From NCBI RefSeq assembly GCF_014876775.1, contig NZ_CP062310.1:1-64000 (forward strand): a DNA stretch of 64,000 nt. The letters run 5' to 3'. How positions within the stretch are numbered: position 1 is the first letter of the stretch; every line of letters starts with the position of its first letter. Below, piece after piece: positions 1 to 64,000 of this stretch. This DNA is from Infirmifilum lucidum. GTDB lineage: Archaea > Thermoproteota > Thermoprotei > Thermofilales > Thermofilaceae. The notes beneath the pieces were generated by a model, which worked only from the letters and a program-made list of their open reading frames with translations, searched no databases and had not been told where the DNA came from. The position numbers and the translations under genes were made by a program.

Positions 1-255
1 TTTCGTGAAAATCTGAAATGAATTTGTCAAAATCCCTCAGCTTATCAAAATTATCGGGAGCACAACCTCCTTTTAAGTGGATTAATCCTCAACCCTCCAT
101 CCAACACACCAAGGCATCCTTTCGATAATCCAACTTCTATTATGTCCGATGTGGGAATTGTATACCTATAAGCCTTCACCCTATCTTCATAATCCTAAAG
201 TAACTTGTAGGAGTAACCTATGCGACCTTTCTTCATAAATTAGTCTTGCTTTCAT
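1..255 (-). pseudogene. Decayed coding remnant, family unknown
   Basis: Read on the minus strand, two short stretches look protein-coding but lie in different frames and have no start. One runs DYEDRVKAYRYTIPTSD onward to a stop near position 50; the other continues as GGCAPDNFDKLRDFDKFISD to the window edge. A TAG lies just before the first stretch. This looks like one old gene broken by a frameshift and a nonsense change and possibly continuing past position 1. I do not recognise the family. The DNA is AT-rich compared with the rest of the window. Confidence 0.3.
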
Positions 256-262
256 CGTTTTT

Positions 263-466
263 CTATACCTTGATTAAACCAACAATCCCGAAAATAGCCA
301 CGATTAAACCTATTATTCCAAGCAACCCAAGATACTTTAGTTTTTCATTGTAGTATTTAAAATTTCCAAAAAGACTGAATAGACAAAACAAGAATAACTG
401 CCAAGGATCATGAAATCTAAATGCTTGAAATCCCGAGAAACCTAAAAAACCAAGGAAACCTAACAT
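263..466 (-). CDS. Small membrane protein, DUF3796-like
   Basis: About 67 residues from ATG at 466 (a TTG at 484 is the alternative). It starts with a Leu/Gly/Phe-rich run (MLGFLGFLGFSGF), then a hydrophobic stretch DPWQLFLFCLFSLFG, a short polar loop NFKYYNEK and a final strongly hydrophobic helix ending GIVGLIKV. The FLGFLGFLGF opening followed by W and FF-rich segments resembles DUF3796 small membrane proteins, which have no assigned role. It overlaps the frame of the YIP1-like fragment upstream, so one of the two may not be expressed. The family call is from pattern only. Confidence 0.4.
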   Translation of the reverse strand: MLGFLGFLGFSGFQAFRFHDPWQLFLFCLFSLFGNFKYYNEKLKYLGLLGIIGLIVAIFGIVGLIKV

Positions 467-620
467 CTGTACTCTCAATTCCAAAATAATTCACGATCGG
501 CGTAACGGCAGAGAGAGCCATTGTGATTACTAAAAAGAATTTGAAAGCAGGCTTCCAGTTTTCATCTTTGACGCTTTCAAAAAATTCAGTTGGATTTTTT
601 AACAAGTTGAGCAACCTCAT
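417..620 (-). pseudogene. YIP1-family-like N-terminal fragment
   Basis: A 67-residue frame beginning MRLLNLLKNPTEFFE and then SVKDENWKPAFKFFL. The pattern NPxEFF...KDENWKPAFKFF followed by a hydrophobic helix and PIVNYFG is typical of the N-terminus of archaeal YIP1-domain membrane proteins, which normally have about 180-200 residues and five helices. Here the frame stops soon after the first helix and the rest of the family is absent, while the DUF3796-like gene begins inside its 3' end. I read it as a truncated gene whose tail was replaced. Whether the short product is made is unknown. Confidence 0.4.
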
Positions 621-736
621 TTTTATGAACCTCTTCTTAACGTGTTCTTTTTGATTATTCTTGTGCTTTGAAGTGAGATTTCGCCTATGGTTTTGTGGAT
701 AAAAGATGTCACCAGCCTTCTACAATTTCTCATTAC

Positions 737-1609
737 TCAATCATCACGTAGTATAGATATAAAACCTATAATTGCTAATGGTAGATTTGGGAAGCCCGGA
801 ACTTTACCCGATTTCAATCCTCCCATTGGGACGCGACTTGTTCTGATCTTTAGGATTCTAGGAAGAAGCAAACCGTAAAGGGAGATTAAGAATAAGGGGG
901 TGTGAAGTACGCCGCTTAACCACCATAATTCTGGGAAAACCACTACTGCTGATATATTAAAAAATCCGTAAAGAAGACCCGCAGAGCACGTCACATTAAG
1001 AACTTTCTTGTTCACTTGAGGATAAATTAAAGTTAAGATTGCTACAATCACCGGTGTTGTCAAACAAAAGGCAACTCCAAAATCTGAAGTCAGCAAGTAG
1101 ATGGGGTTAAAGTCTATCTCGCCTTGGGGACCAGCTGGAAACCAGAAAGCTAGGAAGGCAAAAGGTATTACCCAATACCGCCACCAAGGATGTCTTCTGA
1201 AGGCAAAATCGTTTTGAGGGTTAAGGGCCTCTTTCGCCCATACCATGCCCACTATGAGGAATATCACAACATTTGAGGTCAGGATGGAGAAGCCATAATC
1301 CTTGATGGTGGCGATGTTTTGAAGGAAAGCTATGAGAATGTAATCTCCAGCCACGAAGGCATTGAAAAGGCATCTGAACCTATTGCCATATCCTATTAAC
1401 AAGATTATAAGAGTGATTGCAAGTACGTGCGCTCCTATGGCTATCGCAGTGTATTTACCACCTGTCGTGGACAGGACCCTGCGAATAACCTCTCCTGTCT
1501 CAACACCCCAAACAATGCCTTTCCCGCTCGTGATAGGGGGTAAAAAGAGAATGATGAGTATGAAGAGGGGGAACAGGAATTTGCTGCTATACCACTTCAT
1601 AAATCTCAC
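737..1609 (-). CDS. Polytopic membrane protein of unknown function
   Basis: 290 residues starting at GTG 1609. A TATA-like GATATAATGG lies on the minus strand near 1640-1632, which puts the transcript start almost on this GTG, so it is probably leaderless; an ATG three codons in is the alternative. Seven or more hydrophobic segments are visible, with the first helix at residues 11-28, and the protein ends in a short basic tail. I see no catalytic or binding motif and cannot name the family. It lies in the AT-rich first 1.6 kb, unlike the GC-rich genes after it, which suggests recent acquisition. Confidence 0.7.
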   Translation of the reverse strand: MRFMKWYSSKFLFPLFILIILFLPPITSGKGIVWGVETGEVIRRVLSTTGGKYTAIAIGAHVLAITLIILLIGYGNRFRCLFNAFVAGDYILIAFLQNIATIKDYGFSILTSNVVIFLIVGMVWAKEALNPQNDFAFRRHPWWRYWVIPFAFLAFWFPAGPQGEIDFNPIYLLTSDFGVAFCLTTPVIVAILTLIYPQVNKKVLNVTCSAGLLYGFFNISAVVVFPELWWLSGVLHTPLFLISLYGLLLPRILKIRTSRVPMGGLKSGKVPGFPNLPLAIIGFISILRDD

Positions 1610-1667
1610 CCATATCTTTCGATTTCCAGTCCATTATATCATTAGCGCAGATAGTTCCTGGGGCAGG

Positions 1668-4600
1668 TCAAAGAACCTTTACCACTAGCGTTTTTATCTC
1701 GAACGGGGAGAGCTTGAGCCTAAACGACGTAGACCCCCCGGATACGGCGACTAGGCTTGTCTCGGGTATGTCTGACTCGTACACTGTGGCCTCGACGGGA
1801 AGTAAGCCTTCGACTTCGGCTCCAGCCCCCGTAATGTCGTATACTCTAGCGACGACGCCACGCCCGTCCTCCGAGACTTTGAGTGACTCTAGAACCGCCC
1901 CCCTTAGCTCGAGCAGGGACTTCTCCGGTGGGAGGCTCCCGCCAGACCCCTGCTTTACGGCTCTTTTGGCGCCGGAGAAGAGAGCGTACGCCATCTCGTA
2001 GACTCTCCCGCTCCTGTAGTCGCCGGCGTGCGGGCACAGGTAGACTCTCGTGCCCATCTCCCCCAAGTCTGACCACGGGTTAGGCATGCTGGGGGACTTG
2101 AGTAGGCTGAGCCCGACCCTACCGCCCTCGAAGCTATAGCCGTGCCTGTCTACTGCTATGACGGCCAGGCCGCGTTTTCCGTCGCTGACGTCTACCCAGT
2201 GGAGGGCTGGAACCTCGAACATTGCCGCCGCGCGTCTGTCTAGCGGCTTTGTAAGCCTCTCCACCACCCCGAAGGGGACGTGGCAGTAGGCGCGGTCTAC
2301 GTCGAATACAGTGTCTACCCACGCTTTAAGCAGCCTCGACTTGTCGTGCCAGTCGAAGCGGAAGTCCAGCTCTACGAGCTCCAGCCCCGAGTAGACGTTC
2401 ACGTTCAGCCTTATAGTCGAGTTGCTATACCTGAAGGCCATAGCCGCACTCGCGACGGCGGGCCCCGTAGAGGCTATCCTGGGCCCTTCAACCAGAGCCG
2501 GCTCCTCCGACGGCAGGAGGAGCGCCGACTTGTCGATGTCCCACGCGTCAAAGTTCCCCGGCTTGTCGACGTGTACCCTCAACTCCAGGCCCCTGAGGGC
2601 CTCAAACCCGTGCCGCCTGCTGTAGACTGAGGATATCCTACCGCCCCTATCGACAGCCACGAGGATCCCACCGTTCTCTAAGACTACCCTACCTCCAGAC
2701 TCGTAGGCCCTCGCCTCACCGAAGACCGTGCCTCCAGGTGCGGGGTAGAGCGTAGTGTAGCCGAGCGGGGGCAGCTTCACGACTGCAATAGCCCTGCTCT
2801 CCGCCTCCTGGCAGGCTACGAGTGAGGGCGAGGCGTAGGCGCAGGAGGGGATCTCCACCGGCAACACTACCGGCCACGAGAGCCTGTTGAACAGCACGAT
2901 GCTGCCCTCGGGCGCAGATACGTGCTCTACGATCCTGGCAAGCGCCTCCTGGCTAGCGTCCTCGAGGGACTTGATCGCCTCTTCGAGTTCCCGGTAGGAC
3001 TCCTGGTAAGCCTCGTAGCACGAGGAGCCGGGCAGGACGTCGTGGAACTGGTTCCTGAGAATGACTTTCCATTCCTCGCTGAAGCGCCTCGCCCCGCCGA
3101 ATCCGTGGAGTAGCGAGACTGCAGCCAGGAAGTCTGCCCAGACGGCCTCGTTCTCAGCCATAGCCATCAACTGCTTAACCCTTAGGTTGGTAGTGTAGAC
3201 CCCTCGGTGGAACTCGTTGTATATCTCGCCCGTCCACACTGGCAACTTGTCCCTGCTCTCCATCAGTTTCCCAACGTACTCGTCTTCGCCTGGAGCTGCG
3301 GCGAGCCTTGGAACCAGCGAGAGCTTCTCCAGGAGCTTAACCCTCTCCAGCATGGTGAAGGTGGGGCCTCCGCCCCCGTCGCCGAACCCGTAGGCGTGTA
3401 CAGCTACGGGGAAGACGTCCTTCTGCTTATACCTACTCCAGAGCGCGCGCAACTTCTCGGCCGTCAAGACGCCGCTGTAGGTCTGAACCAAGATGTGTGG
3501 TATGACCTCGGAGCCGTCTAGAGCCCTCCACACGAACGCGTGGTAGGGGAACTCGTTCGTGTCATTCCACATGACCTTGTGCGTGACGAAGACCTCCAGC
3601 CCCGACTTCCTCAGCAACTGCGGGAGCTGCGCCGAGAAGCCGAAGCTGTCGGGTAGCCAGCCGATCCTGCACTTCTTCCCGAACTTCTCCAGGAAGTACC
3701 TCTGCCCGTAGAGGAACTGCCTGGCAAGAGACTCCCCTGTGAGGAGCTGCGTGTCCGACTCAACCCACATCCCGCCCACGGGCAGCCACAGCCCCTCCTC
3801 GACGAGCCTCCTGACCTTCGAGAACAGCCCGGGGTCTAGCTCTTCCAGCCAGGAGTAATTCTGCGCCCCGCTCTGCACGTATGTGAACTTGTAGCCCATC
3901 TCTGCCAGCCTTACTACCGTGCTGAAAGTCCTCCTGACCTTACGCTTCGTCTCGCTGAAGGGCCAGAGCCACGCAGTGTCGATGTGCGCGTGCCCGAACA
4001 AGAAGACCTCCCCCTCGGGCTTCTCCGCGGCGAAGAGGGGCTCGAGTTCCTCCAGCACAGCTTCTAGCTCCCTCCTGACAGCCTCGGGGTCTGGGCGTGG
4101 AGTGTCAGGAACGAGCCCCCGCGAGACGGCGGGCCCGTAGACGGAAGAGTTGTACGCGTAGTCCCACCTTAGAGCCCTGAGTTCCGGGTTCCTCTCCTGG
4201 AGCGTGAAGCCGTAGAGCATGACTGAAGCCGCGTATACCTGCAGTTGCGAGGGGGAGACTGTTATCTTCGAGGCCGCTCTTGACAGGACTTCTCTAACTG
4301 TAGCGTCTGTCTGTGCAAGCTGTACGAGATCAATGACCGCCAACAGTGTTGTGAACTCCTCCCAGAGGACTGATGCAACGCCAGCCCCGATGAACCCGAA
4401 GACCCACGGGCTCTCCCCGAAGAGCCTCCTGGGAGTAGCCACCACTCGCAACGCATGGAGGCCGGGAGGCAGCTTGGCGAGCCTGTGGTACTCGTCGACA
4501 GCTTGGTACAGCTCGCCGTCCACGTAGAGCTCGCCGTTGCCCGTAATGTCCAGCCTCAAGAGCCAGGCTCCAGGCCCCTCGCCTAAACTGGCCCTCGTCT

Positions 4601-4757
4601 CAAACGCTAGCTCGCTCGCCGGGGATACCGTGCGCGTGAAAGGCAGGGCGACTTCTAGGCCCTCGTGCATCCACCTGGCGAGCTCGCTGAAGTCCAGGAT
4701 AGTGGAGGCCAGGAGGTCGAAAAACCTCCTCTCGATCTCGGGTATGTTTAGGCTCAT
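1668..4757 (-). CDS. Alpha-mannosidase, glycoside hydrolase family 38
   Basis: Hydrolyses terminal alpha-mannosides, probably from oligosaccharides or glycoproteins. About 1029 residues, the usual length for a full archaeal GH38 enzyme. Visible motifs are HAHIDTAW (zinc-binding His and Asp, near residue 256), WLPDSFGFS with the presumed nucleophile Asp (near 370), and NQFHDVLPGSS, whose His is another zinc ligand. The beta-rich C-terminal half fits the mannosidase C-terminal domains. A minus-strand TATA (AGTATATAAAC, 4791-4781) predicts a transcript start near 4760, so I chose ATG 4757 rather than the ATG at 4775, which would lie upstream of the transcript. No signal peptide is seen, so it probably acts in the cytoplasm. 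Confidence 0.93.
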   Translation of the reverse strand: MSLNIPEIERRFFDLLASTILDFSELARWMHEGLEVALPFTRTVSPASELAFETRASLGEGPGAWLLRLDITGNGELYVDGELYQAVDEYHRLAKLPPGLHALRVVATPRRLFGESPWVFGFIGAGVASVLWEEFTTLLAVIDLVQLAQTDATVREVLSRAASKITVSPSQLQVYAASVMLYGFTLQERNPELRALRWDYAYNSSVYGPAVSRGLVPDTPRPDPEAVRRELEAVLEELEPLFAAEKPEGEVFLFGHAHIDTAWLWPFSETKRKVRRTFSTVVRLAEMGYKFTYVQSGAQNYSWLEELDPGLFSKVRRLVEEGLWLPVGGMWVESDTQLLTGESLARQFLYGQRYFLEKFGKKCRIGWLPDSFGFSAQLPQLLRKSGLEVFVTHKVMWNDTNEFPYHAFVWRALDGSEVIPHILVQTYSGVLTAEKLRALWSRYKQKDVFPVAVHAYGFGDGGGGPTFTMLERVKLLEKLSLVPRLAAAPGEDEYVGKLMESRDKLPVWTGEIYNEFHRGVYTTNLRVKQLMAMAENEAVWADFLAAVSLLHGFGGARRFSEEWKVILRNQFHDVLPGSSCYEAYQESYRELEEAIKSLEDASQEALARIVEHVSAPEGSIVLFNRLSWPVVLPVEIPSCAYASPSLVACQEAESRAIAVVKLPPLGYTTLYPAPGGTVFGEARAYESGGRVVLENGGILVAVDRGGRISSVYSRRHGFEALRGLELRVHVDKPGNFDAWDIDKSALLLPSEEPALVEGPRIASTGPAVASAAMAFRYSNSTIRLNVNVYSGLELVELDFRFDWHDKSRLLKAWVDTVFDVDRAYCHVPFGVVERLTKPLDRRAAAMFEVPALHWVDVSDGKRGLAVIAVDRHGYSFEGGRVGLSLLKSPSMPNPWSDLGEMGTRVYLCPHAGDYRSGRVYEMAYALFSGAKRAVKQGSGGSLPPEKSLLELRGAVLESLKVSEDGRGVVARVYDITGAGAEVEGLLPVEATVYESDIPETSLVAVSGGSTSFRLKLSPFEIKTLVVKVL

Positions 4758-4831
4758 CACAGTAACTTGCCACATACCAGTTTATATACTTGAGCGCTAG
4801 TGAATGCTCTGGGAGGAGTGCTTGGGGGTTT

Positions 4832-5010
4832 GTGAGGCTGAAAGCTCTAGTAGGCTCTCCGGACAAGACCAGGCTGAAAGAAGTTGAGTTCCTAGTGGAT
4901 AGCAGCTCGTGGTACATGGTTCTGCAACCTAGCACTGCCGAGGAGCTCGCCCTGTCTCCCGTGGCTAGGAGGAAGCTCGTAGTAGCTGATGGCAGGACTT
5001 TCTCGTTATG
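4832..5010 (+). pseudogene. Truncated retropepsin-like aspartyl protease gene
   Basis: From GTG 4832 the frame reads MRLKALVGSPDKTRLKEVEF, then LVDSSSWYMVLQPSTAEELA and KLVVADGRT, matching the first half of the intact protein at 59033-59407 (EVELVVDSESTYTVLPASLL, RLRVADGRVVEKK). Homology stops after VADGRT, and the frame continues as Pro/Ser-rich noise. The catalytic-site position reads VDSSSWY where the family normally has D-(S/T)-G or similar. This is an N-terminal remnant of about 60 residues, likely non-functional. Confidence 0.65.
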
Positions 5011-5173
5011 CCATCAACGCCCTGAACCGAAAAATCCCTCTTTTCCTCCTCCACTGCCCGCCCTCCCAGGCGCTGCTTCTAGGGGATCGGCGCAGTCTTG
5101 TTCGCATGCTTTGTAGCCCTCTACGGCGGATGTGTTACAGGCTTCAATGTTTAAAATAAAAATCCGATGCCGA

Positions 5174-6007
5174 CTACTGTTTCTTCTGCTCGGACTTTTT
5201 CACGAGCCACATTGAGAGAAAGTAGAGGGCTACGAAGGGTATGCCTAGAGCCAGGTCGCTGAAGGGCGTCGGGTCTGGCGTTATGAGGGCCAGTATGACG
5301 TAGCCGGCGAACACTATATACCTCCAGTTCTTGTTCAGTGTCTCGTAATTCACTACGCCTATCTTGTGTAGCGTGAGCATTGCGAGTGGGAACATGAAGA
5401 ACACGCCGGTCGCCAGGCTACCGAGGAATATGTCGTTGTAGAACTCCTCGATCGAGAAGAGGAGGCTAGCGCCGCCTAGGGTGGTTATCCACACTGCCGT
5501 TGCGAAAACGATAGGCATGACGACGAAGTAGCCGTAGAGTATGCCGGAGAGGAAGAGCCCCAGGGCCATGAACACGTACTTGCGGACGATTCTTCTCTCG
5601 TGGGAGTACAGCCCGGGCTCTACGTACCTGTAGATCAGGATCGTCGTCACGGGGCTCAGCGCGGCTATCGTTATCAGCGCCGCCAGGTATAGAGCGGCCG
5701 TTAGGCTGTCGAACCAACCGTGGGCTATTAGGGTGACCTTGGCGCTACTGACGCCGAAGAGCTTTGCGAAGGGGTAGGCGAAGATGTTGTGCTCGAAGTC
5801 CAGCATGTAGTTCTTCGTGAGGTTCATGGCGTAGAACAGGAGCGGGTCGTAGGCTCTGGGGAGCTCGTTGGGGGCTGGGGCTATTAGGAGCGCCAGGATG
5901 AGGACAACGTGAAGTATGAGTATTTTCCTGAGGGTTTCAAGCAGCTCGGAGACGTGCTCGAGGAGAGGCTTCTCGGGTAACCGCTCCTCGCTACCCGTAC
6001 AACCACC
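5174..6007 (-). CDS. tatC: Sec-independent (Tat) translocase subunit TatC, start unresolved
   Basis: Membrane receptor of the twin-arginine pathway, which exports folded proteins. Six hydrophobic helices are visible, and SIEEFYNDIF and the ITPDPTPFSD loop fit TatC. The first ATG in frame is at 5827, but the 60 codons upstream clearly continue the family: PEKPLLEHVSELLETLRKIL is the conserved cytoplasmic N-terminus and is followed by the first helix. That stretch contains no ATG, GTG or TTG and begins directly after the in-frame TAG (6008-6010) of the upstream gene. Translation must use a rare start, read through the stop, or need a sequence correction. Likely substrates here are the formate dehydrogenase alpha subunit and the phosphoesterase at 49301. 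Confidence 0.85.
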   Translation of the reverse strand, partial: GGCTGSEERLPEKPLLEHVSELLETLRKILILHVVLILALLIAPAPNELPRAYDPLLFYAMNLTKNYMLDFEHNIFAYPFAKLFGVSSAKVTLIAHGWFDSLTAALYLAALITIAALSPVTTILIYRYVEPGLYSHERRIVRKYVFMALGLFLSGILYGYFVVMPIVFATAVWITTLGGASLLFSIEEFYNDIFLGSLATGVFFMFPLAMLTLHKIGVVNYETLNKNWRYIVFAGYVILALITPDPTPFSDLALGIPFVALYFLSMWLVKKSEQKKQ

Positions 6008-6514
6008 CTACTCTGCGCAGAGATCCTCGCGGCACCTGACGGCCTCTACGCTCTCGCCCTCCAGCTCACTCCTCCTGAGCAGGTCTACCAGCGTGCTGAA
6101 AGCCTCGCGGCGCGCCTCGTAGATCTTGGACAGCTGGCTCAAGAGCTCCCTTGGCCCCGAAGCGTCTCCACTGCTCAGCCTCTCTACGAGCCTCCTGGCG
6201 ACCTTCTCGGCGCACTCGTCGCAGTGCACCACCGCCATTGATAGGTGCTTGAAGGTACACCAGAGGCTTTCAGCTGCAGTCCTCTCCTCTCCCCCGCCCC
6301 CGTTCTGCCTTATCCCGGCAACCTCTAGCAGAACCTCGCCCAGGGCCTTCCTACTCATCCTGAGCTTGTCTATGTGTGCTACAAGCCTTGGCTCGCCTAA
6401 TTGCGAGTCTATCTCGAGCAAGTGCTGTTCAGCGTGGGCTATGTGCGCTATGGCGTAGATAAGCTCCTGGAGGAGAGCCTCCTCGTAGACCGGTGACTTC
6501 TTGCTGTCAGCCAT
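6008..6514 (-). CDS. Conserved-looking helical protein upstream of tatC
   Basis: 168 residues, almost entirely predicted helix, rich in Glu, Leu and Ala. A CDEC motif lies at about residues 98-101 and further Cys occur near the C-terminus (CREDLCAE). There are no membrane segments. A minus-strand TATA (CTTTAATATAC, about 6560-6550) precedes ATG 6514. Its stop codon TAG is in frame with, and directly abuts, the TatC coding frame, so the two are co-transcribed and may be translationally coupled. I do not recognise the family; it is not TatA, which is far shorter and has an N-terminal helix. Confidence 0.7.
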   Translation of the reverse strand: MADSKKSPVYEEALLQELIYAIAHIAHAEQHLLEIDSQLGEPRLVAHIDKLRMSRKALGEVLLEVAGIRQNGGGGEERTAAESLWCTFKHLSMAVVHCDECAEKVARRLVERLSSGDASGPRELLSQLSKIYEARREAFSTLVDLLRRSELEGESVEAVRCREDLCAE

Positions 6515-6632
6515 ACACGCCCCGAGACTTTTCTAGCATAGGACAGTATATTAAAGTTTAGGGCTTTCTCACCTCCACTGATGAAAGTGAAACTTTTTAT
6601 TTCCCTGTAGCTACGTGTTCAAGGTCTATCCT

Positions 6633-7574
6633 ATGGGTGGGTATGCTGTCGAGATAAGGAACTTCACTAAGCGCTTCGGCCCTACTGTCGCCGTGGATAA
6701 CCTAAACCTCGACATATACGAGGGCGAGATTTTCGGCCTTCTCGGCCCCAACGGCTCTGGCAAAACTACTACCCTGCTCACGCTGGCGACGGTCTACAGG
6801 CCGACGAGTGGGGACATCTACGTCTTCGGGCACTCCGTCACGAGGGAGGGGGATCTCGTCAGGAGGTTCGTCGGGATAGCATTCCAGGAGCCCAAGGCCC
6901 TGTGGATAGACACGCCCTACGAGCTGTTGCTGTGGCACGCGAGGGTGGTCGGCTACTCTTCGAGTGGGGCGAAGGAGGTCGTAAGGGAGGTCATGGAGAG
7001 GTTAAACCTGTGGGAGCACAGGAAGAAGCAGTTCTACCAGCTCAGCGGCGGTACGAGGAAGAAGTTGGAGATAGCTAAGGTGCTCATCCAGAGGCCTAGA
7101 ATCGCGATATTCGACGAGCCGACAGCCCAGGTAGACGTCATCACGAAGCACGCGCTGTGGGACATGATACGTGAGCTCAGGGACGAGGGCTCGACGGTGA
7201 TTGTAGCTACTAACGACATGTTCGAAGCTGAGCGTATCTGCGAGCGCCTCGCGATAATGTACAAGGGGAAGCTCAGGGCTCTAGGGCGCGTGGAGGAGCT
7301 CAAAGACAAGATACCGGGGGGAGACGTCGTCGAGATACACTACGAGGGCGACGAGAGCACGGTCAGGAGAGTCCTCGAGTCCATGGCGGATGTTGGCAAG
7401 TACCAGATAAGCGACCACAGAGTCCGGATATACCTGAATAAGGGCGAGGAGAAGGCTGTGGAGATAATAAGCTCTTTCTCGAGGTCGAACCTCAAGATCA
7501 AGAAGATAATGATACAGGAGCCGACGCTGGACGACGTTTTCTTCTACTTCACGGGTGCAACTCTCAGGGAGTGA
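6633..7574 (+). CDS. ABC-2 type exporter, ATP-binding subunit
   Basis: Energises a two-permease exporter. Walker A is GPNGSGKTT, the signature is LSGGTRKKLEIAK, and Walker B is IAIFDEPTAQVD. The C-terminal third (about 230-313) is the regulatory extension common in DrrA/NatA-like exporters. I chose ATG 6633 (MGGYAVEIRN) because the family starts here; a GTG at 6615 is in frame. A T-rich TATA (CTTTTTATT near 6594) precedes it. It forms an operon with the two permease genes, 5 nt before the first. The substrate cannot be told from sequence. Confidence 0.9.
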   Translation: MGGYAVEIRNFTKRFGPTVAVDNLNLDIYEGEIFGLLGPNGSGKTTTLLTLATVYRPTSGDIYVFGHSVTREGDLVRRFVGIAFQEPKALWIDTPYELLLWHARVVGYSSSGAKEVVREVMERLNLWEHRKKQFYQLSGGTRKKLEIAKVLIQRPRIAIFDEPTAQVDVITKHALWDMIRELRDEGSTVIVATNDMFEAERICERLAIMYKGKLRALGRVEELKDKIPGGDVVEIHYEGDESTVRRVLESMADVGKYQISDHRVRIYLNKGEEKAVEIISSFSRSNLKIKKIMIQEPTLDDVFFYFTGATLRE

Positions 7575-7579
7575 GCTAG

Positions 7580-8389
7580 ATGTCGCTACGCGAAGACTTG
7601 AGGGGGCTCTGGCTCCTAGTACTCTGGGATCTCAACAGGATGGAGCGCAGAACGCTCTTCGTGGTCATGCGCGTCACGTGGTTCGCCATACAGGTCTCTA
7701 TTTTCGGCCTAGCTCTCTCGGCCATGGTCAGGTTCAGGGAAATAGCCGGGGCGACCCTCGACTACTACCACTTCTACTTATTCGGGGTCTACACCTCAAT
7801 GCTGTTCTCAGTGAGCGTTTCCAGGGCTTACGACATTGCAGAGGAGTTCGAGGAGGGCACGATCGAGTACCTGTTGTCCCTGCCGATATCCAGGCGCGCA
7901 CTTGCCCTCGGGAGAGCACTAGGCGGGGGGCTAGCGGCCTTCATCTTCACGCTCCCAATGTACGCCTTCATAATATACCTCCTGGGGGACTACGACCCCA
8001 GGGCCGTGCTCATCTCCCTAGCCGCGGCACTGGCCTTCTCGGTGGGCGTCGTGGGCTTCGTCCTCTCAGTGGTGCTGAGCCTGAAGTCAAGCGATACGAC
8101 AGACATAGTGTTCGGCTTGCTGGACGCCGTCCTGATAAGGCTCAGCACAGTCTTCTACCCTGCAGTCGTCCTGAGCAAGATAGCACCCTACTACTACTCT
8201 GCCCTCCTGAACCCCATATCGCACTTCGTGGACTTCCTGCGCACAGTCTTCTTCTTCGAGGAGTTCAGGGCGATAACTATAGCTAGCCCGGATCTCATGG
8301 CCTGCTACCTGCTGGGCTTCGTCGTGGGGCTCTCCAGCCTGGCCATCCTAGTCGTTGAGAAGGCCGTAGAGGGTGGTGGGTGGAGGTAA
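7580..8389 (+). CDS. ABC-2 type exporter permease (first)
   Basis: 269 residues with six hydrophobic helices, typical for an ABC-2 membrane subunit. The helix after residue 23 and the EEFEEGTIEYLLSLPISR coupling-helix segment (about 92-110) are characteristic: a conserved Glu followed by LLSLPISR. ATG 7580 lies 5 nt after the ATPase stop. Its stop TAA shares one base with the start of the second permease, so the two permeases are probably made in equal amounts and form a heterodimer. Confidence 0.88.
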   Translation: MSLREDLRGLWLLVLWDLNRMERRTLFVVMRVTWFAIQVSIFGLALSAMVRFREIAGATLDYYHFYLFGVYTSMLFSVSVSRAYDIAEEFEEGTIEYLLSLPISRRALALGRALGGGLAAFIFTLPMYAFIIYLLGDYDPRAVLISLAAALAFSVGVVGFVLSVVLSLKSSDTTDIVFGLLDAVLIRLSTVFYPAVVLSKIAPYYYSALLNPISHFVDFLRTVFFFEEFRAITIASPDLMACYLLGFVVGLSSLAILVVEKAVEGGGWR

Positions 8390-9165
8390 TGGTGTTCAGG
8401 AGTCTGAGGAGCGTCTGGTTGGTAGTGTACAGAGACCTCTCGAGGTTCTGGAAGTACAGGTTCTGGCTCGCGGGGCAGGTCGGGATGAACCTCGCGGACA
8501 TACTCATTTACGCGCTCGTGTTCAGCAACATGATCAACACGCAACTCATACCAGACTACTTCAAGTTCTTCACGACCGGCGTCATAGCAATAGCCGCATT
8601 CGCGTCCGCGTTCTCAATAGGCAGGGAGGTCGGGATCGAGATCAGGAGGGAGTACACGCACTACCTGCTGGGGCTCCCCCTCTCTCGTGGCGAGCTGGTT
8701 GCGGGCCGAATACTCGGCGGGATGCTCCGGGGCGTCGTCTACCAGTCGAGCTTCGTGGCCCTCGCAGCAGTCCTCGTGGGCACCCCGGATCTATTCGGGT
8801 GGCTCCTAGTCCTGTACACCTCCTTCGCGCTGTCGGCGTCAATGTCTGGGCTCGCGATAGCGATTTCGTCCTCGACGAAGGACTTCAACCTCCAGGCGAC
8901 GTTCAGGGCTCTCACCTACTACATTCTCTTCTTCTTCTCGAACGTCTTTTACCCGAGGCAGGTTCTCGAACTGAGGTTCCCTGGGGCAGTAGTCGAGGCC
9001 ATAGGCTATACGCCTGTGTCGCTCGCGGCGGACATTTACAGGTGGGCCTTTCGGTATAACGCGGCTGTAGACGTCGCCCAGCGTGTCGTGCTCCTAACAG
9101 CCTGGACAAGCGCCATGCTTGCTATAGCGGCGGCAGTCTACCTGCGGAACCTGACGAAACAGTAG
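8389..9165 (+). CDS. ABC-2 type exporter permease (second)
   Basis: 258 residues with six hydrophobic helices, paralogous in layout to the preceding gene; the segment IRREYTHYLLGLPLSRGE is the matching coupling helix. I prefer ATG 8389 because it overlaps the upstream TAA by one base and follows GGAGGT at 8382-8387; a GTG at 8380 is the only other close start. Last gene of the three-gene exporter operon. Confidence 0.88.
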   Translation: MVFRSLRSVWLVVYRDLSRFWKYRFWLAGQVGMNLADILIYALVFSNMINTQLIPDYFKFFTTGVIAIAAFASAFSIGREVGIEIRREYTHYLLGLPLSRGELVAGRILGGMLRGVVYQSSFVALAAVLVGTPDLFGWLLVLYTSFALSASMSGLAIAISSSTKDFNLQATFRALTYYILFFFSNVFYPRQVLELRFPGAVVEAIGYTPVSLAADIYRWAFRYNAAVDVAQRVVLLTAWTSAMLAIAAAVYLRNLTKQ

Positions 9166-9219
9166 GCCCTGCAACTTGGGAGAACACCAGTTTTAAACAG
9201 CGGCTGGCGGTGTGAGCGT

Positions 9220-10539
9220 ATGGCCGCCGTGGATTTCGTAGTGCTCGGTTGTGGCTGGGCTGGAGCGCTCCTATCGTACAAGCTCAAGGAGAGTTTCCCA
9301 CGGGCTAGGGTCGCCTGCCTGGAGGCTTCGAGTAGCCCCGGGGGGCTTCTTAGGACGGCGGTCGTGGACGGCTTTACCTTCGATATCGGGGGGAGCCACA
9401 TAATATTCTCCCGGGACAGGGGGCTCCTGGATGAGATGCTGGGGTTTGCAGGCGACGTCGTAGCGCACGAGAGGCGGAGCTTCATAATGTACAACGGGTA
9501 CAAGGTTCCATACCCGTTTGAAAACGGGATATACGTGCTGCCGCCTGAGCTCAGGGCCGAGATCCTGGTAGACTTCGTAGAGGCCCTGCTGGAGGGTGCT
9601 AGGGCTGGATGGGGGCCGAAGAACTTAAGGGAGTGGGCGGAGACATTCTTCGGTAGGGCGATTTCCAGGGAGTACCTCGTACCCTACAACGAGAAGATAT
9701 GGAAGCGGCCAGCGGAGAGCATTGCCTCGGACTGGCTCTACACCCCCGGCCGCCTCCCCCTTCCGGACTGGCGGGACGTCGTCAGGAGCGGTGCCGGCGT
9801 GCCTACCACGGGCTACAGGGAGCAGGCCATCTTCTACTACCCCCGCGCCGGGGGCATACAGAGCCTGTACGAGGGAGTGGTATCTGCAGCGAGGAACCTT
9901 GGAGTAGTGTTCCTCTGGGGTTACCGGGTTACGAGGCTCGAGAAGCAGGGGATGTGGGTGGTAAACGGGGAGGTAGAGGCCCGCAGCGTGTTTTCCACGC
10001 TCCCAATAACAGAGTTGCCGGCGATACTAGACCTGCCAAGCGACGTCGAGCGGGCGGCGGCGAGCCTCCAGTACAACAGGGTCATCGTCGTCGGGGTAGC
10101 CCTCAGGAAGAGGGCCCCGCCGGAGCACTGGGTGTACGTGCCCCAGAAGGAGATAATCTTCCACAGGTACGCCTGGATATCCAACTACAGCCCCTTGAAT
10201 GCTCCCCCCGGACACTCGTCCCTGATCGCCGAAATCACCGTGGAGCCGTGGAGGAGCCTCAGGGTGGAGGAAGCCATAGAGGAGACTATCGAGGGGCTGA
10301 AGCAGCTGGGCGTCGTGAGCGAGTCTGAGGAGGAGGTAGTCTTCACCAATGCCTGGGTTCACGAGTACGGCTACCCCGTCTACACCCACGGCCACGCCGA
10401 GGCCAGGAGCAGGGTTCTCGGGTACCTCGAGAGCTGTGGCGTGAAGAGCCTGGGGAGGTGGGGATCCTGGCACTACTGGAACATGGACCGCGTCCTCGCA
10501 GAGGTCAACAGCCTTGTGTCTGCGCTCAGGCCAGGTTGA
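9220..10539 (+). CDS. UDP-galactopyranose-mutase-like FAD-dependent amine-oxidase-fold protein
   Basis: 439 residues. The N-terminal FAD-binding Rossmann motif reads VVLGCGWAGALLSYKL, followed by an acidic strand end LEASSSPGGLLRT and DIGGSHIIFS, as in NAD(P)-binding-like amine oxidases. The middle section (YNEKIWKRPAESIASDWL) resembles UDP-galactopyranose mutase and protoporphyrinogen oxidase relatives. In this family the enzyme rearranges or oxidises a sugar nucleotide or lipid precursor; the substrate is open. A TATA (AGTTTTAAACAG, 9189-9200) puts the transcript start close to ATG 9220. Its 3' end overlaps the convergent AAA ATPase gene by 14 nt. Confidence 0.75.
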   Translation: MAAVDFVVLGCGWAGALLSYKLKESFPRARVACLEASSSPGGLLRTAVVDGFTFDIGGSHIIFSRDRGLLDEMLGFAGDVVAHERRSFIMYNGYKVPYPFENGIYVLPPELRAEILVDFVEALLEGARAGWGPKNLREWAETFFGRAISREYLVPYNEKIWKRPAESIASDWLYTPGRLPLPDWRDVVRSGAGVPTTGYREQAIFYYPRAGGIQSLYEGVVSAARNLGVVFLWGYRVTRLEKQGMWVVNGEVEARSVFSTLPITELPAILDLPSDVERAAASLQYNRVIVVGVALRKRAPPEHWVYVPQKEIIFHRYAWISNYSPLNAPPGHSSLIAEITVEPWRSLRVEEAIEETIEGLKQLGVVSESEEEVVFTNAWVHEYGYPVYTHGHAEARSRVLGYLESCGVKSLGRWGSWHYWNMDRVLAEVNSLVSALRPG

Positions 10540-12256
10540 GCCTCCTAAGAACCTCCTTGACGTCGAACCTCTCCCCGGCTCTTATCCAGGCCTCCTCCAC
10601 GTAGAACCTCACGGCTAGCCTGAGTGCGTCCGGGTCTATAGCCAGCTCCTCCGAGTCTGAGTTGAAGTACGATGCGAGGGTCAGCGAGGACGCGAGCTGG
10701 ACAGCCCTGCGCTCCAGCCTCATGGAGAAGGGTAGCACCTTGAACTCGCCCATAGCCTCCAGCATCGCCTCGCGGGCGCTAGTTACTGCCGCGAGGTCGC
10801 TCTCCCTAAGAATGATCCTCTTCGGGCTGAAGTCCCTAGTAGCCGGGTGCCCAGTCTGGATCGCGTGCACGAGCGTGAGGTGATCCCTTATCCTCGGCGC
10901 CATCCTCGCCATCTTCTCGGTCGTTACCCCGAGCATGAGCCTCTTCTGGCTCTCCGCGAGCTCCCTGTACTTCTCCTTCGTCAGCCTGTGGAGCCTGCAG
11001 AGCATCCTGTCCTCGATTGCGTTGAAGTTCGGGTCGCTTACTGTAACCTGGTACCCCCTCTCGAAGACCCTCGTGTTGTAGTTCACGCTGAAGAAGGACG
11101 AGAACCTGTACGGCCCGACCCTGTAGGTCTTGGTCTCGTACGCTATGACGCCGCCCTCGAGTGCCAGCTTGAGCGGCTCCACCATCCCCCTGTGCTTGAA
11201 CCAGTCGTTGAACTCCGTCACTATGAAGTTGAAGCGCCTCCCAGCGTAGGCCTCGCCGATTGCTATGAACATGGCGGGCGTCATCCCGCCGCAGTACCTG
11301 TTCAGCCCCGGCAGGCCGTGGGCCAGCACCCCCAGCGACTCGTTGCCCACTATGAAGTCTTTCGTGGCGAAAGTCTTGCCAGTGCCGGGCTCGCCGAACA
11401 GTGCCAGGTTGAACCCCGTGGTCATGGATCTGTGGCCCGACTCCGTCACGACGGGCGTGTCCGTTAGCGAGTACTGCTGGGCCAGCGTCAGGAGCTCGTC
11501 GAAGTATATCTCCCTGCCGAAGAGGTCTACGAGGTACTCGACGAGCCCCTGGACGGAGAAACCCCTGCCGAACTCTATGGTCTCGTCGAGCCTCTCGCGG
11601 AGCAATTCCCCAAGGTAGGAGTTGTACTCGGACTCCATCTCGAGGACGCGGACGAACTCGTCCTCTGCCTGCCTCGTGCTGAGCCTGGGGATAGGCTTGG
11701 ACTCCACGGTCTTTATGAAGTCCTCGACGACCGGCCTAATCTCCTCCGGTATAGTCCAGCTCCTCTCGCGCCCTGCCCCAGACTCCCAGACGATCTCCCA
11801 CCTGTCCCGGAGCTGGGCCAGGAGGTGGGCCGGGTTGAACTTGGAGCCCAGGATCTCGCTGGCCCTAGCCGCCACTGCGGCGAAGGGCGCCTCGCCGAGC
11901 TCCATCAGGGCTTTCAGCAGCGCGTAGACCTTGATGCCGTTGAGCCTGAAGGCCTCCCAGACGGCCTTCTTGACTTCGCTCCAGGAGTCCTCGAGGTAGA
12001 GCTCGCCCCCCCTCACCGTGTAGTAGTGCCCCCTAAAGGAGTAGTAGCTCCTGTAGGGGGAGAGCTTGAAGACCTCGGCTAGCTGCGAGTCGTCTACCAT
12101 CCTCGCGAGCTCCTCTATGCTCTTAGGCCAGTCGTAGTCTAGCCCTAGGACGCCCTTGTAGACCCTCGCCCTGAACTCCCACCCCGTGAGCTGCTCGAGT
12201 TGCGGGAGGAACCTCCTCAGCAGGATTACCCGCTCGACTATCTTGTCGTACGCCAC
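10526..12256 (-). CDS. MoxR/CbbQ-like AAA+ ATPase with long N-terminal extension
   Basis: 576 residues. Walker A is GEPGTGKTFATKD (about residue 293), and the Walker B region is FNFIVTEFNDWF, with Glu-Phe-Asn in place of the usual DE; an SVNYNTRVFERGYQ segment resembles sensor 1. The first 260 residues hold no motif that I know. The C-terminal lid is helical. AAA+ proteins of this class act as chaperone-like remodelers, usually with a partner protein, but no vWA protein is adjacent. GTG 12256 is the start; a minus-strand TATA (TTATAATAAAATTT, near 12296) precedes it. Confidence 0.7.
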   Translation of the reverse strand: MAYDKIVERVILLRRFLPQLEQLTGWEFRARVYKGVLGLDYDWPKSIEELARMVDDSQLAEVFKLSPYRSYYSFRGHYYTVRGGELYLEDSWSEVKKAVWEAFRLNGIKVYALLKALMELGEAPFAAVAARASEILGSKFNPAHLLAQLRDRWEIVWESGAGRERSWTIPEEIRPVVEDFIKTVESKPIPRLSTRQAEDEFVRVLEMESEYNSYLGELLRERLDETIEFGRGFSVQGLVEYLVDLFGREIYFDELLTLAQQYSLTDTPVVTESGHRSMTTGFNLALFGEPGTGKTFATKDFIVGNESLGVLAHGLPGLNRYCGGMTPAMFIAIGEAYAGRRFNFIVTEFNDWFKHRGMVEPLKLALEGGVIAYETKTYRVGPYRFSSFFSVNYNTRVFERGYQVTVSDPNFNAIEDRMLCRLHRLTKEKYRELAESQKRLMLGVTTEKMARMAPRIRDHLTLVHAIQTGHPATRDFSPKRIILRESDLAAVTSAREAMLEAMGEFKVLPFSMRLERRAVQLASSLTLASYFNSDSEELAIDPDALRLAVRFYVEEAWIRAGERFDVKEVLRRLNLA

Positions 12257-12295
12257 TTAGACCACAGACTAGAGTATGACGAACTCCAAATTTTA

Positions 12296-12880
12296 TTATA
12301 AGCTTTGCACCAGCGCCACGACAGCCGGCGTGACTAATCCCTCGAGGAGGGCGGCCAATAGGAAGAGCGCCACGATGATTGCCACGTCGCGCGGGAGCCT
12401 GCGGAGAGCCGCCTCTAGCCCTCCAGCTTTCCCCAGCACCCGCATCCACAGCAGCGCGCCCAGCTCGAGGGAGACGCTCGCGGTGTATATCAACGCAGGG
12501 ATCTCGAAGACCCCATGCGGGAGAATCGAGGCAAGGACAACTAGCAGGGGCCTGCCCGTGGATATAGCCATCGAGCTCACCAGCCCTAAGAGGGCGCCGT
12601 TGCCCGCCACGACGATGGCCGGTACGATCACCGTGAGGCCTAGCGCTAGCGTGACTAGTGCTACTCTAACGTTGTTCACGAAGATAGCCAGGGACAGCCA
12701 AGGCCCGGGCGTAATGCTGCCCCCAATTTTCCCGATGACAGCCTCGCGTATCAGGCTGTAAAGAGCCCTGGCAGCTTCAGGGGAGACCAGGGGGAGCGCG
12801 TACCCGGCCGCGAACCCCCAGAGGAAGAGAACCGTAGACAGCACGATGAGCTTCCGCCTCATAGGCCAGCCAACCGCCAC
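12296..12880 (-). CDS. Stage II sporulation protein M (SpoIIM/DUF95) family membrane protein
   Basis: 194 residues with five hydrophobic helices. The NNVRVALVTLALGL segment, then GNGALLG and the LPHGVFEIPALI motif are the hallmarks of the SpoIIM/DUF95 family. In archaea its role is unknown; the bacterial protein takes part in peptidoglycan remodelling, which does not apply here. A minus-strand TATA (TAAAATATTTA, near 12908) places the transcript start at about 12881, supporting leaderless GTG 12880 over ATG 12862. It is upstream of, and codirectional with, the AAA ATPase (39 nt gap). Confidence 0.85.
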   Translation of the reverse strand: MAVGWPMRRKLIVLSTVLFLWGFAAGYALPLVSPEAARALYSLIREAVIGKIGGSITPGPWLSLAIFVNNVRVALVTLALGLTVIVPAIVVAGNGALLGLVSSMAISTGRPLLVVLASILPHGVFEIPALIYTASVSLELGALLWMRVLGKAGGLEAALRRLPRDVAIIVALFLLAALLEGLVTPAVVALVQSL

Positions 12881-13113
12881 TACGGGGAATTCGGCCGCGA
12901 CGGCTAAATATTTTACCCATGTCCCAGTAGTAGAGAGCGCGGAGAGTCTGGAGCGCCTTCTCGAGAAGTAGGCCGCGGAGGACAGGGAGGCTAGGGAGAT
13001 CTGGAGGAAGCCTGCAGACTGGGGCTACACGCCCTTAACGAGCTGAAGACTCGGGCTAGGATACTCGTAGTCGTCTAGCTCAGCAGTAATTATTATCTGC
13101 TGTCAACCCATTA
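12881..13113 (+). other. Gene-poor stretch with a weak coding trace
   Basis: Apart from the SpoIIM promoter at about 12900-12915, I see only a plus-strand trace at about 12935-13077 that reads ESAESLERLLEK, a TAG, then AAEDREAREIWRKPADWGYT and a stop. It has no start codon and one internal stop, so it is at best a fossil. An AT-rich patch at 13085-13110 lies beyond the ankyrin gene's stop codon. Confidence 0.3.
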
Positions 13114-13410
13114 CTACCGACCGTGTTCGCCGACAGACTCCAGGAGCTCGACGACTTCTTTGTGCCCCATCGCCCTCGCAAGGTCTAGGGGCGTCCTGCC
13201 ATCATTGTCCCTGGTGTTTACGTCTGCACCCCTATCCAACAGCAGCCTCGCGACCTCCAAGTGCCCACCGTCAGCAGCATAGTGTAGCGGTGTCCAGCCA
13301 TACTTGTCCCTGGTGTTCACGTCTGCGCCCCTGTCGAGTAGTTCTTTTACCTTCCCGTAGTCGCCCCTCGCCGCCGCCTCCAGCAGTTCCCTGTCTACCG
13401 GGCCCTGCAC
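13114..13410 (-). CDS. Small ankyrin-repeat protein
   Basis: 98 residues and nearly all ankyrin repeat: VKELLDRGADVNTRDKYGWT, PLHYAADGGHLEVARLLLDR, then GADVNTRDNDGRTPLDLARA and GHKEVVELLES. Roughly three repeats are present, each with the DGxTPLHxAA and hairpin pattern; such proteins bind other proteins. Start is GTG 13410. About 30 nt upstream on the minus strand is a TATA, GTTTATATGC. The promoter and leader are almost identical to those of the larger ankyrin gene at 60204, so the two are paralogs that kept their control region. Confidence 0.85.
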   Translation of the reverse strand: MQGPVDRELLEAAARGDYGKVKELLDRGADVNTRDKYGWTPLHYAADGGHLEVARLLLDRGADVNTRDNDGRTPLDLARAMGHKEVVELLESVGEHGR

Positions 13411-13442
13411 GGGGGAGTACTCGCGGGGCAGGCATATAAACG

Positions 13443-13801
13443 TTGCCGCGAAGTGCTGTACCTCTACGCGCCGGCCTCCGCAGGGGAGCAGGTTCTGTGG
13501 GTGGTGTTCCTCTCTCTCCTCTTGAGCCAGCTCCTCAGCAACGTCCCGTTTGTCAAACTGTACATAACGTTCCTGTAATCCCAGAACGTAGAGGTTCCGG
13601 AGAGGGTATGGCTAGCCCTCGCCTCGTCCTCCACAATAGCCGGCAACCTCACACTCCTGGGGGGCCGCCTCCAACGTTATCATACTGGAGGTGCTGGAGT
13701 CGAGGTACGGCACGACAGTGACCTTCAAGGACTCCCTGAAGGTCGGGGCAGTAGTCACGGCCGTCAACACAGCAGTCTACGTGCTCTTCCTGCTGGTCTA
13801 G
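13443..13801 (+). pseudogene. SLC13/ArsB-type anion transporter, C-terminal remnant with frameshift and stop
   Basis: The plus strand encodes LLLSQLLSNVPFVKLYITFL, then TAA, then SQNVEVPERVWLALASSSTI, AGNLTLLGG and, after a one-base shift, ASNVIILEVLESRYGTTVTF followed by a final hydrophobic helix ending at TAG 13799-13801. These are the typical NVP and AGNLTLLGAASNVIILE motifs of the ArsB/SLC13 permease C-terminus. The shift is one extra G in a G-run near 13660-13665; the internal stop may come from CAA to TAA. The N-terminal three quarters are missing, replaced by the ankyrin locus. An intact relative is at 51907-53307. Confidence 0.75.
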
Positions 13802-13841
13802 GCCAATAAGGAATATATTGCTGCTTCCCCCTACTACACAC

Positions 13842-14117
13842 ATGCACTCCCTAAGGCTCAGCCCCGAGGGCCTGAGGACGCTGAGCGCCCTCGCCGGGAT
13901 AGTTTTAGTCCTTGTGGTCTTCGCCATCGCCCTGCAGTTCTTCTACAACTATCAGAGACCGCATCCCGGGGCTGACGTGGTGTCCTCCATAACGAGCCTG
14001 GCGTCCGAGGCAGTGTACCTCCTGGGCAAGGTAGCCTTCCTCGGGGTAGCACTCCTGGCTGCGACGCAACTGCTCAAGTACGGCTTGAAGAGGGGCAGCC
14101 CGGGAGGAGAGGCTTGA
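13842..14117 (+). CDS. Small two-helix membrane protein
   Basis: 91 residues from ATG 13842 (a TTG at 13818 is in frame but lies in the TATA region AGGAATATATTG, 13808-13819). It has two hydrophobic helices, LAGIVLVLVVFAIALQFF and LLGKVAFLGVALLAATQLL, around a polar loop. First gene of a tightly packed trio; its TGA overlaps the TTG start of the next gene. No known family; the cluster ends just before the dehydrogenase-like and pilin genes, hinting at a cell-surface role. Confidence 0.65.
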   Translation: MHSLRLSPEGLRTLSALAGIVLVLVVFAIALQFFYNYQRPHPGADVVSSITSLASEAVYLLGKVAFLGVALLAATQLLKYGLKRGSPGGEA

Positions 14118-14533
14118 CACTGCCGCTGAAGCTTATAGCGTACACCGCCTCAGCAACCCTCCTCCTGCTGTGCCTATACCCCCTCCTCGTCTTCGCGGGC
14201 GACGCGGTGAGGCTGGGCCCGGGGCTCTTCGAGGTAGTGCCGGACGTGTCCCTGGAGCCAGGCGGGCGCATAACCCTCAGGCTGATCCTAGTATACAACG
14301 GCAACATACCCCTAACTGACTTCACGGTGACGCTTAGGGCTAGGTGCGGCGGCGTAGCGTGCGCTGAGGCCTCGAGCAATCCTGCTACGCTGGTGCGCGG
14401 CGCGTCGAGCGTAGTCGAGGCGCGGGTGCCGCCAACAGCGGAGGCCGTGGAAGTCGTGGTCGAGGGAAAAGTGGGCGGCCTGTACAGGCTAAGAGCTAGG
14501 CAGGAGGTGTCGCTCGGTGTCGTTCGAGGCTGA
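14114..14533 (+). CDS. Secreted or membrane-anchored beta-domain protein
   Basis: 139 residues from TTG 14114, overlapping the upstream stop. An N-terminal hydrophobic segment (LIAYTASATLLLLCLYPLLV) should be a signal or anchor. The rest is beta-rich with a CARDB/Ig-like look: SLEPGGRITLRLILVYNGN, then PLTDFTVTLRARCGG, a pattern of alternating strands common in archaeal surface proteins. It probably sits outside the membrane next to its two neighbours. I do not recognise a specific family. Confidence 0.65.
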   Translation: MTLPLKLIAYTASATLLLLCLYPLLVFAGDAVRLGPGLFEVVPDVSLEPGGRITLRLILVYNGNIPLTDFTVTLRARCGGVACAEASSNPATLVRGASSVVEARVPPTAEAVEVVVEGKVGGLYRLRARQEVSLGVVRG

Positions 14534-14942
14534 GGAGGGGCGGGGGTGGGGCACTAGAGTGGCGGCCGCTGTCTTCTCGGCCATATCTTCGGCCGTGACG
14601 GCACTAGCCCTCTTACTCGCCGGCAGCTACGTCGCCGGCCTCCTGGGAGTCTACGCTGTGCGAGCCCCGCAGCTGGAGCTAGTCCTCCTCACGGTAGCCC
14701 TCGCCTCCTCTCTAGCCGTGGCAGGTAGGCTCCTCGAGGAGTCTCCGGTGAGCGTAGTCCTCTCCCTGCTCTCGAGGCTCGTCGGGCTGTACGCTTTCCT
14801 CCTCGGATTAGGCGGCACAGAGCTCAAGCTGTCCCTGCAGGGGGTCGAGGCTCAGCTCGACCTAAGCCCTATCGTCGCGGTACTGCTCGCCGGGGCTGTC
14901 CTGGTGTCGCTTGTCGACGCGTACAGCTGGGCTTCGAAGTAG
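14517..14942 (+). CDS. Small polytopic membrane protein
   Basis: 141 residues from GTG 14517, overlapping the upstream gene by 17 nt. Four hydrophobic helices are visible (about 17-45, 49-70, 78-100, 113-135). Third gene of the trio beginning at 13842; the overlaps suggest a stoichiometric complex with the two small proteins before it. No catalytic motif or named family. Confidence 0.65.
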   Translation: MSFEAEEGRGWGTRVAAAVFSAISSAVTALALLLAGSYVAGLLGVYAVRAPQLELVLLTVALASSLAVAGRLLEESPVSVVLSLLSRLVGLYAFLLGLGGTELKLSLQGVEAQLDLSPIVAVLLAGAVLVSLVDAYSWASK

Positions 14943-14981
14943 GCCTAAACTTTTATTACTGACTCCGGGCTTACCGGGCCG

Positions 14982-15809
14982 GTGCTGGCCACGAGGCTGC
15001 TGGTGGTAGGGCTCGGCGAAGTCGGGCGGGCAGTGTACGAGGTTGCACGCGACTCGGGCAGGTTCGAGGTCTACGGCTACGACGTGGATACCGCTAAGAC
15101 TACACACAGGCTGGAGGAGATACCCAGGCCCGTAGACATACTGCACGTCGCAATACCCTACAGCGAGAAGTTCGTTGAGATTGTAAGCCAGTACGCCTCG
15201 GAGTTCAAGCCCAGAGCCGTCATAATCCACTCCACAGTGGCCCCGGGCACCACGAGGAGGCTCCACGCCGCGTTGAAGCTGCCAGTGGCCTTCTCCCCTG
15301 TGCGGGGCAAGCACCCGAAGATAAGAGAGCACCTCTACTTCTGGCCCAAGTGGGTCGCCGCCCTGCCCAGGGAGTTCGCGGGGGAGGCGAGGAGGCACCT
15401 CGAGGACATGGGCCTTAAGGTCAGGGTGTGCGAGGAAGAGCCCGAGGCCCTGGAGCTCGCGAAGCTCTGGGAGACTGTCTACAGGGCTGTCATGATAGCC
15501 GCGTGGCAGGAGATAGACCGAATAGCCCGCAGGTACGGCGTGGGCCTCAAGACCATAGCGGAGTTCACGGCGGAGGTTCACAGCGTCCTGCGCGACAGGC
15601 CTGTCTACTACCCCGACTACATCGGGGGCCACTGCCTCATACCCAACACCCAGATACTCCACAGCGTAGCCCAGTCCAAGCTCCTAGAGTTCGTCCTCGA
15701 GTCGAACGAGAAGAGGCTCAGAGAGCTGCAGGATCCGGGGGTCAGGAGGGAGGTGGAGGATCTCCGGGAACTGTTCCTGAGCCTGACTAGGAGGGACTAC
15801 TACGCCTAG
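14982..15809 (+). CDS. Short UDP-glucose/GDP-mannose dehydrogenase-like NAD-binding protein
   Basis: 275 residues against about 420 in the classical enzymes. The N-terminal Rossmann motif is LLVVGLGEVGRAV, ending with YGYDVD; the central part has HSTVAPGTTRRL and ELAKLWETVYRAV, as in nucleotide-sugar dehydrogenases; and DYIGGHCLIPNTQIL holds a Cys in the GGHC position where these enzymes carry their catalytic Cys. The third, sugar-nucleotide-binding domain is missing. The TATA CTTTTATT (14947-14956) points to leaderless GTG 14982. It may make sugar acids for surface glycans, but the short form could also be a different oxidoreductase. Confidence 0.65.
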   Translation: MLATRLLVVGLGEVGRAVYEVARDSGRFEVYGYDVDTAKTTHRLEEIPRPVDILHVAIPYSEKFVEIVSQYASEFKPRAVIIHSTVAPGTTRRLHAALKLPVAFSPVRGKHPKIREHLYFWPKWVAALPREFAGEARRHLEDMGLKVRVCEEEPEALELAKLWETVYRAVMIAAWQEIDRIARRYGVGLKTIAEFTAEVHSVLRDRPVYYPDYIGGHCLIPNTQILHSVAQSKLLEFVLESNEKRLRELQDPGVRREVEDLRELFLSLTRRDYYA

Positions 15810-15862
15810 CCTCTTATTTTAATGGTTAAACATATAACGGGGTGTTAAATTTGTAGTACTCG

Positions 15863-16294
15863 ATGAAGCGGAGAGCAATATCGCCCGTAATAGCGACGCT
15901 ACTACTCATAGTAATCGCAGTCGCAGCGGCAGTCCTAGCCTACATATGGATCATAGGCTACCAGGGCACGCTCACGCAGCAGGCCAGCGCACAGCAACTC
16001 CAAGAGAAGATAAAGATCGAGGCCGTCAGTTATTCAGCAGATACAAATACTCTTAGTGTATATGTTCGAAACATCGGGGATATTAGTGTAACAATTGCTA
16101 GCGCATACGTTCTAAACCCAAGCGGGACAGCCATAGCTACAACTGACTTTACTTCAAATAATGAGCTGCAGCCAGGACAGCTTCTAGGGTTCTCTATAAC
16201 AGGCGTGTCGTTGCAACCAGGTTATACCTACGTTGCTAAGGTTGTCACTAAGAGCGGCACTGAGGCCACGTACACCTGGACTTACAGGACTTAG
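15863..16294 (+). CDS. Archaeal type IV pilin / archaellin-like protein
   Basis: 143 residues. The N-terminus KRRAISPVIATLLLIVIAVA is a textbook class III signal: basic residues, Ala as the likely cleavage border, then the hydrophobic assembly helix. The remainder is a beta-rich DUF1628-like domain. The mature subunit would be processed by a PibD/FlaK-type peptidase and polymerise on the cell surface; no secretion ATPase or peptidase is in this window. The TATA at about 15824-15833 (TTAAACATAT) gives a near-leaderless ATG 15863. Codon use in its second half is more AT-rich than its neighbours. Confidence 0.85.
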   Translation: MKRRAISPVIATLLLIVIAVAAAVLAYIWIIGYQGTLTQQASAQQLQEKIKIEAVSYSADTNTLSVYVRNIGDISVTIASAYVLNPSGTAIATTDFTSNNELQPGQLLGFSITGVSLQPGYTYVAKVVTKSGTEATYTWTYRT

Positions 16295-16340
16295 AGGCTA
16301 GCCTTAAATTACCGTTTTTCTCCTCTTTCTTAAGGGATCC

Positions 16341-16978
16341 ATGTCTAGCGGGCTCTCCCCGGTAGTCTCGGCCCTCCTCCTAGTCCTGGTCGCGGTGGCC
16401 GGGAGCGCTCTCCTCTACTTGCTTGTCTCTGGCTTTAGGCCAGCGCCAGGCGGGTCTTTCTCCCTGCTGAAGGTCGAGGGTGTTGGGCTTGAGGGCGGGC
16501 TCGTCGCATACGTCAGGAACCTCGGCGAGAGGAGGGAGGTCGTGGACGCCGTCTACGTCTACGACAGCTCGGGCAGGCTTGTCTGGCACGCGAGCGGGCT
16601 GGGGCTAGCCCTGGAGCCTGGGGGGCTCGCTAGAGTCCCCTTGAACGCTAGCAGGCTGAGGGCCGGCGAGAGGTATAGTATCGAGGTTGCGGGTGCTAGC
16701 GGTGTCGTCGCTTCAGGGTTTAGCTTCGTGTTTACGGGCGGCTACCCTGTCTTCGGGGTTACGGGGTACAACTCCTCGATTACAGGGCCGCCTGGGGGCA
16801 GGGCTAGGCTTGTTGTTACAGTCAGCAACGTGGGGCTCCTGCAGGGTTACGGCCAAGTACGGGTCTATGACCACACGGGTAGCACGGTCAACACGACCGG
16901 CATTGCCTTGGGCCCCGGTAGCCAACAGACAGTCGTCCTCGACGTTGTCCTCCCTGCGTCGAGCGGGACTGTTACCTC
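16341..16978 (+). pseudogene. Pilin-type surface protein, 5' part (split by IS607)
   Basis: Starts MSSGLSPVVSALLLVLVAVA, a class III-like signal with the hydrophobic helix, followed by CARDB/beta-sandwich-like repeats. The frame runs to SSGTVTS and then enters the insertion element, where it stops within seven codons. The missing remainder continues at 18968 in the same phase. Joining 16978 to 18968 gives an uninterrupted 516-residue protein. As it stands only a 212-residue truncated product could be made, still with the assembly helix and two beta domains. Confidence 0.85.
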
Positions 16979-16998
16979 GTTTGAATGTTTACGATAGG

Positions 16999-17035
16999 TT
17001 TTTATATTTGGGCTTTTTTGGTTTTTTTGGTTATT
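16999..17035 (+). repeat. Left subterminal inverted repeat and tnpA promoter of the IS607 element
   Basis: The segment has TTTTTATATTTGGGC followed by two TTTTTTGG-type blocks. Its counterpart at 18905-18938, read on the minus strand, is TTTATATTTTGATTATTTTG plus GCTGTTTTGG. The TATATTT core is placed about 30 nt before the tnpA GTG, so this copy also acts as the tnpA promoter. The repeated TTTTGG blocks are plausible binding sites for the TnpA helix-turn-helix domain. Confidence 0.55.
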
Positions 17036-17037
17036 TC

Positions 17038-17667
17038 GTGGAGGAGAGGTTGTATAAGGTGAGCGAGGCGGCCAAGCGGCTGGGCATTTCGCGGGTCACT
17101 CTCAGGTCTTGGATTAGGCAGGGAAAAATCGCCGCTAAGAGGGTTGGTAAGCTCTGGATGATCCCCGAGGGCGAGATAATCCGCATACTGGGTGGAGGGT
17201 CTCCTGAGGGCGGGCGCGCGGTAATCTACGCTAGAGTCTCCAGTAGGAAACAAGAAATTGATGGCGACCTCGAACGGCAGGTGGAGAGGCTTAGACTGTA
17301 CGCCTCCGCGAGGGGGTATAAGGTCGTGGGCGTCGTGACTGATGTGGCCAGCGGGCTCAACGAGGATAGGGAGGGTCTTGAGAGGGTCATGGAGATGGCC
17401 AAAGCCAAGCAATTCGATATTCTCCTCGTGGAGTTTAGGGACAGGCTCGCCCGCTTCGGCTTCGAGTACTTGAGGAGGTACTTCGAGGCCTTCGGTGTGA
17501 GGGTGGAGGCCGTTGAGGAAGGCGAGGAGAAAAGCTATATGGAGGAGCTCGTTGAGGACTTCGCCTCGATAATTACCAGCTTCGCTGCCGAGATATACGG
17601 GAAGAGGTCTAGGAAATTTCAAGAAGTCAAGAGGTACGTGAGGAATGTTATTGGAGAGAACGATTAA
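17038..17667 (+). CDS. tnpA: IS607-type transposase TnpA, serine recombinase
   Basis: About 209 residues. The N-terminal MerR-like helix-turn-helix is LYKVSEAAKRLGISRVTLRS; the resolvase domain begins AVIYARVSSRKQ, where Ser of RVSS is the nucleophile, and continues with DILLVEFRDRLARFGFEYL, holding conserved catalytic Arg residues. The protein catalyses cut and rejoin through a Ser-DNA link. Start GTG 17038 fits the TATA at 16999-17010; a TTG at 17050 is the alternative. The longer open frame upstream (from 16687) lies in the pilin gene and is not part of it. Its end overlaps tnpB by 23 nt. It appears intact. Confidence 0.92.
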   Translation: MEERLYKVSEAAKRLGISRVTLRSWIRQGKIAAKRVGKLWMIPEGEIIRILGGGSPEGGRAVIYARVSSRKQEIDGDLERQVERLRLYASARGYKVVGVVTDVASGLNEDREGLERVMEMAKAKQFDILLVEFRDRLARFGFEYLRRYFEAFGVRVEAVEEGEEKSYMEELVEDFASIITSFAAEIYGKRSRKFQEVKRYVRNVIGEND

Positions 17668-18934
17668 GCTGAAGCTGGTACCGCTCGATACGGAGAGCAG
17701 GAGGCTGTTGCATGATTTGCTCAAGAAATACGCCGAGTTGCTGGCCGAGGCTCAGAGGCTCGTCGTAGAGCTGGACATTAGGAGCGTTAAAAGGGCCCAT
17801 GAGGCGTTATATAAGCTCTTGCGGGAGATGCACCGCGAGCTCCACAATAAATACGCCGAGGAGGCCTACAGGAGGGCCTTGGCCAATTACCGCTCGTACC
17901 TAAAGCTCAAGAGAAAATGGGAGAAGAGATTGAGGAGGCTAGGCTTCGAGGAGCCGAGGCCGCCCTCGGCCGAGGGCAATAAGGTCATCGACCTACATAT
18001 TTCCGCATTCCGCTTAAGCCCCCCTCTGTTGGAGGTATCTTACGGCGGCGGGAAGACCATGAAGTTCTTGGCGATGCCGAACCCCCTCTTGGCCAAATAC
18101 GCCGGGTGGCGCATCGGCAACTCGAAAATCCTAGTGGACAAGGGAAGCGCGTACTTGTTCCTAACGGTTAGGCGGAATGTTGAGCCCGAGGCCCGTCCCA
18201 ATAGGATATACGTCGACGTCAATGAGTCCAGCATCGATTTGCTTGTTGCCGATTGGGGGCACGGCCTCGGCCTATTCTTAAGCGTGATGCATGAAGGCAA
18301 GGAGATCAGGAGGAGGTACCGCATCTTAAGGCGGAGTATTCAGAAGAAGGTGCGCGAGATAAGGAGAAGGAATCAGCTCCTCAGAAAATACGGCAAAAGG
18401 GAGAGGGAGAGGGTGAACCAAGCGGTGAGGAGGGCCGCCAAACTCATGGCCGACTTGGCGCTGGCGTATAACGCCGACGTGGTCGTGGAAAAGCTCAAGG
18501 ATGTGACTTGGAGGCCTAGGGGCAATGGCGAGCTGAACTATCGCTTGAGGAGCCTCCCCTACAGGAGGATCGTGGAATCGATAAGGGATAAGGCGGCGGA
18601 GCGCGGGGTAAGGGTTCTCGAGGTGGACGCCAGGAATACGTCGGTAGAGTGCCCTATTTGCGGCCACGCGGACAAGAAGAACCGGAAGTCCACTACAGAG
18701 TTCAGGTGCACGAAGTGTGGCTTCGAGCTGCACGCCCAACTAGTCCCCACGGTAAACCTGGCCCGCAGGTGTGAGGGCGTAGTGGCCAGACCCGCGGGCC
18801 AGGAGGCCCTCCTAACTCTCGAGGAGGCCCCAGTGGTGTCCTCCGGTGAAGCCCCCCATGACCCGGTGAACCATGACCCGGCGAGGGGGAAGGCCCTGCC
18901 TGTACCCAAAACAGCCAAAATAATCAAAATATAA
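17645..18934 (+). CDS. tnpB: IS607-associated TnpB, third RuvC Asp replaced
   Basis: 429 residues. TnpB proteins are RNA-guided nucleases that help transposons persist. The RuvC residues are Asp191 (IYVDVNESSIDLL), Glu282 (VVVEKLKDV) and, at the third position, Gln365: the segment ELHAQLVPTVNLARR aligns with ADRDLIAALNI of the second TnpB in this window, putting Gln where the catalytic Asp belongs. The zinc ribbon C336-C339-C355-C358 (CPICG, CTKCG) is intact. A Pro-rich tail of about 55 residues follows. Nuclease activity is doubtful; the guide RNA would be expected from the 3' end and beyond. Confidence 0.9.
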   Translation: MLLERTIKLKLVPLDTESRRLLHDLLKKYAELLAEAQRLVVELDIRSVKRAHEALYKLLREMHRELHNKYAEEAYRRALANYRSYLKLKRKWEKRLRRLGFEEPRPPSAEGNKVIDLHISAFRLSPPLLEVSYGGGKTMKFLAMPNPLLAKYAGWRIGNSKILVDKGSAYLFLTVRRNVEPEARPNRIYVDVNESSIDLLVADWGHGLGLFLSVMHEGKEIRRRYRILRRSIQKKVREIRRRNQLLRKYGKRERERVNQAVRRAAKLMADLALAYNADVVVEKLKDVTWRPRGNGELNYRLRSLPYRRIVESIRDKAAERGVRVLEVDARNTSVECPICGHADKKNRKSTTEFRCTKCGFELHAQLVPTVNLARRCEGVVARPAGQEALLTLEEAPVVSSGEAPHDPVNHDPARGKALPVPKTAKIIKI

Positions 18935-18938
18935 AGCA
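18905..18938 (-). repeat. Right subterminal inverted repeat of the IS607 element
   Basis: Minus-strand counterpart of 16999-17035: TTTATATTTTG, then TTATTTTGG and CTGTTTTGG blocks. It overlaps the last codons of tnpB, including its stop. Because it carries a TATA core facing inward, it could also start an antisense transcript across tnpB; that is inference. Confidence 0.45.
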
Positions 18939-18967
18939 GGGCCGACCACTTATAAGTGGAGTATTTC

Positions 18968-19880
18968 AGTGTGGAACAACGTTACGGGCAGGCTTGACGA
19001 CTCGAAGACCGTGACTGTCTGGGTGTCGGCGGGTGGGCTCAGGCTGGCGAGTAGGTCGGCTGTTTACTACGACACCTTCGACTCCAACCCCCTCGGCTCC
19101 AGCCTCCTGCCGCTCTCGTGTAGCTGGCAGTACGACGGTGCCGGGAAGCTCGTCTACGTGAGCGTTACCTCGAGGCCCAGTAGCTACGGCGGGGAGTGCA
19201 TAGCGAAGATAGGCAACATTAGGGTGGAGGGGAGGGTGTACGTCGCAGCCGTCCTCAGCTACGTGTCCAGCGATAAGAGTGGTAGAGACCACTTCGGCGC
19301 TATCCTGCTCAGCTCGGGCACCGGGTACTTCTACGAGGCAGGCTACACTAGGCCGAACTTCTACAGGGTGTGGAAGTATGCCGGCAATTTCCAGGAGCTG
19401 GCTCAGGCACCAGTTACTGGCAGCGTCGACGAGAACGTGTGGTACGACCTCGTGGCGCTCTATAGTGCTTCGGGCGGGGTCATAGAGCTGTGGGCTTCAG
19501 GGAGCCGGAGAGTGTCCATAGCTGATGCCTCCATAAGTGTCGACTCCCTCGGCGTGGGGGCGTACGTGTACAAGGGGGCCCTGACCGTGTACTTCGACAA
19601 CCTCGTCGTGGCCTTGGGCGCTAGGCCGTGGTTTGTGAACGTGACTGGGCTCCAGCAGGGCTGGGTTGCCAGGATAAGGGCTGGCTCCGTCACTGTCTCG
19701 AGCGCTGTTGCCGGGGGCGGGGGCGTGGCGTCAGTACTGCTGTGGCTCTCTAGTGCTGGCAAGGACTACGCGTTCATAGTTAGAGGTGCCGTGCTCGAGG
19801 TTCTCGACTCTAGCGGTAATGTAGTCGCATCGCTGGGCCCCGTGGACGTGGTGGGCGGGGACGTGTACGTGTATGGCTAG
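18968..19880 (+). pseudogene. Pilin-type surface protein, 3' part (split by IS607)
   Basis: Continues the reading frame of 16341-16978. From VWNNVTGRLDDSKTVTVWVS the protein has a beta-rich body containing a LamG/concanavalin-like segment (about FDSNPLGSSLLPLSCSW to YFDNLVVALGARP), as often seen in surface adhesins or glycan-binding domains, then a short Ig-like end. No stop or frameshift is present. A GTG at 18969 could start it, but without a signal sequence the product would stay inside the cell, so it is most likely silent while the element is present. Confidence 0.8.
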
Positions 19881-19925
19881 TTTCGGGGCGCTAACTTTAT
19901 ATTTCGCTTTTCTAATCGTGGGGTC

Positions 19926-20237
19926 GTGAACCTAGAGGAGGCTCTGCGCGAGGCCGTCGAGGAGTTCAACAGGTACCACGGCTCCGAGGGGAGGGCTAGA
20001 GTGCTGAGGGTGGAGGGGGACAGGTTCGTGGTGGAGTTCAGGGGTAGCTTCTGCGTGACTTGCGGCTTCTACGACTACTTCGAGGACTTCGCCTACCTGC
20101 TCGCGGGCAGGGGTTTCAGGGCTGGCGTAGTCTCTGTAGACGAGCTAGAGGACGGGGCAGTCGTAGAGTACAGGCTTTTAAGGGAGGGGGAGGAGTGGCG
20201 CTTCACGCCTGAGCGCGTCGTGTTGATACTCGAGTAG
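19926..20237 (+). CDS. Small hypothetical protein with CVTCG motif
   Basis: 103 residues, alpha/beta pattern, no membrane segment. A FCVTCGFYDYFEDFAYLLAG section holds a CxxC pair that could bind metal or be redox-active. TATA ACTTTATATTTC (19892-19903) sits so that transcription starts at GTG 19926, a leaderless start. It follows the split pilin by 45 nt and is convergent with the DUF4143 ATPase. Family unknown to me. Confidence 0.65.
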   Translation: MNLEEALREAVEEFNRYHGSEGRARVLRVEGDRFVVEFRGSFCVTCGFYDYFEDFAYLLAGRGFRAGVVSVDELEDGAVVEYRLLREGEEWRFTPERVVLILE

Positions 20238-20265
20238 CGTGGCTACTGGCCGTAGAGGGGCTGGG

Positions 20266-21528
20266 CTAGCCTGTCTTCAGCGTCGCGAGGAATACTGGGG
20301 TGCTGTCCCTGTCGAGCGTGAGCGTCTTGAAGGGCTTCCTGCCCCCGGGTGGCCTCTTCCTCCACTTGACCTCGAGGCCCAGCGGCCTGCCGTTGACTAC
20401 GGCTACAGCGTCTACTTCTGTCTTGTCCCTCCAGTAGTACGTCGGGTAGGCTCTCGCGACGTGCGAGATAACCGTAGCCTCGACTACTCCCGGCTCGTCG
20501 ACCTGTACCCGGGTGTAGTGAGAGAAGACCCTGTACAGGAATGGATCCGTGAAGACCACTTTCTTGTTCTTCCTGTAATCCGGCCTGCCCGAGGTGTCGG
20601 CCCAGTGCACCACTCTGGCTAGCATTAGCTGCTCGAGTGTCTCCACGTACTCCCTGGCAGTGTTCGGCGAGGACACCGAGGTACTCTTCGCGATTGAGTG
20701 CCAGCTCACAGGCGTCGGTGTAGTCTCGAGTATGTAGGATACGACCTCCTTCATCGCGTTCTCGCTCTTGCCAGCCCTCAGCCAGTCTGCCCTCACCCAG
20801 TCTAAGTAGGCTTTGATAGAGGCGTAGGTGACTCGTCCCCTCTCGAAGAACTCGCGGATTGGTATCGGGAAGCCCCCCGTCTCCAGGTAGGACTGGAAGA
20901 GCTCCTGGAGGCGCCCCGCGTACACGGAGTTAGCTCTTAGACTCTCCTCGAACAACGTAGAGTCATCGAGCCCGGCTGTCCTGAGTTCTAGCCCGCTGAA
21001 GTGCCTGGCGTAGTCCGAGAAAGAGAGGGGGTACATGTAGACGTCCCTGCCGCGGCCCCTCCTGCCCGGGAACATCTCCTTGCCTGCTACGAGCTCCACG
21101 CTGGCTGAGCCTGTCACAACTAGGACGTCGTTCTCGAACAAACGAAGGTCTATCCTGGACTTCAGTGCCCTGAACCACTCCTCGACGAAAGTGACCTCGT
21201 CCAGGAGTATGACGGAGCTCTTCACGCCCCACGCCCGCCTCGCCGAGATATAGCCGTCTAGCACTTCCCCGAGCTCCTCGTAGTCCGACAGCTCGTCGCA
21301 CGAGTAGTAGAACACTGACTTCGGGTCTCTCCGCTCCAGGAGCCTGTGGACTAGTATCTTCAGCGCGGTCGTCTTCCCGACCTGCCTAGGCCCGACGAGG
21401 AAGTTTAGGGAGTAGGGCTCTAGTGATATCTTCTCAATCTCGCCCGGAACCCACTTAACCCTGGCTCTCCTCCACTCCTCGTACACCGGGTCAGGTTCTT
21501 TCAGCCACCACGGGTTATACGACTCCAT
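20266..21528 (-). CDS. Archaeal AAA ATPase with DUF4143 domain
   Basis: About 420 residues. Walker A GPRQVGKTTALK, Walker B SVILLDEVTFVEEW and a sensor-like VLVVTGSASVEL, then a winged-helix segment (SWHSIAKSTSVSSPNTAREY) and an endonuclease-like DUF4143 end with VDAVAVVNGRPLGLEVKWRK. That Asp, Glu-x-Lys pattern resembles PD-(D/E)xK nucleases. Members are multiplied in archaea, with roles that are not settled (mobile elements, defence). Two ATGs (21534, 21528) are possible; TATA GTTTATATAAC (21558-21548, minus) puts the transcript start near 21528. A perfect inverted repeat lies between TATA and start. Confidence 0.88.
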   Translation of the reverse strand: MESYNPWWLKEPDPVYEEWRRARVKWVPGEIEKISLEPYSLNFLVGPRQVGKTTALKILVHRLLERRDPKSVFYYSCDELSDYEELGEVLDGYISARRAWGVKSSVILLDEVTFVEEWFRALKSRIDLRLFENDVLVVTGSASVELVAGKEMFPGRRGRGRDVYMYPLSFSDYARHFSGLELRTAGLDDSTLFEESLRANSVYAGRLQELFQSYLETGGFPIPIREFFERGRVTYASIKAYLDWVRADWLRAGKSENAMKEVVSYILETTPTPVSWHSIAKSTSVSSPNTAREYVETLEQLMLARVVHWADTSGRPDYRKNKKVVFTDPFLYRVFSHYTRVQVDEPGVVEATVISHVARAYPTYYWRDKTEVDAVAVVNGRPLGLEVKWRKRPPGGRKPFKTLTLDRDSTPVFLATLKTG

Positions 21529-21536
21529 GTGCATTG

Positions 21537-21552
21537 TAACTGAAAACAGTTA
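21537..21552. promoter_or_regulatory. Inverted-repeat operator at the DUF4143 ATPase promoter
   Basis: TAACTG-AAAA-CAGTTA is a perfect 6-bp inverted repeat with a 4-bp spacer. It touches the minus-strand TATA box (21558-21548) and lies just upstream of the start codons, where a bound protein would block transcription. The regulator is unknown; autoregulation by the ATPase's own winged-helix segment is possible. Confidence 0.45.
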
Positions 21553-21639
21553 TATAAACCATTTGCATTCAGTCTGAACATAGAATAATACGGGCTTTCC
21601 TCCCCGGCTAGTTGCTACGAGTGCTGTGAGAAGGACTAA

Positions 21640-21775
21640 GAGCCGAAAATCTGCGACTCTCAGCGAAGTACAAGGATTGAGAACACTCCCTGAAGCCCTG
21701 GCGAAAGGGGGAACCCTTGAGCCGGGGAACCTCGCTCTCCGGGGCAAGCGTCAGCGTTTTCGCGTCGAGCGCGGC
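21640..21775 (+). mobile_element. Relic of an IS200/605-type tnpB 3' end
   Basis: The stretch has the same order of short blocks as the right end of the element at 39488-40760: TGAAGCCC, GGGGGAACC, GGGGAACC, then a small GC hairpin (CGCTCTCCGGGGC). In one frame it reads LPEALAKGGTLEPGNLALRG, similar in style to the C-terminal tail LTDEAPTEGGNLPARGTPAL of that TnpB. No other part of tnpB is present, so this is an old right-end remnant. Confidence 0.4.
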
Positions 21776-21814
21776 CTCGGGGAAAATTTAATACTAGATA
21801 GTAGTCGTTAGGGT

Positions 21815-22222
21815 GTGCCTCTAAATAGGGACTACATCGAGGCGAGAGTTAGGGAGATCAACGACGCTATATCTCTTCTCAGGGATCTCTCCTCTAGGGA
21901 CTTCGACAGTCTCTCACTATATGAGAGGCTGTCCATGAGGTACTTAGTGATACAGCTCGTCGAGGCGGCTTCAGGCATATGCCTCCACATCCTTATAGAG
22001 CTGTTCGGCGAGGCTATTGACAGCATGCCCGGCTGTTTCACGAGGCTGGGAGAGAAAGGCGTTCTTGAACCCGAGCTTGCGTCAAGGCTTGCTTCTTCAG
22101 CCAGGCTCAGGAACCTGCTAGTCCACAGGTACTGGAGCGTGGATGACAGGAGGGTCTTCGAGAGCGTAAAGAGGGGCTTGGCGGACTTCGAGGAGTTTGT
22201 GAGGCGGGTAAGGGGGCTCTGA
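21815..22222 (+). CDS. HEPN-domain toxin (HepT/DUF86 family)
   Basis: 135 residues, all helical. The HEPN RNase motif RX4HXY appears as RNLLVHRY near residue 108. HepT toxins cut RNA and are silenced by a partner MNT nucleotidyltransferase that adds AMP to the motif Tyr. Here the MNT gene follows directly with no gap. TATA AAAATTTAATAC (21783-21794) predicts transcription from GTG 21815, so leaderless. Appears intact. Confidence 0.85.
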   Translation: MPLNRDYIEARVREINDAISLLRDLSSRDFDSLSLYERLSMRYLVIQLVEAASGICLHILIELFGEAIDSMPGCFTRLGEKGVLEPELASRLASSARLRNLLVHRYWSVDDRRVFESVKRGLADFEEFVRRVRGL

Positions 22223-22624
22223 ATGAGGTACTACAGGCTTGACTGGAGGGAAAGGGAGGCTTTGATGGAGAAGTTGAGGGATAGAGTCTCGGCAGACGGA
22301 GGAATAGTTTTTGCCTACGTCCACGGAGGCTTCCTCAGGAGGGAGTTCTTCAGGGACGTCGACGTGGCCGTGTGGATCAGGGACGAGGGCGAAGCATTCC
22401 AGTACGCGGTTGATTTCTCTGTGAGGCTTGAGGAGGAGCTAGGCCTTCCGGTAGACGTCCAGGTTCTAAACGAGGCCCCCCTCCCGTTCAAGTTCCACGT
22501 CTTCACGGGAGGCAGGCTCATTTTCTCCAGGGATGAGGAGTTAAGGCTCAGGATCCTTGAGGGGGCCGTCAAGGAGTACCTGGACTTCAAGTTCCTGACC
22601 TCCCTCATAGCCCGCTTAGCCTAA
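22223..22624 (+). CDS. MNT nucleotidyltransferase antitoxin (MntA-like)
   Basis: 133 residues. The minimal nucleotidyltransferase pattern is FAYVHGGFLRREFFRDVDVA: Gly-Gly followed by Asp-Val-Asp. Canonical MntA has GSxARG...SDxD, so the Ser is replaced by Gly here (HGG), as in several MNT variants. It probably neutralises the HEPN toxin encoded immediately upstream by AMP transfer. ATG 22223 begins straight after the toxin's TGA. Confidence 0.85.
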   Translation: MRYYRLDWREREALMEKLRDRVSADGGIVFAYVHGGFLRREFFRDVDVAVWIRDEGEAFQYAVDFSVRLEEELGLPVDVQVLNEAPLPFKFHVFTGGRLIFSRDEELRLRILEGAVKEYLDFKFLTSLIARLA

Positions 22625-22725
22625 CTACCCCGAGCGCTCTACTAGCTTGCACACACGCCTGGCAGCCGGTTTTTCAAGGTGAAGATAACAAGCCTTATAG
22701 GGTGTCCGGGCTATTACACCTCGTG

Positions 22726-23376
22726 GAGTGTGAAGACATTCTCCCTAGGGTGAGCTCGGCTCTAGCAGAGTTAGACGCCGAGTCGACGCGGCTACTGGTA
22801 GAGGAGGCCTTGAAGGCTGGCTGCGACGCGCTCGAAGTCGCGGAGAGGGGGCTTAGGCCCGGGATGGAGGAGGTCGGCAAAAGGTTTGAGAGGGGCGAGT
22901 ACTTCCTCCCCGAGTTAATGGTCGCCGCTGATATCTTCAACAGCGTTATGCACAGCCTGCTGCTCCCCCTGATCGAGGGCAGGCGGAGCGGCTCTAGGAC
23001 GGGGAGAGTGGTTATAGGCACTGTACGCGGGGACATACACGACATTGGGAAGAACCTCGTAGCTGTAATGCTGAGGGTTAACGGCTTCGAGGTCGTAGAC
23101 TTGGGCGTCGACGTTCCACCCGAGAAGTTCGTCGAGGCTGTTAGGACGTACAAGCCCGACATACTCGGCATGAGCGCTTTACTCACGACAACGATGCTGG
23201 AGATGAAGAACGTGATAGACGCTTTGAAGTCCGCGGGGCTTAGAGACAAAGTTAGGGTGATAGTGGGCGGTGCCCCGGTCACAGAGGAGTATGCAAGGGA
23301 GGTAGGCGCCGACGCCTACGCCAGGGATGCTGTCGAGGCTGTAGAGAAGTGCAGGAAGCTACTAGAGGGGAGGTGA
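22726..23376 (+). CDS. Methyl-accepting corrinoid protein (MtmC/MtaC-like)
   Basis: About 216 residues. An N-terminal helical cap (VEEALKAGCDALEVAERGLR, PGMEEVGKRFERGEYFLPEL) precedes the B12-binding Rossmann domain, with the cobalt-ligand motif GDIHDIGKNL (DxHxxG), then SALLTTTM and GGAPVTEEYA lining the cofactor. It carries the methyl group on cobalamin between two methyltransferases. TATA CTTATAGG (22690-22697) points to GTG 22726; GTG 22702 would lie before the predicted transcript start. GGAGGT near its stop serves the downstream MtmB-like gene, 1 nt away. Confidence 0.92.
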   Translation, partial: ECEDILPRVSSALAELDAESTRLLVEEALKAGCDALEVAERGLRPGMEEVGKRFERGEYFLPELMVAADIFNSVMHSLLLPLIEGRRSGSRTGRVVIGTVRGDIHDIGKNLVAVMLRVNGFEVVDLGVDVPPEKFVEAVRTYKPDILGMSALLTTTMLEMKNVIDALKSAGLRDKVRVIVGGAPVTEEYAREVGADAYARDAVEAVEKCRKLLEGR

Positions 23377-23377
23377 C

Positions 23378-24733
23378 GTGCTCACGCCCCTAGACGTCGA
23401 GGGCAGGGCTAGGCTCGGGGAATACGTGGAGCAGAGGAAGTTCGACCTCGAGATAGTCACCAGGAGGGTGGCGGAGCTCGAGAGGGAGTACGGCGTTGTA
23501 TTTGACCCGGAGTGCCCTGTCCCCAGTGATCCGGGCCTGGGCAAGTCTGTGTTCGAGGCTGGGTTCGTCCTCGCGCTCGAGGCTGGGCTGTACGTTGTCG
23601 ATGAAAGCAGAGTGGCAAAGTTCTCGGAAGAGGAGCTAAAGGAGGCCTTGCAGTGCGCGCCGCGCGAGCTCGTCCTCGGGAGAGGGATGGACTCCCGCGT
23701 ACTTAGGGTTAGGTTGCCGGGGGACACGCAGAAACCCTTCGTGTTCGGCGGCCTCGCCGGGACGCCTGTCCCGGAGGAGTACTTCTACATTACGGCTCTC
23801 TCCTACGCTAGACAGCCACTCGTAGACGCACTTGACCACGGCAGTATGCAGGAGGTTTCAGGCGTGAGAGTTAGAGCAGGCGCTCCCAGTGAGGCAGTAG
23901 CTGGCACCAGAGAGTTGCTCTATCTGCGTAGAGCCTTAAGGGACGCGGGTAGGCCGGGGATGCACCTACTGGCGGGGGAGAGTAGTGTCTCGTCTCTGGG
24001 TAGCCTAGCAGCGATCTCTACGGGTCTACTACAGGAAGGTGACGCCCACCTCCTCCCGATACTCAACGAGCTGAAGACAGACTACTCCCAGCTGGCTAAG
24101 GCGCACGTAGGCCTCGAGAGGGGTGTGCTCGGCGCCGCTCTAGTCGACCCAATTGTCGGCGGTTTCGCGAGGGGGCCTGCTGGCTCTGCAATAGTGTCAG
24201 TCGCAGAGGCTGTCCTCTCCCTAGTCGCGTACAGGGCCGGCTACATACTCGTCCACCCAACGCACATAGTGAAGAAGGCCACCTCGACAGCCGAGTGCAT
24301 GTGGGTTCAGGTCGCCGTGGGCCTCTCGAACACGCACATGAGGCTGCCCCTAGTTGCAGACATCTGGCCCGCCTTCGGCCTCGGCACAACCGAATACCTC
24401 TACGAGATAGCCGCCAATACTATAGCTGCGACCGCCGCGGGCATGCACCTCCTGGGTCCGGTTCCGGCTAACGGCTCAGCGCCCAACGGAGGCGGGCTAG
24501 AGGCAGAGTTCATGGCCGAGGTGGGGAGGGCGTCTGCAGGGCTGAGCCCGAGCTCGGCGTGCGAGATCGTAGTCGAGCTGTACAAGAAGTACGGGGAGAA
24601 GTTGCGTAGCCCCGACTACGGGAGGCCGTTCTGGGAGCTCTACGATCCCAGAACCGCTAAGCCCCACCCGAGCTGGGTTGAGGCAGTGCACTCCGCCTTG
24701 AGAGAGCTCTCAGAGCTCGGGCTGAGGCTGTAG
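23378..24733 (+). CDS. MtmB-family methyltransferase lacking pyrrolysine
   Basis: 451 residues, about the length of monomethylamine:corrinoid methyltransferase MtmB (458), and alignable by eye over its whole length: LALEAGLYVVDESRV, FVFGGLAGTPVPEEYF, LNELKTDYSQLA, GGFARGP, and MAEVGRASAGLS near the end. In methanogen MtmB, residue 202 is pyrrolysine, encoded by UAG, 10 residues before LNELK. The matching residue here is Gln219 (CAG at 24032-24034), so no amber codon is used. It should move a methyl group from a substrate to the corrinoid protein encoded just upstream; the substrate is probably not monomethylamine. No methyltransferase II or reactivase gene is nearby. Confidence 0.85.
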   Translation: MLTPLDVEGRARLGEYVEQRKFDLEIVTRRVAELEREYGVVFDPECPVPSDPGLGKSVFEAGFVLALEAGLYVVDESRVAKFSEEELKEALQCAPRELVLGRGMDSRVLRVRLPGDTQKPFVFGGLAGTPVPEEYFYITALSYARQPLVDALDHGSMQEVSGVRVRAGAPSEAVAGTRELLYLRRALRDAGRPGMHLLAGESSVSSLGSLAAISTGLLQEGDAHLLPILNELKTDYSQLAKAHVGLERGVLGAALVDPIVGGFARGPAGSAIVSVAEAVLSLVAYRAGYILVHPTHIVKKATSTAECMWVQVAVGLSNTHMRLPLVADIWPAFGLGTTEYLYEIAANTIAATAAGMHLLGPVPANGSAPNGGGLEAEFMAEVGRASAGLSPSSACEIVVELYKKYGEKLRSPDYGRPFWELYDPRTAKPHPSWVEAVHSALRELSELGLRL

Positions 24734-24735
24734 CC

Positions 24736-25059
24736 TCACTGCTCGGGCTCGACCTCCACTGCCGTGCCTGTCGCCGTGACTACTATGAACCCCTCCAGTA
24801 CCTCGGAGGTCTCGAAGTCCAGGCCTACAACAGCGTTTGCGCCGAGAGCCCTCGCAGAGCTGATCAAGTCGTTCAAGGCCTCTTCCCTGGCCTTCTTCAG
24901 CTCTGACAAGTACGCGCTTGACGCTCCCCCGACTAGGGCCTCGAGACCTGCTGCGACTCTGCCGAGGAGGCCCCTCGTCCTTATGCTCATCCCCGTGACG
25001 ACTCCTATCACTCTCTTGACTCTATAGCCCGGGACGCTTGGAGTCGTGGTGACAATCAT
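24736..25059 (-). CDS. YbjQ/UPF0145 family protein
   Basis: 107 residues. IGVVTGMSIRTRG, then LGANAVVGLDFETSE and FIVVTATGTAVEV are the family pattern; the fold is a pentameric alpha/beta ring whose function is not established. The protein is complete. It is convergent with the methyltransferase gene, with only two bases between the stops. Confidence 0.85.
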   Translation of the reverse strand: MIVTTTPSVPGYRVKRVIGVVTGMSIRTRGLLGRVAAGLEALVGGASSAYLSELKKAREEALNDLISSARALGANAVVGLDFETSEVLEGFIVVTATGTAVEVEPEQ

Positions 25060-25164
25060 TGTTTAATTGACCTCGCCCAATCATAAAAACATTTCCAGAG
25101 TCCAGGGGCTGGCGTGGTTAGGCATAATTACCTGGGCGGCGTACATTAATTGTAGGCTGGCCTC

Positions 25165-25677
25165 ATGTCTCCCCCGAAGCTGACAAGGCCTATCCTCGCC
25201 AGGCACTTGGCTATGTGCGGGCACGTAGTGTTTGGGGAGAGGTACGTGGTCTTGGAGAACTTGAAGACGCCCGGAGGGGTAGGCGTGGATCTCGCGGTCG
25301 TGTCAACGCTCCCGGAGCCCTCTGTACACGCCGTGATCGCCGCCGCGGCGTTCAGCGAGGCCAGGCAGGGTATTGACGCGCTAGTCAGAGTTAGGGGGGA
25401 GAGAGTGGCAAATACACACTGGCTCGCGGCGACCCTCGACGCGTACGTCGCCCTGGGCAGGCCTCGGGAGCTCGAGAAAAACGGGATCGGGCTCGTGGTT
25501 GTGAGAGTCGAGTCGACTTTCGGGCTCGGGAGCGCGGAGACCATAGTAGAGCTCCCAGCAAAGCCTGAGGCGAGGAGGGCGTGGTGGGTTCAGCTTGAGG
25601 AGGCCCTCAGAGCTAGGGGGAGGCAGGACTTGGTCGAGGCCCTCAGGGGCACTCTGGGCAAGAAGCCGAGGGTCTAG
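25165..25677 (+). CDS. Hypothetical alpha/beta protein
   Basis: 170 residues, no membrane helix and no motif that I can name. An early GHVVFGERYVVLENLKTPGG section and a later GIGLVVVRVESTFGLGSAE suggest a mixed alpha/beta domain. ATG 25165 follows an AT-rich patch (CATTAATTG, 25143-25151). Its end overlaps by 4 nt the convergent CPBP protease-like gene. Codon use matches neighbouring native genes. Confidence 0.6.
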   Translation: MSPPKLTRPILARHLAMCGHVVFGERYVVLENLKTPGGVGVDLAVVSTLPEPSVHAVIAAAAFSEARQGIDALVRVRGERVANTHWLAATLDAYVALGRPRELEKNGIGLVVVRVESTFGLGSAETIVELPAKPEARRAWWVQLEEALRARGRQDLVEALRGTLGKKPRV

Positions 25678-26279
25678 CTCAGTACCACGGTTACTGGGAG
25701 GACGTAGAGGACAAGGTACAGCCACAGTGAGTGGCCTAGGCCGGAGGCGACTACTCCTGCTCTCTCGGCCACGAGGCCGAAGATGAGGCCGACGGGTATG
25801 GCCGCCAGGATTAGTAGCGGCATCCCCGAGACAAAGTGCACTAGAGAGTACGGTACTGTAGAGAGCCACCAGCCCTTCCCCAGAACTCTCTTCACGACGT
25901 AACCCTGGACGTAGCCCCTCCAGTACACCTCCTCTGCCAGCCCGAGGAAAAACACACCGGCTAGCTGCAGCGCCCCAGGCCTCACAGAGCTGTACACGGC
26001 CTCAACCTGCCACCACATCCCCGTAGTCCTCGCGAAGACTCCACCAGCGAGGAATACCAGGTACAGGGCAACAGCGCTCCCCAGCGAGTAGGGCACCCAC
26101 CGGATCCCCTTCAGGCTAATGCTAGCCCTCCCAGTTGCCAGGACGCCTAGAGCCAGCAGGATTGAGACTGCGGACATCGCCTCTACGAGCCTAGGCCTCG
26201 CGAGCTGGAAGGGCACCGCGAAGAGCAACCACGGCAGAGCCACAAGTAGTGCATCAAGCCTGGTGAACCTCCTTCCCAC
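25674..26279 (-). CDS. CPBP/CAAX-type intramembrane protease family protein
   Basis: 201 residues with about six hydrophobic helices. The three family motifs are visible: EEVYWRGYVQG (paired Glu and Arg), YSLVHFV (His) and GLGHSLW (His), which together form the membrane-embedded active site in Rce1-like proteases. Archaeal substrates are unknown. Start is near 26279 within RRFTRLDALL; no clear TATA. Confidence 0.85.
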   Translation of the reverse strand: MGRRFTRLDALLVALPWLLFAVPFQLARPRLVEAMSAVSILLALGVLATGRASISLKGIRWVPYSLGSAVALYLVFLAGGVFARTTGMWWQVEAVYSSVRPGALQLAGVFFLGLAEEVYWRGYVQGYVVKRVLGKGWWLSTVPYSLVHFVSGMPLLILAAIPVGLIFGLVAERAGVVASGLGHSLWLYLVLYVLPVTVVLS

Positions 26280-26377
26280 GAGCTAGGCACGTAGCGCCGG
26301 GAAAAATACCTTTTGTTGCAAGCCAGCCTCTAGTACTCCCAGCACTGCATAGCTTGGCAGGCCACCAGTACACCACT

Positions 26378-27091
26378 CTAATAAACGTCCTTACTGGCGA
26401 GCGCCCCCGATAGAACTAGCCTAACAACGCCGTAGTTGATGGCTACAGGTAGCTCCTTCTCGAAGGACTCCCCGCTAGTCCTCACGGTTCCCAGAATGTG
26501 GCCGCACTTCCTACACTTGTAGTACACGACTTGTCCTTGAATGTACACGTCGAAGTTCTCTCTACTGCTAGCGCCGCAGGCCGGGCACTTAAAGCTCTCA
26601 TACTCCCAAGAGTAGCCGCAGAGACACGCGAGGACGAGAGCTGTCTGGGAGTAGATCCAGCCCTGCCTCTCCGAGTACACGGCTGCCGAGGGGACTAGAC
26701 CGCAGACCGGGCAACGGCCCCCGCTCCACTCGATGCCCTCTACTCTGCCTACGAGGGACTTGTAGAGTATCCTGCGCGCAACATATGAGAGGAGTGCGAG
26801 CTTCGGATCCTGCGGGAAGCCCTCTTTAAGCGCCTCTGGTGTGGCCCTAGAGCAGTCGATTTCAATGCCGTTCCTACCGAGCACGTTGAGCGCTAGCGCT
26901 AGTAGCTCGTCGACGTTCTCGAGGTTCTCCAAGTAGACTGGCCCGTCCTTTATGAATCTGGGCTTAAACCTGACGTCGACAATGCTCTTCTCTATCTCGT
27001 TATATGCCCTGAGAATCTCCTTCAATTCCATTGCACACTCTTCGTCTGGACATATCACCTGGGCTAGTTTTTCAGCCACGGGTGTTTTCAC
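26378..27091 (-). CDS. fdhE: Formate dehydrogenase accessory protein FdhE
   Basis: 237 residues. Four CxxC-type zinc or iron knuckles are visible: CPVCG, CLCG, CPACG and CRKCG, all in the C-terminal half, which is the FdhE rubredoxin-like pattern. FdhE binds the formate dehydrogenase catalytic subunit during maturation in the cytoplasm. It is divergent from the fdh operon and so shares its control region. GTG 27091 and GTG 27079 are both possible; a minus-strand TATA (TTTTTATAG, 27107-27099) would favour 27079. Confidence 0.9.
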   Translation of the reverse strand: MKTPVAEKLAQVICPDEECAMELKEILRAYNEIEKSIVDVRFKPRFIKDGPVYLENLENVDELLALALNVLGRNGIEIDCSRATPEALKEGFPQDPKLALLSYVARRILYKSLVGRVEGIEWSGGRCPVCGLVPSAAVYSERQGWIYSQTALVLACLCGYSWEYESFKCPACGASSRENFDVYIQGQVVYYKCRKCGHILGTVRTSGESFEKELPVAINYGVVRLVLSGALASKDVY

Positions 27092-27209
27092 CCGACCCTA
27101 TAAAAATTAATTACGCGTTATGCTCTGTAGATATGTTAAAATTAATTATATTAAAATTAAACCATAATTACTTATATAATAGTATTGAAACAGATTATTT
27201 CGCGCGAGC
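27092..27209. promoter_or_regulatory. AT-rich divergent promoter between fdhE and the fdh operon
   Basis: Contains a minus-strand TATA for fdhE (27107-27099) and a plus-strand TATA ACTTATATAATA at about 27168-27179, which would start transcription near 27200, ten bases before the small ORF. Between them are two AAAATTAA-type direct repeats (27138-27162), possible binding sites for a regulator of both units. No palindrome is evident. Confidence 0.5.
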
Positions 27210-27380
27210 ATGGGCCAAATCTCGAAGATAAAAGAGCGTATAGAGCAGATTCTGGCAACAGAGCCCGACGTAGCCCACGGCTTAATGGCCTTGTACGAGG
27301 AAACAGAGGACTACACGTGTTTAACGCTCAAGGCCATTAGGGGCAAACGCGAGAAGGGTTGCAGCGAGAAGGTGTTCTAG
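27210..27380 (+). CDS. Small leader-position protein of the fdh operon
   Basis: 56 residues from ATG 27210, complete, ending one base before the start of fdhA. It begins MGQISKIKERIEQILATEPD and ends with EKGCSEKVF; mostly helix, with two Cys. The promoter TATA is placed for a nearly leaderless start, and the tight spacing argues that it is a real gene translated with the alpha subunit. Family unknown; a small chaperone or regulatory role is only a guess. Confidence 0.6.
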   Translation: MGQISKIKERIEQILATEPDVAHGLMALYEETEDYTCLTLKAIRGKREKGCSEKVF

Positions 27381-27381
27381 C

Positions 27382-30300
27382 ATGAGCCTGGAGCAGTCTG
27401 TCCTAAATAGGAGAGTGTTCCTGAAGCTCGCAACAGTAGCCGCCGCGGCAATATCCCTCTCATCTACTCCTGTACTGGCTGACACGCCGGTTCCCTTCAA
27501 GGAGTGGAGGACTAGGTGGGGTTTAGGAGAGGTTGGAGGCAAGACGGACATTGTAAAGGCTAGAGTCGCTCCAGTGATATGCCCGTACTGCTCGTTTGGC
27601 TGCAGCATAGACTTCTACACGGTAGGCGATAGAATTGTATGGACTACTGGTTCCCCGGACTCCTACATCAATAGAGGGGCTCTGTGCCCAAAGGGTGTGT
27701 CGGCGTTCCAGATAGTCGAGAATCCTAGGCGCGTGCTCTACCCGCTTATAAGGACAGGGCCTAAACCACCTGTAGAAGAGATACTTAGCGCGAAGTCGTG
27801 GGACGACTTAGTAGCGCTCGTGAAGAAGTATCCTCCCCGGTGGAGAGTTGCCTCCTGGGACGAGGCGTTCAGGTACATAGCTAGCAGGTTGAAGGCCATC
27901 ATGGACGAGTACCGCTCCAAGACGGGCGCGCCGTTCCAGAAAGACGGCACGTACTACATCGGCAGTGCAACCCCGGTGCAAATCATAGGCTCCTCAATAC
28001 TCGTCAACGAGGAGGCATTCCTCACGAAGAAGCTCTCAATATACCTCGGGACACACAACATGGACTCGCAGTACCGCAAGTGCCACTCATCTACGGTCGC
28101 CGCTCTAGCCGCTACCTACGGCTGGGGCGCCGAGACCGCCGCTATTGAGGACTTGTATTCCTCGGACGTCATTCTGTTCTTCTCGAACCCGGCCGAGGCG
28201 CACCCACTCTCGTTCCAGCACTTCCTCAAGGCTAAACAGGAGAGAGGCACAATCCTCATCACGTTCGACCCCCGCCTGTCGAGGACGGCGATGGTTTCGG
28301 ACATATGGGTGCCCTTCAGGCCCGGTAGCGACACGGCAATACTTCTCTACATACTGCACTACGCTTTCCTCGAGAGGAACCCGCCAATAGACCAGCTAGA
28401 CGAGTTCAAGAGGCTCATGTCCCGGTGGAACATAACGCAAGCAGACTTAGACGAGCTCAAAGACCTGCTGTCCAACTACACAGCCGAGGAGGTATCAAGG
28501 ATCTCGGGCGTCCCGGTTGAGACCCTCAGGAACGTCGCCAAGATATACGTCGAGAGGAGCGGCGTCGTCACGGGCCACAAGAAGCACGGGATAATACAGT
28601 GGGCCATGGGCATGACCCAGCACACCAACGCTACGGTCAACATTATCAGGGCTGCTGCCATAGTCCAGCTCCTTCTGGGGAACGTCGGGTACCCTGGAGG
28701 CGGGGCGCACCCGTTCAGGGGGCACAGCAACGTTCAGGGGGCTACAGACATCCAGGGAGCCGGGAACGCTGCACTAAGCGGCTACCACGCACACCCAGCT
28801 AAAGCAATGGAAGTCAGGCTCTACCAGGACTGGAAACTACAGGGCATGCCCGACGCCTGGAACTGGGAGGTTCCAGACTGGGCTCTCGCTGCATTCCCAG
28901 CACTTAAGGATGCTGCCAAGAGAGGCCAGGCAAACTCAGCGAAATTGTTGCAGGTCTTCAAGTTCTACGGGTGGAGGAGGCACGAGCTACTCTGGGGCAT
29001 ATTCATAGGTACAGACCCCGAGACAGACCCCCAGAACGGGAAGGTTATAAGCGATATTCCGTTCGGCGCTGGATCCACTGAGACGACATTCGCTAGGAGG
29101 GCTCTCAACGGCGAGATCAGGGCGGCGCTCATATTCGGCGAGAACCCGGCCGTAACAAACCCCAACGCGAAAATAGTCTGGGCGGCGCTAGCGTCCCTAC
29201 AGCTACTCGTCGTCGCAGATATTTTTGAGACCGAGACCGCCTGGTTTGCCGACGTTCTGCTACCTTCAGCTAGCTTCGCTGAGAAGGAGGGCACGCGCAC
29301 GAACAGCAACAGAGTGATTCAGTGGACGTTTAAGGCCCTAGAGCCTAAAGGGAACTCCAGGCCAGACTACTGGATAATTGTAAACCTCTTCAAGTACCTC
29401 TGGAGGGCAGGCGTCATACAGCTCCCGAGCCAGCTCGTCGGCAAGAGGAAGGAGAGAGTAGCAATAAGGAGGGGCGATAGGATCTTCGAGCTGTACTACC
29501 GCGAAATTGCGCCAGAGAAGTCCTGGGACTACAGCGGTGGCACTGGAGCGGCGAGCCCTGTTAGCGCCATTGAGGCGGAGGTTAACCCCAGGATTATAAA
29601 CAAGGAGATCAACTTTGCAACCCTAATCTACGACGGGATGTACAACCCCGTTAGAGACGAGTTTACCCCGATGAGGAGAGACAAGAGGATTAGAGACGTA
29701 GGCGAGATCGACGGGTATTTTGCCCAGAAGTTCACTCTGTACAAGGACTGGGGCTGGAGCTGGCCCCAGAACGTGCGGATAATGTACGCCCTAGACGCCC
29801 TGGCAGTGATGGAGGGCCAGCCCGTAAAGGTAGTCGTGGGCGGCAAGGAGTACACCGTGACAGGCGAGACGGGCGAGGTCGTCGACGAGTACACTGGTGG
29901 CTACAGGCCTGCATACCTGCCGGGCCATAGCTGGAGCCTGCCCAAGTACTTCAAGAGGAGACTCAGCAACATATCGGATCTCTGGGCGGGGCTCGACATG
30001 GTAAGGTTCATCAGGACTGGCGAGCTTGTCTTCCCAGAGAAGAGCCTCGTAATAGACAAGGATGGAGCCCCGACGCCTGTGTCCTTTGAGGAGTTCGCCA
30101 GTCTCACTGGGATGAGGTTTGTGTGGGCTAACGACGGTCTCTACTGGGACGAGGACACAACAGTCAAGGCAAAGGCTGCCGTGAAGTACTCCTTCTTCCC
30201 AGGCGACAGCTGGAGCAAGTACAAGGACACTTACGCGGCTTTCAGGCAGAAGCTCAAGGCCTACTACGATCAGACTGGAAGCCTCAAGCAGGCAGTCCTG

Positions 30301-30921
30301 AATGTCATTAGGGACATGGGCGGCTGGTACAAGGGGTACAACTTCTCCTACCCGATACACACTGAGCCTGCAGAGTCCCCGGACATCGAGCTGGCGCTGA
30401 AATACCCGACACTGGCCTTCCTAAACCCCTTTAACCTGCAGGTGCTAAACGAGCAGCCCGACGTCGTCAAGGGCAAGCCCGTGGGCCTTGCGCTGGAGCC
30501 GAAGGATCTGTCTGGGGAGCAGGGCGTCCTCGTCGCTCTCACAAGCAACAGGCTTACTGAGATGTGGCACAGCGGTAGCATGACGAGAAATATCCCCTAC
30601 CTCGTACAGCTCGTGCCAGAGCCCTTCGTCTACATTAATGAGAAGCTCGCAAAGAAGCTCGGCATCAAGTCAGGCGACCTAGTGGAGATCGTCACGGCTA
30701 GAGGTTCGATAAGAATGAAGGCTTTTGTCACGAAGGGCGAGGCCTACCTCAAAATGGGAGGCTCTGAACTACCAGTAGTCAACGTTGTCTGGCACTTCAG
30801 CTTCCTAGGGCAAGCTACAGGCCCTCAGGGGAACTTCATCACGCCAGACGCTGTGGACGTTGTGACAACTATACAGGAGTCTAAGGCTTGGATCGGTGTT
30901 GTCAGGAAAGCTTCTGGGTGA
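27382..30921 (+). CDS. fdhA: Formate dehydrogenase alpha subunit, molybdopterin-dependent, Cys type
   Basis: Oxidises formate to CO2. 1179 residues, longer than FdnG/FdoG (about 1015). The leader NRRVFLKLATVAAAAISL is a twin-Arg Tat signal, placing the mature protein outside the membrane. The [4Fe-4S] motif uses C67, C70, C74 and C102 (CPYCSFGC, LCPKG). The metal ligand is Cys234 (RKCHSSTVAALAATYGWGAE) at the site where E. coli has selenocysteine, encoded here by TGC at 28081. C-terminal molybdopterin dinucleotide-binding domain includes SGSMTRN. First of three structural genes with short gaps. Confidence 0.95.
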   Translation: MSLEQSVLNRRVFLKLATVAAAAISLSSTPVLADTPVPFKEWRTRWGLGEVGGKTDIVKARVAPVICPYCSFGCSIDFYTVGDRIVWTTGSPDSYINRGALCPKGVSAFQIVENPRRVLYPLIRTGPKPPVEEILSAKSWDDLVALVKKYPPRWRVASWDEAFRYIASRLKAIMDEYRSKTGAPFQKDGTYYIGSATPVQIIGSSILVNEEAFLTKKLSIYLGTHNMDSQYRKCHSSTVAALAATYGWGAETAAIEDLYSSDVILFFSNPAEAHPLSFQHFLKAKQERGTILITFDPRLSRTAMVSDIWVPFRPGSDTAILLYILHYAFLERNPPIDQLDEFKRLMSRWNITQADLDELKDLLSNYTAEEVSRISGVPVETLRNVAKIYVERSGVVTGHKKHGIIQWAMGMTQHTNATVNIIRAAAIVQLLLGNVGYPGGGAHPFRGHSNVQGATDIQGAGNAALSGYHAHPAKAMEVRLYQDWKLQGMPDAWNWEVPDWALAAFPALKDAAKRGQANSAKLLQVFKFYGWRRHELLWGIFIGTDPETDPQNGKVISDIPFGAGSTETTFARRALNGEIRAALIFGENPAVTNPNAKIVWAALASLQLLVVADIFETETAWFADVLLPSASFAEKEGTRTNSNRVIQWTFKALEPKGNSRPDYWIIVNLFKYLWRAGVIQLPSQLVGKRKERVAIRRGDRIFELYYREIAPEKSWDYSGGTGAASPVSAIEAEVNPRIINKEINFATLIYDGMYNPVRDEFTPMRRDKRIRDVGEIDGYFAQKFTLYKDWGWSWPQNVRIMYALDALAVMEGQPVKVVVGGKEYTVTGETGEVVDEYTGGYRPAYLPGHSWSLPKYFKRRLSNISDLWAGLDMVRFIRTGELVFPEKSLVIDKDGAPTPVSFEEFASLTGMRFVWANDGLYWDEDTTVKAKAAVKYSFFPGDSWSKYKDTYAAFRQKLKAYYDQTGSLKQAVLNVIRDMGGWYKGYNFSYPIHTEPAESPDIELALKYPTLAFLNPFNLQVLNEQPDVVKGKPVGLALEPKDLSGEQGVLVALTSNRLTEMWHSGSMTRNIPYLVQLVPEPFVYINEKLAKKLGIKSGDLVEIVTARGSIRMKAFVTKGEAYLKMGGSELPVVNVVWHFSFLGQATGPQGNFITPDAVDVVTTIQESKAWIGVVRKASG

Positions 30922-30932
30922 GGTGATGGGGG

Positions 30933-31790
30933 ATGGTGAGACTGGTCTTACCCTCTAAGAATGAGGGGTATGGAGTTGTCGTGGACATCGACAAGTGTAT
31001 AGGATGCAGGGCCTGCGAGATAGCGTGCCAGGCCTGGAACGGCAGGAAAGCCGTCGAGACTACGTTCAGCGGAGTATTCGCAAACCCGCCAGACTTAACG
31101 GCAGACACGTGGAAGGTCGTATTCTATTACGAGTCTGAGGCCCAGGTAACGCTGAGTATACCCGAGGGCTCTTTCAGCTTCCAGCAGGTTCAGTGGACAC
31201 CGCTACCATTCCAGTGCATGCACTGCTACGACTCTCCGTGCGCGAGGGCCTGTCCTGTCGGGGCGATAAAAGTCACGCCCGAGGGGGCTGTTGTAATCAG
31301 GGCAGAGGAGTGTGTAGGGTGCGGGTACTGCCAGACAGCCTGCCCGTACAGCGTCCCCAGGAGGGGCTCCGACGGGAAGTTCTACAAGTGCACGTTCTGC
31401 GTGGACAGGATACAGAACGGCTTGAGGCCAGCCTGCGTGGAGGCGTGCCCGACGGGAGTATTCACCTTCACTACTATCCAGAAGGCTGTCGAGATGGCAA
31501 GAGAGGCCCAATCCCAGGGCAAAGTTGTCTACGGGCTCGACTTGAACAGCTACATCGGGGGCGGCACGAGGTGGATCTACGTAGCCTCCGAGAAGAAAGC
31601 CTCTGCGGCCTTCAAGGAGAAACTCCCCGAGAACCCTGTAGTCGCTATCCGGCAGACGCAGGAGCTCCTAAAGAACATAGCTATCCCCGGCTTCTCGGCT
31701 GGCGCTGTAGCGCTAGCAATCATAGGGGGGTTCGCATTCTGGCGCGCTAAACGGGTAGAACAAGTTGCCAGAGAGGGGGGTGAAGAGTAA
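30933..31790 (+). CDS. fdhB: Formate dehydrogenase beta subunit, four [4Fe-4S] clusters
   Basis: 285 residues. Four ferredoxin-like Cys groups are visible: CIGCRACEIAC, CMHCYDSPCARACPVG, CVGCGYCQTACPYS and CTFCVDR...CVEACPTG. It passes electrons from the alpha subunit to the membrane cytochrome. A single C-terminal helix (AGAVALAIIGGFAFW) anchors it, as in FdnH/FdoH. ATG 30933 follows GGTGATGGGGG, 11 nt after the alpha stop. It probably crosses the membrane by hitch-hiking on the alpha subunit's Tat signal. Confidence 0.93.
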   Translation: MVRLVLPSKNEGYGVVVDIDKCIGCRACEIACQAWNGRKAVETTFSGVFANPPDLTADTWKVVFYYESEAQVTLSIPEGSFSFQQVQWTPLPFQCMHCYDSPCARACPVGAIKVTPEGAVVIRAEECVGCGYCQTACPYSVPRRGSDGKFYKCTFCVDRIQNGLRPACVEACPTGVFTFTTIQKAVEMAREAQSQGKVVYGLDLNSYIGGGTRWIYVASEKKASAAFKEKLPENPVVAIRQTQELLKNIAIPGFSAGAVALAIIGGFAFWRAKRVEQVAREGGEE

Positions 31791-31805
31791 GGGGGGTGGT
31801 GTCTC

Positions 31806-32519
31806 GTGTCCGAGGAGAAACGCGTTGAAATAATAAGCTTGAGCTACAGGCTAGTGCACGCGCATAACCTACACCTCTGGAGCTTCCTCGCAGTTAGCGG
31901 TGCCGTAATGCTCGCGATCCAGTACTTCAGCTGGCTCGCCTATGCAGTCGGCTACCCCGCTGCTGTCCTGCTACGCCTAGACCCCGCCGTTGACGCCGTC
32001 ACTCTAGGCGTCCAGATCCTAAGGATACTGCACAGGATACTCGGGGTTCTCTGGGGTATAATGATAATAGTCTACGGTATCTATCTCGTAGGGTTCAGGA
32101 AGCTGGAAGTACTCAGGCCACTCAGGAAACCCCTCAAGGAGCAAGTAGCTGAGGTAAAGGCGCTAGCAGGCAGGTACATCCTCGGCAAGCCCCTGCCGAA
32201 AGAAGTCGAGGAGAAACTCGACAGGCATAACGTTTTCGTGGCGTACCTCGCCCTACTACTCGCCGTGGCCTTCGCGCTCCTAGCCTTCAGCGGGGCCTCT
32301 ATGGTGTTCCTCCCGCTGACTATCGAGCAGTACAGGCTCATGTTGCTACTCCACGACATAGGATTCTACCTTTCGCTGCTATTCGTCTACCTCCACCTCT
32401 TCGCATCGCTACACCCAGCCAACGCGCCGATACTGCGGGCCATGTTCAGGGACGGGACAGTGACTCTAGAAGAAGCTAAACAGCACATGCCCCAGTGGCT
32501 CAAGAGGAAAATTAAATGA
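31806..32519 (+). CDS. fdhC: Formate dehydrogenase gamma subunit, cytochrome b-type
   Basis: 237 residues with four hydrophobic helices and several His suited to heme binding: RLVHAHNLHLW, LHRILGVLWG, LLLHDIGFYLSLLFVYLHLF. It takes electrons from the beta subunit and reduces quinone, as in FdnI/FdoI. Start GTG 31806 follows GGGGGGTGG, 15 nt from the beta stop. A run of T follows the gene (32520-32547), probably ending transcription. Confidence 0.9.
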   Translation: MSEEKRVEIISLSYRLVHAHNLHLWSFLAVSGAVMLAIQYFSWLAYAVGYPAAVLLRLDPAVDAVTLGVQILRILHRILGVLWGIMIIVYGIYLVGFRKLEVLRPLRKPLKEQVAEVKALAGRYILGKPLPKEVEEKLDRHNVFVAYLALLLAVAFALLAFSGASMVFLPLTIEQYRLMLLLHDIGFYLSLLFVYLHLFASLHPANAPILRAMFRDGTVTLEEAKQHMPQWLKRKIK

Positions 32520-32547
32520 TTTTTTATAAATAGTCTTTTTCTTTTTT
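32518..32547 (+). terminator. T-rich terminator after the fdh structural genes
   Basis: Two T-runs, GATTTTTTATAAATAG and TCTTTTTCTTTTTTAAC, directly follow the gamma-subunit stop without a hairpin, the usual form of archaeal intrinsic termination. Confidence 0.55.
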
Positions 32548-32873
32548 AACACCTGAAAACTTCTCTAGTGTTCTTTTGTGGAGTCTCTGAGTAGGCCAGG
32601 GGGCTTCGAAAGCCAGGGAGTTATTTCTCGCGCTCCACAGGAAGGCAGACCTAGGCACGCTGTACTGGCGGAGGTAGTTCCGCCAGTCCTCGTTTGTCTC
32701 CTCTGCGCTCCAATACGTCTCGAGGCACGCGGCTTTCGTTGACGCTTTGATTTGATGAGTGCTGGAGGAGAATGAGGCCAAGTTGCCTCGTTACATAGAA
32801 TAAGCGATACTTCAACGGGGAGACTTAATTGAACTTTTTACATGGTTTGCCTAGATAAACTTAAATATAAGAC
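32548..32873. other. Intergenic stretch with no convincing gene
   Basis: A minus-strand frame from TTG 32781 to 32524 would give 85 residues with the section ETNEDWRNYLRQYSVPRS and several Trp, but it has no promoter that I can see, no known family, and its end lies in the T-rich terminator. It may be a remnant. From 32855 the TATA of the next gene begins (ACTTAAATATAAG). Confidence 0.3.
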
Positions 32874-32891
32874 TTGTCTCATGTCAAGATA

Positions 32892-33074
32892 ATGATTGGC
32901 AAGAGACAAGTAATAGAGGTACCGGAAGACCTTTACAAAGAGCTAGCCCGTATAGCCGAGGCTACAGGCAGAACTCCAGGCGAGATAGTCGTAGACCTGA
33001 TCGGTATCTTCGTAAAGACACACACGCCAGCAGTCTTTGCAGAAGACTATCCCTACTCTGACTTCGGAGAATAA
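32892..33074 (+). CDS. Small ribbon-helix-helix-like protein in the fdh locus
   Basis: 60 residues: MIGKRQVIEVPEDLYKELAR then IAEATGRTPGEIVVDLIGIF. A short basic strand followed by two helices is the ribbon-helix-helix DNA-binding layout. TATA CTTAAATATA (32859-32868) predicts a leaderless start at ATG 32892; a TTG at 32874 would be upstream of the transcript. Located between the formate dehydrogenase genes and fdhD, it is a candidate local regulator, perhaps acting at the AT-rich repeats before the operon. Confidence 0.65.
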   Translation: MIGKRQVIEVPEDLYKELARIAEATGRTPGEIVVDLIGIFVKTHTPAVFAEDYPYSDFGE

Positions 33075-33117
33075 AAAATATCTTTTTCCATACCTTGTTT
33101 CATCAGGCAAGCTGGGA

Positions 33118-33861
33118 ATGGTTAGGTTCTCAGAGCTAGCCCCAGAGTATGTGACGCTGGAGGGCCAGGCAGTGGCAGTAGACGAGCTCTACACAGTCTA
33201 CGTCAACGGCAAGTCGTACGTCAGCATCTCGGCGAGCCCCTCGGGGCTCTACGAACTCGCCCTCGGCCTGCTCGTGGGGGACGGCGTTGCGTCGGGGCCG
33301 GGCGACATCCTCGACGTCAAGGTAGATAGGTCTTCGAGGAGGATCGACGTATACCTGGACAGGGACGTCAGCGTCAGCCCGTACCGGGTGGAAGACTGCG
33401 GGGCGGCCGCCGCGAGGGGGGTGTACGTCTACTCCGGGGCCACCTTTAGCCTCCGGGAGCTGGTGGGCCTCGTGGGCGAGTTCGACAGGGCCTCCATAGC
33501 CACAGCCCGACTGCTCGCCGTCCACTCTTCAGCTATCGTCCAGCCCAGCCGCGGCGAGGGTGTCCTAGCCCACGACCCGAGCAGGCATACGTCAATGGTA
33601 AAGGCTATAGGCTCGGCAATAGCCCGGGGTTTCAAGCTGGGAGATTCCGTCGCGATCACTACTGGCAGGGCGTCGAGCGACATCGTCGTCCGCCTGGCGA
33701 GAGCCGGGGTGCCCGTCCTAGTCTCCCTCAAGGGCCCGCTAATGAGCGGGATAAGGGCCTCCGAGATGCTAGGCGTCACGCTGGTGCTCGTCGCCAGGCA
33801 TCGCGAGGGGGGCAGGGGGTTTAGGCCGGTCACGCACCCTTGGAGGATTCTTCCAACCTGA
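33118..33861 (+). CDS. fdhD: Formate dehydrogenase sulfurtransferase FdhD
   Basis: 247 residues. FdhD moves sulfur from a cysteine desulfurase to the molybdenum cofactor of formate dehydrogenase. Family landmarks are VHSSAIV, AHDPSRHTSMVKAIG (usually EDVGRHNAVDKVIG), TTGRASSDIVVRLARAGVPV and the ending VTLVLVARHREG. The sulfur-carrying loop has only one Cys, in RVEDCGAAA, instead of the CxxC of the E. coli protein. I chose ATG 33118; the open frame extends upstream to 33037 without family similarity and overlaps the RHH gene. A TATA-like AAAAAATATC lies at 33074-33083. Confidence 0.88.
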   Translation: MVRFSELAPEYVTLEGQAVAVDELYTVYVNGKSYVSISASPSGLYELALGLLVGDGVASGPGDILDVKVDRSSRRIDVYLDRDVSVSPYRVEDCGAAAARGVYVYSGATFSLRELVGLVGEFDRASIATARLLAVHSSAIVQPSRGEGVLAHDPSRHTSMVKAIGSAIARGFKLGDSVAITTGRASSDIVVRLARAGVPVLVSLKGPLMSGIRASEMLGVTLVLVARHREGGRGFRPVTHPWRILPT

Positions 33862-33921
33862 CTAATACTCCCTAGGGGCTAAAGCTAGGTTTAAATCCCG
33901 GCACCTGTAGTGTTGTACAGA

Positions 33922-33995
33922 AGCCCGGTGGTGTAGCGGTCAAGCATGGCGGGCTTTGGACCCGCAGATCCCGGGTTCGAATCCCGGCCGGGCTA
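33922..33995 (+). tRNA. tRNA-Gln (anticodon TTG)
   Basis: Cloverleaf can be drawn by eye: acceptor AGCCCGG with CCGGGCT, anticodon stem GCGGG/CCCGC with loop CTTTGGA giving anticodon TTG, T stem CCGGG/CCCGG with loop TTCGAAT, discriminator A at 33995. No intron and no encoded CCA. TATA TTTAAAT at 33890-33896 is upstream and a run of eight T near 34022 ends the unit. Confidence 0.95.
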
Positions 33996-34155
33996 TAATT
34001 TGCCAATTTTAACTGAATAGCTGTTTTTTTTGTGAAAGGCTTCTTGGCGGTGTACTATGGTTTTGGCGCCTGCTAGAGGGCTGAAACAGTAACGCGCAGA
34101 AGCCGAGGTATAGTATAGGGGGCAAAGGCTTATAGGCTCGGCCCGCGGAATATTC

Positions 34156-34569
34156 ATGAGGTTGATGCAGGTTAAGAAGCTGCTGAAGCGGGAGCCCATT
34201 GTCGTCGAGCTTGGGACTCCCCTGAGGCAGGCGGCGCAGGTCATGGTTCGTGAGGGAATTGGCCTTCTGCCGATAGTCTCCCCCGGCGATAGGAGGAGGG
34301 TTCTGGGGGTTATCTCCGAGAGGGACTTCGTGAAGGCTTTGGCGACACAACGGGGTATCGAGGACATGAACGTCGAGGACGTGGGGACGATGGAGGTCGT
34401 CGTCACGATAAGCGAGGACGCGAGCGTCGCTGAGGCAGCACGCCTGATGCTGGAGAAGGGTATTAGGCACCTAGTGGTCGTCGACAGCCAGGGGAAACTC
34501 GTGGGAGTCATCTCCATCAGGGACATCGTGCGTATAGACGAGATGCTCAGGCTAGCATCTGAAGTTTAG
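34156..34569 (+). CDS. Two-CBS-domain protein
   Basis: 137 residues consisting of a CBS pair: PIVVELGTPLRQAAQVMVRE with GVISERDFVKAL, then VVVTISEDASVAEAARLMLE with GVISIRDIV. Such free-standing pairs bind adenosine nucleotides and tune partner proteins. ATG 34156 is the start. It stands alone between the tRNA and a permease, 42 nt from the latter, and may regulate it; that is inference from position only. Confidence 0.9.
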   Translation: MRLMQVKKLLKREPIVVELGTPLRQAAQVMVREGIGLLPIVSPGDRRRVLGVISERDFVKALATQRGIEDMNVEDVGTMEVVVTISEDASVAEAARLMLEKGIRHLVVVDSQGKLVGVISIRDIVRIDEMLRLASEV

Positions 34570-34611
34570 TTCTCAAAAAATATTTATTGTTTAGACTCCT
34601 TAGAGGAGGAC

Positions 34612-35892
34612 GTGTCGTCGCAGGGCACTGAGCCTAAACTCAGGAGAGAGCTCACGCTCATCGACGCGATCTCCGTGGGCCTGGGGGCGATAATAGGGGC
34701 AGGAATATTCGTGGTTATAGGGCTTGCGGCCGGCCTGGCCGGGCCCGCTGTAGTACTCTCAGTCGTGATTGCAGGCATTAGCGCCACATTCACGGCTCTC
34801 AGCTTCTGCGAGCTCGGGGCCTCTCTCCCGAAGGCTGGCGGGGTGTACGAGTACGGCCACACACTCCTACACCCACTCGTGGGCTTCGTAATGGGTTGGA
34901 TATGGGTCAGCGGGAACATAGTCCTGGGGGCGACTGCGAGCCTGAGCTTCGGCTTCTACCTCGCGAGCGCCTTCCCGTGGGTAGACCCTAAGCTCGGCGC
35001 TGTTGCACTGATAGCCACGGTCACTGTCGTTAATATCCTGGGCGCTAAGCTCTCGGCAGGCGTCAATAACGTTATTGTCGCAGGCAAGGTGCTCGCCCTA
35101 GTAGTCTTTGTGCTTGTAGGCCTTTCCAGCGTAAACCCCGTCCACTTCCAGAACTTCATGCCGGGGGGCTTCGGCTCAGTCGTTACTGCTGCCGCCCTCT
35201 TTTACTTTGCTTACATAGGCTTCCCGCGTATAAGCACTATGGCCGAGGAGATAGTTGAGCCGGAGAAGAACATTCCGCGCGGCATCCTAGCGGCCCTCTT
35301 CATATCGATGGCTATATACGTCGCAGTAGCTGTTGTGGCTGTCGGCCTCGTAGGCTACGAGGCGCTGGCGTCTTCAACAGCCCCCATAGCGACTGCCGCA
35401 GAACAGCTAGGCGTGAAGGCTGTAGTCGAGGCGGGGGCTCTTTTGGCGACTTTCAGCGTAGTCCTCACGTCTGTAATGGGGCAGTCAAGGGTGTTCTTCG
35501 CAATGGCCAGGAACAGGGAGATACCGTCCAGTCTAGCAAGAGTTTCCGAGAAGTTTGGGACGCCGGTGAACTCGATACTACTCTCAGGCGCTATAATGCT
35601 GGTTCTAGCCCTCACGGTCGACATCTCGGGGCTAGCCTCCCTCACTAGCTTCAGCGTCCTCTTCACACACATGCTGACAAACATCGCGGCTATCAAGCTC
35701 CACGGTATAGGTAGCCCGAAGAAGAGCTACGCTATCAAGAGAGTACCGCTCCACGCATACATCGGCGCAGTCCTGAGCCTCGCACTCGCCCTCAGCCTAG
35801 GCGCCGCGACAATACTGGCCGGCCTACTGAACCTGGCACTGTCTATAACATGGTTCTACTTCTACAAGGCTTTCTCGAAAAACCAGGGCTAA
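34612..35892 (+). CDS. Amino acid permease, APC superfamily
   Basis: 426 residues, about 12 hydrophobic helices. The first helix carries the substrate-site pattern GLGAIIGAGIFVVIGL (GAIIGAGIF), and EEIVEPEKNIPRGI after helix 6 is the conserved cytoplasmic loop of the family. It is likely an amino-acid or amine importer. GTG 34612 follows a TATA (AAAAATATTTATTG, 34574-34588). Confidence 0.9.
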   Translation: MSSQGTEPKLRRELTLIDAISVGLGAIIGAGIFVVIGLAAGLAGPAVVLSVVIAGISATFTALSFCELGASLPKAGGVYEYGHTLLHPLVGFVMGWIWVSGNIVLGATASLSFGFYLASAFPWVDPKLGAVALIATVTVVNILGAKLSAGVNNVIVAGKVLALVVFVLVGLSSVNPVHFQNFMPGGFGSVVTAAALFYFAYIGFPRISTMAEEIVEPEKNIPRGILAALFISMAIYVAVAVVAVGLVGYEALASSTAPIATAAEQLGVKAVVEAGALLATFSVVLTSVMGQSRVFFAMARNREIPSSLARVSEKFGTPVNSILLSGAIMLVLALTVDISGLASLTSFSVLFTHMLTNIAAIKLHGIGSPKKSYAIKRVPLHAYIGAVLSLALALSLGAATILAGLLNLALSITWFYFYKAFSKNQG

Positions 35893-35988
35893 AAATGGGG
35901 TAACGCTACTCCCTACAACCTTGAGTATCTTCTCGATGTCTTCTAGGAAGCCCTGCCTCGACCATGCGTGTGGGTAAACAGTTAGCAA

Positions 35989-36813
35989 TTAAATCAGGTG
36001 CCTATTCAGCCACTCGACGATGTCGCCGGCTACTCGCGTCCACTCGGGCTCGTTGAGTATCTCGTGCCTCATCCCCTTGTAGACCACGAGGGTTTTATCC
36101 GGCACCCTGAGTCTCTCGTATAGGTTTCTAGAGGCACTCGCCGGGACTAGGCAGTCCCCCTCGCCGTGGAGTATTAGAGCTGGACAGCGTATAGCGTCGA
36201 CTTTCCTCCAAGCCTCCTGCACAGCTCTGCCGAATTCCACTAGTAGCTTTACGGTGGGGTCTTTGAACACCAGGGGATCCTCGATGTACCTCCTCACCAC
36301 ACTCTCGTCGCTGGTTAAGCATTCTGTAGCAATCGGGAGTCTAATCCTCTTCTTTGGCGAAACAGAGCCCAGGATGCTGAGGAGCAGTCCCTGCGCAAGT
36401 GTTGTTCTGACCTCTAGTGCTGCTCCACTAGTGATTAGGCCTTCCAGGTCATCTCCCAGAATAGCCGCAACGTTCACAGCTATCAACCCTCCCATGCTGT
36501 GTCCGAAGAGAAATACTCGAGAAGCCCCAGACCTTTTCTTCACGTACTCTATGAAGGAGACTGTGTCGTGGATAAAATCGTTGAAAGAGTCTACGTAGCC
36601 TCTCTCACTCCTAGAAAGACCATGGCCGCGTAGGTCGTACATGTACAGGTCAAAGCCCCTCTCGGCTAGGAACTCTCCAAAGTGGTTGTAGCGGCCGCTG
36701 TGCTCTGCAAAGCCGTGGATTCCGGCGACGACGGCCCTGGGTGTTCCGCTGTAGTGCCAGGAGCGGACAACTGTCTCATTGTCGCTTGCCAGCCTCAGAA
36801 CCTCCTCTTTCAT
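35989..36813 (-). CDS. Alpha/beta hydrolase, monoacylglycerol-lipase-like
   Basis: 274 residues. GIHGFAEHSGRY, YDLRGHGLS and the nucleophile elbow FGHSMGGLIAV are diagnostic for the lysophospholipase/monoacylglycerol lipase group; the acid is probably Asp in GEGDCLVPA and the His in KGMRHEILNEPE. It acts on lipid or small ester substrates in the cytoplasm. I chose ATG 36813 (MKEEVLRLAS) because upstream residues to 36867 overlap marC and are unlike the family. It follows the broken marC on the same strand by about 30 nt. Confidence 0.88.
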   Translation of the reverse strand: MKEEVLRLASDNETVVRSWHYSGTPRAVVAGIHGFAEHSGRYNHFGEFLAERGFDLYMYDLRGHGLSRSERGYVDSFNDFIHDTVSFIEYVKKRSGASRVFLFGHSMGGLIAVNVAAILGDDLEGLITSGAALEVRTTLAQGLLLSILGSVSPKKRIRLPIATECLTSDESVVRRYIEDPLVFKDPTVKLLVEFGRAVQEAWRKVDAIRCPALILHGEGDCLVPASASRNLYERLRVPDKTLVVYKGMRHEILNEPEWTRVAGDIVEWLNRHLI

Positions 36814-36845
36814 ACAACTACACGACACAGACCAGGGAAAAAATG

Positions 36846-37446
36846 TTATCTTGCGAAGAAGCCCCACTCCAGGAGAGCTGAGTGGATCATCTCAGCGCTT
36901 ATCGAAGCAATAATTACGGACATAAACCTGCCGATGCTCCGCACAACGTTTCTCCCTGCAACCTCCAGTAGAAGCTTCCCGAACCTCAGAGTCAAGTAAA
37001 CCATTGTGGAGGCCAAGACTGACGCGATAAGCGTCGGAAGCACCCCGTGCGCCGCAGCCACGACAATTAGTGTAGTTATAGTCCCGGGATCGACCAGGAG
37101 CGGCGTAGCTATCGGGACTATTAGAGCCTCCTCCGTGCTTTCAAGGGCTTTAGTCCTACTGAGCCCAGACAGCATGTCGATAGCTATGACCATTAGCAGC
37201 GCGCGAGGCGCAGGGACGCTATACTCACGTTAAAAACTTGAGCATCGTGCCACCTAGGATGGAGAAGATAGCCATTAGGACAACGACGTACAGGCTCGCC
37301 CTCCTGACGGCGACAGCCTTCTCGGCTCTACTCCTATCACCTATGAGGCTCATAAAAGTCGGTATAACACTCACGGGGTTAAGTACTGCGTAGAGTTGGA
37401 AAGCCATGAGAAGAGAGTCTACGAGTAGAGTGTAAGGGCTAGTCAT
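36846..37446 (-). pseudogene. MarC-family membrane protein, two frameshifts
   Basis: The N-terminal part (37446 downward, MTSPYTLLVDSLLMAFQLYA) stops as GGTMLKFLT, and the C-terminal part (VIAIDMLSGLSRTKALESTE to LLEWGFFAR) lies in another frame. Between them the third frame supplies the missing helix: one T added at the TTTTT run near 37231-37235 gives LKFFNVSIASLRLA, and a second net minus-one change near 37200-37204 is needed to enter ALLMVIAIDML. Together the pieces make a normal MarC of about 205 residues with the STEEALIVPIATPLL motif. Either a recent pseudogene or two base-calling errors. Confidence 0.75.
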
Positions 37447-37506
37447 AGATCTATAATTGCTAGAGAGTGTAAAAATTTTTAGCCTTTAAGGTATTTTGGT
37501 GTACAA

Positions 37507-38994
37507 GTGGAGGACAGTCGTCGCCGCGTAAACGACCCGTCTAGCTACCTCTGGACTGTGCTGTCAGTGACAACTCTTGGGGCATTCATGGCAGGCCTAG
37601 ACACTAGAGTAGTTGTTGTAGGCCTTGACAGGGTTGCAAGTGCCCTACACGCGGACATAGAGCAGGCACTCTGGTTTACGCAGGCGTACATGCTCGGGGG
37701 CACCCTAATGCTCCTGTTGGTTGGCAGGCTCGCAGACTTATTTGGCCGCGTAAAGCTGTACCTAGCTGGTTTCGCCGTATTCACCCTCGGGTCGCTTCTA
37801 TCAGGGCTGTCGCCCAGCCCGGCGGCGCTAATAGCGTCACGCTTCATCCAGGGGCTGGGAGGGGGCATACTGACTACTGTGAGCGCGGCAATTGTGACGG
37901 ACGCAGCCGTTTACGGTCCGCTAGCTTTTGCACTCAGTATAAACTCCCTCGCCTTCAGGCTGGGCTCAATTCTAGGCTTGACCCTTGGAGGGGTTATAAT
38001 CGGCCTCCTTGACTGGCGCTACATATTCTGGATAAATGTACCCGTGGGGGCTCTCGCCATACTGTGGGGCACTAGGGCTCTTCGAGAAACCTACAGGCCC
38101 GTGGAGCAGAAGAAGGTAGACTGGCTGGGGTTCCTGCTCTTCACGGCCTTCATTTTCACAGCACTAGTAGCGCTGACCCTCGAGGGCTATGGGCTGTCGT
38201 ACAGGAGGCTGGTTGGCATAATGGCCCTAGTGTCTGTAGCATTACTGGCCGCCTTCACGGTGTGGGAGCTAAGGTTCCACAGCCCCCTGCTAGACCTAAG
38301 GCTGTTCAAGAACTGGGGCTTCACGGGGGGCGTAGTTGCACAGTTCCTGAACGCGATAGCTTTCGGCTCAGTCATGCTCCTCCTGACGCTATACTTCCAG
38401 CTGTGCAAGGGAGCGCCGCCTGCAGAGGCGGGCTTCACGTTGCTGCCATTTGAGCTCGCGTTCCTGGGCTTCAGCCTCATAAGCGGGAGACTCGCAGACA
38501 AGTACGGCTACGTAGGGTTTGCAATTGCTGGTCTCTTCGTGGGCAGCCTGGCCCTCTTTATACTGTCGGGGATAACTCTAGAAACACCCTACTGGAGCGT
38601 AGCCCTAGGCGCCGCCGTGCTAGGCGCTGGGAACGGGCTGTTCATGTCGCCGAACACGAGCGCGATAATGTCCTCGGTGCCAGAACACAGGAGAGGAGTG
38701 GCCTCGGCGCTCAGAAACGTGCTGTTCAACCTCGGCTTGACAATAAGCCTCAACATCTCGGTTCTCCTGCTCTCTAAGCGGCTCTCCTACGAGCTCATAA
38801 CGAGGCTACTCCTGAACGCGGAGCTCGACGCCACCCAGATAGCCGCAGGCAGGCGCTCCCTGGCGCTAGCAATAGGCGAGGCATTCAAAGTCCTAGCGAC
38901 CATTAACTTGACAGCCGCCCTGTTCTCCGTGAGCCGCGTTGAAGCAAGACTGCCGGAACGGCGTCCTAGCTTCTCCACCCGTGAGTCCCCATGA
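37507..38994 (+). CDS. MFS multidrug exporter, DHA2 (14-helix, EmrB/QacA) type
   Basis: 495 residues with about 14 hydrophobic helices. GRLADLFGRVKLYLAGFAVF is the loop 2-3 motif A of the major facilitator superfamily, and ASRFIQGLGGGILTTVSAA is motif C-like of drug:H+ antiporters. Exports hydrophobic compounds using the proton gradient. GTG 37507 is the start; AT-rich sequence (AAAAATTTTTAGCC, 37472-37485) precedes. No regulator is adjacent. Confidence 0.88.
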   Translation: MEDSRRRVNDPSSYLWTVLSVTTLGAFMAGLDTRVVVVGLDRVASALHADIEQALWFTQAYMLGGTLMLLLVGRLADLFGRVKLYLAGFAVFTLGSLLSGLSPSPAALIASRFIQGLGGGILTTVSAAIVTDAAVYGPLAFALSINSLAFRLGSILGLTLGGVIIGLLDWRYIFWINVPVGALAILWGTRALRETYRPVEQKKVDWLGFLLFTAFIFTALVALTLEGYGLSYRRLVGIMALVSVALLAAFTVWELRFHSPLLDLRLFKNWGFTGGVVAQFLNAIAFGSVMLLLTLYFQLCKGAPPAEAGFTLLPFELAFLGFSLISGRLADKYGYVGFAIAGLFVGSLALFILSGITLETPYWSVALGAAVLGAGNGLFMSPNTSAIMSSVPEHRRGVASALRNVLFNLGLTISLNISVLLLSKRLSYELITRLLLNAELDATQIAAGRRSLALAIGEAFKVLATINLTAALFSVSRVEARLPERRPSFSTRESP

Positions 38995-39014
38995 AGGCGC
39001 CTCAATATGCCCGG

Positions 39015-39470
39015 CTACTCCAACACGTCTCTCGGGTGCTGGACTTTAACCCCAACAGTCCTCTCTATTGAGTCAGCTCTCCCCAGAATTTCGCTGTCTC
39101 CTGTAATGAACGCTACTACGTTAAGCTTTCTTTTGAGCGCTTTCGCGTAGGCCAGGTGTAGCACGTCGAGAGTCCTGAGCCTGAGAGGCCCCGCCAGTTT
39201 ACAGGCAAGATGGTACTCTAGGCCTGTCCTGAGCCTGTAACCCGCGATATTTGCAACTGCAGTGTAGCCCGTAGAAAGGATGTGGAGCCTACAGTCCCTG
39301 ACTATGAATTCCACCAGAGTGTCTAGCAGGGGCTCTGAACGAAAAGGGACTCATCTTTGACTCTCGAAAGGGCGCAGTAGAGCTCGACGAGCGTTAGTGG
39401 AGATGCTATAAAGTACAGGTCTTTTTCCGAACAGTGTGTTAGAGTAGTTATAAAGGTCATCTGAAGGTTT
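39015..39470 (-). pseudogene. PIN-domain (VapC-like) toxin, frameshifted and N-truncated
   Basis: The 99-residue open part contains TLDVLHLAYAKALKRKLNVV and FITGDSEILGR, the third and fourth acidic motifs of a PIN nuclease. Upstream on the minus strand, in another frame, comes EKDLYFIASPLTLVELYCAL SR-type sequence with the second acidic motif, ending at TAG. One missing base in the CCCC run near 39330 explains the break. The first strand with the leading catalytic Asp is absent; the TnpB element begins about 20 nt beyond. Its likely partner vapB is on the other side of that element. Confidence 0.65.
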
Positions 39471-39487
39471 GTACCTAGCGATGATTA

Positions 39488-40760
39488 CCACTGAAAGCCT
39501 TGCCCTTCAGGGCGGGGATGCCGGCAAGCTTAAATACTCCCCCACTCCGTGAGGGGGGTGTGGGGAAGGCCAAGGCCGGGGGACGGGCAAGTGAGGGGCC
39601 GGAGACCATTGTCACCCTGGTCTACAAGGTCTCCCCCGAGCCCTCCCTCCTGGCCTTGGCCGATCGGTACACGCAGGGGCTGAGGTACGTACTACACTGG
39701 ATTAGGGAGCACAAGACCACTCGCCTGGGCGAAGTGCACAGGGGAGTGTACGAAGCCCTCAAGGAGAGATACGGCCTGCCCTCCAAGATGGCGCAGGACT
39801 GCTACCGCCACGCAATCGCGGTGTACAAGGGCTGGCTGAGGAACCCGCACAAAGGCGAATTCCCCACGGTCAGGCGGAGGGCCGTGTGGCTGGCGCATAA
39901 ATACAGCTATTGGCTAAAGGGGGGTGTTGTGCATATAGCCGCCATAGGCGATATACCGGTCATCGGCAGGCCGGGCCACGAAATGCAGTACGCCGACTGG
40001 GAGCCGGGGGACGCCGTTCTAACGGTCAGAGAGGACGGCGTATTCCTGCACGTGCCAAAGGCCAAGGCCGTCCCCCCGATTGGGGCGAAGGACGCCGTCG
40101 GCGTCGACGTGAACTACCGAGAAGTGGCCGCGGCCACGTCTATGGAGGACTCAATACGCCTGGAGACGCGCATAGAGGACGCGGTACGCGTCCGCCGCCA
40201 CGCGGAGGCCCTTCAGCGGAGGCACGGCAGGAGCTGGAGGAGGAGGCATAAAGTCCTCGCTAGGATCCGCAAGTTATACAAGCGCTCTAGGAACATCTTG
40301 CTCGACGCCGCCCGCAAAATAGGCAAGAAGGTGGCCGAGTACGCCCTCGAGAGGAAGGCGAAAATCAGGATGGAGGACTTGAACGGGCTAAAGAGGCGCG
40401 CCCAGGGGGCCCCGAAGGAGTGGAGGCTCCGCCTGGCGTTCCTGGCCTACCGCGAAATACAGCACTGGATAGCCCACCAGGCCAGGAAGCGCGGCGTGCC
40501 AGTAGAGTATGTACCGCCGGGGGGCACTTCGTCGAGGTGCCCGGTGGACGGCCACAAGCTGGCCGAGGCCAGCTATAGGACACTGCGTTGTCCAAAATGC
40601 GGCCTCGCCGCCGATAGGGATCTGATAGCCGCCCTAAATATACGGATGGGGGGACTTCTGACGGCCCCGACTGCCCTCCCATTGACGGATGAAGCCCCGA
40701 CCGAGGGAGGGAACCTCCCCGCCCGAGGAACCCCCGCCCTTTAGAGCGGGGAGGACGTCA
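39488..40760 (+). mobile_element. IS200/605-type element with tnpB only
   Basis: Single-gene element of about 1.27 kb. The left end has CCCTTCAGGGCGGGGATG and the right end CCCTTTAGAGCGGGGAGGAC, the related end hairpins typical of this group, with no inverted repeats. The flank on the left is GATTAC, a plausible target/TAM of the usual T-rich type. No TnpA is present, so mobility would need one elsewhere. It separates vapB (40741-41010) from the broken vapC (39015-39470), and its right end now supplies the last codons and stop of vapB. Boundaries are accurate to about 10 nt. Confidence 0.75.
39560..40744 (+). CDS. tnpB: TnpB RNA-guided nuclease (stand-alone)
   Basis: About 394 residues. The RuvC triad appears complete: Asp in GVDVNYREVAAATS, Glu in IRMEDLNGL and Asp in AADRDLIAALNI. 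The zinc ribbon is unusual: CPVDGH then CPKCG, with Asp at the second Cys position. Start is taken at GTG 39560 because TATA CTTAAATAC (39529-39537) leaves the upstream in-frame codons untranscribed. The C-terminal tail DEAPTEGGNLPARGTPAL overlaps the element's right end, from which the guide RNA is expected. Confidence 0.9.
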   Translation: MGKAKAGGRASEGPETIVTLVYKVSPEPSLLALADRYTQGLRYVLHWIREHKTTRLGEVHRGVYEALKERYGLPSKMAQDCYRHAIAVYKGWLRNPHKGEFPTVRRRAVWLAHKYSYWLKGGVVHIAAIGDIPVIGRPGHEMQYADWEPGDAVLTVREDGVFLHVPKAKAVPPIGAKDAVGVDVNYREVAAATSMEDSIRLETRIEDAVRVRRHAEALQRRHGRSWRRRHKVLARIRKLYKRSRNILLDAARKIGKKVAEYALERKAKIRMEDLNGLKRRAQGAPKEWRLRLAFLAYREIQHWIAHQARKRGVPVEYVPPGGTSSRCPVDGHKLAEASYRTLRCPKCGLAADRDLIAALNIRMGGLLTAPTALPLTDEAPTEGGNLPARGTPAL

Positions 40761-41010
40761 GTAGCTCGACAGCAGACTTGCCTGACCTAATCGTAAAGGG
40801 TACTAACCCAGCTTTCCTCCTCTCCTCCAGAGCCCTTAGAAGCTCCTCCGAAACACCGGCGCCTTCGCTTGCAAGTTCGTCGGCTTCAACCTCGAGCCTC
40901 AGCAACTCCTCTACCAAGCTCTTGAGGGTTGTCCCCCTCTTCACTGAGAGAATCTTGGCTTTCTTCCAGAGCTCCGGGTCTACCCTTATCGAAGTTACTT
41001 TCTCTTTCAC
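40741..41010 (-). CDS. RHH antitoxin-like (VapB), 3' end altered by the TnpB element
   Basis: 89 residues. TSIRVDPELWKKAKILSVKR and GTTLKSLVEELLRLE form a ribbon-helix-helix DNA-binding fold, followed by an acidic helix as in VapB antitoxins. The last residues TSSPL and the stop come from the right end of the neighbouring mobile element, so the original C-terminus, which should bind the toxin, has been replaced. Reading on the minus strand, the element sits between it and the PIN remnant. It may still act as a repressor. Confidence 0.75.
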   Translation of the reverse strand: MKEKVTSIRVDPELWKKAKILSVKRGTTLKSLVEELLRLEVEADELASEGAGVSEELLRALEERRKAGLVPFTIRSGKSAVELLTSSPL

Positions 41011-41213
41011 AAGAGTTCAGCTTTAAAGTATTATTTAAATTTTGTTTTTAAATGAAGAACTTCACTAAGGATTGCGCTACCACGGAACGTAGCAACAACC
41101 CCCAGGTAGCGTTTCTGATCCGCGTTCTCCAGTAAGGGTGGAGCGTCGTGTCTGCTTGAGGAGCGTAAAGTATAAACCGCTGTTTCTGCAACCCGCTTTT
41201 CTGTAGGTGCCCC

Positions 41214-42074
41214 GTGGTGGACGCTGAGCGTGTCAAGCGCGTGCTAATCTTCTCGTCGGTCGGGAACGCCGCTATAAGTTTCCTGAAGATATTTGGGGGG
41301 ATAGTCTCGGGTAGCACTGCTCTCCTCGCTGACGGGAGCGACTCCATGCTCAACGTTGCTAGCGCCGCGGTCAGCTACTGCTACTACTCGAGGAGCCTCA
41401 AGCCCCCGGACGACAGGCACCCCTACGGGCACACGCGCTTCGAGGCCTACGGGTCTATAGTGATACTCCTCCTTATGGCTGTCACGTTCAGCTTCATAGG
41501 CTTCACGGCCCTAGACCGCTTCAGCCATGGCGAGCCCGAGAAAGTGTCCCCGATTGGGGTAGCCTTCGCGGTGCTCTCCCTCCTCCTGAACCTGGGAGTC
41601 TCCAGCCTCCTCAGGGCGTACGGCAGGGGTAGCCAGATAGCGCTCACAGAGTCGAGGCACACGAGCCTGGACGTCGCAGAAGGAGTAACCACGCTCGCCG
41701 GAGTGACCCTCGGCTCTACGGTCTCCGCGTACTTCGACCTCGCAGCCACCGTAGTGATACTGGGCATCGTGGCGTTCTTCATCTACGGGACGCTACGCGA
41801 GCTCCAGGGGCAGATTATCGACACGAGCCCGCCCCCCGAGATCTTGAGGGCAATCGAGGAGGAGGCCCTCAAAGTCAGGGGCGTTAGGGGCGTACACTCG
41901 CTCAGGGCTAGAGTCGCCGGCGACAAGATATACGCAGACTTACACCTCGAGGTGGATCCCAGGCTCCCGGTCGACGAGGCACACGAGCTGTGCGACCACA
42001 TCGAGAGAGCTGTTAGCGCCAGGCTCGGCGGCAGAGTCGACCTCACGATACACGTAGAGCCCTCTAGCGGCTAG
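41214..42074 (+). CDS. Cation diffusion facilitator (CDF) metal transporter
   Basis: 286 residues: six hydrophobic helices then a cytoplasmic ferredoxin-like domain. Metal-site pattern LLADGSDSMLNVASA in helix 2 (Asp-x-x-x-Asp) and SRHTSLDVAEGV in helix 5 (His-x-x-x-Asp), plus DRHPYGHTRFE between helices, mark a CDF exporter of Zn, Mn, Fe or similar. The C-terminal metal-sensing part has EEALKVRGVRGVHSLRARV. GTG 41214 is the start. It ends 11 nt inside the convergent pcp gene. Confidence 0.93.
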   Translation: MVDAERVKRVLIFSSVGNAAISFLKIFGGIVSGSTALLADGSDSMLNVASAAVSYCYYSRSLKPPDDRHPYGHTRFEAYGSIVILLLMAVTFSFIGFTALDRFSHGEPEKVSPIGVAFAVLSLLLNLGVSSLLRAYGRGSQIALTESRHTSLDVAEGVTTLAGVTLGSTVSAYFDLAATVVILGIVAFFIYGTLRELQGQIIDTSPPPEILRAIEEEALKVRGVRGVHSLRARVAGDKIYADLHLEVDPRLPVDEAHELCDHIERAVSARLGGRVDLTIHVEPSSG

Positions 42075-42702
42075 CACTGGCCTGCGCCTTCCTCCTCTCC
42101 AGCTCTCCCAGGCAAACCGCTATACAGGCCTCGAGCCCCCTGGCAGCCAGCTCCGACGGCATCGAGGGCGTGTTCCCGCTTAGGGCTTGTACGGGGAGAC
42201 TGGGCACGTGCACGAAGCCGACCATTACGTCTAGGCCGTTTACGGCTACGTAGTGCAGCGCCGTGTACATCGCGGCATTACACACAAAGGTGCCCGCGCT
42301 GTTAGACACCGAGGCTGGAACTGACGCGCTCCTGATTGCCTCTACAGCCCTCTTGAGGGGTATCGTCGCGAAGTACGCCGCAGGCGCCCCCGGGAACACA
42401 GGCTCGTCCTCGGGCTTGTAGCCGTCATTGTCCTCTATCCTCGCGTCCATGACGTTTATGGCTACGCGTTCAACGTGCAGCGAGCTTATCCCCGTGGCCT
42501 GGCCCGTGAGCAGCAGGAGTGAAGGCCTGTACTTCTCGAGGAGCACTGGTATCAACTCCCTCACGCGCCTGAAGCTCACTGGCAGTTGCTCTTTCACAAC
42601 CTCGGCGCCACTAGTGCTCCCTGGCAGGAGCTTCACGGCCTCCCAGGACGAATTCACCTTGTCCCCGCCGAACGGCTCAAAGCCTGCTACAAGTACCCTC
42701 AT
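42064..42702 (-). CDS. pcp: Pyrrolidone-carboxylate (pyroglutamyl) peptidase, family C15
   Basis: Removes N-terminal pyroglutamate from peptides in the cytoplasm. 212 residues, the normal size. GFEPFGGDKVNSSWEA is the N-terminal signature; the catalytic Cys is in SAGTFVCNAAMY and the His in GFVHVPSLP; the third residue, Glu, is expected near VERVAINVMDARIEDND. The location beside a peptide importer operon suggests a role in peptide use. ATG 42702 start. Confidence 0.93.
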   Translation of the reverse strand: MRVLVAGFEPFGGDKVNSSWEAVKLLPGSTSGAEVVKEQLPVSFRRVRELIPVLLEKYRPSLLLLTGQATGISSLHVERVAINVMDARIEDNDGYKPEDEPVFPGAPAAYFATIPLKRAVEAIRSASVPASVSNSAGTFVCNAAMYTALHYVAVNGLDVMVGFVHVPSLPVQALSGNTPSMPSELAARGLEACIAVCLGELERRKAQASASR

Positions 42703-42874
42703 ATCCTGCTAGAAAACCCAGGCAGCATTATTTTTACTTATTGAGTAAAAACTTGTCTTGAATTAGGTCTCATGAATGGTGCTAGATTTCTAGACCCGGC
42801 TGGGATACGTAGTTATTTCATTCATTATTTGACTAGAAAGCTTTAAAAAGCCTGAGTAATGTTTGGTACCCAAT

Positions 42875-44464
42875 ATGAGACTTAAAACGGTACACATCCT
42901 GGCAGTAGCAGTAGTAGCGATAATCCTAGCCGGAGCTGCTGTGTACTTCCTTGCTCCGAGAGCCCCCGCTGTCAAAGTGAAGGACGTGTTGGTAATCGGC
43001 ACTACGGACTCCATACAGACTACGCTCGACCCGGCCGAGGCTTACGACTACCTCGGGGTCAACATAATCGAGAACATGGGCGAGGGCCTCTTCGCGTACG
43101 AGCCGGGCACGGCCAGGATAGTCAACAAGCTCGCTGTAAGCTACACAGTGAGCGCTGATAGGAAAGTCTGGGAGATAAAGATAAGGAGGGACGCCAAGTT
43201 CCAGGACGGCACGCCTCTAACAGCACAAGCAGTAGTGTGGTCGTGGAACAGGACGATAACCCTGAACCAAGACCCAGCCTTTCTCATCGCAGATCTCATC
43301 GAAAAGGCTGAAGCAGTATCCGACGACACTATTAGAGTCTACCTGAAGCAACCGTTCGAGGAGACGTACGTCAAGTCCCTACTGGCTACGTGGGTAGCCT
43401 TCCCCGTGAACCCGAAGACCTCTCCCATGGAGGTCGTGAAGCCCCCGAGGACGCTCGACATGATAGGCCCCTACAAGCTGGGGGCGTGGAAGCCTGGCGA
43501 GTACATCGAGCTCGTGGCGAACCCGAACTACTACGGGGATCCGCCGAAAACACCGAGGGTCATCATAAAGTTCTACAAGGACGCGCAGAGCCTCAGGCTG
43601 GCCGTCGAGAACGGGGAGGTAGACGTTGCGTTCAGGACTCTGTCCCCGGCAGACATAAAGGACATCATGGCGAAGGGCCAGCTACAGGTCGTTAGCGGCC
43701 CAGGTATAGCGCCTATCAGGTACCTCGTATTCAACACCGCCAAGGAGCCCTTCAACGACAAGAGAGTCAGGCAGGCCATAGCGTACCTCATAGACCGGAA
43801 CCAGATAGTCAACACTGTGTTCATGGGGCAGTTCGCGCAGCCCCTCTACAGTATGGTTCCGATAGGCTTCCTGGGCCACAAGGACTCCTTCAAGGAGAAG
43901 TATGGGGACAGGCCTAACATAGAGGCTGCGAGGAACCTCCTGAGGCAAGCCGGTTACAGTGAGGCCAACCCTCTGAGGATTGAGCTGTGGTACACCCCGG
44001 TCAGGTACACGCCCGCGGAGCCAGACATTGCCGCCATAATAAAGCAGAACCTAGAGGCGAGCGGCGTGATAAAAGTCGAGCTCAAGAGTGCTGACTGGGC
44101 CACGTACAGGAGTCTGTTCAAGGAGGAGAAGATAGCGTGTTGGCTACTCGGGTGGTACCCAGACTTCCTAGACCCCGACAACTACGTGAGGCCGTTCTAC
44201 CACTCCAAGGCGAACGGCTGGCTCCGCGTGAACTACAAGAACCCGACAGTTGACAGGTTAATAGACGAGCAGGTGCTCCAGCCGACAGACCAGCGCCTCA
44301 AGACTCTAGCCCAGATACAGGACATAGTAGCCGACGACGCCCCGATAATACCGCTGTGGCAGGAGGGCCAGTTCGCGGTAGCGCAGAAGAACGTGAAGGG
44401 CATTGTTCTCGACTACTCGCAGATATTCAGGTACTGGCTGATATACGCTGAGGTAAAAGGATAA
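42875..44464 (+). CDS. Oligopeptide-type ABC importer, substrate-binding protein (family 5)
   Basis: 529 residues. An N-terminal signal/anchor (VHILAVAVVAIILAGAAVYF) places it outside the membrane. TTLDPAEAYDYLGVNIIENM, RRDAKFQDGTPLTAQAVVWS and WLLGWYPDFLDPDNYVRPF are typical of the DppA/OppA family. ATG 42875 fits TATA CTTTAAAAAG (42841-42850), so leaderless. First of five genes that make a complete importer. In archaea this family also binds sugars, so the ligand is not certain. Confidence 0.93.
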   Translation: MRLKTVHILAVAVVAIILAGAAVYFLAPRAPAVKVKDVLVIGTTDSIQTTLDPAEAYDYLGVNIIENMGEGLFAYEPGTARIVNKLAVSYTVSADRKVWEIKIRRDAKFQDGTPLTAQAVVWSWNRTITLNQDPAFLIADLIEKAEAVSDDTIRVYLKQPFEETYVKSLLATWVAFPVNPKTSPMEVVKPPRTLDMIGPYKLGAWKPGEYIELVANPNYYGDPPKTPRVIIKFYKDAQSLRLAVENGEVDVAFRTLSPADIKDIMAKGQLQVVSGPGIAPIRYLVFNTAKEPFNDKRVRQAIAYLIDRNQIVNTVFMGQFAQPLYSMVPIGFLGHKDSFKEKYGDRPNIEAARNLLRQAGYSEANPLRIELWYTPVRYTPAEPDIAAIIKQNLEASGVIKVELKSADWATYRSLFKEEKIACWLLGWYPDFLDPDNYVRPFYHSKANGWLRVNYKNPTVDRLIDEQVLQPTDQRLKTLAQIQDIVADDAPIIPLWQEGQFAVAQKNVKGIVLDYSQIFRYWLIYAEVKG

Positions 44465-44470
44465 GCCCCG

Positions 44471-45505
44471 GTGCCCTTGGAAATGGGCCTAAAAGAATAT
44501 GTTCTTTCTCGCCTACTCTTGACTCCTGTCATGGTCTTCGTCCTCCTCTCGGTAGTCTTCGTCTTGATGCGCGTCCTGCCGGGAGACCCTATAACGATGC
44601 TCGAGGGCAAGAACATCCCGGAGGACGTGCTCGCGAGGAGGAGGGCAGAGCTAGGCCTAGACAAGCCCCTCTACCAGCAGTACGTCGACTATATTTACTC
44701 TATCTTCGTCAAGTTTGACCTGGGCTATACTGCCCTCGAACGCATACCTGTCTCATACCTCATTGCCACGAGGCTCCCAGCTACCGTAGAACTAGCTATA
44801 GCCTCCTCTATTGTAGCAGTAGCTATCGGCGTAGCCCTGGGGGTACTTACAGCTAGGTACCAGTCAGCCCTTGTAAAGACAGCAGTTAGAGTGTACTCTT
44901 CCGTCGTCTACTCTATACCAGTGTTCTACATAGGGATGCTCCTACAACTCGTGGCCTCTAAGAGCATAGGCCTCCCGACAACAGGCAGGCTCTCCCCCGT
45001 TAACATGGTAGTCCTAGACACGCTCCCCTTTAGAACCGGCTTTACACTCATAGACTCTATAATCGCGGGAAGGCCAGACATAGCCCTAGACTTCCTATCC
45101 CACATAGTCCTACCGGCGACAGCACTGGGGCTCTACCTGTCCGGAGTGTTTACACGCGTAACCTACCTCGCCGTTGAAGACTCCATGTCACAGGAGTACG
45201 TGAGGGCTGCTAGGTCGCGGGGAATTAGAGAGTGGGGCGTCGTGCTGAGGTATGGCTTGAGGAACGCCCTCATACCCCTCCTGACAATGGGCGGCCTCCA
45301 GATCGCAGCCCTACTGGGCGGGGCTGTGTTGACCGAAACCACGTTCAACTGGGACGGCCTCGGCCTCCTAGTCTACGAGGGTATACTCAAGAGGGACTAC
45401 GCGATAGTGCAGGGCACAGTCACAATCTACGCAGTTATTGTGGCGCTAGTCAGCCTACTCGTTGACATTACATACGCATATGTCGACCCGAGGGTGAGGT
45501 ACTAG
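44471..45505 (+). CDS. Oligopeptide-type ABC importer permease (DppB-like)
   Basis: 344 residues, six hydrophobic helices. RVLPGDPITMLEGKNIPEDV after the first helix is the usual DppB signature, and EYVRAARSRGIREWGVVLRY is the EAA loop that contacts the ATPases. GTG 44471 or ATG 44483 could start it; it begins 6 nt after the binding protein. Its TAG shares a base with the GTG of the next permease. Confidence 0.93.
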   Translation: MPLEMGLKEYVLSRLLLTPVMVFVLLSVVFVLMRVLPGDPITMLEGKNIPEDVLARRRAELGLDKPLYQQYVDYIYSIFVKFDLGYTALERIPVSYLIATRLPATVELAIASSIVAVAIGVALGVLTARYQSALVKTAVRVYSSVVYSIPVFYIGMLLQLVASKSIGLPTTGRLSPVNMVVLDTLPFRTGFTLIDSIIAGRPDIALDFLSHIVLPATALGLYLSGVFTRVTYLAVEDSMSQEYVRAARSRGIREWGVVLRYGLRNALIPLLTMGGLQIAALLGGAVLTETTFNWDGLGLLVYEGILKRDYAIVQGTVTIYAVIVALVSLLVDITYAYVDPRVRY

Positions 45506-46395
45506 TGAGACTAGTGAGGCTACCCAGGGGCTTCGGAGAGTGGGGCATACTGGTAGGCGGGCTCCTCACAGCAATATTCGTAGCCATGGCTATTGCAAGC
45601 ACGTTCGTCACCATTGGCAACGCCACTGAGAGCTATGTAGTAGTAGATGGGAGGAGAGTAGAAGTCCCGCCCCTGATGCCTCCAGGCTACACGTTAGAAG
45701 TTGGCGGGAAGAGGATTGTTTTCCTGATGGGCACAGACCAACTAGGCCGCGACGTCTTTGCGCGTGTTGTAGGCGGTGCGAGGTTTGTCCTGACAATAGC
45801 CTTCCTCTCAACGGCAATTTCTGCAGTCGTAGGCGTCTTGCTCGGCCTGCTCTCAGGGTACATAGGCGGGCTCTTCGACCGCGCGGTAAGCCTATTAATG
45901 GACAGTATGTACGCTATGCCCGGGCTTGTACTGGCAATAGCCATAGCTGCCCTCCTGGGCGTTGGAGTCTTGAACATCTCGGTGGCTATAGCCGTCGTGT
46001 ACATCCCGAGCTACTACAGGATGGTTAGGGGCGTAGTGCTGTCTCTGAAGTCTAGCCCCTTCGTGGAGGCAGCCAGAGTTGCAGGCGCAGGCCCGTGGGC
46101 TATAGTCGCGAAGCACGTGCTACCGAATACCATGCCCGCGATAGTCTCGCTCCTGCCAGTCAGCTTTGCAGACGCCATCATAACGGAGGCGGGTCTGACG
46201 TTCCTAGGCCTCGGCATCGAGCCCCCTACTCCAGACTGGGGGTTTGACTTGAACAAGGGGAGGCAGTTCTTCCTGGCAGGGTACTGGTGGATAGGAGTCT
46301 TCCCGGGCTTGATGATAGTCTTGAGCGTCCTGGGCTTCCTCATGCTGGGGGAGGGCTTAAACGAGGTTATGAACCCGAGGAGGGTGGAGGCATGA
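45505..46395 (+). CDS. Oligopeptide-type ABC importer permease (DppC-like)
   Basis: 296 residues, six hydrophobic helices with an external loop after the first. GTDQLGRDVFARVVGGARF is the family hallmark, and EAARVAGAGPWAIVAKHVLP is the EAA loop. GTG 45505 overlaps the previous stop by one base. It pairs with the DppB-like permease to form the channel. Confidence 0.93.
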   Translation: MRLVRLPRGFGEWGILVGGLLTAIFVAMAIASTFVTIGNATESYVVVDGRRVEVPPLMPPGYTLEVGGKRIVFLMGTDQLGRDVFARVVGGARFVLTIAFLSTAISAVVGVLLGLLSGYIGGLFDRAVSLLMDSMYAMPGLVLAIAIAALLGVGVLNISVAIAVVYIPSYYRMVRGVVLSLKSSPFVEAARVAGAGPWAIVAKHVLPNTMPAIVSLLPVSFADAIITEAGLTFLGLGIEPPTPDWGFDLNKGRQFFLAGYWWIGVFPGLMIVLSVLGFLMLGEGLNEVMNPRRVEA

Positions 46396-47339
46396 GCCTG
46401 TTAAACGTGGAGAGCCTAAGGGTTTCCTACAGGACGCGTAGGGGCAGGCTCGAAGCCCTGAGCAACGTCTCGCTGAGCGTGGGCGAGGGGGAAGTCATGG
46501 GCGTCGTGGGGGAGAGTGGCTCGGGCAAGAGTACCCTCGGGCTCACGGTCATACGCCTACTGCCCGGGAACGCTGTGATAGAGTCGGGCTCAGTGCGTTT
46601 TAACGGAGTGGACTTCTTGAGGCTCCCAGAGGAGGAGGTGAGGAAGATGCGTGGACGCGTAATAAGCATGGTCTTCCAGGATCCCTACGCCAGCCTGAAC
46701 CCAGTCATGAAGATCGGGGAGCACTTCGCGGAGCTATTCCTCGAGCACGGCGCCGCGTCAAGCGAGGAGGAGGCGCTGAGAGAGGCTGGCGAGATCCTTG
46801 AGAGGATGGGCGTGCCGAGAGAGAGGCTCAACGACTACCCCCACCAGCTCAGCGGGGGGCAGAGGCAGAGAGTGGCTATAGGGCTCGCACTGGCCTTGAA
46901 GCCCCGCTTAGTCATCGCGGATGAGATAACAACGGCTCTCGACGCCCTCGTCGAGGCACAGATAGTGGAGTTGCTGAAAGAGGTCAAGGCGTCGTATAGG
47001 ACTTCAATGCTCTTTATAACCCACAACATGGGGCTCGTGGCGGAGATCGCAGACAGGGTCACTGTAATGTACGCGGGGGAAGTGGTCGAGTCTGGGAGAG
47101 TAGACGAGGTCATTAGAGACCCGATGCACCCTTACACCAAGGCACTACTAAGCTCTGTCCCGCGCATTGGAGGCCCGAAAGACGTTAAACCAATCCCCGG
47201 CGAGCCCCCAGACATGCACAACCCGCCCCCCGGCTGCCGCTTCCACCCAAGGTGCCCCTTTGCGACGGGGAATTGCCGGGTAGAGGAGCCTGTTTTGAAG
47301 GGTATCGGTGATAGGTATGTCGCCTGCCACCTCTGGTAG
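46392..47339 (+). CDS. Oligopeptide-type ABC importer ATPase (DppD-like)
   Basis: 315 residues. Walker A GESGSGKSTL, signature QLSGGQRQRVAIG, Walker B LVIADEITTALD, and the C-terminal oligopeptide extension with four Cys-associated segments GCRFHPRCPFATGNCRVEEP, which can bind an Fe-S cluster in some relatives. The start is ATG 46392 inside the preceding stop (ATGA); the frame is open further up but inside dppC. Confidence 0.93.
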   Translation: MSLLNVESLRVSYRTRRGRLEALSNVSLSVGEGEVMGVVGESGSGKSTLGLTVIRLLPGNAVIESGSVRFNGVDFLRLPEEEVRKMRGRVISMVFQDPYASLNPVMKIGEHFAELFLEHGAASSEEEALREAGEILERMGVPRERLNDYPHQLSGGQRQRVAIGLALALKPRLVIADEITTALDALVEAQIVELLKEVKASYRTSMLFITHNMGLVAEIADRVTVMYAGEVVESGRVDEVIRDPMHPYTKALLSSVPRIGGPKDVKPIPGEPPDMHNPPPGCRFHPRCPFATGNCRVEEPVLKGIGDRYVACHLW

Positions 47340-48318
47340 AGAGCTACTCAGAGTCGAAAACCTCAAAGTCTACTACCCGCTTAGGAGGACACTCGAGGAG
47401 ATACTAGCAGGGGTTAGGAGGTTCCTGAGGGCAGTTGACGGCGTGAGTTTCTCGATCCTGGAAGGAGAGTCACTGGCACTCGTAGGCGAGAGCGGGTCAG
47501 GCAAGACGACGGTGGCGAGAGCCATAGTGGGGCTCGTGGAGCCCACGGAAGGCAGGATAACCTACAACGGGTACGATGTAGCGGCGTTCAGGGGGAGAGA
47601 GCTTGCAATGTTCAGGCGTAGTGTGCAGATGGTCTTCCAGGATCCTAGCGTGAGTCTAAACCCGCGCATGAGGGTCGGTGACCAGGTTAAGTTCCCACTA
47701 GACGTGAACAAGATAGGCAGCAAAGAGGAGCGCAGGCAGATAGTGCTTGAGACCCTTAAACGCGTGGGGCTCGTGCCCCCAGAGGACTTCTACAACAGGT
47801 ACCCCCACCAGCTCAGCGGGGGACAGAGGCAGAGAGTAGCGATTGCGCGAGCCCTAGTCTTGAGGCCAAGGCTCCTCATAGCCGATGAGCCCATCTCGAA
47901 CATAGACGTCTCTGCTAGAGCACAGATCCTCTCCCTGTTGAAGGAGCTCAGAGAAGAGATGGGCCTCACGCTACTCTACATAACGCACGACCTCTCATCC
48001 GCATGGGCGGTAGCAGACAAAGTCGCAGTAATGTACCTCGGCAAGATTCTGGAGTACGGACGCGTCGACGACGTATTTACAAACCCGCTACACCCATACA
48101 CAAGGGCTCTGCTGAGCTCTGTCCCCTCACTCTCGCCGGAACAGAAGCTACGCAAGAAACTCCTGCTGAGCGGGGAGGTTCCAAACGCCATCAATATACC
48201 TAGCGGCTGCAGGCTACACCCCCGCTGTCCATTTGCGTCGCAGAAGTGCAGGGTAGAAGAGCCAAGCTTACTCGATGCTGGCAACGGCCATTTAGTCGCG
48301 TGCCACCTCTACGGCTGA
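47317..48318 (+). CDS. Oligopeptide-type ABC importer ATPase (DppF-like)
   Basis: 333 residues. Walker A GESGSGKTTVARA, signature QLSGGQRQRVAIA, Walker B LLIADEPISNID; the C-terminal Cys region is GCRLHPRCPFASQKCRVEEP. ATG 47317 overlaps the DppD-like gene by 23 nt; GTG 47308 is also possible. Last gene of the importer operon; it forms the heterodimer with the preceding ATPase. Confidence 0.93.
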   Translation: MSPATSGRELLRVENLKVYYPLRRTLEEILAGVRRFLRAVDGVSFSILEGESLALVGESGSGKTTVARAIVGLVEPTEGRITYNGYDVAAFRGRELAMFRRSVQMVFQDPSVSLNPRMRVGDQVKFPLDVNKIGSKEERRQIVLETLKRVGLVPPEDFYNRYPHQLSGGQRQRVAIARALVLRPRLLIADEPISNIDVSARAQILSLLKELREEMGLTLLYITHDLSSAWAVADKVAVMYLGKILEYGRVDDVFTNPLHPYTRALLSSVPSLSPEQKLRKKLLLSGEVPNAINIPSGCRLHPRCPFASQKCRVEEPSLLDAGNGHLVACHLYG

Positions 48319-48383
48319 AATATCCACTGTGGCTTTATGTCTTGAATTGTTTCTGCGAAAAACCCTGCTTCTGGGTCAGAGGG

Positions 48384-48767
48384 CTAGAAGATAAAGATAG
48401 TGTTTACACCTACTATCCTCGAGTACAGTACGAGTAGTAGGGCTAGGTACCACGGTGCCAGGGCGATTGCCAGGACTCTGAAGTCGTAGTAGCCCTTGTA
48501 CGCGAGGTAGAAGAGGATGGAGATGGAGGCGAGTAGCAGGTAGAAGAATAGGTGGAAAGTGAACTTTGCCGCGAACGTCGGGAAGAAGGGTACAAGCTGT
48601 GCGACCATGAACCCGTCCATAAAGCCGACGACGGCGAGGTACAGTAGCTCGCTCCACTCCTCGCTGCTCGAAGGCCTCCCCTTGTAGAGCCTGAGCGTGA
48701 GGAGCGAGAGAACCACTACTATGCCCGCCATGGCCTGCTGGAGCAAGGTGGCCACCTGTTCTCTCAT
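48384..48767 (-). CDS. Small four-helix membrane protein
   Basis: 127 residues with four hydrophobic helices (about 10-25, 40-62, 66-90, 97-120) and a short basic loop RLYKGRPSSSEE. No motif that I know. ATG 48767 lies between two convergent/divergent units: the ABC importer ends 65 nt from its stop, and the NifX-like gene is divergent. Unknown function. Confidence 0.65.
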   Translation of the reverse strand: MREQVATLLQQAMAGIVVVLSLLTLRLYKGRPSSSEEWSELLYLAVVGFMDGFMVAQLVPFFPTFAAKFTFHLFFYLLLASISILFYLAYKGYYDFRVLAIALAPWYLALLLVLYSRIVGVNTIFIF

Positions 48768-48864
48768 ACTCGAAACGAGTATTAAAGCATTTTAGTTCAA
48801 TAGCTCGTGGGCCCAGAGACGCCCCTGAGTAAGGAATATAAGCAATGCCTGTACCCCGGAGGGT

Positions 48865-49287
48865 GTGCAGGCACTGATCCCAGTTGTGAAGGTCAGTGAT
48901 AAACTCTTCCTCTCGCCACACTTTGGTCGCGCGCCAGAGTTCGCGGTCTACGAGGTGGAAGGCGGCAGGATCGTAGACACGCACTTTGTGGAGAACCCCT
49001 ACGCGAAGTCGGAGGAACACTCCGGGCACGGGCGTGTAGTACTCGAGCTGGTATCTAGCCTAAACCCTGACGTAGCCGTTGTAAGGTCGATCGGCGGCGG
49101 AGCTTTCTACAGGCTGAAGTCTAGGGGCGTGAGGGTATACAGGTCGACAGACAGAGAGGCTATAGAAGCAGTCTTAAAGCTGGTAGGGGGGACTGGAGGA
49201 GTTGCAGGAGCCCTACGAGGAACACTAGACTACAATCTGGAAGTATCGCCCTTTAGTGTGGAGGCATGTTTAATAGAGTCCTTATAA
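48865..49287 (+). CDS. NifX/NafY-like dinitrogenase FeMo-cofactor family protein
   Basis: 140 residues. SDKLFLSPHFGRAPEFAVYE, the NPYAKSEEHSGHGRVVLELV middle part and AVVRSIGGGAFYRLKSRGVR follow the family pattern; the fold is RNase H-like and binds metal clusters. Archaea without nitrogenase carry several such proteins of unclear role, maybe in Fe-S or Mo handling. GTG 48865 start. A TATA-like GGAATATAAG lies at 48834-48843. Confidence 0.85.
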   Translation: MQALIPVVKVSDKLFLSPHFGRAPEFAVYEVEGGRIVDTHFVENPYAKSEEHSGHGRVVLELVSSLNPDVAVVRSIGGGAFYRLKSRGVRVYRSTDREAIEAVLKLVGGTGGVAGALRGTLDYNLEVSPFSVEACLIESL

Positions 49288-49300
49288 CTCCTTTACTGTG

Positions 49301-50080
49301 ATGTTAAATAGGAGGAGGTTCCTCTCCCTAGCCGTGGCGGGAGGACTCTTCTCGCTAGCTGGCCTCGCCTTGAGAGACTCTACAGCTATCGACGTCAGGA
49401 GAGTGGAGGTAGACCTGGGTTTCGGCCTGACTCTAATGCTGGTCACGGACACCCACTTGCACGGCTGGGGGTGGAGGGAGAAGCTCGTTAAGAGGGCACT
49501 CGAGGAGGGGTCTAGGGAAGCCGATGTACTGGTCTTCCTCGGAGACGGCTACGACTCTTTTTCCCCCAGCCCCGAGATAATGTCCAGGCTCTTGTCCGAC
49601 CTAGACCTCCCGAAGCTAGGAGTACTGGGTAACCACGAGCACTGGGCGTCTGACAAGTTTCCCCTGGAGAAAGGGCTTGAGGCCTACAGGAAGGCGGGCG
49701 TCGAGATACTTACAAACAGATCCCTGGAGCTTATGGGGGTTAAGTTCGGCGGGGTGGACTGGTACCACGACGAAGCCTCGCTGGGGAGGTCGTACTTGAG
49801 GGAGGTTGGAAAGGTCGACGTACTGCTCTCGCACACGCCGGACGTGATAGGCCTGGATCCAGAGGCCTCTCTAGTGCTAGCCGGGCACACACACGGCGGG
49901 CAGGTATGCCTCCCCCTGATAGGGCCGCTCTGGACTCCTAGCAGGTATGGGACAAAGTACGCCAGCGGGCTCTTCGAAGTAGAGGGGAGGAGGTTGTACG
50001 TGAGTAGAGGGCTCGGCGAAGCCGCCTTCCTGCCAGTCAGGTTGAACTGCCCTCGAGAGTTAACCCTCATCAGAATATAG
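49301..50080 (+). CDS. Calcineurin-like metallophosphoesterase with Tat-type leader
   Basis: 259 residues. N-terminus LNRRRFLSLAVAGGLFSLAG is a twin-Arg (RRxFL) export signal or anchor. Metal-binding motifs in order: DTHLHG, GDGYD, GNHEHW, LLSHTP and AGHTHGGQ, as in the YkuE/LpxH-like phosphoesterases. It would work outside the membrane on phosphoesters such as lipid heads or nucleotides. ATG 49301; a GTG one codon earlier is possible. Follows the NifX-like gene by 13 nt. Confidence 0.9.
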   Translation: MLNRRRFLSLAVAGGLFSLAGLALRDSTAIDVRRVEVDLGFGLTLMLVTDTHLHGWGWREKLVKRALEEGSREADVLVFLGDGYDSFSPSPEIMSRLLSDLDLPKLGVLGNHEHWASDKFPLEKGLEAYRKAGVEILTNRSLELMGVKFGGVDWYHDEASLGRSYLREVGKVDVLLSHTPDVIGLDPEASLVLAGHTHGGQVCLPLIGPLWTPSRYGTKYASGLFEVEGRRLYVSRGLGEAAFLPVRLNCPRELTLIRI

Positions 50081-50085
50081 CTGAT

Positions 50086-51288
50086 TTACTGCTCTCTGGG
50101 GCCTGAAAGGGCCCTCTTGACGTCCTCCGGGCTCCTTGCCGCTCTCAGGATCTGGAGGGCCTGGCCGTAGAGGTCTTGTAGCTTCTCCAGGTCTTCGGGG
50201 GCGTAGCCCTGGGTGAGTAGCGTAACGTTCAGGGTGCTGCTCACCAGGGAGATTACCTCCTCGCGAGTAATGTCCCCGAGCACGTAGTGGCTGAGTATGT
50301 CTTCGAGGAATTCTACCGCGAGCCTAGGGTTGTAGAGGAGCCTCCTCCTGTAGAGCGGCCCTGGCCTCTCTTTCAGCCTGAGACTGGAGAGAGTGAGGCC
50401 CTCGCGGAAGACTGCCCCGGGCCTCGCCGGCACGGCTTGCACTGCGATTCCCGCTGCCGCGCCCTGCCTGTTCTTCCTGAGGTAGCCTCCAACCTTCCGT
50501 AGTGCCTTCTCGGCTAGGCTTACTGCCTCGCCATCCTCGAACTCCCTCCAGCGGGGATTGTGCTTGAAACTCGACGGGTTTGTCCAGGATGGCTCAAAGT
50601 CGTCCAGGTCTTCGGGTTTCAGTGCTACGCAGACGGCGTCTAGCTCCCTGTGGAGGCTGAGGGGGGCCGTGAATACGCGTTGTGGATCCATGAGGTTCTC
50701 GACCTTTATCTTCGAGCCGTACTTGGCGTTGATTGACTGGACTCTGTCCCTAACCTTCTCGAGCACCAGCTGGACAGCAGACCACGTCGCGTCCAGGACG
50801 CCCTTCTGCGCGAGGAAGTCTTCCGGTATTGCCCGCTCGTGGACGTGTACGTGCATCCCCCTACCGCTCCACTTCAGCCAGACGCTCTTAACGACGCCCT
50901 CCTTCTCGAGCTCGCCGACTATGGCCCTAGCGACCTCGATTGTGGCCCGCCAGTGTTCAGGCGTGGAGTCAATGTCCCACGTGAGCGTGCGCAGGGCGAC
51001 ATTGCCAGTGTAGTCGAGGGCGTCCTCCCTCGAGTCTAGCTTGCGGTAGATGTTCGCAGTGCCGTAGAAAGCTCTAGGCTTGAGGCGTCTAAGCTGAGCG
51101 TAGAGCCTCGCCAAGTCTTCCTTAGAGCCGACTTTCAGGGGCTCCCCCTCCCAGTACCTCACCAGGAGAGGCCTCCCATCCTTCATCCTCCTCTCGCAGT
51201 GAACTGCGACCCACCTGCCCCTCAGGAATTCCGCCACCTCTGCGAGAACGCTCGCGTTATAGTAGTAAGTTGCGGCTAGACTGGGCAC
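50086..51288 (-). CDS. Archaeo-eukaryotic primase (AEP)-like protein
   Basis: 400 residues. Three motifs of the AEP catalytic core are in order: hhhDhD as TLTWDIDST (Asp105, Asp107), SxH-like SGRGMHVHVHE (about 141-149), and MDPQRVFTAPLSLHRELD, where PriS has a basic residue followed by R-x-PxSLHxxxG. The protein is not an obvious PriS: its N-terminus (YYYNASVLAEVAEFLRGRW) and the long C-terminal helical part differ, and no zinc-binding motif is seen. It may prime, extend or repair DNA. Convergent with the phosphoesterase gene and next to a nucleotide-cleaning DUF84 enzyme. Confidence 0.7.
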   Translation of the reverse strand: MPSLAATYYYNASVLAEVAEFLRGRWVAVHCERRMKDGRPLLVRYWEGEPLKVGSKEDLARLYAQLRRLKPRAFYGTANIYRKLDSREDALDYTGNVALRTLTWDIDSTPEHWRATIEVARAIVGELEKEGVVKSVWLKWSGRGMHVHVHERAIPEDFLAQKGVLDATWSAVQLVLEKVRDRVQSINAKYGSKIKVENLMDPQRVFTAPLSLHRELDAVCVALKPEDLDDFEPSWTNPSSFKHNPRWREFEDGEAVSLAEKALRKVGGYLRKNRQGAAAGIAVQAVPARPGAVFREGLTLSSLRLKERPGPLYRRRLLYNPRLAVEFLEDILSHYVLGDITREEVISLVSSTLNVTLLTQGYAPEDLEKLQDLYGQALQILRAARSPEDVKRALSGPREQ

Positions 51289-51340
51289 GCGAATAAGTAC
51301 TGGTTTCCTGTTTTATCCCTATTTGTTAACTATCCTGCAG

Positions 51341-51874
51341 CTACCCAGGCTTGAAGTAAAGTTCTCTGTTCTCGAACGGTATGAGGGCCATCAGCGTAGC
51401 GTAGTAGGATAGATCTTCCCTCGTGACCCTCCCCTTAGACAGTAGCCGTATGACACCGCCCCTCTCCCCGATGTTCTCTGTCCCGAAGTAGCTGTCCGCG
51501 ACCTCCTCCAGCTCGCTGTACACGCCCCTGTACAGGGGCTCCACGAACCTCCGCGGGAGCGGGAAGCCCGGGCTGAAGCCCACTGACTCCTCACCCATGC
51601 GAGAGACGATGTACGCGGCCTGGACGTCTAGAGCGTGGCCCCCCACGGGGATTATTCCTGCCTCAACGCCGACTGCGAAGTCTGCGTCTTGCCTGCTACT
51701 CGCGTAGAGAGCGCGCTTTCTAGCCCCCTCTACTATCTCATCTATTCCTACCGGCTGGGGCTTCAGGCCCTCAACTTTGACTCCGAGCACTTCCGCCCCG
51801 CCGAAGACTCTCGTGAATGCCCTCCTGACGCCCTCTATCTTCGAGGGGTTGAGCGTCCCAACCACGACCAGCAC
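51341..51874 (-). CDS. DUF84 inosine/xanthosine triphosphatase
   Basis: 177 residues from GTG 51874. VVVGTLNPSKIEGVRRAF is the N-terminal signature of DUF84 (YjjX) NTPases; DFAVGVEAGI and GFSPGFPLPRRFVEPL follow at the usual places. Removes damaged nucleotides such as ITP and XTP from the pool. The frame is open much further upstream, but that part lies in the SLC13 gene and is unlike the family. It starts 32 nt after that gene's stop on the same strand. Confidence 0.85.
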   Translation of the reverse strand: MLVVVGTLNPSKIEGVRRAFTRVFGGAEVLGVKVEGLKPQPVGIDEIVEGARKRALYASSRQDADFAVGVEAGIIPVGGHALDVQAAYIVSRMGEESVGFSPGFPLPRRFVEPLYRGVYSELEEVADSYFGTENIGERGGVIRLLSKGRVTREDLSYYATLMALIPFENRELYFKPG

Positions 51875-51906
51875 GAGTGTAACAACGTGGAGAACAGATT
51901 TCAACG

Positions 51907-53307
51907 TTATGGCATCAGCGGAGTCTGGAGGTAGACCAGGAGCACCGCCACGGCAAGCGGGACGAGCGATGCCCAGGAGCTGTGCCTCACCCACTCGCTG
52001 AAAGAGGGTTTCTCGTGGCCCGCTTTCTCCAGCAGGCTCAGGGCCACTATGTTCGCAGTGCTCCCTATGAACGTTAAGTTCCCGCCTATTGTCGCGGAGA
52101 AGAGAGTGACCCAGTAGAACGGGAACACCGGTATACCCGTGCCTTGGAACTTCTCTACGACTGGCAGGAGAACTGCGACTGCGAGGACATTGTCCATGAA
52201 CGCGGACATGAGCGTCGCCGCAACTGTGTATACCACTAGAGTCGACTCGTAGACTCCTCCCCCGGCTTGGGCTAGCAGGTGGCTGAAGTATTCCGTGAAG
52301 CCAGAGCTCTCTAGGGCTCCCACCGAGGCGAAGAGCAGGGCGAAGAACACTACCGTCGGCCACTCCACCTTCTCCCTGAAGGCCCTCATCCCGACCTCTA
52401 GGTCTAATACTATGCTAATCCCTGCGGCTATAAAGGGTATCGCCATGAGGAGGGTATTCTTCTCCAGGTGGAGTAGCTCCTCAAGCTGGTGGTGGAGGGC
52501 TAGGGCTACTACCGTAGAGGCAAACAGCACAGCATCGCGCCCGAAGCCCCCCACTCCTCCCCCCTCTGGCTCTAGGGGGGTAGCGCCCCGCGAGATGTTC
52601 GCCGAGAACTCGTAGATGTACCCCCTGAAGAAGCGGAAAGACAGGACGACTACTATCGCCAGAGCAAGGGTAGAGATGGGCGTCGCCCACCGGAGAAAGT
52701 CCCCGAAAGTAAGGCCCCCTCTGAACGCCACTAGCACGCCTACGGGGTTCCCGATGACTGTTGCGCTGCTGCCTATGTTTGTCGCGAAGACGCTCAAGAG
52801 GACGAGCGGCACTGGGGATACTCTCGCAGCCCTGGCCAGGGCGAGGGCAAACGAGGTCATGATAACTATGGACGTGACCTCGTCGATCAGTGCCGCGAGC
52901 GCCCCCGAGAGTACCATGAGTGAGAACACTACTAGGACGCCGTTGCCCCGGAAGGCGTCAAGAACCTTGGCGACGAGGTGCTCGAAGAACATCCTCTCTT
53001 CCAGGACTCCTATGAACGCCATCATGCCTACGAGGAAGAATATGACGTCGAGGTTTGCAAACTCTAGAAAGGACTTCACGTCTAGGGCTCCGAGGAAGAA
53101 GAGGAGGCCCGTCCCGATGAACGCTATAGGTAGCCTGTTGGCCCACAGGAGGAGGGTGGCTGAAATCTCGGCGAAGAACACGCTCAACGCCAGAACTGCC
53201 TTGGGCGGGAAGCCTGCGAGGTAGGAGAAGAAAGCGGCGGCTAGCGCTGTGAAGAGCACTGCTACGAGCCTGGGAACAGTCTGATCCCTTACAAACATTG
53301 TGCTCAC
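51907..53307 (-). CDS. SLC13/ArsB-superfamily anion or Na+/H+ transporter
   Basis: 466 residues with 11-12 hydrophobic helices. The repeated half-sites ATNIGSSATVIGNPVGVLVA and SATIGGNLTFIGSTANIVAL are the substrate-binding hairpins of the ArsB/NhaD/SLC13 superfamily; LSGALAALIDEVTSIVIMT and MSAFMDNVLAVAVLLP are the partner segments. The ion is unclear: arsenite, dicarboxylate or Na+. Intact, in contrast to the relic at 13443-13801. ATG 53307. Confidence 0.85.
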   Translation of the reverse strand: MSTMFVRDQTVPRLVAVLFTALAAAFFSYLAGFPPKAVLALSVFFAEISATLLLWANRLPIAFIGTGLLFFLGALDVKSFLEFANLDVIFFLVGMMAFIGVLEERMFFEHLVAKVLDAFRGNGVLVVFSLMVLSGALAALIDEVTSIVIMTSFALALARAARVSPVPLVLLSVFATNIGSSATVIGNPVGVLVAFRGGLTFGDFLRWATPISTLALAIVVVLSFRFFRGYIYEFSANISRGATPLEPEGGGVGGFGRDAVLFASTVVALALHHQLEELLHLEKNTLLMAIPFIAAGISIVLDLEVGMRAFREKVEWPTVVFFALLFASVGALESSGFTEYFSHLLAQAGGGVYESTLVVYTVAATLMSAFMDNVLAVAVLLPVVEKFQGTGIPVFPFYWVTLFSATIGGNLTFIGSTANIVALSLLEKAGHEKPSFSEWVRHSSWASLVPLAVAVLLVYLQTPLMP

Positions 53308-53359
53308 TGTCTCATCTTAAGAAAAAAATTTATTCTTTGCCTCACCTAGTTTAGTCACA

Positions 53360-53779
53360 GTGATCCACTTGGAGTCGACGCGCATACCCCCCTCCATAGT
53401 ACAGACAGCCAGGTACTTCGTTAAAGCCGGAGAAGTAATAACGCGTATAGCAGTCCTCCTATCAATAGTGACCGCGATCTACCTCGCGGCACACATGGCG
53501 CAGCCTGCGTTAAGGGGGCTACTGACTTTCCGCGAAATAGCCGAGAACGTCCTCCTGATAACGCTGAACCTCGCTTGCGCCGGCACAATCTCTGTGGCCA
53601 TGGACAAGTGGTACTTGGCTTCCAAGTTCAGGCTACTCGGGCTGGCAGACCTGCTCGCTGGGGCTATCACCCTGATAAGCGCCCCAGTCTCCGGCGTGCT
53701 ATTCATCATGGGAGGGCTACTCTTCTACGTTGCGTCCGAAATGATCTCGATATTCAGGATAGAGGAAAAGCTAGTCTAG
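53360..53779 (+). CDS. Small membrane protein
   Basis: 139 residues with four hydrophobic helices (about 30-46, 52-75, 83-108, 112-130) and an amphipathic N-terminus. No motif known to me. GTG 53360 follows a TATA-like AAAAATTTATTC (53323-53336). It is divergent from the SLC13 transporter and convergent with herA, so it forms a unit on its own. Confidence 0.65.
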   Translation: MIHLESTRIPPSIVQTARYFVKAGEVITRIAVLLSIVTAIYLAAHMAQPALRGLLTFREIAENVLLITLNLACAGTISVAMDKWYLASKFRLLGLADLLAGAITLISAPVSGVLFIMGGLLFYVASEMISIFRIEEKLV

Positions 53780-53811
53780 CCACTCCCCCGGCTCCAGGAT
53801 CCCCGAGGGGG

Positions 53812-55446
53812 CTAGTCCACACCCCCGGCCTCCTGTTGCTGCAGAACCTGCTCTGCCCTCTCCTGCTCGATTAAGCGCATACAGTACTCCTCGTAGCTGA
53901 AGATCTTCACAGAGACAGCGAAGCGGAAGCCGCTCGGCTGGCTCACGACGACTGCCTCGCCCCTGTCTAGCGTCTTTATCTCGCTCTCCGCCTCGTCGAG
54001 GTACGGGCTGTGGTTTATCACTGTAGAGTAGTCCGGCCTGGTTGGGAGTGAGAGTATCACCTTGGTGAGGGACTGCCTGACGACAGCGTCTATGAGCTCG
54101 CTCGGCATCTGGGTTATGTAGAGCCCCCCGACCTTGTACTTCCTTCCGCGCTTGGCTATGGCCGAGAAGATGTTCTCCCGCACCTCGCCCCTGCCCCCGA
54201 GGGCCTGCGCCGACAGGTACCTGTGGGCCTCCTCGACCATTATCAGTACTGGCGGGAGCTGGCTCCACTTCTCGGGTAGCTTCTTCCGCATCTCCTCGTA
54301 GCTCCTGAAAACCCTCTCCGCGACTATTGTTGCGAGCAACTTCTCCTCGCCCTCTGTGGCGAATGGGGTCTCGATGAGGACAACCCTGCCCTTGGCCACC
54401 ATTGAGAGGACTGCAGAGGCGAGGTCGTAACCGCACTCCCTGCAGAAGATGTCCCCGTCCCCGACGAGGTACTTCACCTTCCTCTTCGTCACGTTTATGG
54501 TGTTCACCCCCGAGAGCCTGCCGAGCCTCGCGTAGATGCTCCTGCTGTCCGCCATCAGGAGCGAGTAGACCCAGTCTTCCCCGAACTGTTTGTAGGCGAG
54601 CCAGAGGAGCTCCTCCTGCGGCCCTGAGAACTCCCCGGTCATTATGAAGTCGAAGGGTTTGAGCCTGCTGACGTCCATCTTCAGGGGGTAGGCCGGGATG
54701 CTCCTCGCCTCGCCGAGCTCCGGGAGCTCTATTCTCAGCCTGCCGGGCCTGCTCACCCTCCCGGTCACGAGGAAGAGGTACTCCTCGGAGAAGGGCAGGT
54801 GCGCGAGGCCCATCTCGCCGGGCTTCGAGCCCAGGAGGTACTCGCTCTCGCAGTCGAAGACTACGAGGCCGTACTTCCCCCTGTTGTGGAGGACTGAGGC
54901 CGCGAACACCCTTCCGAAGTTGCTCTTGCCAGCGCCAGTGCCACCCACTACCAGGACGTGGTGTGGGATCACGCGCGAGCCGTCGAGGGCTACGATGACA
55001 TCCACGGCTTCGTGCCCGAACCTGACGTAGCCTATCGGTATGTCCCCTGTGTGGAGGTTGAGCTTCTCCAGGTCATCCCTGTCGAGGGACTCCACCCTGG
55101 AGAAAATCGAGGGGACACTTGTGGGCCCGTGGGCCTCGCCGTCGGGGTCTATCTGGGCCACGATCACGCCTATGGCGGTGTCGTAGAGCCTCAAGTCTTT
55201 GTCCCGTAGCTGGACTCTCTCGCCCTTGTCGGCCCTGCTGGTTATAACCGCGACTTCCGCGGCGCTCAGGAGGCTCTCGGGCTTGAAGTCAACAACCTTC
55301 ACGACGAACCTCCTGCCGGCGTCCTCCACCTTGACTAGCATGCCCCTCTCTACTCTAGCGCCCTCGGCTATCCTGAACCTCACCGTCGTGCCCTCGACCC
55401 AGGTCACTACACCCAGCTTCAAGGCCACCACCCTAGTCCCCGACAC
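53812..55446 (-). CDS. herA: HerA bipolar DNA helicase/translocase
   Basis: 544 residues. An N-terminal HAS-barrel (KLGVVTWVEGTTVRFRIAEG) precedes the RecA-like FtsK/HerA core: Walker A GGTGAGKSNF, Walker B VLIMVEEAH, and ITQMPSELIDAVVRQ with the arginine finger region. HerA hexamers drive DNA end resection with NurA and Mre11-Rad50 in archaea. Its GTG start overlaps nurA by 14 nt, giving a nurA-herA operon. mre11 and rad50 are not in this window. Confidence 0.93.
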   Translation of the reverse strand: MSGTRVVALKLGVVTWVEGTTVRFRIAEGARVERGMLVKVEDAGRRFVVKVVDFKPESLLSAAEVAVITSRADKGERVQLRDKDLRLYDTAIGVIVAQIDPDGEAHGPTSVPSIFSRVESLDRDDLEKLNLHTGDIPIGYVRFGHEAVDVIVALDGSRVIPHHVLVVGGTGAGKSNFGRVFAASVLHNRGKYGLVVFDCESEYLLGSKPGEMGLAHLPFSEEYLFLVTGRVSRPGRLRIELPELGEARSIPAYPLKMDVSRLKPFDFIMTGEFSGPQEELLWLAYKQFGEDWVYSLLMADSRSIYARLGRLSGVNTINVTKRKVKYLVGDGDIFCRECGYDLASAVLSMVAKGRVVLIETPFATEGEEKLLATIVAERVFRSYEEMRKKLPEKWSQLPPVLIMVEEAHRYLSAQALGGRGEVRENIFSAIAKRGRKYKVGGLYITQMPSELIDAVVRQSLTKVILSLPTRPDYSTVINHSPYLDEAESEIKTLDRGEAVVVSQPSGFRFAVSVKIFSYEEYCMRLIEQERAEQVLQQQEAGGVD

Positions 55447-56446
55447 CCCAGATGAAGCGGCTCTTGAACTCCGAGCCCGCCGCGTCCTCCAGGATGCGGG
55501 ACGACACGCCGTTCAGGGAGAGGTCTTCCAGGAGCAGGGTTCTGTCAAGATCCAGCTCGTTCTTCGGTATCCTCGAGAGCTCGTGTACGATCTTCAGCGG
55601 CAACGGGTAGCCCGGGGAGGAGAAGTCCTGGAGGTACGCCAGCACGCCTGAAACCTCCTCCGCGTCAAGCCTCTCGGCAAGCGTGTATGGTGTGTCGATC
55701 CTGAAGGGGGGTGCGTTGGGGGACAGCCTGGCGACCGAGATTGCGAGTCCTCCTGGCTGTATGCGGGGGTTTTCGAGTACTGGGTGGTAGACCCAGGGTA
55801 GGCCTTTGAAGTACTTCTCGCCTAGCCTGTAGAGGTAGCCGGCTAGGCTCTCGCCGGTCGAGACCCTGAGCGAGGTGGACTTCGGGACGCCTACCACCCT
55901 CCACGTCCGCTTTACCAGCATCGAGTACGCGCGGGCAGACCTCGACTCGGGGTTGAAGACTAGGGGCCTGTCGAAGAGTACGAAGGCGCCGGGGTACTCC
56001 CGGACAAGCTTCAGGGCCGCTTCGAGCTCTACCTCGGCGAGCCAGTCTCCAGCCTGCTTCAGGTCGTCGAAGAGCTGTATCCTCTTGTACGGGCCGACGA
56101 GCCTCACTCTCTCGACGCCTCTCCAGACACCCGCCACGACCTTCGCGGCGAGGATCTTGTAGGCCCCCGCGTCGAAGAGTATCCTAGCTGCGGCGTCTAC
56201 AGAGACTACGTAGAAGTCGTGCGGGAGCTCGTCGATAACCCTGAAGCGGGTTTCCGACACCGGGGGCCCCCTCAGCCTGTAGCCGTTGATCCTCACGACA
56301 GGGTAGGGCTTCGCGGGCGTGCCCTCGAGAGTGAGCTGAACCCCTCTACGCCCGTACTTGTGCATCTCTGTCAGCTTCTCCACGAGCATCTTCACATCGG
56401 GATCCAGGTACCCAGACCTCTGGAGTAGAGCCATTTCTCCTCGCAT
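55433..56446 (-). CDS. nurA: NurA 5'-3' nuclease
   Basis: 337 residues. The NurA catalytic acids are expected in FYVVSVDAAARILFD and FVLFDRPLVF, with the conserved LRVSTGES, HPVLENPR and FRIDTPY blocks towards the C-terminus. In archaea NurA forms a toroidal dimer that degrades the DNA strand fed by HerA. ATG 56446 (MRGEMALLQRSGYLD); an ATG four codons later is possible. It is divergent from the CARF regulator, with 247 bp between. Confidence 0.88.
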   Translation of the reverse strand: MRGEMALLQRSGYLDPDVKMLVEKLTEMHKYGRRGVQLTLEGTPAKPYPVVRINGYRLRGPPVSETRFRVIDELPHDFYVVSVDAAARILFDAGAYKILAAKVVAGVWRGVERVRLVGPYKRIQLFDDLKQAGDWLAEVELEAALKLVREYPGAFVLFDRPLVFNPESRSARAYSMLVKRTWRVVGVPKSTSLRVSTGESLAGYLYRLGEKYFKGLPWVYHPVLENPRIQPGGLAISVARLSPNAPPFRIDTPYTLAERLDAEEVSGVLAYLQDFSSPGYPLPLKIVHELSRIPKNELDLDRTLLLEDLSLNGVSSRILEDAAGSEFKSRFIWGVGD

Positions 56447-56519
56447 ATACTGGCTTTTTACTTTTTATAATAGGTTTCGAAGATAACCCCGTTTTTATTA
56501 CAAAACACGCGTCCAGCAA

Positions 56520-56690
56520 CGGTATTAAGGGGGTATAACGGTAACATTTTACTGCTACTTTGTCCCGGCTATAGCATGGGTAGAAAGTTGCAAGAAAATG
56601 TTACTGTTAACCTTCTTCGCAACAGTTACACTAAGTATAAATACTAGTAGTGAGCACGTATTACTGTAGCACAGAGCTGTTACAGTGGGG
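56520..56690. promoter_or_regulatory. Regulatory region with repeated GTTAC-type motifs
   Basis: At least five related motifs fall in 170 bp: GGTAACATTTTACTG (56530-56544), TGTTACTGTTAAC (56599-56611), CAACAGTTACA (56620-56630), TTACTGTAGC (56661-56670) and GCTGTTACAGT (56677-56687). The last two form an inverted pair, ACTGTA and TACAGT facing each other. TATA AAGTATAAATAC (56633-56644) puts the transcript start near 56668, inside that pair, so a bound protein should repress. The winged-helix CARF protein encoded next is the obvious candidate. Confidence 0.6.
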
Positions 56691-56693
56691 TAG

Positions 56694-57503
56694 ATGGTAG
56701 TCACAGTACACTACGTGGGCTTCCACCCGAACCTCGTGTTCCAGGGGTTCGAGCAGGTCAGGCTACGCTACCCCATCGAGAAGGTTTACCTGGTGTACGA
56801 CGCGAAGCCCGACAGGTACGGCGCTGTCTCGCGGCACAACCTTAAACGCCTGCAGGAGGCCCTCTCGTTCTTCAAGCCCGTAGCCGTCAAGGTGAACCCC
56901 CTGAGCTACTCTAGCGTCGCCAGCGCCTTCTACGCCATCCTGAGCGTCGAGAGGGACAAGCAGGTTCTGATAGACATCACGGACATGCCCCCCTACATGG
57001 CCTCGACAGTTACTGTTGTAGCCCTGATGTCCGGCAACGCCAGGATATACGCCGTCCAGCCACAACAGCACGGCGAGTTCATACCCGACCCGGACACGCC
57101 CGAGTTCGCCGACTTCATAGCCAGGAAGGACAGCCTCCAGCTGGGCAGCCTGTTCGAGGTGGAGGTGCCCTCCAGGCCCGTCGAAGTCGTAGAGGACGAG
57201 AAAGAAGTCGACATACTCGTAATGCTCTACACCAAGAACGGGTCGGCTAAGAGCATCACGCAGCTGATAGAGTGGATGGGGGAGAACCCGAGGGATCCAG
57301 TGGTGAAGGCGACGTACAGCCGCATCGTCGCGTCAATGGAGGAGAGGGGCCTGCTGAAGAGGATAAGGGAGGGCAGGAACAGGTCTGTCAGGCTCACAGA
57401 GCTGGGCACTGCTATCGCAGAGGCGAGGATAAAGCTCGGGACTGCGAAGCCGCCGCCCGCGCCCCCCGTGGCCGAGAAGCCCATCAGCTTGCAAGTCCCT
57501 TAG
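56694..57503 (+). CDS. CARF-domain winged-helix regulator (Csa3/HFX_2341-like)
   Basis: 269 residues. The N-terminal half is a CARF-like Rossmann domain: VHYVGFHPNLVFQGFEQ, LVYDAKP and the ligand loop VLIDITDMPPYMASTVTVVA. The C-terminal half (about 165-245) is a MarR/ArsR-like winged helix: KSITQLIEWMGENPRDPVVK then ASMEERGLLKRIREGRNRSV. CARF domains sense cyclic oligoadenylates or related molecules. No cas gene or CRISPR array is in the window, so its targets may be itself and the divergent nurA-herA operon. ATG 56694. Confidence 0.75.
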   Translation: MVVTVHYVGFHPNLVFQGFEQVRLRYPIEKVYLVYDAKPDRYGAVSRHNLKRLQEALSFFKPVAVKVNPLSYSSVASAFYAILSVERDKQVLIDITDMPPYMASTVTVVALMSGNARIYAVQPQQHGEFIPDPDTPEFADFIARKDSLQLGSLFEVEVPSRPVEVVEDEKEVDILVMLYTKNGSAKSITQLIEWMGENPRDPVVKATYSRIVASMEERGLLKRIREGRNRSVRLTELGTAIAEARIKLGTAKPPPAPPVAEKPISLQVP

Positions 57504-57545
57504 GTCTCGGGAAAAGCTTATTAGCGCGCTGGCCGTAGTGCCCCA

Positions 57546-58163
57546 GTGTCGCTGACGACTGCAGTTAGCGAGTTCTCCGTAGACGTCCTGTCTAGGCTCG
57601 GGCTACCGGGAGTGTTCCTGCTAATGGTGCTTGAGAGCGCTCTAGTGCCGATCCCCAGTGAAGTCGTGATGGTGTTCTCCGGGTTCCTTGTGTACAAAGG
57701 CCTCTTCGGGTTTGTCGAGGCCGTTATGGCGGGGACTCTCGGGAACCTCGTGGGATCCCTGGTAGCGTACTACTTAGGCCTAAGCGCGGGCAGGCCGTTC
57801 ATCCTCAAGTACGGCAGGTACCTCCTGCTCAGCGAGCACCACGTCGCGAGCGCTGAGGAGTTCTTCCAGAGGAGGGGTAGCCTGGCAGTCTTCCTGGGAC
57901 GCATGCTACCCGCCGTGCGGACAGTCATAAGCTTCCCGGCCGGCGTAGCCAGGATGGACGCCGCCAAGTTCTCTGTCCTGACATTCCTGGGGAGCATACC
58001 CTGGAACACGGCACTAGTCCTAGCAGGCTACCACCTCGGGGAGAACTGGGCCGTAATCGAGAGCCACGCGCCGCTACTAGACACCCTAGGCGTCGGTATC
58101 CTAGCCCTCATAGCTATTTACTACTTTATGAGAACCACGTCCAGGAGGAAGCTAAACCAATAA
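57546..58163 (+). CDS. DedA-family membrane protein
   Basis: 205 residues. FLLMVLESALVPIPSEVVMV is the N-terminal re-entrant motif (E-x-x-x-P-x-P-S-E), and FFQRRGSLAVFLGRMLPAVR with FPAGVARM is the second DedA signature. DedA proteins flip lipids or maintain the proton gradient. GTG 57546 with TATA CTTATTAGC (57517-57525). Independent unit 42 nt after the CARF gene. Confidence 0.92.
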   Translation: MSLTTAVSEFSVDVLSRLGLPGVFLLMVLESALVPIPSEVVMVFSGFLVYKGLFGFVEAVMAGTLGNLVGSLVAYYLGLSAGRPFILKYGRYLLLSEHHVASAEEFFQRRGSLAVFLGRMLPAVRTVISFPAGVARMDAAKFSVLTFLGSIPWNTALVLAGYHLGENWAVIESHAPLLDTLGVGILALIAIYYFMRTTSRRKLNQ

Positions 58164-58200
58164 ATTTAATAGAGCCTACTGCACCCCCCGGGTAAAACTG

Positions 58201-58656
58201 CTAGCCCGCGTACTCGCTCTCCAGCCCCTCCTTTAACGCCACTTCGTGGAGGATCTTGTCTCCTGTGTAGAGCCTCTCCGCACCTACGTGTTTCGCAGAG
58301 AGTATCTGCAGGGCGTCTGCCTCGTACAAGTGGTACTTCTCTATCAAGTCCCAGGCTTCGATTAGAAGCCTTGCTTTAACTGGTACTATCCTAAGAACAC
58401 CCAGCTTGAGTAGCCTTAGGGTTTCAAACAAGAACTGCCGCTTGGCGAGCAAGTAGTCATCGCGATCCAGCCAGCCCCTCTTGTAGTACTTGTCGAGAAC
58501 GCCCAGTACTTCGCCAATGTTCCACATCGAGAACGATAGCAGGGCGTCTCCTCTCAGCGCCTCGTAGTATGCCTGGTCGACTAGGTTCTTCCCGGGCTCT
58601 ATCACGTAGCGCTTCACTATGGCGCTCGAGTCCAGGTACAGGAGCGCCGCCGTCAC
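58201..58656 (-). CDS. vapC: PIN-domain ribonuclease toxin VapC
   Basis: 151 residues. PIN acidic residues: LLYLDSSAIVKRY (first Asp), WNIGEVLGVL (Glu), YEADALQILSAKH (Asp) and LYTGDKILHEVA (Asp). Cuts RNA when freed from its antitoxin. GTG 58656 overlaps the stop of the antitoxin gene by 4 nt. Intact, unlike the copy at 39015. Confidence 0.92.
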   Translation of the reverse strand: MTAALLYLDSSAIVKRYVIEPGKNLVDQAYYEALRGDALLSFSMWNIGEVLGVLDKYYKRGWLDRDDYLLAKRQFLFETLRLLKLGVLRIVPVKARLLIEAWDLIEKYHLYEADALQILSAKHVGAERLYTGDKILHEVALKEGLESEYAG

Positions 58657-58919
58657 AGCCTTGACTCCCTCATCTCCCTGACGGCTCTCCCAGCGTCAGT
58701 AGCAACTTTTGGTCTAACAGGGGTTACCTCTAGAGGGGGCTTCTCCGACCCCAGAAGCCTCTCTATAGCCTCGATAACCATGTTCTCGCAGAGCTCCTCC
58801 TCGAGGGCCTCCTCGACAGCCCGGCTCAGCTTCCTCAAGCCCCCCTCGCCCCCCACCCTCGACTTGAACCTCTCCCACAGCTCCCCGTCGATCACTACGC
58901 TAGTCTTCACCTTTTTCAT
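58653..58919 (-). CDS. vapB: RHH-type antitoxin VapB
   Basis: 88 residues. KTSVVIDGELWERFKSRVGG is the ribbon and first helix, followed by KLSRAVEEALEEELCENMVI and an acidic/basic tail (EVTPVRPKVATDAGRAVREM) that should wrap around the toxin. Binds its own promoter with VapC. ATG 58919. A decayed copy of this gene and its leader is at 59640-59790. Confidence 0.88.
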   Translation of the reverse strand: MKKVKTSVVIDGELWERFKSRVGGEGGLRKLSRAVEEALEEELCENMVIEAIERLLGSEKPPLEVTPVRPKVATDAGRAVREMRESRL

Positions 58920-59032
58920 GTCTAGACCCTATTAACTGGGAGTAATGCTGTATTTAATCTTTTACGGTCAAGAGCCCAACCGGCAAGAGAAGTAGTAGCG
59001 GCGGTCGCGGGGCTTTCAGCATGCGGCGGAGT

Positions 59033-59407
59033 TTAGGGAGACTCTGCGACCATTAAAAGAGCCTCTGTTGGCACGAGTTTCTTCTTCACCGGGTCTACGG
59101 CTGGTTCGAGGTCTTCTAGCGTGAGAGAGCCGAGGAGGTATACGTCCTCGTCCCCGAAGACGACTCTCGTCGCCGAGAGCGCATGGCCCTCTACTTCAAT
59201 GCCTACCTCGCCTAGCTTCTTCTCCACCACCCTGCCGTCAGCCACTCTTAACCTCACGACCCTTGCCGGGGTAACCCCGAGCCTAGCAAGCAGGGACGCG
59301 GGGAGGACAGTATAAGTAGACTCACTGTCCACTACGAGCTCTACTTCGGAGCTCTTACTCCTATCGAAGACGTTCCACACTCTAGCCCTAACCTTAAATA
59401 CTCCCAT
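59033..59407 (-). CDS. Retropepsin-like aspartyl protease family protein
   Basis: 124 residues, all beta. EVELVVDSESTYTVLPASLL carries the D-(S/T)-x site where pepsin-like enzymes have DTG; RLRVADGRVVEKKLGEVGIE and DVYLLGSLTLEDLEPAVDPV complete the retroviral-protease-like fold, which would act as a dimer. The site is D-S-E rather than D-T/S-G, so catalysis is uncertain. The family is common in archaea, often near vapBC genes. GTG or ATG near 59407. Confidence 0.75.
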   Translation of the reverse strand: MGVFKVRARVWNVFDRSKSSEVELVVDSESTYTVLPASLLARLGVTPARVVRLRVADGRVVEKKLGEVGIEVEGHALSATRVVFGDEDVYLLGSLTLEDLEPAVDPVKKKLVPTEALLMVAESP

Positions 59408-60203
59408 GCCTACTTTCAGGAGAAAAACACTAAAATATTAACTTTGACGAAAACGTCAGGGGGTTGCCTTTTTGACCTTGGAGCTTGCTTTCCTGCAATA
59501 CCCGCTTGTAGAGAGTGGGTAACAGCACAGGTCTTCCCCTGGTCACGGCCGAAAGCCCACCCACTAGAGTGGGAGCCGGGCAAAGCCCCACAATAACACT
59601 CGAGCCAGGGTACGAGAGAGCCACCGTCGCGGCCTCGACCCCCCCCCATCTCCCTGACAGCTCTCCCAGCGCCGGTGGCGGCCCTGGGCCTAACCGGGTC
59701 TACCTCTAGAGGGGCTTCTCCGCCTCTTCACGCCTAGACCCTAATTAACCCTGGAGTAATGCCGAGTTTAGGCTCCTACGGCTAAGAGCGGGAGGGGGCA
59801 CTGGGCTAGAGCCGTCACGTCGGGGGCCAAGAGCGCCCAGCGATTCCACAACCAGCAACACCCCCCCCCGCCGCCTCCAACACAGAGCTTCTGGTACTAT
59901 TGCGGGGGCACGGCAGTGAAAGGACACGAGCGAGGGCGGATACCGGGTGGTTGCCCTTCAAGGGTGGCTCAGTCCTAGGTTACTTGGGGAAGGAGTTGCC
60001 TTCTAGGCGTGGTCAGAAACCCAGGGGGCATGGAGAAACTGGCGGAGATGGCGTTTGGACATTCAGCTTGTTCGACGGGCTAGCCTTACTCGTGGCGAGG
60101 GGGAGGTACGCAGAGGCCGACAGCAAGGCTGTGGGGCGGGGAGGGCTGTGCTCCCTAGGGGCACGCGGCAACGTTTATAGGCCTGCCCCGCGAGTACTCC
60201 CCC
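59408..60203. other. Gene-poor stretch with relics
   Basis: No intact gene is convincing in these 800 bases. A hairpin CCCACTAGAGTGGG at 59561-59574, within GAAAGCCCACC...GTGGGAGC, looks like the right end of a TnpB-type element. From 59640 to 59790 there is a broken vapB copy. A long plus-strand frame at 59900-60211 includes FSLFDGLALLVARGRYAEAD but has no promoter and runs into the ankyrin gene promoter (CAACGTTTATAGG, 60170-60182). The region looks like a decay zone. Confidence 0.5.
59640..59790 (-). pseudogene. Decayed copy of vapB
   Basis: The DNA repeats the end of vapB (CATCTCCCTGACAGCTCTCC then CAGCGCCGGTGGCGG, TACCTCTAGAGGGGCTTCTC) and then jumps to vapB's start region and leader (GTCTAGACC-type, then CTGGAGTAATGC, ACGGCTAAGAGC). 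Compared with 58653-58975, the central 190 bases are deleted, and several bases differ. It lies about 1 kb from the intact gene in the same orientation. Confidence 0.7.
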
Positions 60204-60722
60204 GTGTCTGAGGATTTGATTGAGGCAGCGGCGAGGGGCGACTACTGGAGGGTAAAAGAACTACTCGACAGAGGCGCACACGTGAACACCAGAGACAAGC
60301 ATGGCGAGACGCCACTACACCATGCTGCTTGGATGGGGCACCTGGATGTCGCGGAGCTGCTACTCGACAGGGGCGCAGAAGTAGATGCCAGAGACAATTA
60401 TGGCAGTACGCCACTACACCATGCTGCTCGCGGTGGGCGCTTGAAAGTCGTGAAGCTGCTGTTGGATAGGGGCGCAGACGTGAACGCCAGAAACAAGGCT
60501 GGCTGGACGCCTCTAGACCTTGCGAGGGCGGGAGGGCACAAAAAAGTCGTCGAGCTCCTGGAGTCTGCCAGAGGGGGCTCGCGAGCTAGAGTGGGGAGGG
60601 GGGATGTTGCCGGAACCCCTCCAGCCGGGGTAGTAGACCCAGCGAGCGCGGTCTTGTGGGTGGAGAGGGCGATAGAGAGGGGTAGGGAGCTGCTGAGAGA
60701 AGCAACGTCCCACAAGCCCTAG
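60204..60722 (+). CDS. Ankyrin-repeat protein
   Basis: 172 residues. About four repeats: VKELLDRGAHVNTRDKHGET, PLHHAAWMGHLDVAELLLDR, GAEVDARDNYGSTPLHHAAR and GADVNARNKAGWTPLDLARA, then GHKKVVELLES and a 60-residue tail with VERAIERGRELLREA. It should bind other proteins; the kinase encoded 80 nt away (convergent) is a candidate. GTG 60204. Promoter TATA and leader match those of the ankyrin gene at 13114. Confidence 0.85.
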   Translation: MSEDLIEAAARGDYWRVKELLDRGAHVNTRDKHGETPLHHAAWMGHLDVAELLLDRGAEVDARDNYGSTPLHHAARGGRLKVVKLLLDRGADVNARNKAGWTPLDLARAGGHKKVVELLESARGGSRARVGRGDVAGTPPAGVVDPASAVLWVERAIERGRELLREATSHKP

Positions 60723-60802
60723 CAGGAGCCGGGGCTAGAGTGCCCCGACAGGCCGGGGGCGTCCAGCGAGGTCTCCCACAAGGCCCGTGTGGAGGCGCCT
60801 GC

Positions 60803-62854
60803 TTAGGTGCTTGGAGTATCTTGTAGGGCTTCGTAGATTTCCCTTGTTGTTGGGCGCTCGTGGGGGTCTGGTGAAAGTGATTCTATGAGTTTTTTCTTAC
60901 ATTTGTCGGGGATTGTTTTCGCCTCGAGGAGTGGGGCGGGTATTGAGCCTGGGGCTGGTGCTCTGCCCGTCAGTAGCTCTATTAGCGTTACGCCCAGGGA
61001 GTAGGAGTCTGTTTTCTCGCTCACTATCCCCGAGTTTATGAGTTCTGGCGGGGCGTATAGCCTGCTGAATACTAGCTTCCTGAGCTTCCTCATCTTCTCG
61101 AATCTACCCAGGAGTGTTGCAGTGTAAAAGTCTGCTAGTATGGGGTTTTTCTCGCCTGTGAGGAGGATGTTTTCTGGCTTTAGGTCTCCGTGCACCACTT
61201 TCCTCTCGTTCAGGAGAGCCACTTTCTCCGCTAGTTTTAGGGCAATGCTCCTCCTCTCCATGCTGGTGAGACTGCTGCCTGCTAGTAGGTTTCTGAGAGA
61301 GCCCCCCTCAACGAATTCCATCACTATTGCGAAGACCTCCCCTTTCTCCCTGTGGCTTAGATCTTTGACTCTGAACAACTTTACGTCGTATACTTCCGTG
61401 ACGACGTGCGACTCCCTGTTCACCCTCTTCGAGACTTCTACGAGCTTCGACGCCTCCTCAAGGAGGACGGAGTAGTCTGAGAAGTGGCCGTGCGGCACCT
61501 TGATGGCGACCCGCCTCTCTAGGAGGATGTCGAGGGCTCTGAACACTCCCCCAAAACCTCCCTCCCCGAGGAGCTCCCGGACAGAGTATTTATCGTCTAG
61601 GAAATCGCCTACGCTTAGGCCTAAAGGTCTAGTATCCTCTGGGACGTCGACTTCGTGTTCTGTCACAGTCTCTACCACCCCTAGCTCGCTCTCCGTCGGA
61701 GTGAGGCCTCTTAGCCTCACCTGCAGGGAGTGGGAGCCCGGCGGGAGCTCGGTCTCAACGACTATCCTCCCCTTCTCGTCGGATACGCTCGACACTTCTA
61801 TACCTCCTATTTTGACTACAGCCTCAGCATTAGAGATGGGGATGTTACTCGACGGCGTCCTAGCCGAGAGAGTGATGTACACTCTGTGCTTGCCCTCGGC
61901 TGGCTTCACGCTTACCTTCTCTACAACTACTGACGGCGGCGTGGGCGAGCAGGAGGCAATCCACCTTGAGACAGAGAAGTAGAAGTCCACGTTGTGAACA
62001 GACATGTTTTCAGGGATGGGGATGGGTAGCAGCATGTTTTCCCTCGCCAGGCCCGCACTTAAAGCCGTTACCACGTAGCGCTGGACAACATACAGTCTCC
62101 CCCCGGCAGTGAAGAGCGTGAATACTGGCTTGAAGGACAAGGTTTGTAGAGACCCGTCTTCAACACTGAGTAGCTCTAGGCTCGTTTCTTCAGGCTCCCA
62201 GAGGACGAGGTAGTTACCCCAAGCTAATAGCGACCCTAGACTCACCCTCTGCATCCACAGGGCCTTGCCCGTGTACGCGTCGAAGCACGCAATGTTCTCC
62301 TGGCACTTAACAGCTATCTTGTCGCCCACTGCAACTACCCGGGTGCACCCACGAGGCAGGTTCCTAATCCTCAGGAATTCATTTAACTGGGAGCCGCTAG
62401 CCGCCAAGCCTATAACCTCGCCTGTCATCGTCAGAGCGTAGAGGTTGTTGTCTACACTCGCCATTGAGAGAATCCTGGGAGACTCAACTTCAAGGGTGTA
62501 ACCACTGCCTACGACTTTAACAAGGCTGGCTGCAACTTTCTTCGGGTGCCTCTGGGACATAGCGAAACCCTCCCCTGTTAGGGTAAGCTGGTCAGGTACT
62601 GACTCAAGGACATACCTCTCCAGCCTTGCGGGGGGAGAAAGTACTGCTAGGTTCCTTGACTTCGTGTAGAACACTAGTCTCTCTCCAGCCTCGTGGAAAT
62701 AGACCGGCTCTCCGAGAGCCTCTGTGAGGCGTTCAGGGGGGCGGGAGGGGTGCAACTTGTATACCTGGCCATGGGAGTCAACTGCGAAAGACAGGAAGAG
62801 CTTCCTCACAGGGGCGTCAATGAGTTGGGCTTTCTGTATTGCTAGCTCCATCAT
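60803..62854 (-). CDS. Eukaryotic-like Ser/Thr protein kinase with N-terminal beta-propeller-like domain
   Basis: 683 residues. Residues 1-300 form repeated beta segments of the PQQ/WD propeller type (AVDSHGQVYKLH, SVDNNLYALTMTGEV, CFDAYTGKALWMQRV); 310-405 looks like an Ig/PEGA-like domain; the kinase spans about 423-680: GEGGFGGVF loop, VAIKV (Lys), HGDLKPENIL catalytic loop, ADFYT in place of DFG, and YAPPELI. Tyr replaces Gly in the DFG motif. No membrane helix is seen. It lies 6 nt after the bactofilin-like gene on the same strand, so the two are co-expressed. Confidence 0.88.
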   Translation of the reverse strand: MMELAIQKAQLIDAPVRKLFLSFAVDSHGQVYKLHPSRPPERLTEALGEPVYFHEAGERLVFYTKSRNLAVLSPPARLERYVLESVPDQLTLTGEGFAMSQRHPKKVAASLVKVVGSGYTLEVESPRILSMASVDNNLYALTMTGEVIGLAASGSQLNEFLRIRNLPRGCTRVVAVGDKIAVKCQENIACFDAYTGKALWMQRVSLGSLLAWGNYLVLWEPEETSLELLSVEDGSLQTLSFKPVFTLFTAGGRLYVVQRYVVTALSAGLARENMLLPIPIPENMSVHNVDFYFSVSRWIASCSPTPPSVVVEKVSVKPAEGKHRVYITLSARTPSSNIPISNAEAVVKIGGIEVSSVSDEKGRIVVETELPPGSHSLQVRLRGLTPTESELGVVETVTEHEVDVPEDTRPLGLSVGDFLDDKYSVRELLGEGGFGGVFRALDILLERRVAIKVPHGHFSDYSVLLEEASKLVEVSKRVNRESHVVTEVYDVKLFRVKDLSHREKGEVFAIVMEFVEGGSLRNLLAGSSLTSMERRSIALKLAEKVALLNERKVVHGDLKPENILLTGEKNPILADFYTATLLGRFEKMRKLRKLVFSRLYAPPELINSGIVSEKTDSYSLGVTLIELLTGRAPAPGSIPAPLLEAKTIPDKCKKKLIESLSPDPHERPTTREIYEALQDTPST

Positions 62855-62860
62855 GCCATC

Positions 62861-64000
62861 CTAGGAGACTTTGCTCCCGCAGTATATACAAATCTTTACC
62901 CCAGGGGGGTTAGGCATGCCGCACTTTGAGCAGGTAACGTAGGGTAGTTTTCTAGACTGGAAGTACTCCTCGAGTATCTTGAAGAAGCTCCTCCGGACTT
63001 CTTCAATAGAGGCGCTCATGCCCCCGCCAGCCTTCTCTCTGACGTCTCTAAGGTACTGGCTTACGTAGGTGCTGAGGGTCAACCCGTTAATCCTTTTCTC
63101 TTTCAAGTCGAAAAGGACGTTCTTGCTCAGTGCTAGGGCCGTGTACAGGACTTTCTTGACTAGAACGTTTTGGAGCACCATTGCTGGAGAAGACCTCCAG
63201 AACCAGCTTACATACTCGTACTCTCCGGACTTCGCCAGGTCAAACTCGCTGAGGTAGTCAAAGCCCAGGCCTTTCTCGACTAGGGGGCACGACTGCTCGC
63301 GGTAGCGTGAGCACAGGAACGGGTTCTGCTCAACAGGGCAGTATATGCAAGGAAGCCCGAGGACTCTAATAGTGTCTGCCTTTAATTCTATCCTCCCGCC
63401 CCTCGACGCGATTATCGGGAGCATCGTGGTGTTCCCGGGCCCAAGAGTTACGTCACCGTACGCGTAGACGTGGTAGAACGTTGAGTTTTCAATATAGGCT
63501 TTCCCCTTACTGACCTTACTCCCGACGAGGATTCTACCCAAGATGACGCTCTCAGCCTCGATTTTGAGCTCTCTCAGGGCTAGCACGTTCCCTACAATCA
63601 CAGAAGGTGACCGTATGTAGAGGTTCCCCGTGATGACGTTCCCGAAGATCACTGTCGGGCTTTTCCCCTCTATCTGCAGGGAGCGTTCACGCGCGTGTTC
63701 TTCGCCTTCAGTCCTACTCGGGATAGTACCGACGTCTCCGAAGACGACTGCCGGCTCCTCAACAGTAGAGCTAAAACGTACCCTCGCCTCGGAGAGCACA
63801 GACCCCCTGACGAGCGCATCGCCGTTGAGGAGGACTTCGTCGAAGGCCATGAGGTCGTTGAAATGGGCGACGTCGGGATCCGAGTAAATACTCCTAACTC
63901 CGACTATCGGGCTTACGCCCCGATACCCTCCTTCGAGGTAGACAGCATCCCTAGTCTCGTCGTACTTTACCTTCTCCCCCGCTTCGAACCTCCTCCTAAC
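62861..64000 (-). CDS. Bactofilin-like beta-helix protein with C-terminal zinc ribbon (5' end outside window)
   Basis: The open frame runs through the ATG at 63850 to the window end: RRRFEAGEKVKYDETRDAVY and SPIVGVRSIYSDPDVAHFND are in frame and look coding, so the true start lies beyond 64000. The middle is a right-handed beta-helix of the polymer-forming (bactofilin) type: SPTVIFGNVITGNLYIRSPS, VIVGNVLALRELKIEAESVI, LGRILVGSKVSKGKAYIENS. A CPVEQNPFLCSRYREQSCP cluster and a terminal zinc ribbon CSKCGMPNPPGVKICIYCG follow. Probably a scaffold for the kinase encoded next. Confidence 0.75.
   Translation of the reverse strand, partial: VRRRFEAGEKVKYDETRDAVYLEGGYRGVSPIVGVRSIYSDPDVAHFNDLMAFDEVLLNGDALVRGSVLSEARVRFSSTVEEPAVVFGDVGTIPSRTEGEEHARERSLQIEGKSPTVIFGNVITGNLYIRSPSVIVGNVLALRELKIEAESVILGRILVGSKVSKGKAYIENSTFYHVYAYGDVTLGPGNTTMLPIIASRGGRIELKADTIRVLGLPCIYCPVEQNPFLCSRYREQSCPLVEKGLGFDYLSEFDLAKSGEYEYVSWFWRSSPAMVLQNVLVKKVLYTALALSKNVLFDLKEKRINGLTLSTYVSQYLRDVREKAGGGMSASIEEVRRSFFKILEEYFQSRKLPYVTCSKCGMPNPPGVKICIYCGSKVS

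Follow-up and report, generated by a model that had tools for sequence, protein, structure and literature searches.

We analysed a window of 64,000 nucleotides from Infirmifilum lucidum (GCF_014876775.1, NZ_CP062310.1, positions 1 to 64,000), in which an IS607-family element splits a pilin-type gene. All features given below are on the + strand, except two crossover dinucleotides that carry no strand. The left part of the interrupted gene (16341..16970) has 210 native codons, encoding an archaeal pilin-type N-terminus and then most of a CARDB-like domain. The N-terminus scored 19.4 bits with the arch_flag_Nterm model TIGR02537, just below the cut-off of 20, and residues 1-137 were 64% identical to the orthologue in G001, a genome of the same genus. 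Element bases add eight codons and a TAG stop (16971..16997), and the left half is now a frame of 210 native and 8 element-coded residues that stops inside the CARDB-like domain. The right part (18951..19880) consists of 309 native codons and the stop. It is weakly lectin-like (Laminin_G_3, PF13385, E 0.0022, 18.6 bits, below the cut-off of 27.6), is 52% identical to the G001 orthologue and has been without a signal sequence since the insertion. Both half-genes are open, and neither has any other lesion. Upstream lies another pilin gene (15863..16294), which reached 39 bits with TIGR02537 and is UpsA-like (UpsA model E 5.8e-14, below its cut-off); synteny places it next to the counterpart of the split gene at both orthologous loci.

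The element (16970..18949) is 1,980 bp long including the right AC copy, as delimited by a junction test and by comparison with the ends of related elements. Its tnpA gene (17038..17667) encodes 209 aa, with a helix-turn-helix of the MerR/excisionase type (HTH_17, PF12728) at 5-51, a serine recombinase domain (Resolvase, PF00239) at 61-197 and an intact YARVSS motif. The best structural match of TnpA was the ISC1926 TnpA structure 6dgc (E 2.7e-39). The tnpB gene (17645..18934; 429 aa) follows downstream, its start overlapping the end of tnpA. The match of TnpA to the IS607 model NF033518 (E 1.2e-55, 188 bits, cut-off 110) and the downstream tnpB bear out an earlier note on this DNA, which had assigned the element to the IS607 family with a serine recombinase. 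The element resembles archaeal ISC1926 and ISC1904, as well as IS607 and IS1535, in its serine transposase with an N-terminal HTH, its order of tnpA then tnpB, and its insertion without target duplication. One copy is present in the 1,625,846-bp genome, and a search of the host genome for further copies or short relics returned none. A scan of genome contigs with the window TnpA alone as query gave nothing; when relatives were sought in viral contigs, there was one partial match, which was left unused.

We located the crossover by scoring open in-frame products, with joints no more than about 30-40 bp from the ends, against a profile of eight homologues. There were 752 distinct products of this kind. 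Of these, 129 had two or more positions that could be exchanged between the ends, a count made on products and thus slightly inflated by synonymous codons. The best joint of the 752 used the shared ACT (16968-16970 = 18948-18950) and scored 128.6 bits. The crossover dinucleotide is AC, with a left copy at 16968..16969 and a right copy at 18948..18949. Joining at AC removes 1,980 bp and gives 519 residues reading ...SSG-T-YKWSISVWNN..., and the homologues have at this point the motif LPxxxGTYTWTIKVKN with constant spacing. The next-best products, which differ by one or two residues, scored 128.5-125 bits (a margin of 0.1 to about 3 bits), so that the profile by itself places the joint only to within a few bases; the AC assignment is fixed by the element ends and by a second insertion, both described below. 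A palindrome, CCACTTATAAGTGG (18946-18959), runs across the right joint and was taken as chance because four of its bases belong to the element or the core.

The earlier note had placed the crossover at TC dinucleotides (16977-16978 and 18966-18967), with a deletion of 1,989 bp and a product of 516 codons. This joint is indeed open and in frame over 516 residues, and it had been chosen because it restores the frame, a property shared by all 752 products near the ends. However, it scored only 108.7 bits and ranked 302 of 752. It keeps 8 bp of the element (16971-16978), drops 17 bp of the gene (18951-18967) and removes the conserved YKW part of the motif, leaving a three-residue gap; nor do the ends of the related elements coincide with it. 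The TC crossover, with its length and product, can hardly be correct. A crossover at GG, joining GGG at 16965-16967 to GGG at 18939-18941 (SSGPTTYKW), was also rejected: although its frame is open, the product exceeds by two residues the spacing fixed in 8/8 homologues, and it fell outside the top 15 joints. From the AC joint, the predicted empty site is GCGTCGAGCGGGAC-TTATAAGTGGAGTATTTC, the predicted resealed sequence across the site is GGGACTTATAAGTGG, and the joint in the intact gene would read GGGACTTATAAG. The joint of an excised circle is predicted to run from the right end, ...GCCGACC-AC-TGTTACCTCG..., into the left end. The correction bears on PCR and read mapping, where a probe based on TC would miss real empty sites.

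The comparison of ends covered 13 related elements, counting the one in the window. AC was found at 12/13 left ends, the exception being AT in E6, a decayed element in contig L108. At the right, ACC-AC was found at 11/11 ends, which are not fully independent since the search pattern itself holds ACCAC (at most 1 mismatch in 12-13 bases); the elements of L079 and L080, aligned as whole elements with no pattern used, extend to an identical right end. The set excludes contigs that are the same as, or nearly identical to, others (L101 = L079, L110 = L080, L103 = L102, L107 = L108, L105 = L156, L106 = L155), and also L109, a partial match whose ends were not recognised. The second insertion is in L102, from another archaeon. 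Its AC joint, with a shared ACAA, was the best of 712 joints (451 vs 445) and reads EWWG-QHGD, gap-free against EFYG-QHGN of the uninterrupted homologue L165. In both the window and L102, then, the AC joint matches uninterrupted homologues without a gap, in agreement with the dinucleotide core and the lack of target duplication proposed earlier.

An AC crossover is unusual for the IS607 family. According to the available part of PMC6188088, GG termini are reported for IS607, IS1535 and ISC1926 and GG targets for IS607 and ISC1926, and the majority of described IS607 elements have GG, which counts against an AC reading. Because GG occurs at the termini of most, not all, IS607 members, it is not strictly defining. 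The window lineage has AC at these positions; GG was seen in another archaeal IS607 group (L096, L097, L099, L100). An AC lineage whose crossover is established by two independent insertions, each compared with uninterrupted homologues, offers a contrast to GG that is useful for asking how a serine transposase picks its two bases.

Two genomes of the same genus, G001 and G006, have syntenic uninterrupted orthologues of the split gene, with frames of 705 aa and 368 aa, respectively. The neighbours at these loci, a dehydrogenase-like gene and the gene at 19926, were 82-88% identical. The CARDB-like segment is missing from one of the two orthologues. Several paralogues also span the joint. A once intact pilin-type gene split by an insertion, as first suggested, accords with these loci. 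The alternative that the halves began as separate genes, or that the gene was already dead before the insertion, is contradicted by the orthologues; the paralogues that run across the joint and the absence of any other lesion also speak against it. No point in its support was found, and we give it almost no weight. With G001 and G006 as references, the two halves in the window had dN/dS values of 0.21-0.43, which gave no sign of relaxed decay, a weak test because nearly all of the divergence is older than the insertion. Values for the G001 neighbours were left out, as their codons were shifted by an internal stop. The insertion is probably recent, as both halves are still open and dN/dS is not raised. 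The recent and reversible insertion of the earlier note thus gains indirect support for its age, and exact excision is possible in principle.

TnpB scored 105.6 bits with NF040570 (cut-off 100) and has a C4 zinc ribbon (TNB domain, PF07282, E 3.4e-15). In alignments, the RuvC residues D191 and E282 are kept, but the third position of the D-E-D triad is Q365; throughout the lineage this Asp is replaced by Gln or His. The TnpB nuclease, whose usual effect is to bring back an element that has excised, may therefore be altered or dead. The structural model (mean pLDDT 66.7) fell below 50 from residue 365 on and is uninformative at the third RuvC position. TldR, the nuclease-dead TnpB-like repressors described in the accessible text of PMC13418256, have likewise lost a RuvC catalytic residue and kept the guide-RNA anatomy, which is putative here. 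Unlike TldR as described there, the window TnpB, whose nuclease activity may be lost, belongs to an element that has an intact tnpA and looks mobile, and it is not domesticated beside a host target gene.

At the right end, a hairpin GGCCCTGC...GCAGGGCC with a GACC tail (18892..18947) is probably the 3' part of the TnpB guide RNA scaffold. In an alignment of 11 elements it has 8 pairs, 3 of them with two-sided compensatory changes, two of which occur in the window element. Its single-sequence fold gave a z of only -1.05, and Rfam had nothing above the gathering score. From TnpB biology, the guide is predicted to lie at 18950..18971, in the gene immediately beyond the right end. The 16-base stretch that starts at 18948 occurs exactly once in the genome, at the site itself; elsewhere there were only matches with 3 mismatches (16 places including the site, control 9).

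We consider it highly probable that this locus reflects a single insertion of an AC-lineage IS607 element into a pilin-type gene, a knockout that would be precisely reversible in principle. The element would have entered the surface-protein gene at GGG-AC-TTATAAG with no duplication of the target, inactivating the gene with both halves intact, and TnpA could reverse the split exactly by AC x AC recombination, giving an uninterrupted 519-codon gene. Of this, the insertion itself, the AC ends, the position of the joint and the intact orthologues are shown by the data, and a recent age, a lost function and the capacity for excision are inferred from them. The precise excision claimed earlier fits the serine-recombinase, circular-intermediate model, in which, according to the part of PMC4058570 at hand, the host DNA is thought to be resealed. 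The insertion in itself is ordinary.

It is possible, though we think it rather unlikely, that TnpB, carrying a guide copied from the adjoining part of the gene itself (starting at about 18948 or 18950), binds or cleaves the empty site. Cells that had lost the element would then regain it, and the split would be effectively permanent. The presence of tnpB, the conserved right-end hairpin with its predicted guide position directly in the gene, and the uniqueness of the guide in the genome are consistent with this, as is the role in retention described for TnpB in the portion of PMC11870625 available. However, the guide RNA is a prediction, and with Gln as the third RuvC residue here and Gln/His lineage-wide, cutting may be lost. 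A bolder version, to which we give a small chance, is that in this lineage, whose TnpA acts at AC and not GG and whose TnpB has lost the third Asp while mobile, TnpB occupies the empty site rather than cutting it, as a two-step silencer. If so, after excision the RNA-guided TnpB would bind, and perhaps silence, the gene just restored.

The earlier note had suggested an on/off switch of a surface adhesin. Excision and reinsertion at the site would then have to be frequent enough to turn the protein on and off in a population. TnpA looks intact, both half-genes are undamaged, and the resealing mentioned above would allow it; single H. pylori stocks also hold occupied and empty IS607 sites, as reported in the available text of PMC5358919. 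However, everything seen in this one assembly, with its one element copy, has the configuration of any one-off insertion. The seen part of PMC4058570 describes IS607 targets as nearly unspecific, so the element would not be expected to come back to this particular AC. A search at E 1e-3 found no IS607 tnpA match in the six further genomes from the genus, which gives no sign of a long-lived association. We regard such switching as very improbable. ISAba13 phase variation (PMC9038732, in the part available) likewise involves an insertion sequence that splits a gene for a surface trait, but there scarless excision restoring the capsule was observed. In H. pylori SS1, where IS607 also splits genes, both states were seen by reads and PCR; the window locus is known from the inserted state alone.

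As candidates for the short repeated motifs to which TnpA binds inside IS607 ends, copies of TTTTGG at the left end and of CCAAAA at the right end were seen by eye. A TnpB with Gln or His for the third RuvC Asp was also found in two further groups of IS607 elements from archaea. With three separate groups of this kind, it may be asked whether the role of TnpB in these elements needs cutting.

The genome is a single contig of 1,625,846 bp, of which the window is the opening 64 kb. The ORF listing placed two frames, 16341-16997 and 18969-19880, on either side of an element with an IS607 transposase gene (tnpA, 17038-17667; NF033518, 188 bits, cut-off 110) and a TnpB gene (17645-18934; NF040570, 105.6 bits, cut-off 100). 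The N-terminus of the left half is archaeal pilin-like (TIGR02537, 19.4 bits against a cut-off of 20), the sole domain match of the right half is a sub-threshold Laminin_G_3, and some of the eight relatives scanned have sub-threshold CARDB or above-threshold InlB-B-repeat matches. Thus, the split gene is likely to encode a surface protein; an adhesin role is a guess. The left product now closes with eight element-coded residues and TAG at 16995-16997.

The right half was matched in 9 of 61 genomes and the left half in 31, the window's own genome included. In two same-genus genomes, G001 and G006, a single open frame spans both halves (705 and 368 aa), no IS607 element was found at the orthologous locus, and gene order is conserved (dehydrogenase-like gene, 82%; upstream pilin, 61-65%; gene at 19926, 85-88%). 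The single frames and synteny bear out the proposal of the earlier note that the element entered a once-whole gene. Because the CARDB-like segment, the site of insertion, is missing from the G006 protein, that orthologue is evidence for an uninterrupted gene and not for the exact joint.

The lectin-like half of the orthologues (L069 7057-9171, L070 6592-7695) diverges fast, with a G001 versus G006 dN/dS of about 1.0; together with the missing CARDB-like segment in G006, this is domain-level variation of the surface protein. Adjoining the split gene is an AAA/DUF4143 ATPase gene (20266-21534, minus strand), which matches the candidate defence model PDC-S01 (E 3.7e-30) but has no match in the syntenic regions of either G001 or G006. 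A small ankyrin-repeat-like ORF (98 aa, 13114-13410, minus strand) was recognized by eye.

Homologues share a motif of constant spacing, LPxxxGTYTWTIKVKNxxTGxYDD, and the in-frame reading upstream of the right half, TTYKWSISVWNN, agrees with it. A profile from eight homologues, the window gene left out, was used to score the 752 different products, open and in frame, that arise from joining any left end in 16940-17000 to any right start in 18930-19000. First place (128.6 bits) went to the joint that shares ACT. The TC junction proposed earlier (16977-16978 and 18966-18967) discards TTYKWSISVWNN and ranked 302nd (108.7 bits). Joints one or two residues from the best scored 128.5 to 125 bits, so the protein profile alone cannot fix the base; as read from the sequence, it is the element ends that set it, at AC (16968-16969 and 18948-18949). 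The deletion of 1,989 bp and product of 516 residues are thus corrected to 1,980 bp and 519 codons (210 + 309), a removal that would leave GGG-AC-TTATAAG.

We compared 13 related elements (that of the window and L079, L080, L102, L104, L108, L111 and L151 to L156). Read by eye, the left end is AC in 12 of 13, the exception being the decayed L108 copy (AT), and G directly precedes the left dinucleotide in 12 of 13. The right end is ACC|AC in all 11 located (the contigs of L152 and L104 are too short), a count that is not fully independent because the search pattern contained ACCAC; a pattern-free whole-element alignment of L079 and L080 halts at the same base. The element in L102 interrupts a different gene. 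Joined at AC, its frame is open and reads KTYAEWWGQHGDMTRNY, gap-free against the uninterrupted homologue L165 (KTFAEFYGQHGNKVRSY), which carries its own stops near its end. This joint tops 712 open L102 joints (451, next best 445). The second insertion therefore agrees on AC as the putative crossover; the shared letters are ACAA in L102, ACT in the window and AC across the lineage.

TnpA would be expected to cut at this dinucleotide, free the element as a circle and then reseal the gene, a model for IS607 in the accessible part of PMC4058570, which gives a personal communication as its evidence for the circle. GG termini occur in most IS607 elements described so far, and IS607 and ISC1926 target GG, according to the portion of PMC6188088 available; AC in the window lineage is therefore a variant. 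A literature search on IS607 crossover, covering sources available in part, found no paper on an AC core. GG stands at both ends in another archaeal group (L096, L097, L099, L100), and neither AC nor GG is clear in the multi-copy G029 group (L083-L086). G029 holds at least five IS607 copies (L083-L086, L089), 85-92% alike, with ends GCCTC... and ...AACCC and no clear GG core apparent.

Most flanking windows have a G+C of about 0.60-0.65; the element has about 0.53-0.59, and the upstream pilin gene 0.47-0.51. The closest TnpA relatives, 57-63% identical, come from other families or orders, and the other six genomes in this genus gave no TnpA match. The low G+C of the element and its distant relatives fit a horizontal arrival.

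The earlier note also suggested that the insertion may be reversible and that the element could thereby switch a surface adhesin on and off. Occupied and empty IS607 sites both occur in H. pylori stocks (PMC5358919, available in part), so this culture may likewise be mixed; however, two-state sites there mean mobility, not regulation, re-entry at the identical AC would require target preference, and the sample is one assembly with one copy. Switching is thus unsupported. The dN/dS of the half-genes against G001 and G006 (0.21-0.43) does not indicate decay, and mostly covers pre-insertion time. The sighting was correct and useful and the event is ordinary; the AC crossover of the lineage and its altered TnpB are worth following.

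The window TnpB has Gln in place of the third RuvC Asp. This position is filled in 52 of 66 aligned rows (window counted twice), with 29 Asp, 13 Gln and 10 His. In the window lineage, the 13 rows with a letter there divide into eight Gln and five His; five of five G029 rows are Gln, and five of five in a third group (L133, L134, L139, L140, L142) are His. Three separate archaeal IS607 groups lack the third Asp yet keep tnpA. His can serve in related nucleases. In the accessible parts of the sources, Cas12m2, with a non-canonical triad, binds without cutting (PMC10442227), and nuclease-dead TnpBs function as repressors (PMC13418256); Gln or His at the third RuvC position of these elements may abolish cutting. 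The right-end hairpin is conserved: three of its eight pairs show compensatory change in both partners, and the window element itself has two of these three. The predicted guide would begin within the split gene, with no exact match elsewhere in the genome. Among ORFs of at least 110 aa overlapping 38500-41500, no recognizable transposase was found around a second TnpB gene (39500-40744), whose third RuvC Asp is intact. Two further TnpB loci lie elsewhere in the genome.

Follow-up and report, generated by a model that had tools for sequence, protein, structure and literature searches.

We propose that the corrinoid protein gene and the mtmB-like gene that lie side by side in the window (the whole stretch of 64,000 nucleotides analysed here) encode a pyrrolysine-free methyltransferase I of the MtmB type and its corrinoid partner, whose methyl groups feed homocysteine by way of a core methionine synthase (core-MetE), with the corrinoid protein being reactivated by a RamA homologue. 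Taken as a whole, this is the best explanation of the data and we consider it somewhat probable. In the model, the methyl donor would be activated already and would require no adduct with pyrrolysine; the MtmB-like enzyme would accept its methyl group and transfer it to the cob(I)amide of the corrinoid protein. The donor would most likely be a quaternary amine or, alternatively, an O-methyl compound. The cofactor that has been oxidised to cob(II)amide would be reactivated by a single ATPase of the RamA/RACo type, encoded elsewhere in the genome, and the methyl-corrinoid would pass its methyl group to homocysteine, the most likely acceptor, via the folate-independent core methionine synthase. 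A second corrinoid protein paired with a pyrrolysine-free MttB would probably supply the same sink from a different donor. Judged from its kinship with Thermofilum, the host, a thermophilic archaeon, is probably non-methanogenic, and the arrangement suggests that the collected methyl group is used for methionine rather than for methane. The preliminary description of this DNA had seen in it a pyrrolysine-free methyl-transfer system of the MtmB type in a crenarchaeote; its family, fold, corrinoid partner and RamA held, and the residue named at the pyrrolysine site, the conventional second methyltransferase and the novelty did not.

The mtmB-like gene, 23378-24733(+), starts with a GTG at 23378 and encodes a protein of 451 amino acids in an intact, full-length reading frame with no in-frame stop. 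The corrinoid protein gene directly upstream, 22702-23376(+), ends with the TGA at 23374-23376, leaving an intergenic gap of one base. It starts at the GTG at 22702 or possibly at that at 22723, these being the usable starts, and the start given in the preliminary description, 22726, falls on an in-frame Glu codon. A candidate archaeal TATA element, TTATA at 22695-22699(+), was seen by eye about 26 nt 5' of the GTG at 22723. Scans for sigma-70 promoters and terminators, both unsuited to archaea, gave no match, and neither did a plasmid search. Immediately 5' of the corrinoid gene there is a pair of the MNT-HEPN toxin-antitoxin type, 21815-22624(+), in which a HepT-like RNase gene is directly followed by a Polbeta nucleotidyltransferase gene.

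That the MtmB-like protein is a full-length member of its family, as had been described, is far beyond chance. It matches PF05369 over residues 6-449 with 266.3 bits against a curated cut-off of 25 (E 6.3e-79), and over the same residues it matches the MtmB of M. barkeri (PDB 1L2Q) with an E value of 6.5e-61 and 31% identity. A template-free AlphaFold2 model (pLDDT 87.8) superposes on 1L2Q/1NTH/1TV2 with a TM of 0.93, the next best being MttB and MtgB at about 0.5. Membership in another TIM-barrel family is thus ruled out by the alignment to 1L2Q and the fold comparison. Weak matches to RuvB in the PDB search were taken as spurious.

The alignment around residue 202 of MtmB, which had been suggested as a check, places Pyl202 of 1L2Q opposite Leu198 of the query, encoded by CTG at 23969-23971(+), within the common block GRPGM-x-x-[Pyl]-x-x-E. 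The in-frame UAG of two homologues (G175 and G240) falls in the same column. The protein therefore holds no pyrrolysine, with a leucine and no stop codon at the site, as was correctly recognised before. The residue then named at the site, Gln219 (CAG at 24032-24034(+)), is the wrong one, because both the Pyl202 alignment and the UAG-containing homologues point to Leu198; Gln219 aligns with Thr223 of MtmB. The LNELK segment, which had been placed ten residues past the pyrrolysine position, begins 31 residues past it in both proteins. Glu229, Glu259 and Gln333 of MtmB, which we take from the structure papers to be residues of the catalytic pocket, are replaced in the query by Leu225, Ala254 and Asp328. 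Thus, of the two marks of a pyrrolysine-type monomethylamine methyltransferase, UAG/pyrrolysine at 202 and the set Glu229/Glu259/Gln333, neither is present. The wider pyrrolysine-free clade has a pocket signature of its own: L/I198, E201, D257, H293, H296, E306, W309, D328 and W330. According to a review of 2010, a hydrophobic residue at the pyrrolysine position is general in pyrrolysine-free homologues (PMC2933860).

Among 398 sampled genomes of the phylum, 47 have PF05369, and only two of these contain UAG in the gene. The latter are the MtmB genes of family f17 with an in-frame UAG at the pyrrolysine position (L002 in G175 and L003 in G240), from which it may be that MtmB of the pyrrolysine type is in use within Thermoproteota. 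In the family tree that had been proposed as a check, the MtmB-like proteins of Thermofilaceae form one clade of their own (support 100/100), its nearest kin being a protein in G143 and a member of a tandem pair of paralogues in family f17 (100/99). The pyrrolysine MtmBs, 1L2Q among them, group together at a distance (100/100). The corrinoid/mtmB-like pair is kept in 6 of the 7 sampled congeners, and almost every sampled Thermofilaceae genome with the MtmB-like gene encodes a full-length orthologue. Between congeners dN/dS is about 0.1 for both genes, and both are under purifying selection. In the window's genome (1,625,846 bases in one contig, 99.95% complete), the searches found no second PF05369 gene and no PF05369 or MttB gene interrupted by a stop codon. 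A dead copy beside a pyrrolysine-encoding paralogue is ruled out by the purifying selection and by the finding of no second PF05369 gene in this genome. Hence neither of the two objections that the preliminary description had raised against itself, another TIM-barrel family or such a paralogue, applied.

The surroundings of the MtmB-like gene differ among lineages. In sister genera a split dehydratase pair of the UxaA/GarD-like kind lies directly 3' of the MtmB-like gene (L038, L039, L040, L041 and L043) and the corrinoid gene is not adjacent to it, adjoining RamA instead (L103, L104 and L105). At four loci of other lineages (L050, L051, L048 and L044) the MtmB-like genes are near ABC-transporter genes, by eye of the BMP/nucleoside uptake type, which is a possible hint of a purine- or nucleoside-like methyl donor in those lineages.

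The corrinoid protein has both expected domains (PF02310, 4e-31, the Rossmann B12-binding domain; PF02607, 3e-19, the B12-binding_2 cap), and its cobalt-ligand motif, D111-x-H113-x-x-G116, is the DxHxxG that had been read before. Its score of 216.9 bits with TIGR02370 (methyltransferase cognate corrinoid protein) is just over the cut-off of 215.3; models of the MtgC/MtbC type also score with it, and its PDB matches are 1y80 (2e-60) and MttC 7xcn (1e-55). The reactivation protein, expected to be elsewhere, was found at genome positions 488725-490530(-) as the single RamA/RACo-type homologue, with a ferredoxin domain and the RACo middle and C-terminal ASKHA domains (PF00111, PF17650, PF17651 and PF14574), scoring below the cut-offs of both the RamA and the AcsV models. 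A RamA homologue is present in 47 of 47 MtmB-bearing genomes versus 132 of 398 overall or, by genus, in 19 of 19 versus 72 of 163. The second corrinoid gene is followed directly by a pyrrolysine-free MttB gene at genome positions 1408262-1410343, with MttB at 1408916-1410343.

The second methyltransferases known so far belong to URO-D, MtrH and Pterin_bind. Profile searches of the window's genome for these three families gave no match for URO-D (MtbA/MtaA), MtrH or Pterin_bind, and the same searches gave matches in control genomes; the second methyltransferase of conventional type that had been supposed to lie elsewhere was thus not borne out. The CoM route via MtbA/MtaA, the methyl-H4MPT route via MtrH and the pterin route via AcsE/MeTr-like proteins were rejected on the lack of a URO-D, an MtrH and a Pterin_bind match in this genome, respectively. 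MtrH was found in none of 16 sampled family members. One congener (G072) is without MttB and MtrH and has a URO-D-like gene that adjoins RamA and a second corrinoid protein.

A plausible acceptor enzyme is present in the genome. At genome positions 1355517-1356485 there is a single-domain MetE relative of 323 amino acids, core-MetE, which consists of the catalytic MetE domain alone and has both the H/C/E/C zinc ligands, as described for core methionine synthases (PMC7857596), and the S/D substrate residues. H197, C199, E222 and C285 (zinc) together with S10 and D156 (substrate) are invariant in 11 sequences, and a profile comparison with PDB structures matches the catalytic half of MetE at 1e-13. 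The Pfam score is low (27.5 bits), and with NF002119 the protein reaches 60.6 bits against a cut-off of 258, so that its branch is separate or divergent; no other PF01717 protein was found in the genome. From its residues and the profile match, core-MetE would be active as a methionine synthase. In vitro, core methionine synthases accept methylcobalamin as methyl donor; in vivo its place is probably taken by methyl-corrinoid proteins (PMC7005905, PMC7857596).

Orthologues of core-MetE (E <= 1e-20) occur in 71 genomes, with RamA in 61 of them. Seven genomes, representing five families, have core-MetE within a few kb of RamA, where 0.8 would be expected by random placement in a flat 1.5-Mb genome with relatedness ignored. 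In a genome of another Thermoproteota family (G373, L096:5305-10188) core-MetE, RamA, the corrinoid gene and a pyrrolysine-free MttB gene form, in that order, one tight operon; this points more clearly than any other finding to methionine as the destination of methyl groups taken up by an MttB-type enzyme. In G357 the corrinoid and MttB genes sit between RamA and core-MetE; in G365 the order is core-MetE, RamA, corrinoid and URO-D; in G381, G044 and G002 core-MetE adjoins RamA and the corrinoid gene with MtrH as the neighbour; and in G375 RamA adjoins core-MetE. Since these clusters carry MttB, URO-D or MtrH, the donor enzyme is exchangeable and the core-MetE/RamA/corrinoid core is constant in other Thermoproteota.

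The weakest step of the model is that, by analogy with these clusters, both the MtmB-like and the MttB-like enzyme encoded in the window's genome would serve this same core as donor modules. Because the mtmB/corrinoid pair (at 23 kb), core-MetE (at 1356 kb) and RamA (at 489 kb) are not neighbours in this genome, the acceptor link is drawn by elimination and by analogy with the other donor modules. Homocysteine would be the most likely acceptor for the pair since the families of CoM- and pterin-linked second methyltransferases were undetected in the genome, and the corrinoid protein would presumably contact core-MetE directly. Within 10 kb of a core-MetE gene, a PF05369 gene was seen just once (G234, L114; 9.8 kb), and it belongs to a different MtmB clade; in one genome that is 79% complete (G312) MtmB and RamA are present and no match to core-MetE was found.

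Other explanations are to be weighed, with regard to both the acceptor and the donor. The pair might act in catabolism, demethylating quaternary amines as MtqBC or MtgBC do, with the methyl group entering energy metabolism on a carrier such as CoM, a modified pterin or CoFeSP via a second methyltransferase that the profiles missed. This is unlikely, with a chance that is still to be reckoned with: MtqB, the only characterised pyrrolysine-free MtmB, feeds CoM methylation (PMC13044021), and the scores of the corrinoid protein with models of the MtgC/MtbC type would agree, but the lack of any URO-D, MtrH or Pterin_bind match in a one-contig genome of such completeness, with controls that matched, argues against it. 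As to the donor, instead of an amine it could be a sugar acid or hydroxy acid that carries an O-methyl group, a possibility that we regard as quite improbable and that would be compatible with the donor-to-homocysteine pathway. The order MtmB, UxaA_N, UxaA_C in five sister-genus genomes (G183, G200, G236, G275 and G347), with an exporter-like (ABC) gene adjoining in four of the five, usually upstream, is as if a demethylated product were then dehydrated, and the split altronate/galactarate-dehydratase-like pair matches GD_AH_C with 1.7e-61. However, in the window's genus the MtmB-like gene has no such dehydratase genes next to it, so that the link may be lineage-specific, and a cation would likewise fit the pocket, which is acidic and aromatic (D328, W330).

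Two further readings concern the enzyme itself. Family relationship alone would speak for an active monomethylamine methyltransferase that does without pyrrolysine, but none of Pyl202, Glu229, Glu259 and Gln333 of MtmB is retained and the monomethylamine activity of MtqB is slight (PMC13044021), making it very improbable. For a decayed or non-catalytic remnant no support was found, and with the intact reading frame, the low dN/dS in both genes and the full-length orthologues in nearly all sampled carriers, this reading is hardly credible.

To our knowledge, pyrrolysine-free MtmBs are numerous and only one of them, in a methanogen, has a known function. The query resembles MtmB1 of Methanosarcina barkeri in its full-length homology, identity and fold and differs from it in the pyrrolysine site and the three pocket residues given above. 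MtgB/MtgC is a pyrrolysine-free system of the MttB superfamily that acts on glycine betaine; it has the same logic of corrinoid methyl transfer without pyrrolysine and a related corrinoid protein, whereas MtgB is from a different methyltransferase family (TM about 0.5) and the window's genome has a pyrrolysine-free MttB of its own. For MtqB of Methanococcoides methylutens Q3c, a pyrrolysine-free MtmB homologue, demethylation of tetramethylammonium and of choline was demonstrated in 2026; MtqB/MtqC is likewise a member of the MtmB family with a cognate corrinoid protein, in contrast from a methanogen and with CoM as the acceptor via MtqA/MtbA (PMC13044021). The branch of MtqB is reported to be near the pyrrolysine MtmBs (PMC13044021), whereas the Thermofilaceae clade is far from them in our tree, which was built from sequences other than MtqB.

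On the acceptor side, MesA, MesB and MesC are also single-domain MetE proteins with zinc and homocysteine ligands that are thought to take methyl groups from corrinoid proteins (PMC7857596, PMC7005905). The survey that described them links them to MtrA or CoFeSP, and among Thermoprotei it found only split MetE (PMC7857596); by contrast, the core-MetE of Thermoproteota is linked to RamA, corrinoid proteins of the MttC/MtmC type and methyltransferase I modules. The MtgC/MtgD system of Ruegeria has a corrinoid protein common to glycine betaine demethylation and methionine synthesis, differing in that it is from an aerobic marine bacterium with another methyltransferase set, not MtmB with core-MetE (PMC12478193). 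A pyrrolysine-free MtmB as such is not the novelty it was taken for, as such MtmBs, and pyrrolysine-free MttBs in Thermofilum, were noted in 2010 (PMC2933860) and one, MtqB, was characterised in 2026 (PMC13044021). The new part appears to be the pathway around it, and in the open-licence literature no paper was found in which core-MetE is joined to an MtmB or MttB from Thermoproteota.

In the complete genome neither of the usual acceptors, CoM or pterin, was detected and a plausible anabolic acceptor is present, and thus the route from donor to methionine is testable with four defined proteins. If true, it would give a function to many orphan archaeal MtmB and MttB genes, explain the retention of RamA in probably non-methanogenic archaea and show where folate-independent methionine synthases obtain their methyl groups in organisms other than methanogens and acetogens. 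More tentatively, and with a probability that we put a little short of even, Thermofilaceae would make methionine without a pterin methyl donor, from environmental or cellular methyl compounds, by passing methyl groups from pyrrolysine-free MtmB or MttB to corrinoid proteins kept active by RamA and on to core-MetE, in a scheme that is modular across Thermoproteota with interchangeable donor enzymes.

It is also noted that near the corrinoid/mtmB-like pair there is a locus of the formate-dehydrogenase type, made up of a molybdopterin oxidoreductase of 1179 amino acids with a Tat-like N-terminus (PF00384), 27382-30921(+), and a divergent zinc-ribbon protein, 26378-27091(-), which is FdhE-like by eye and has no Pfam or NCBIfam match. 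On the other side, 17645-18934(+) is a reading frame of 429 amino acids that by eye resembles a transposon protein of the TnpB type, with a CxxC zinc motif near its C-terminus.
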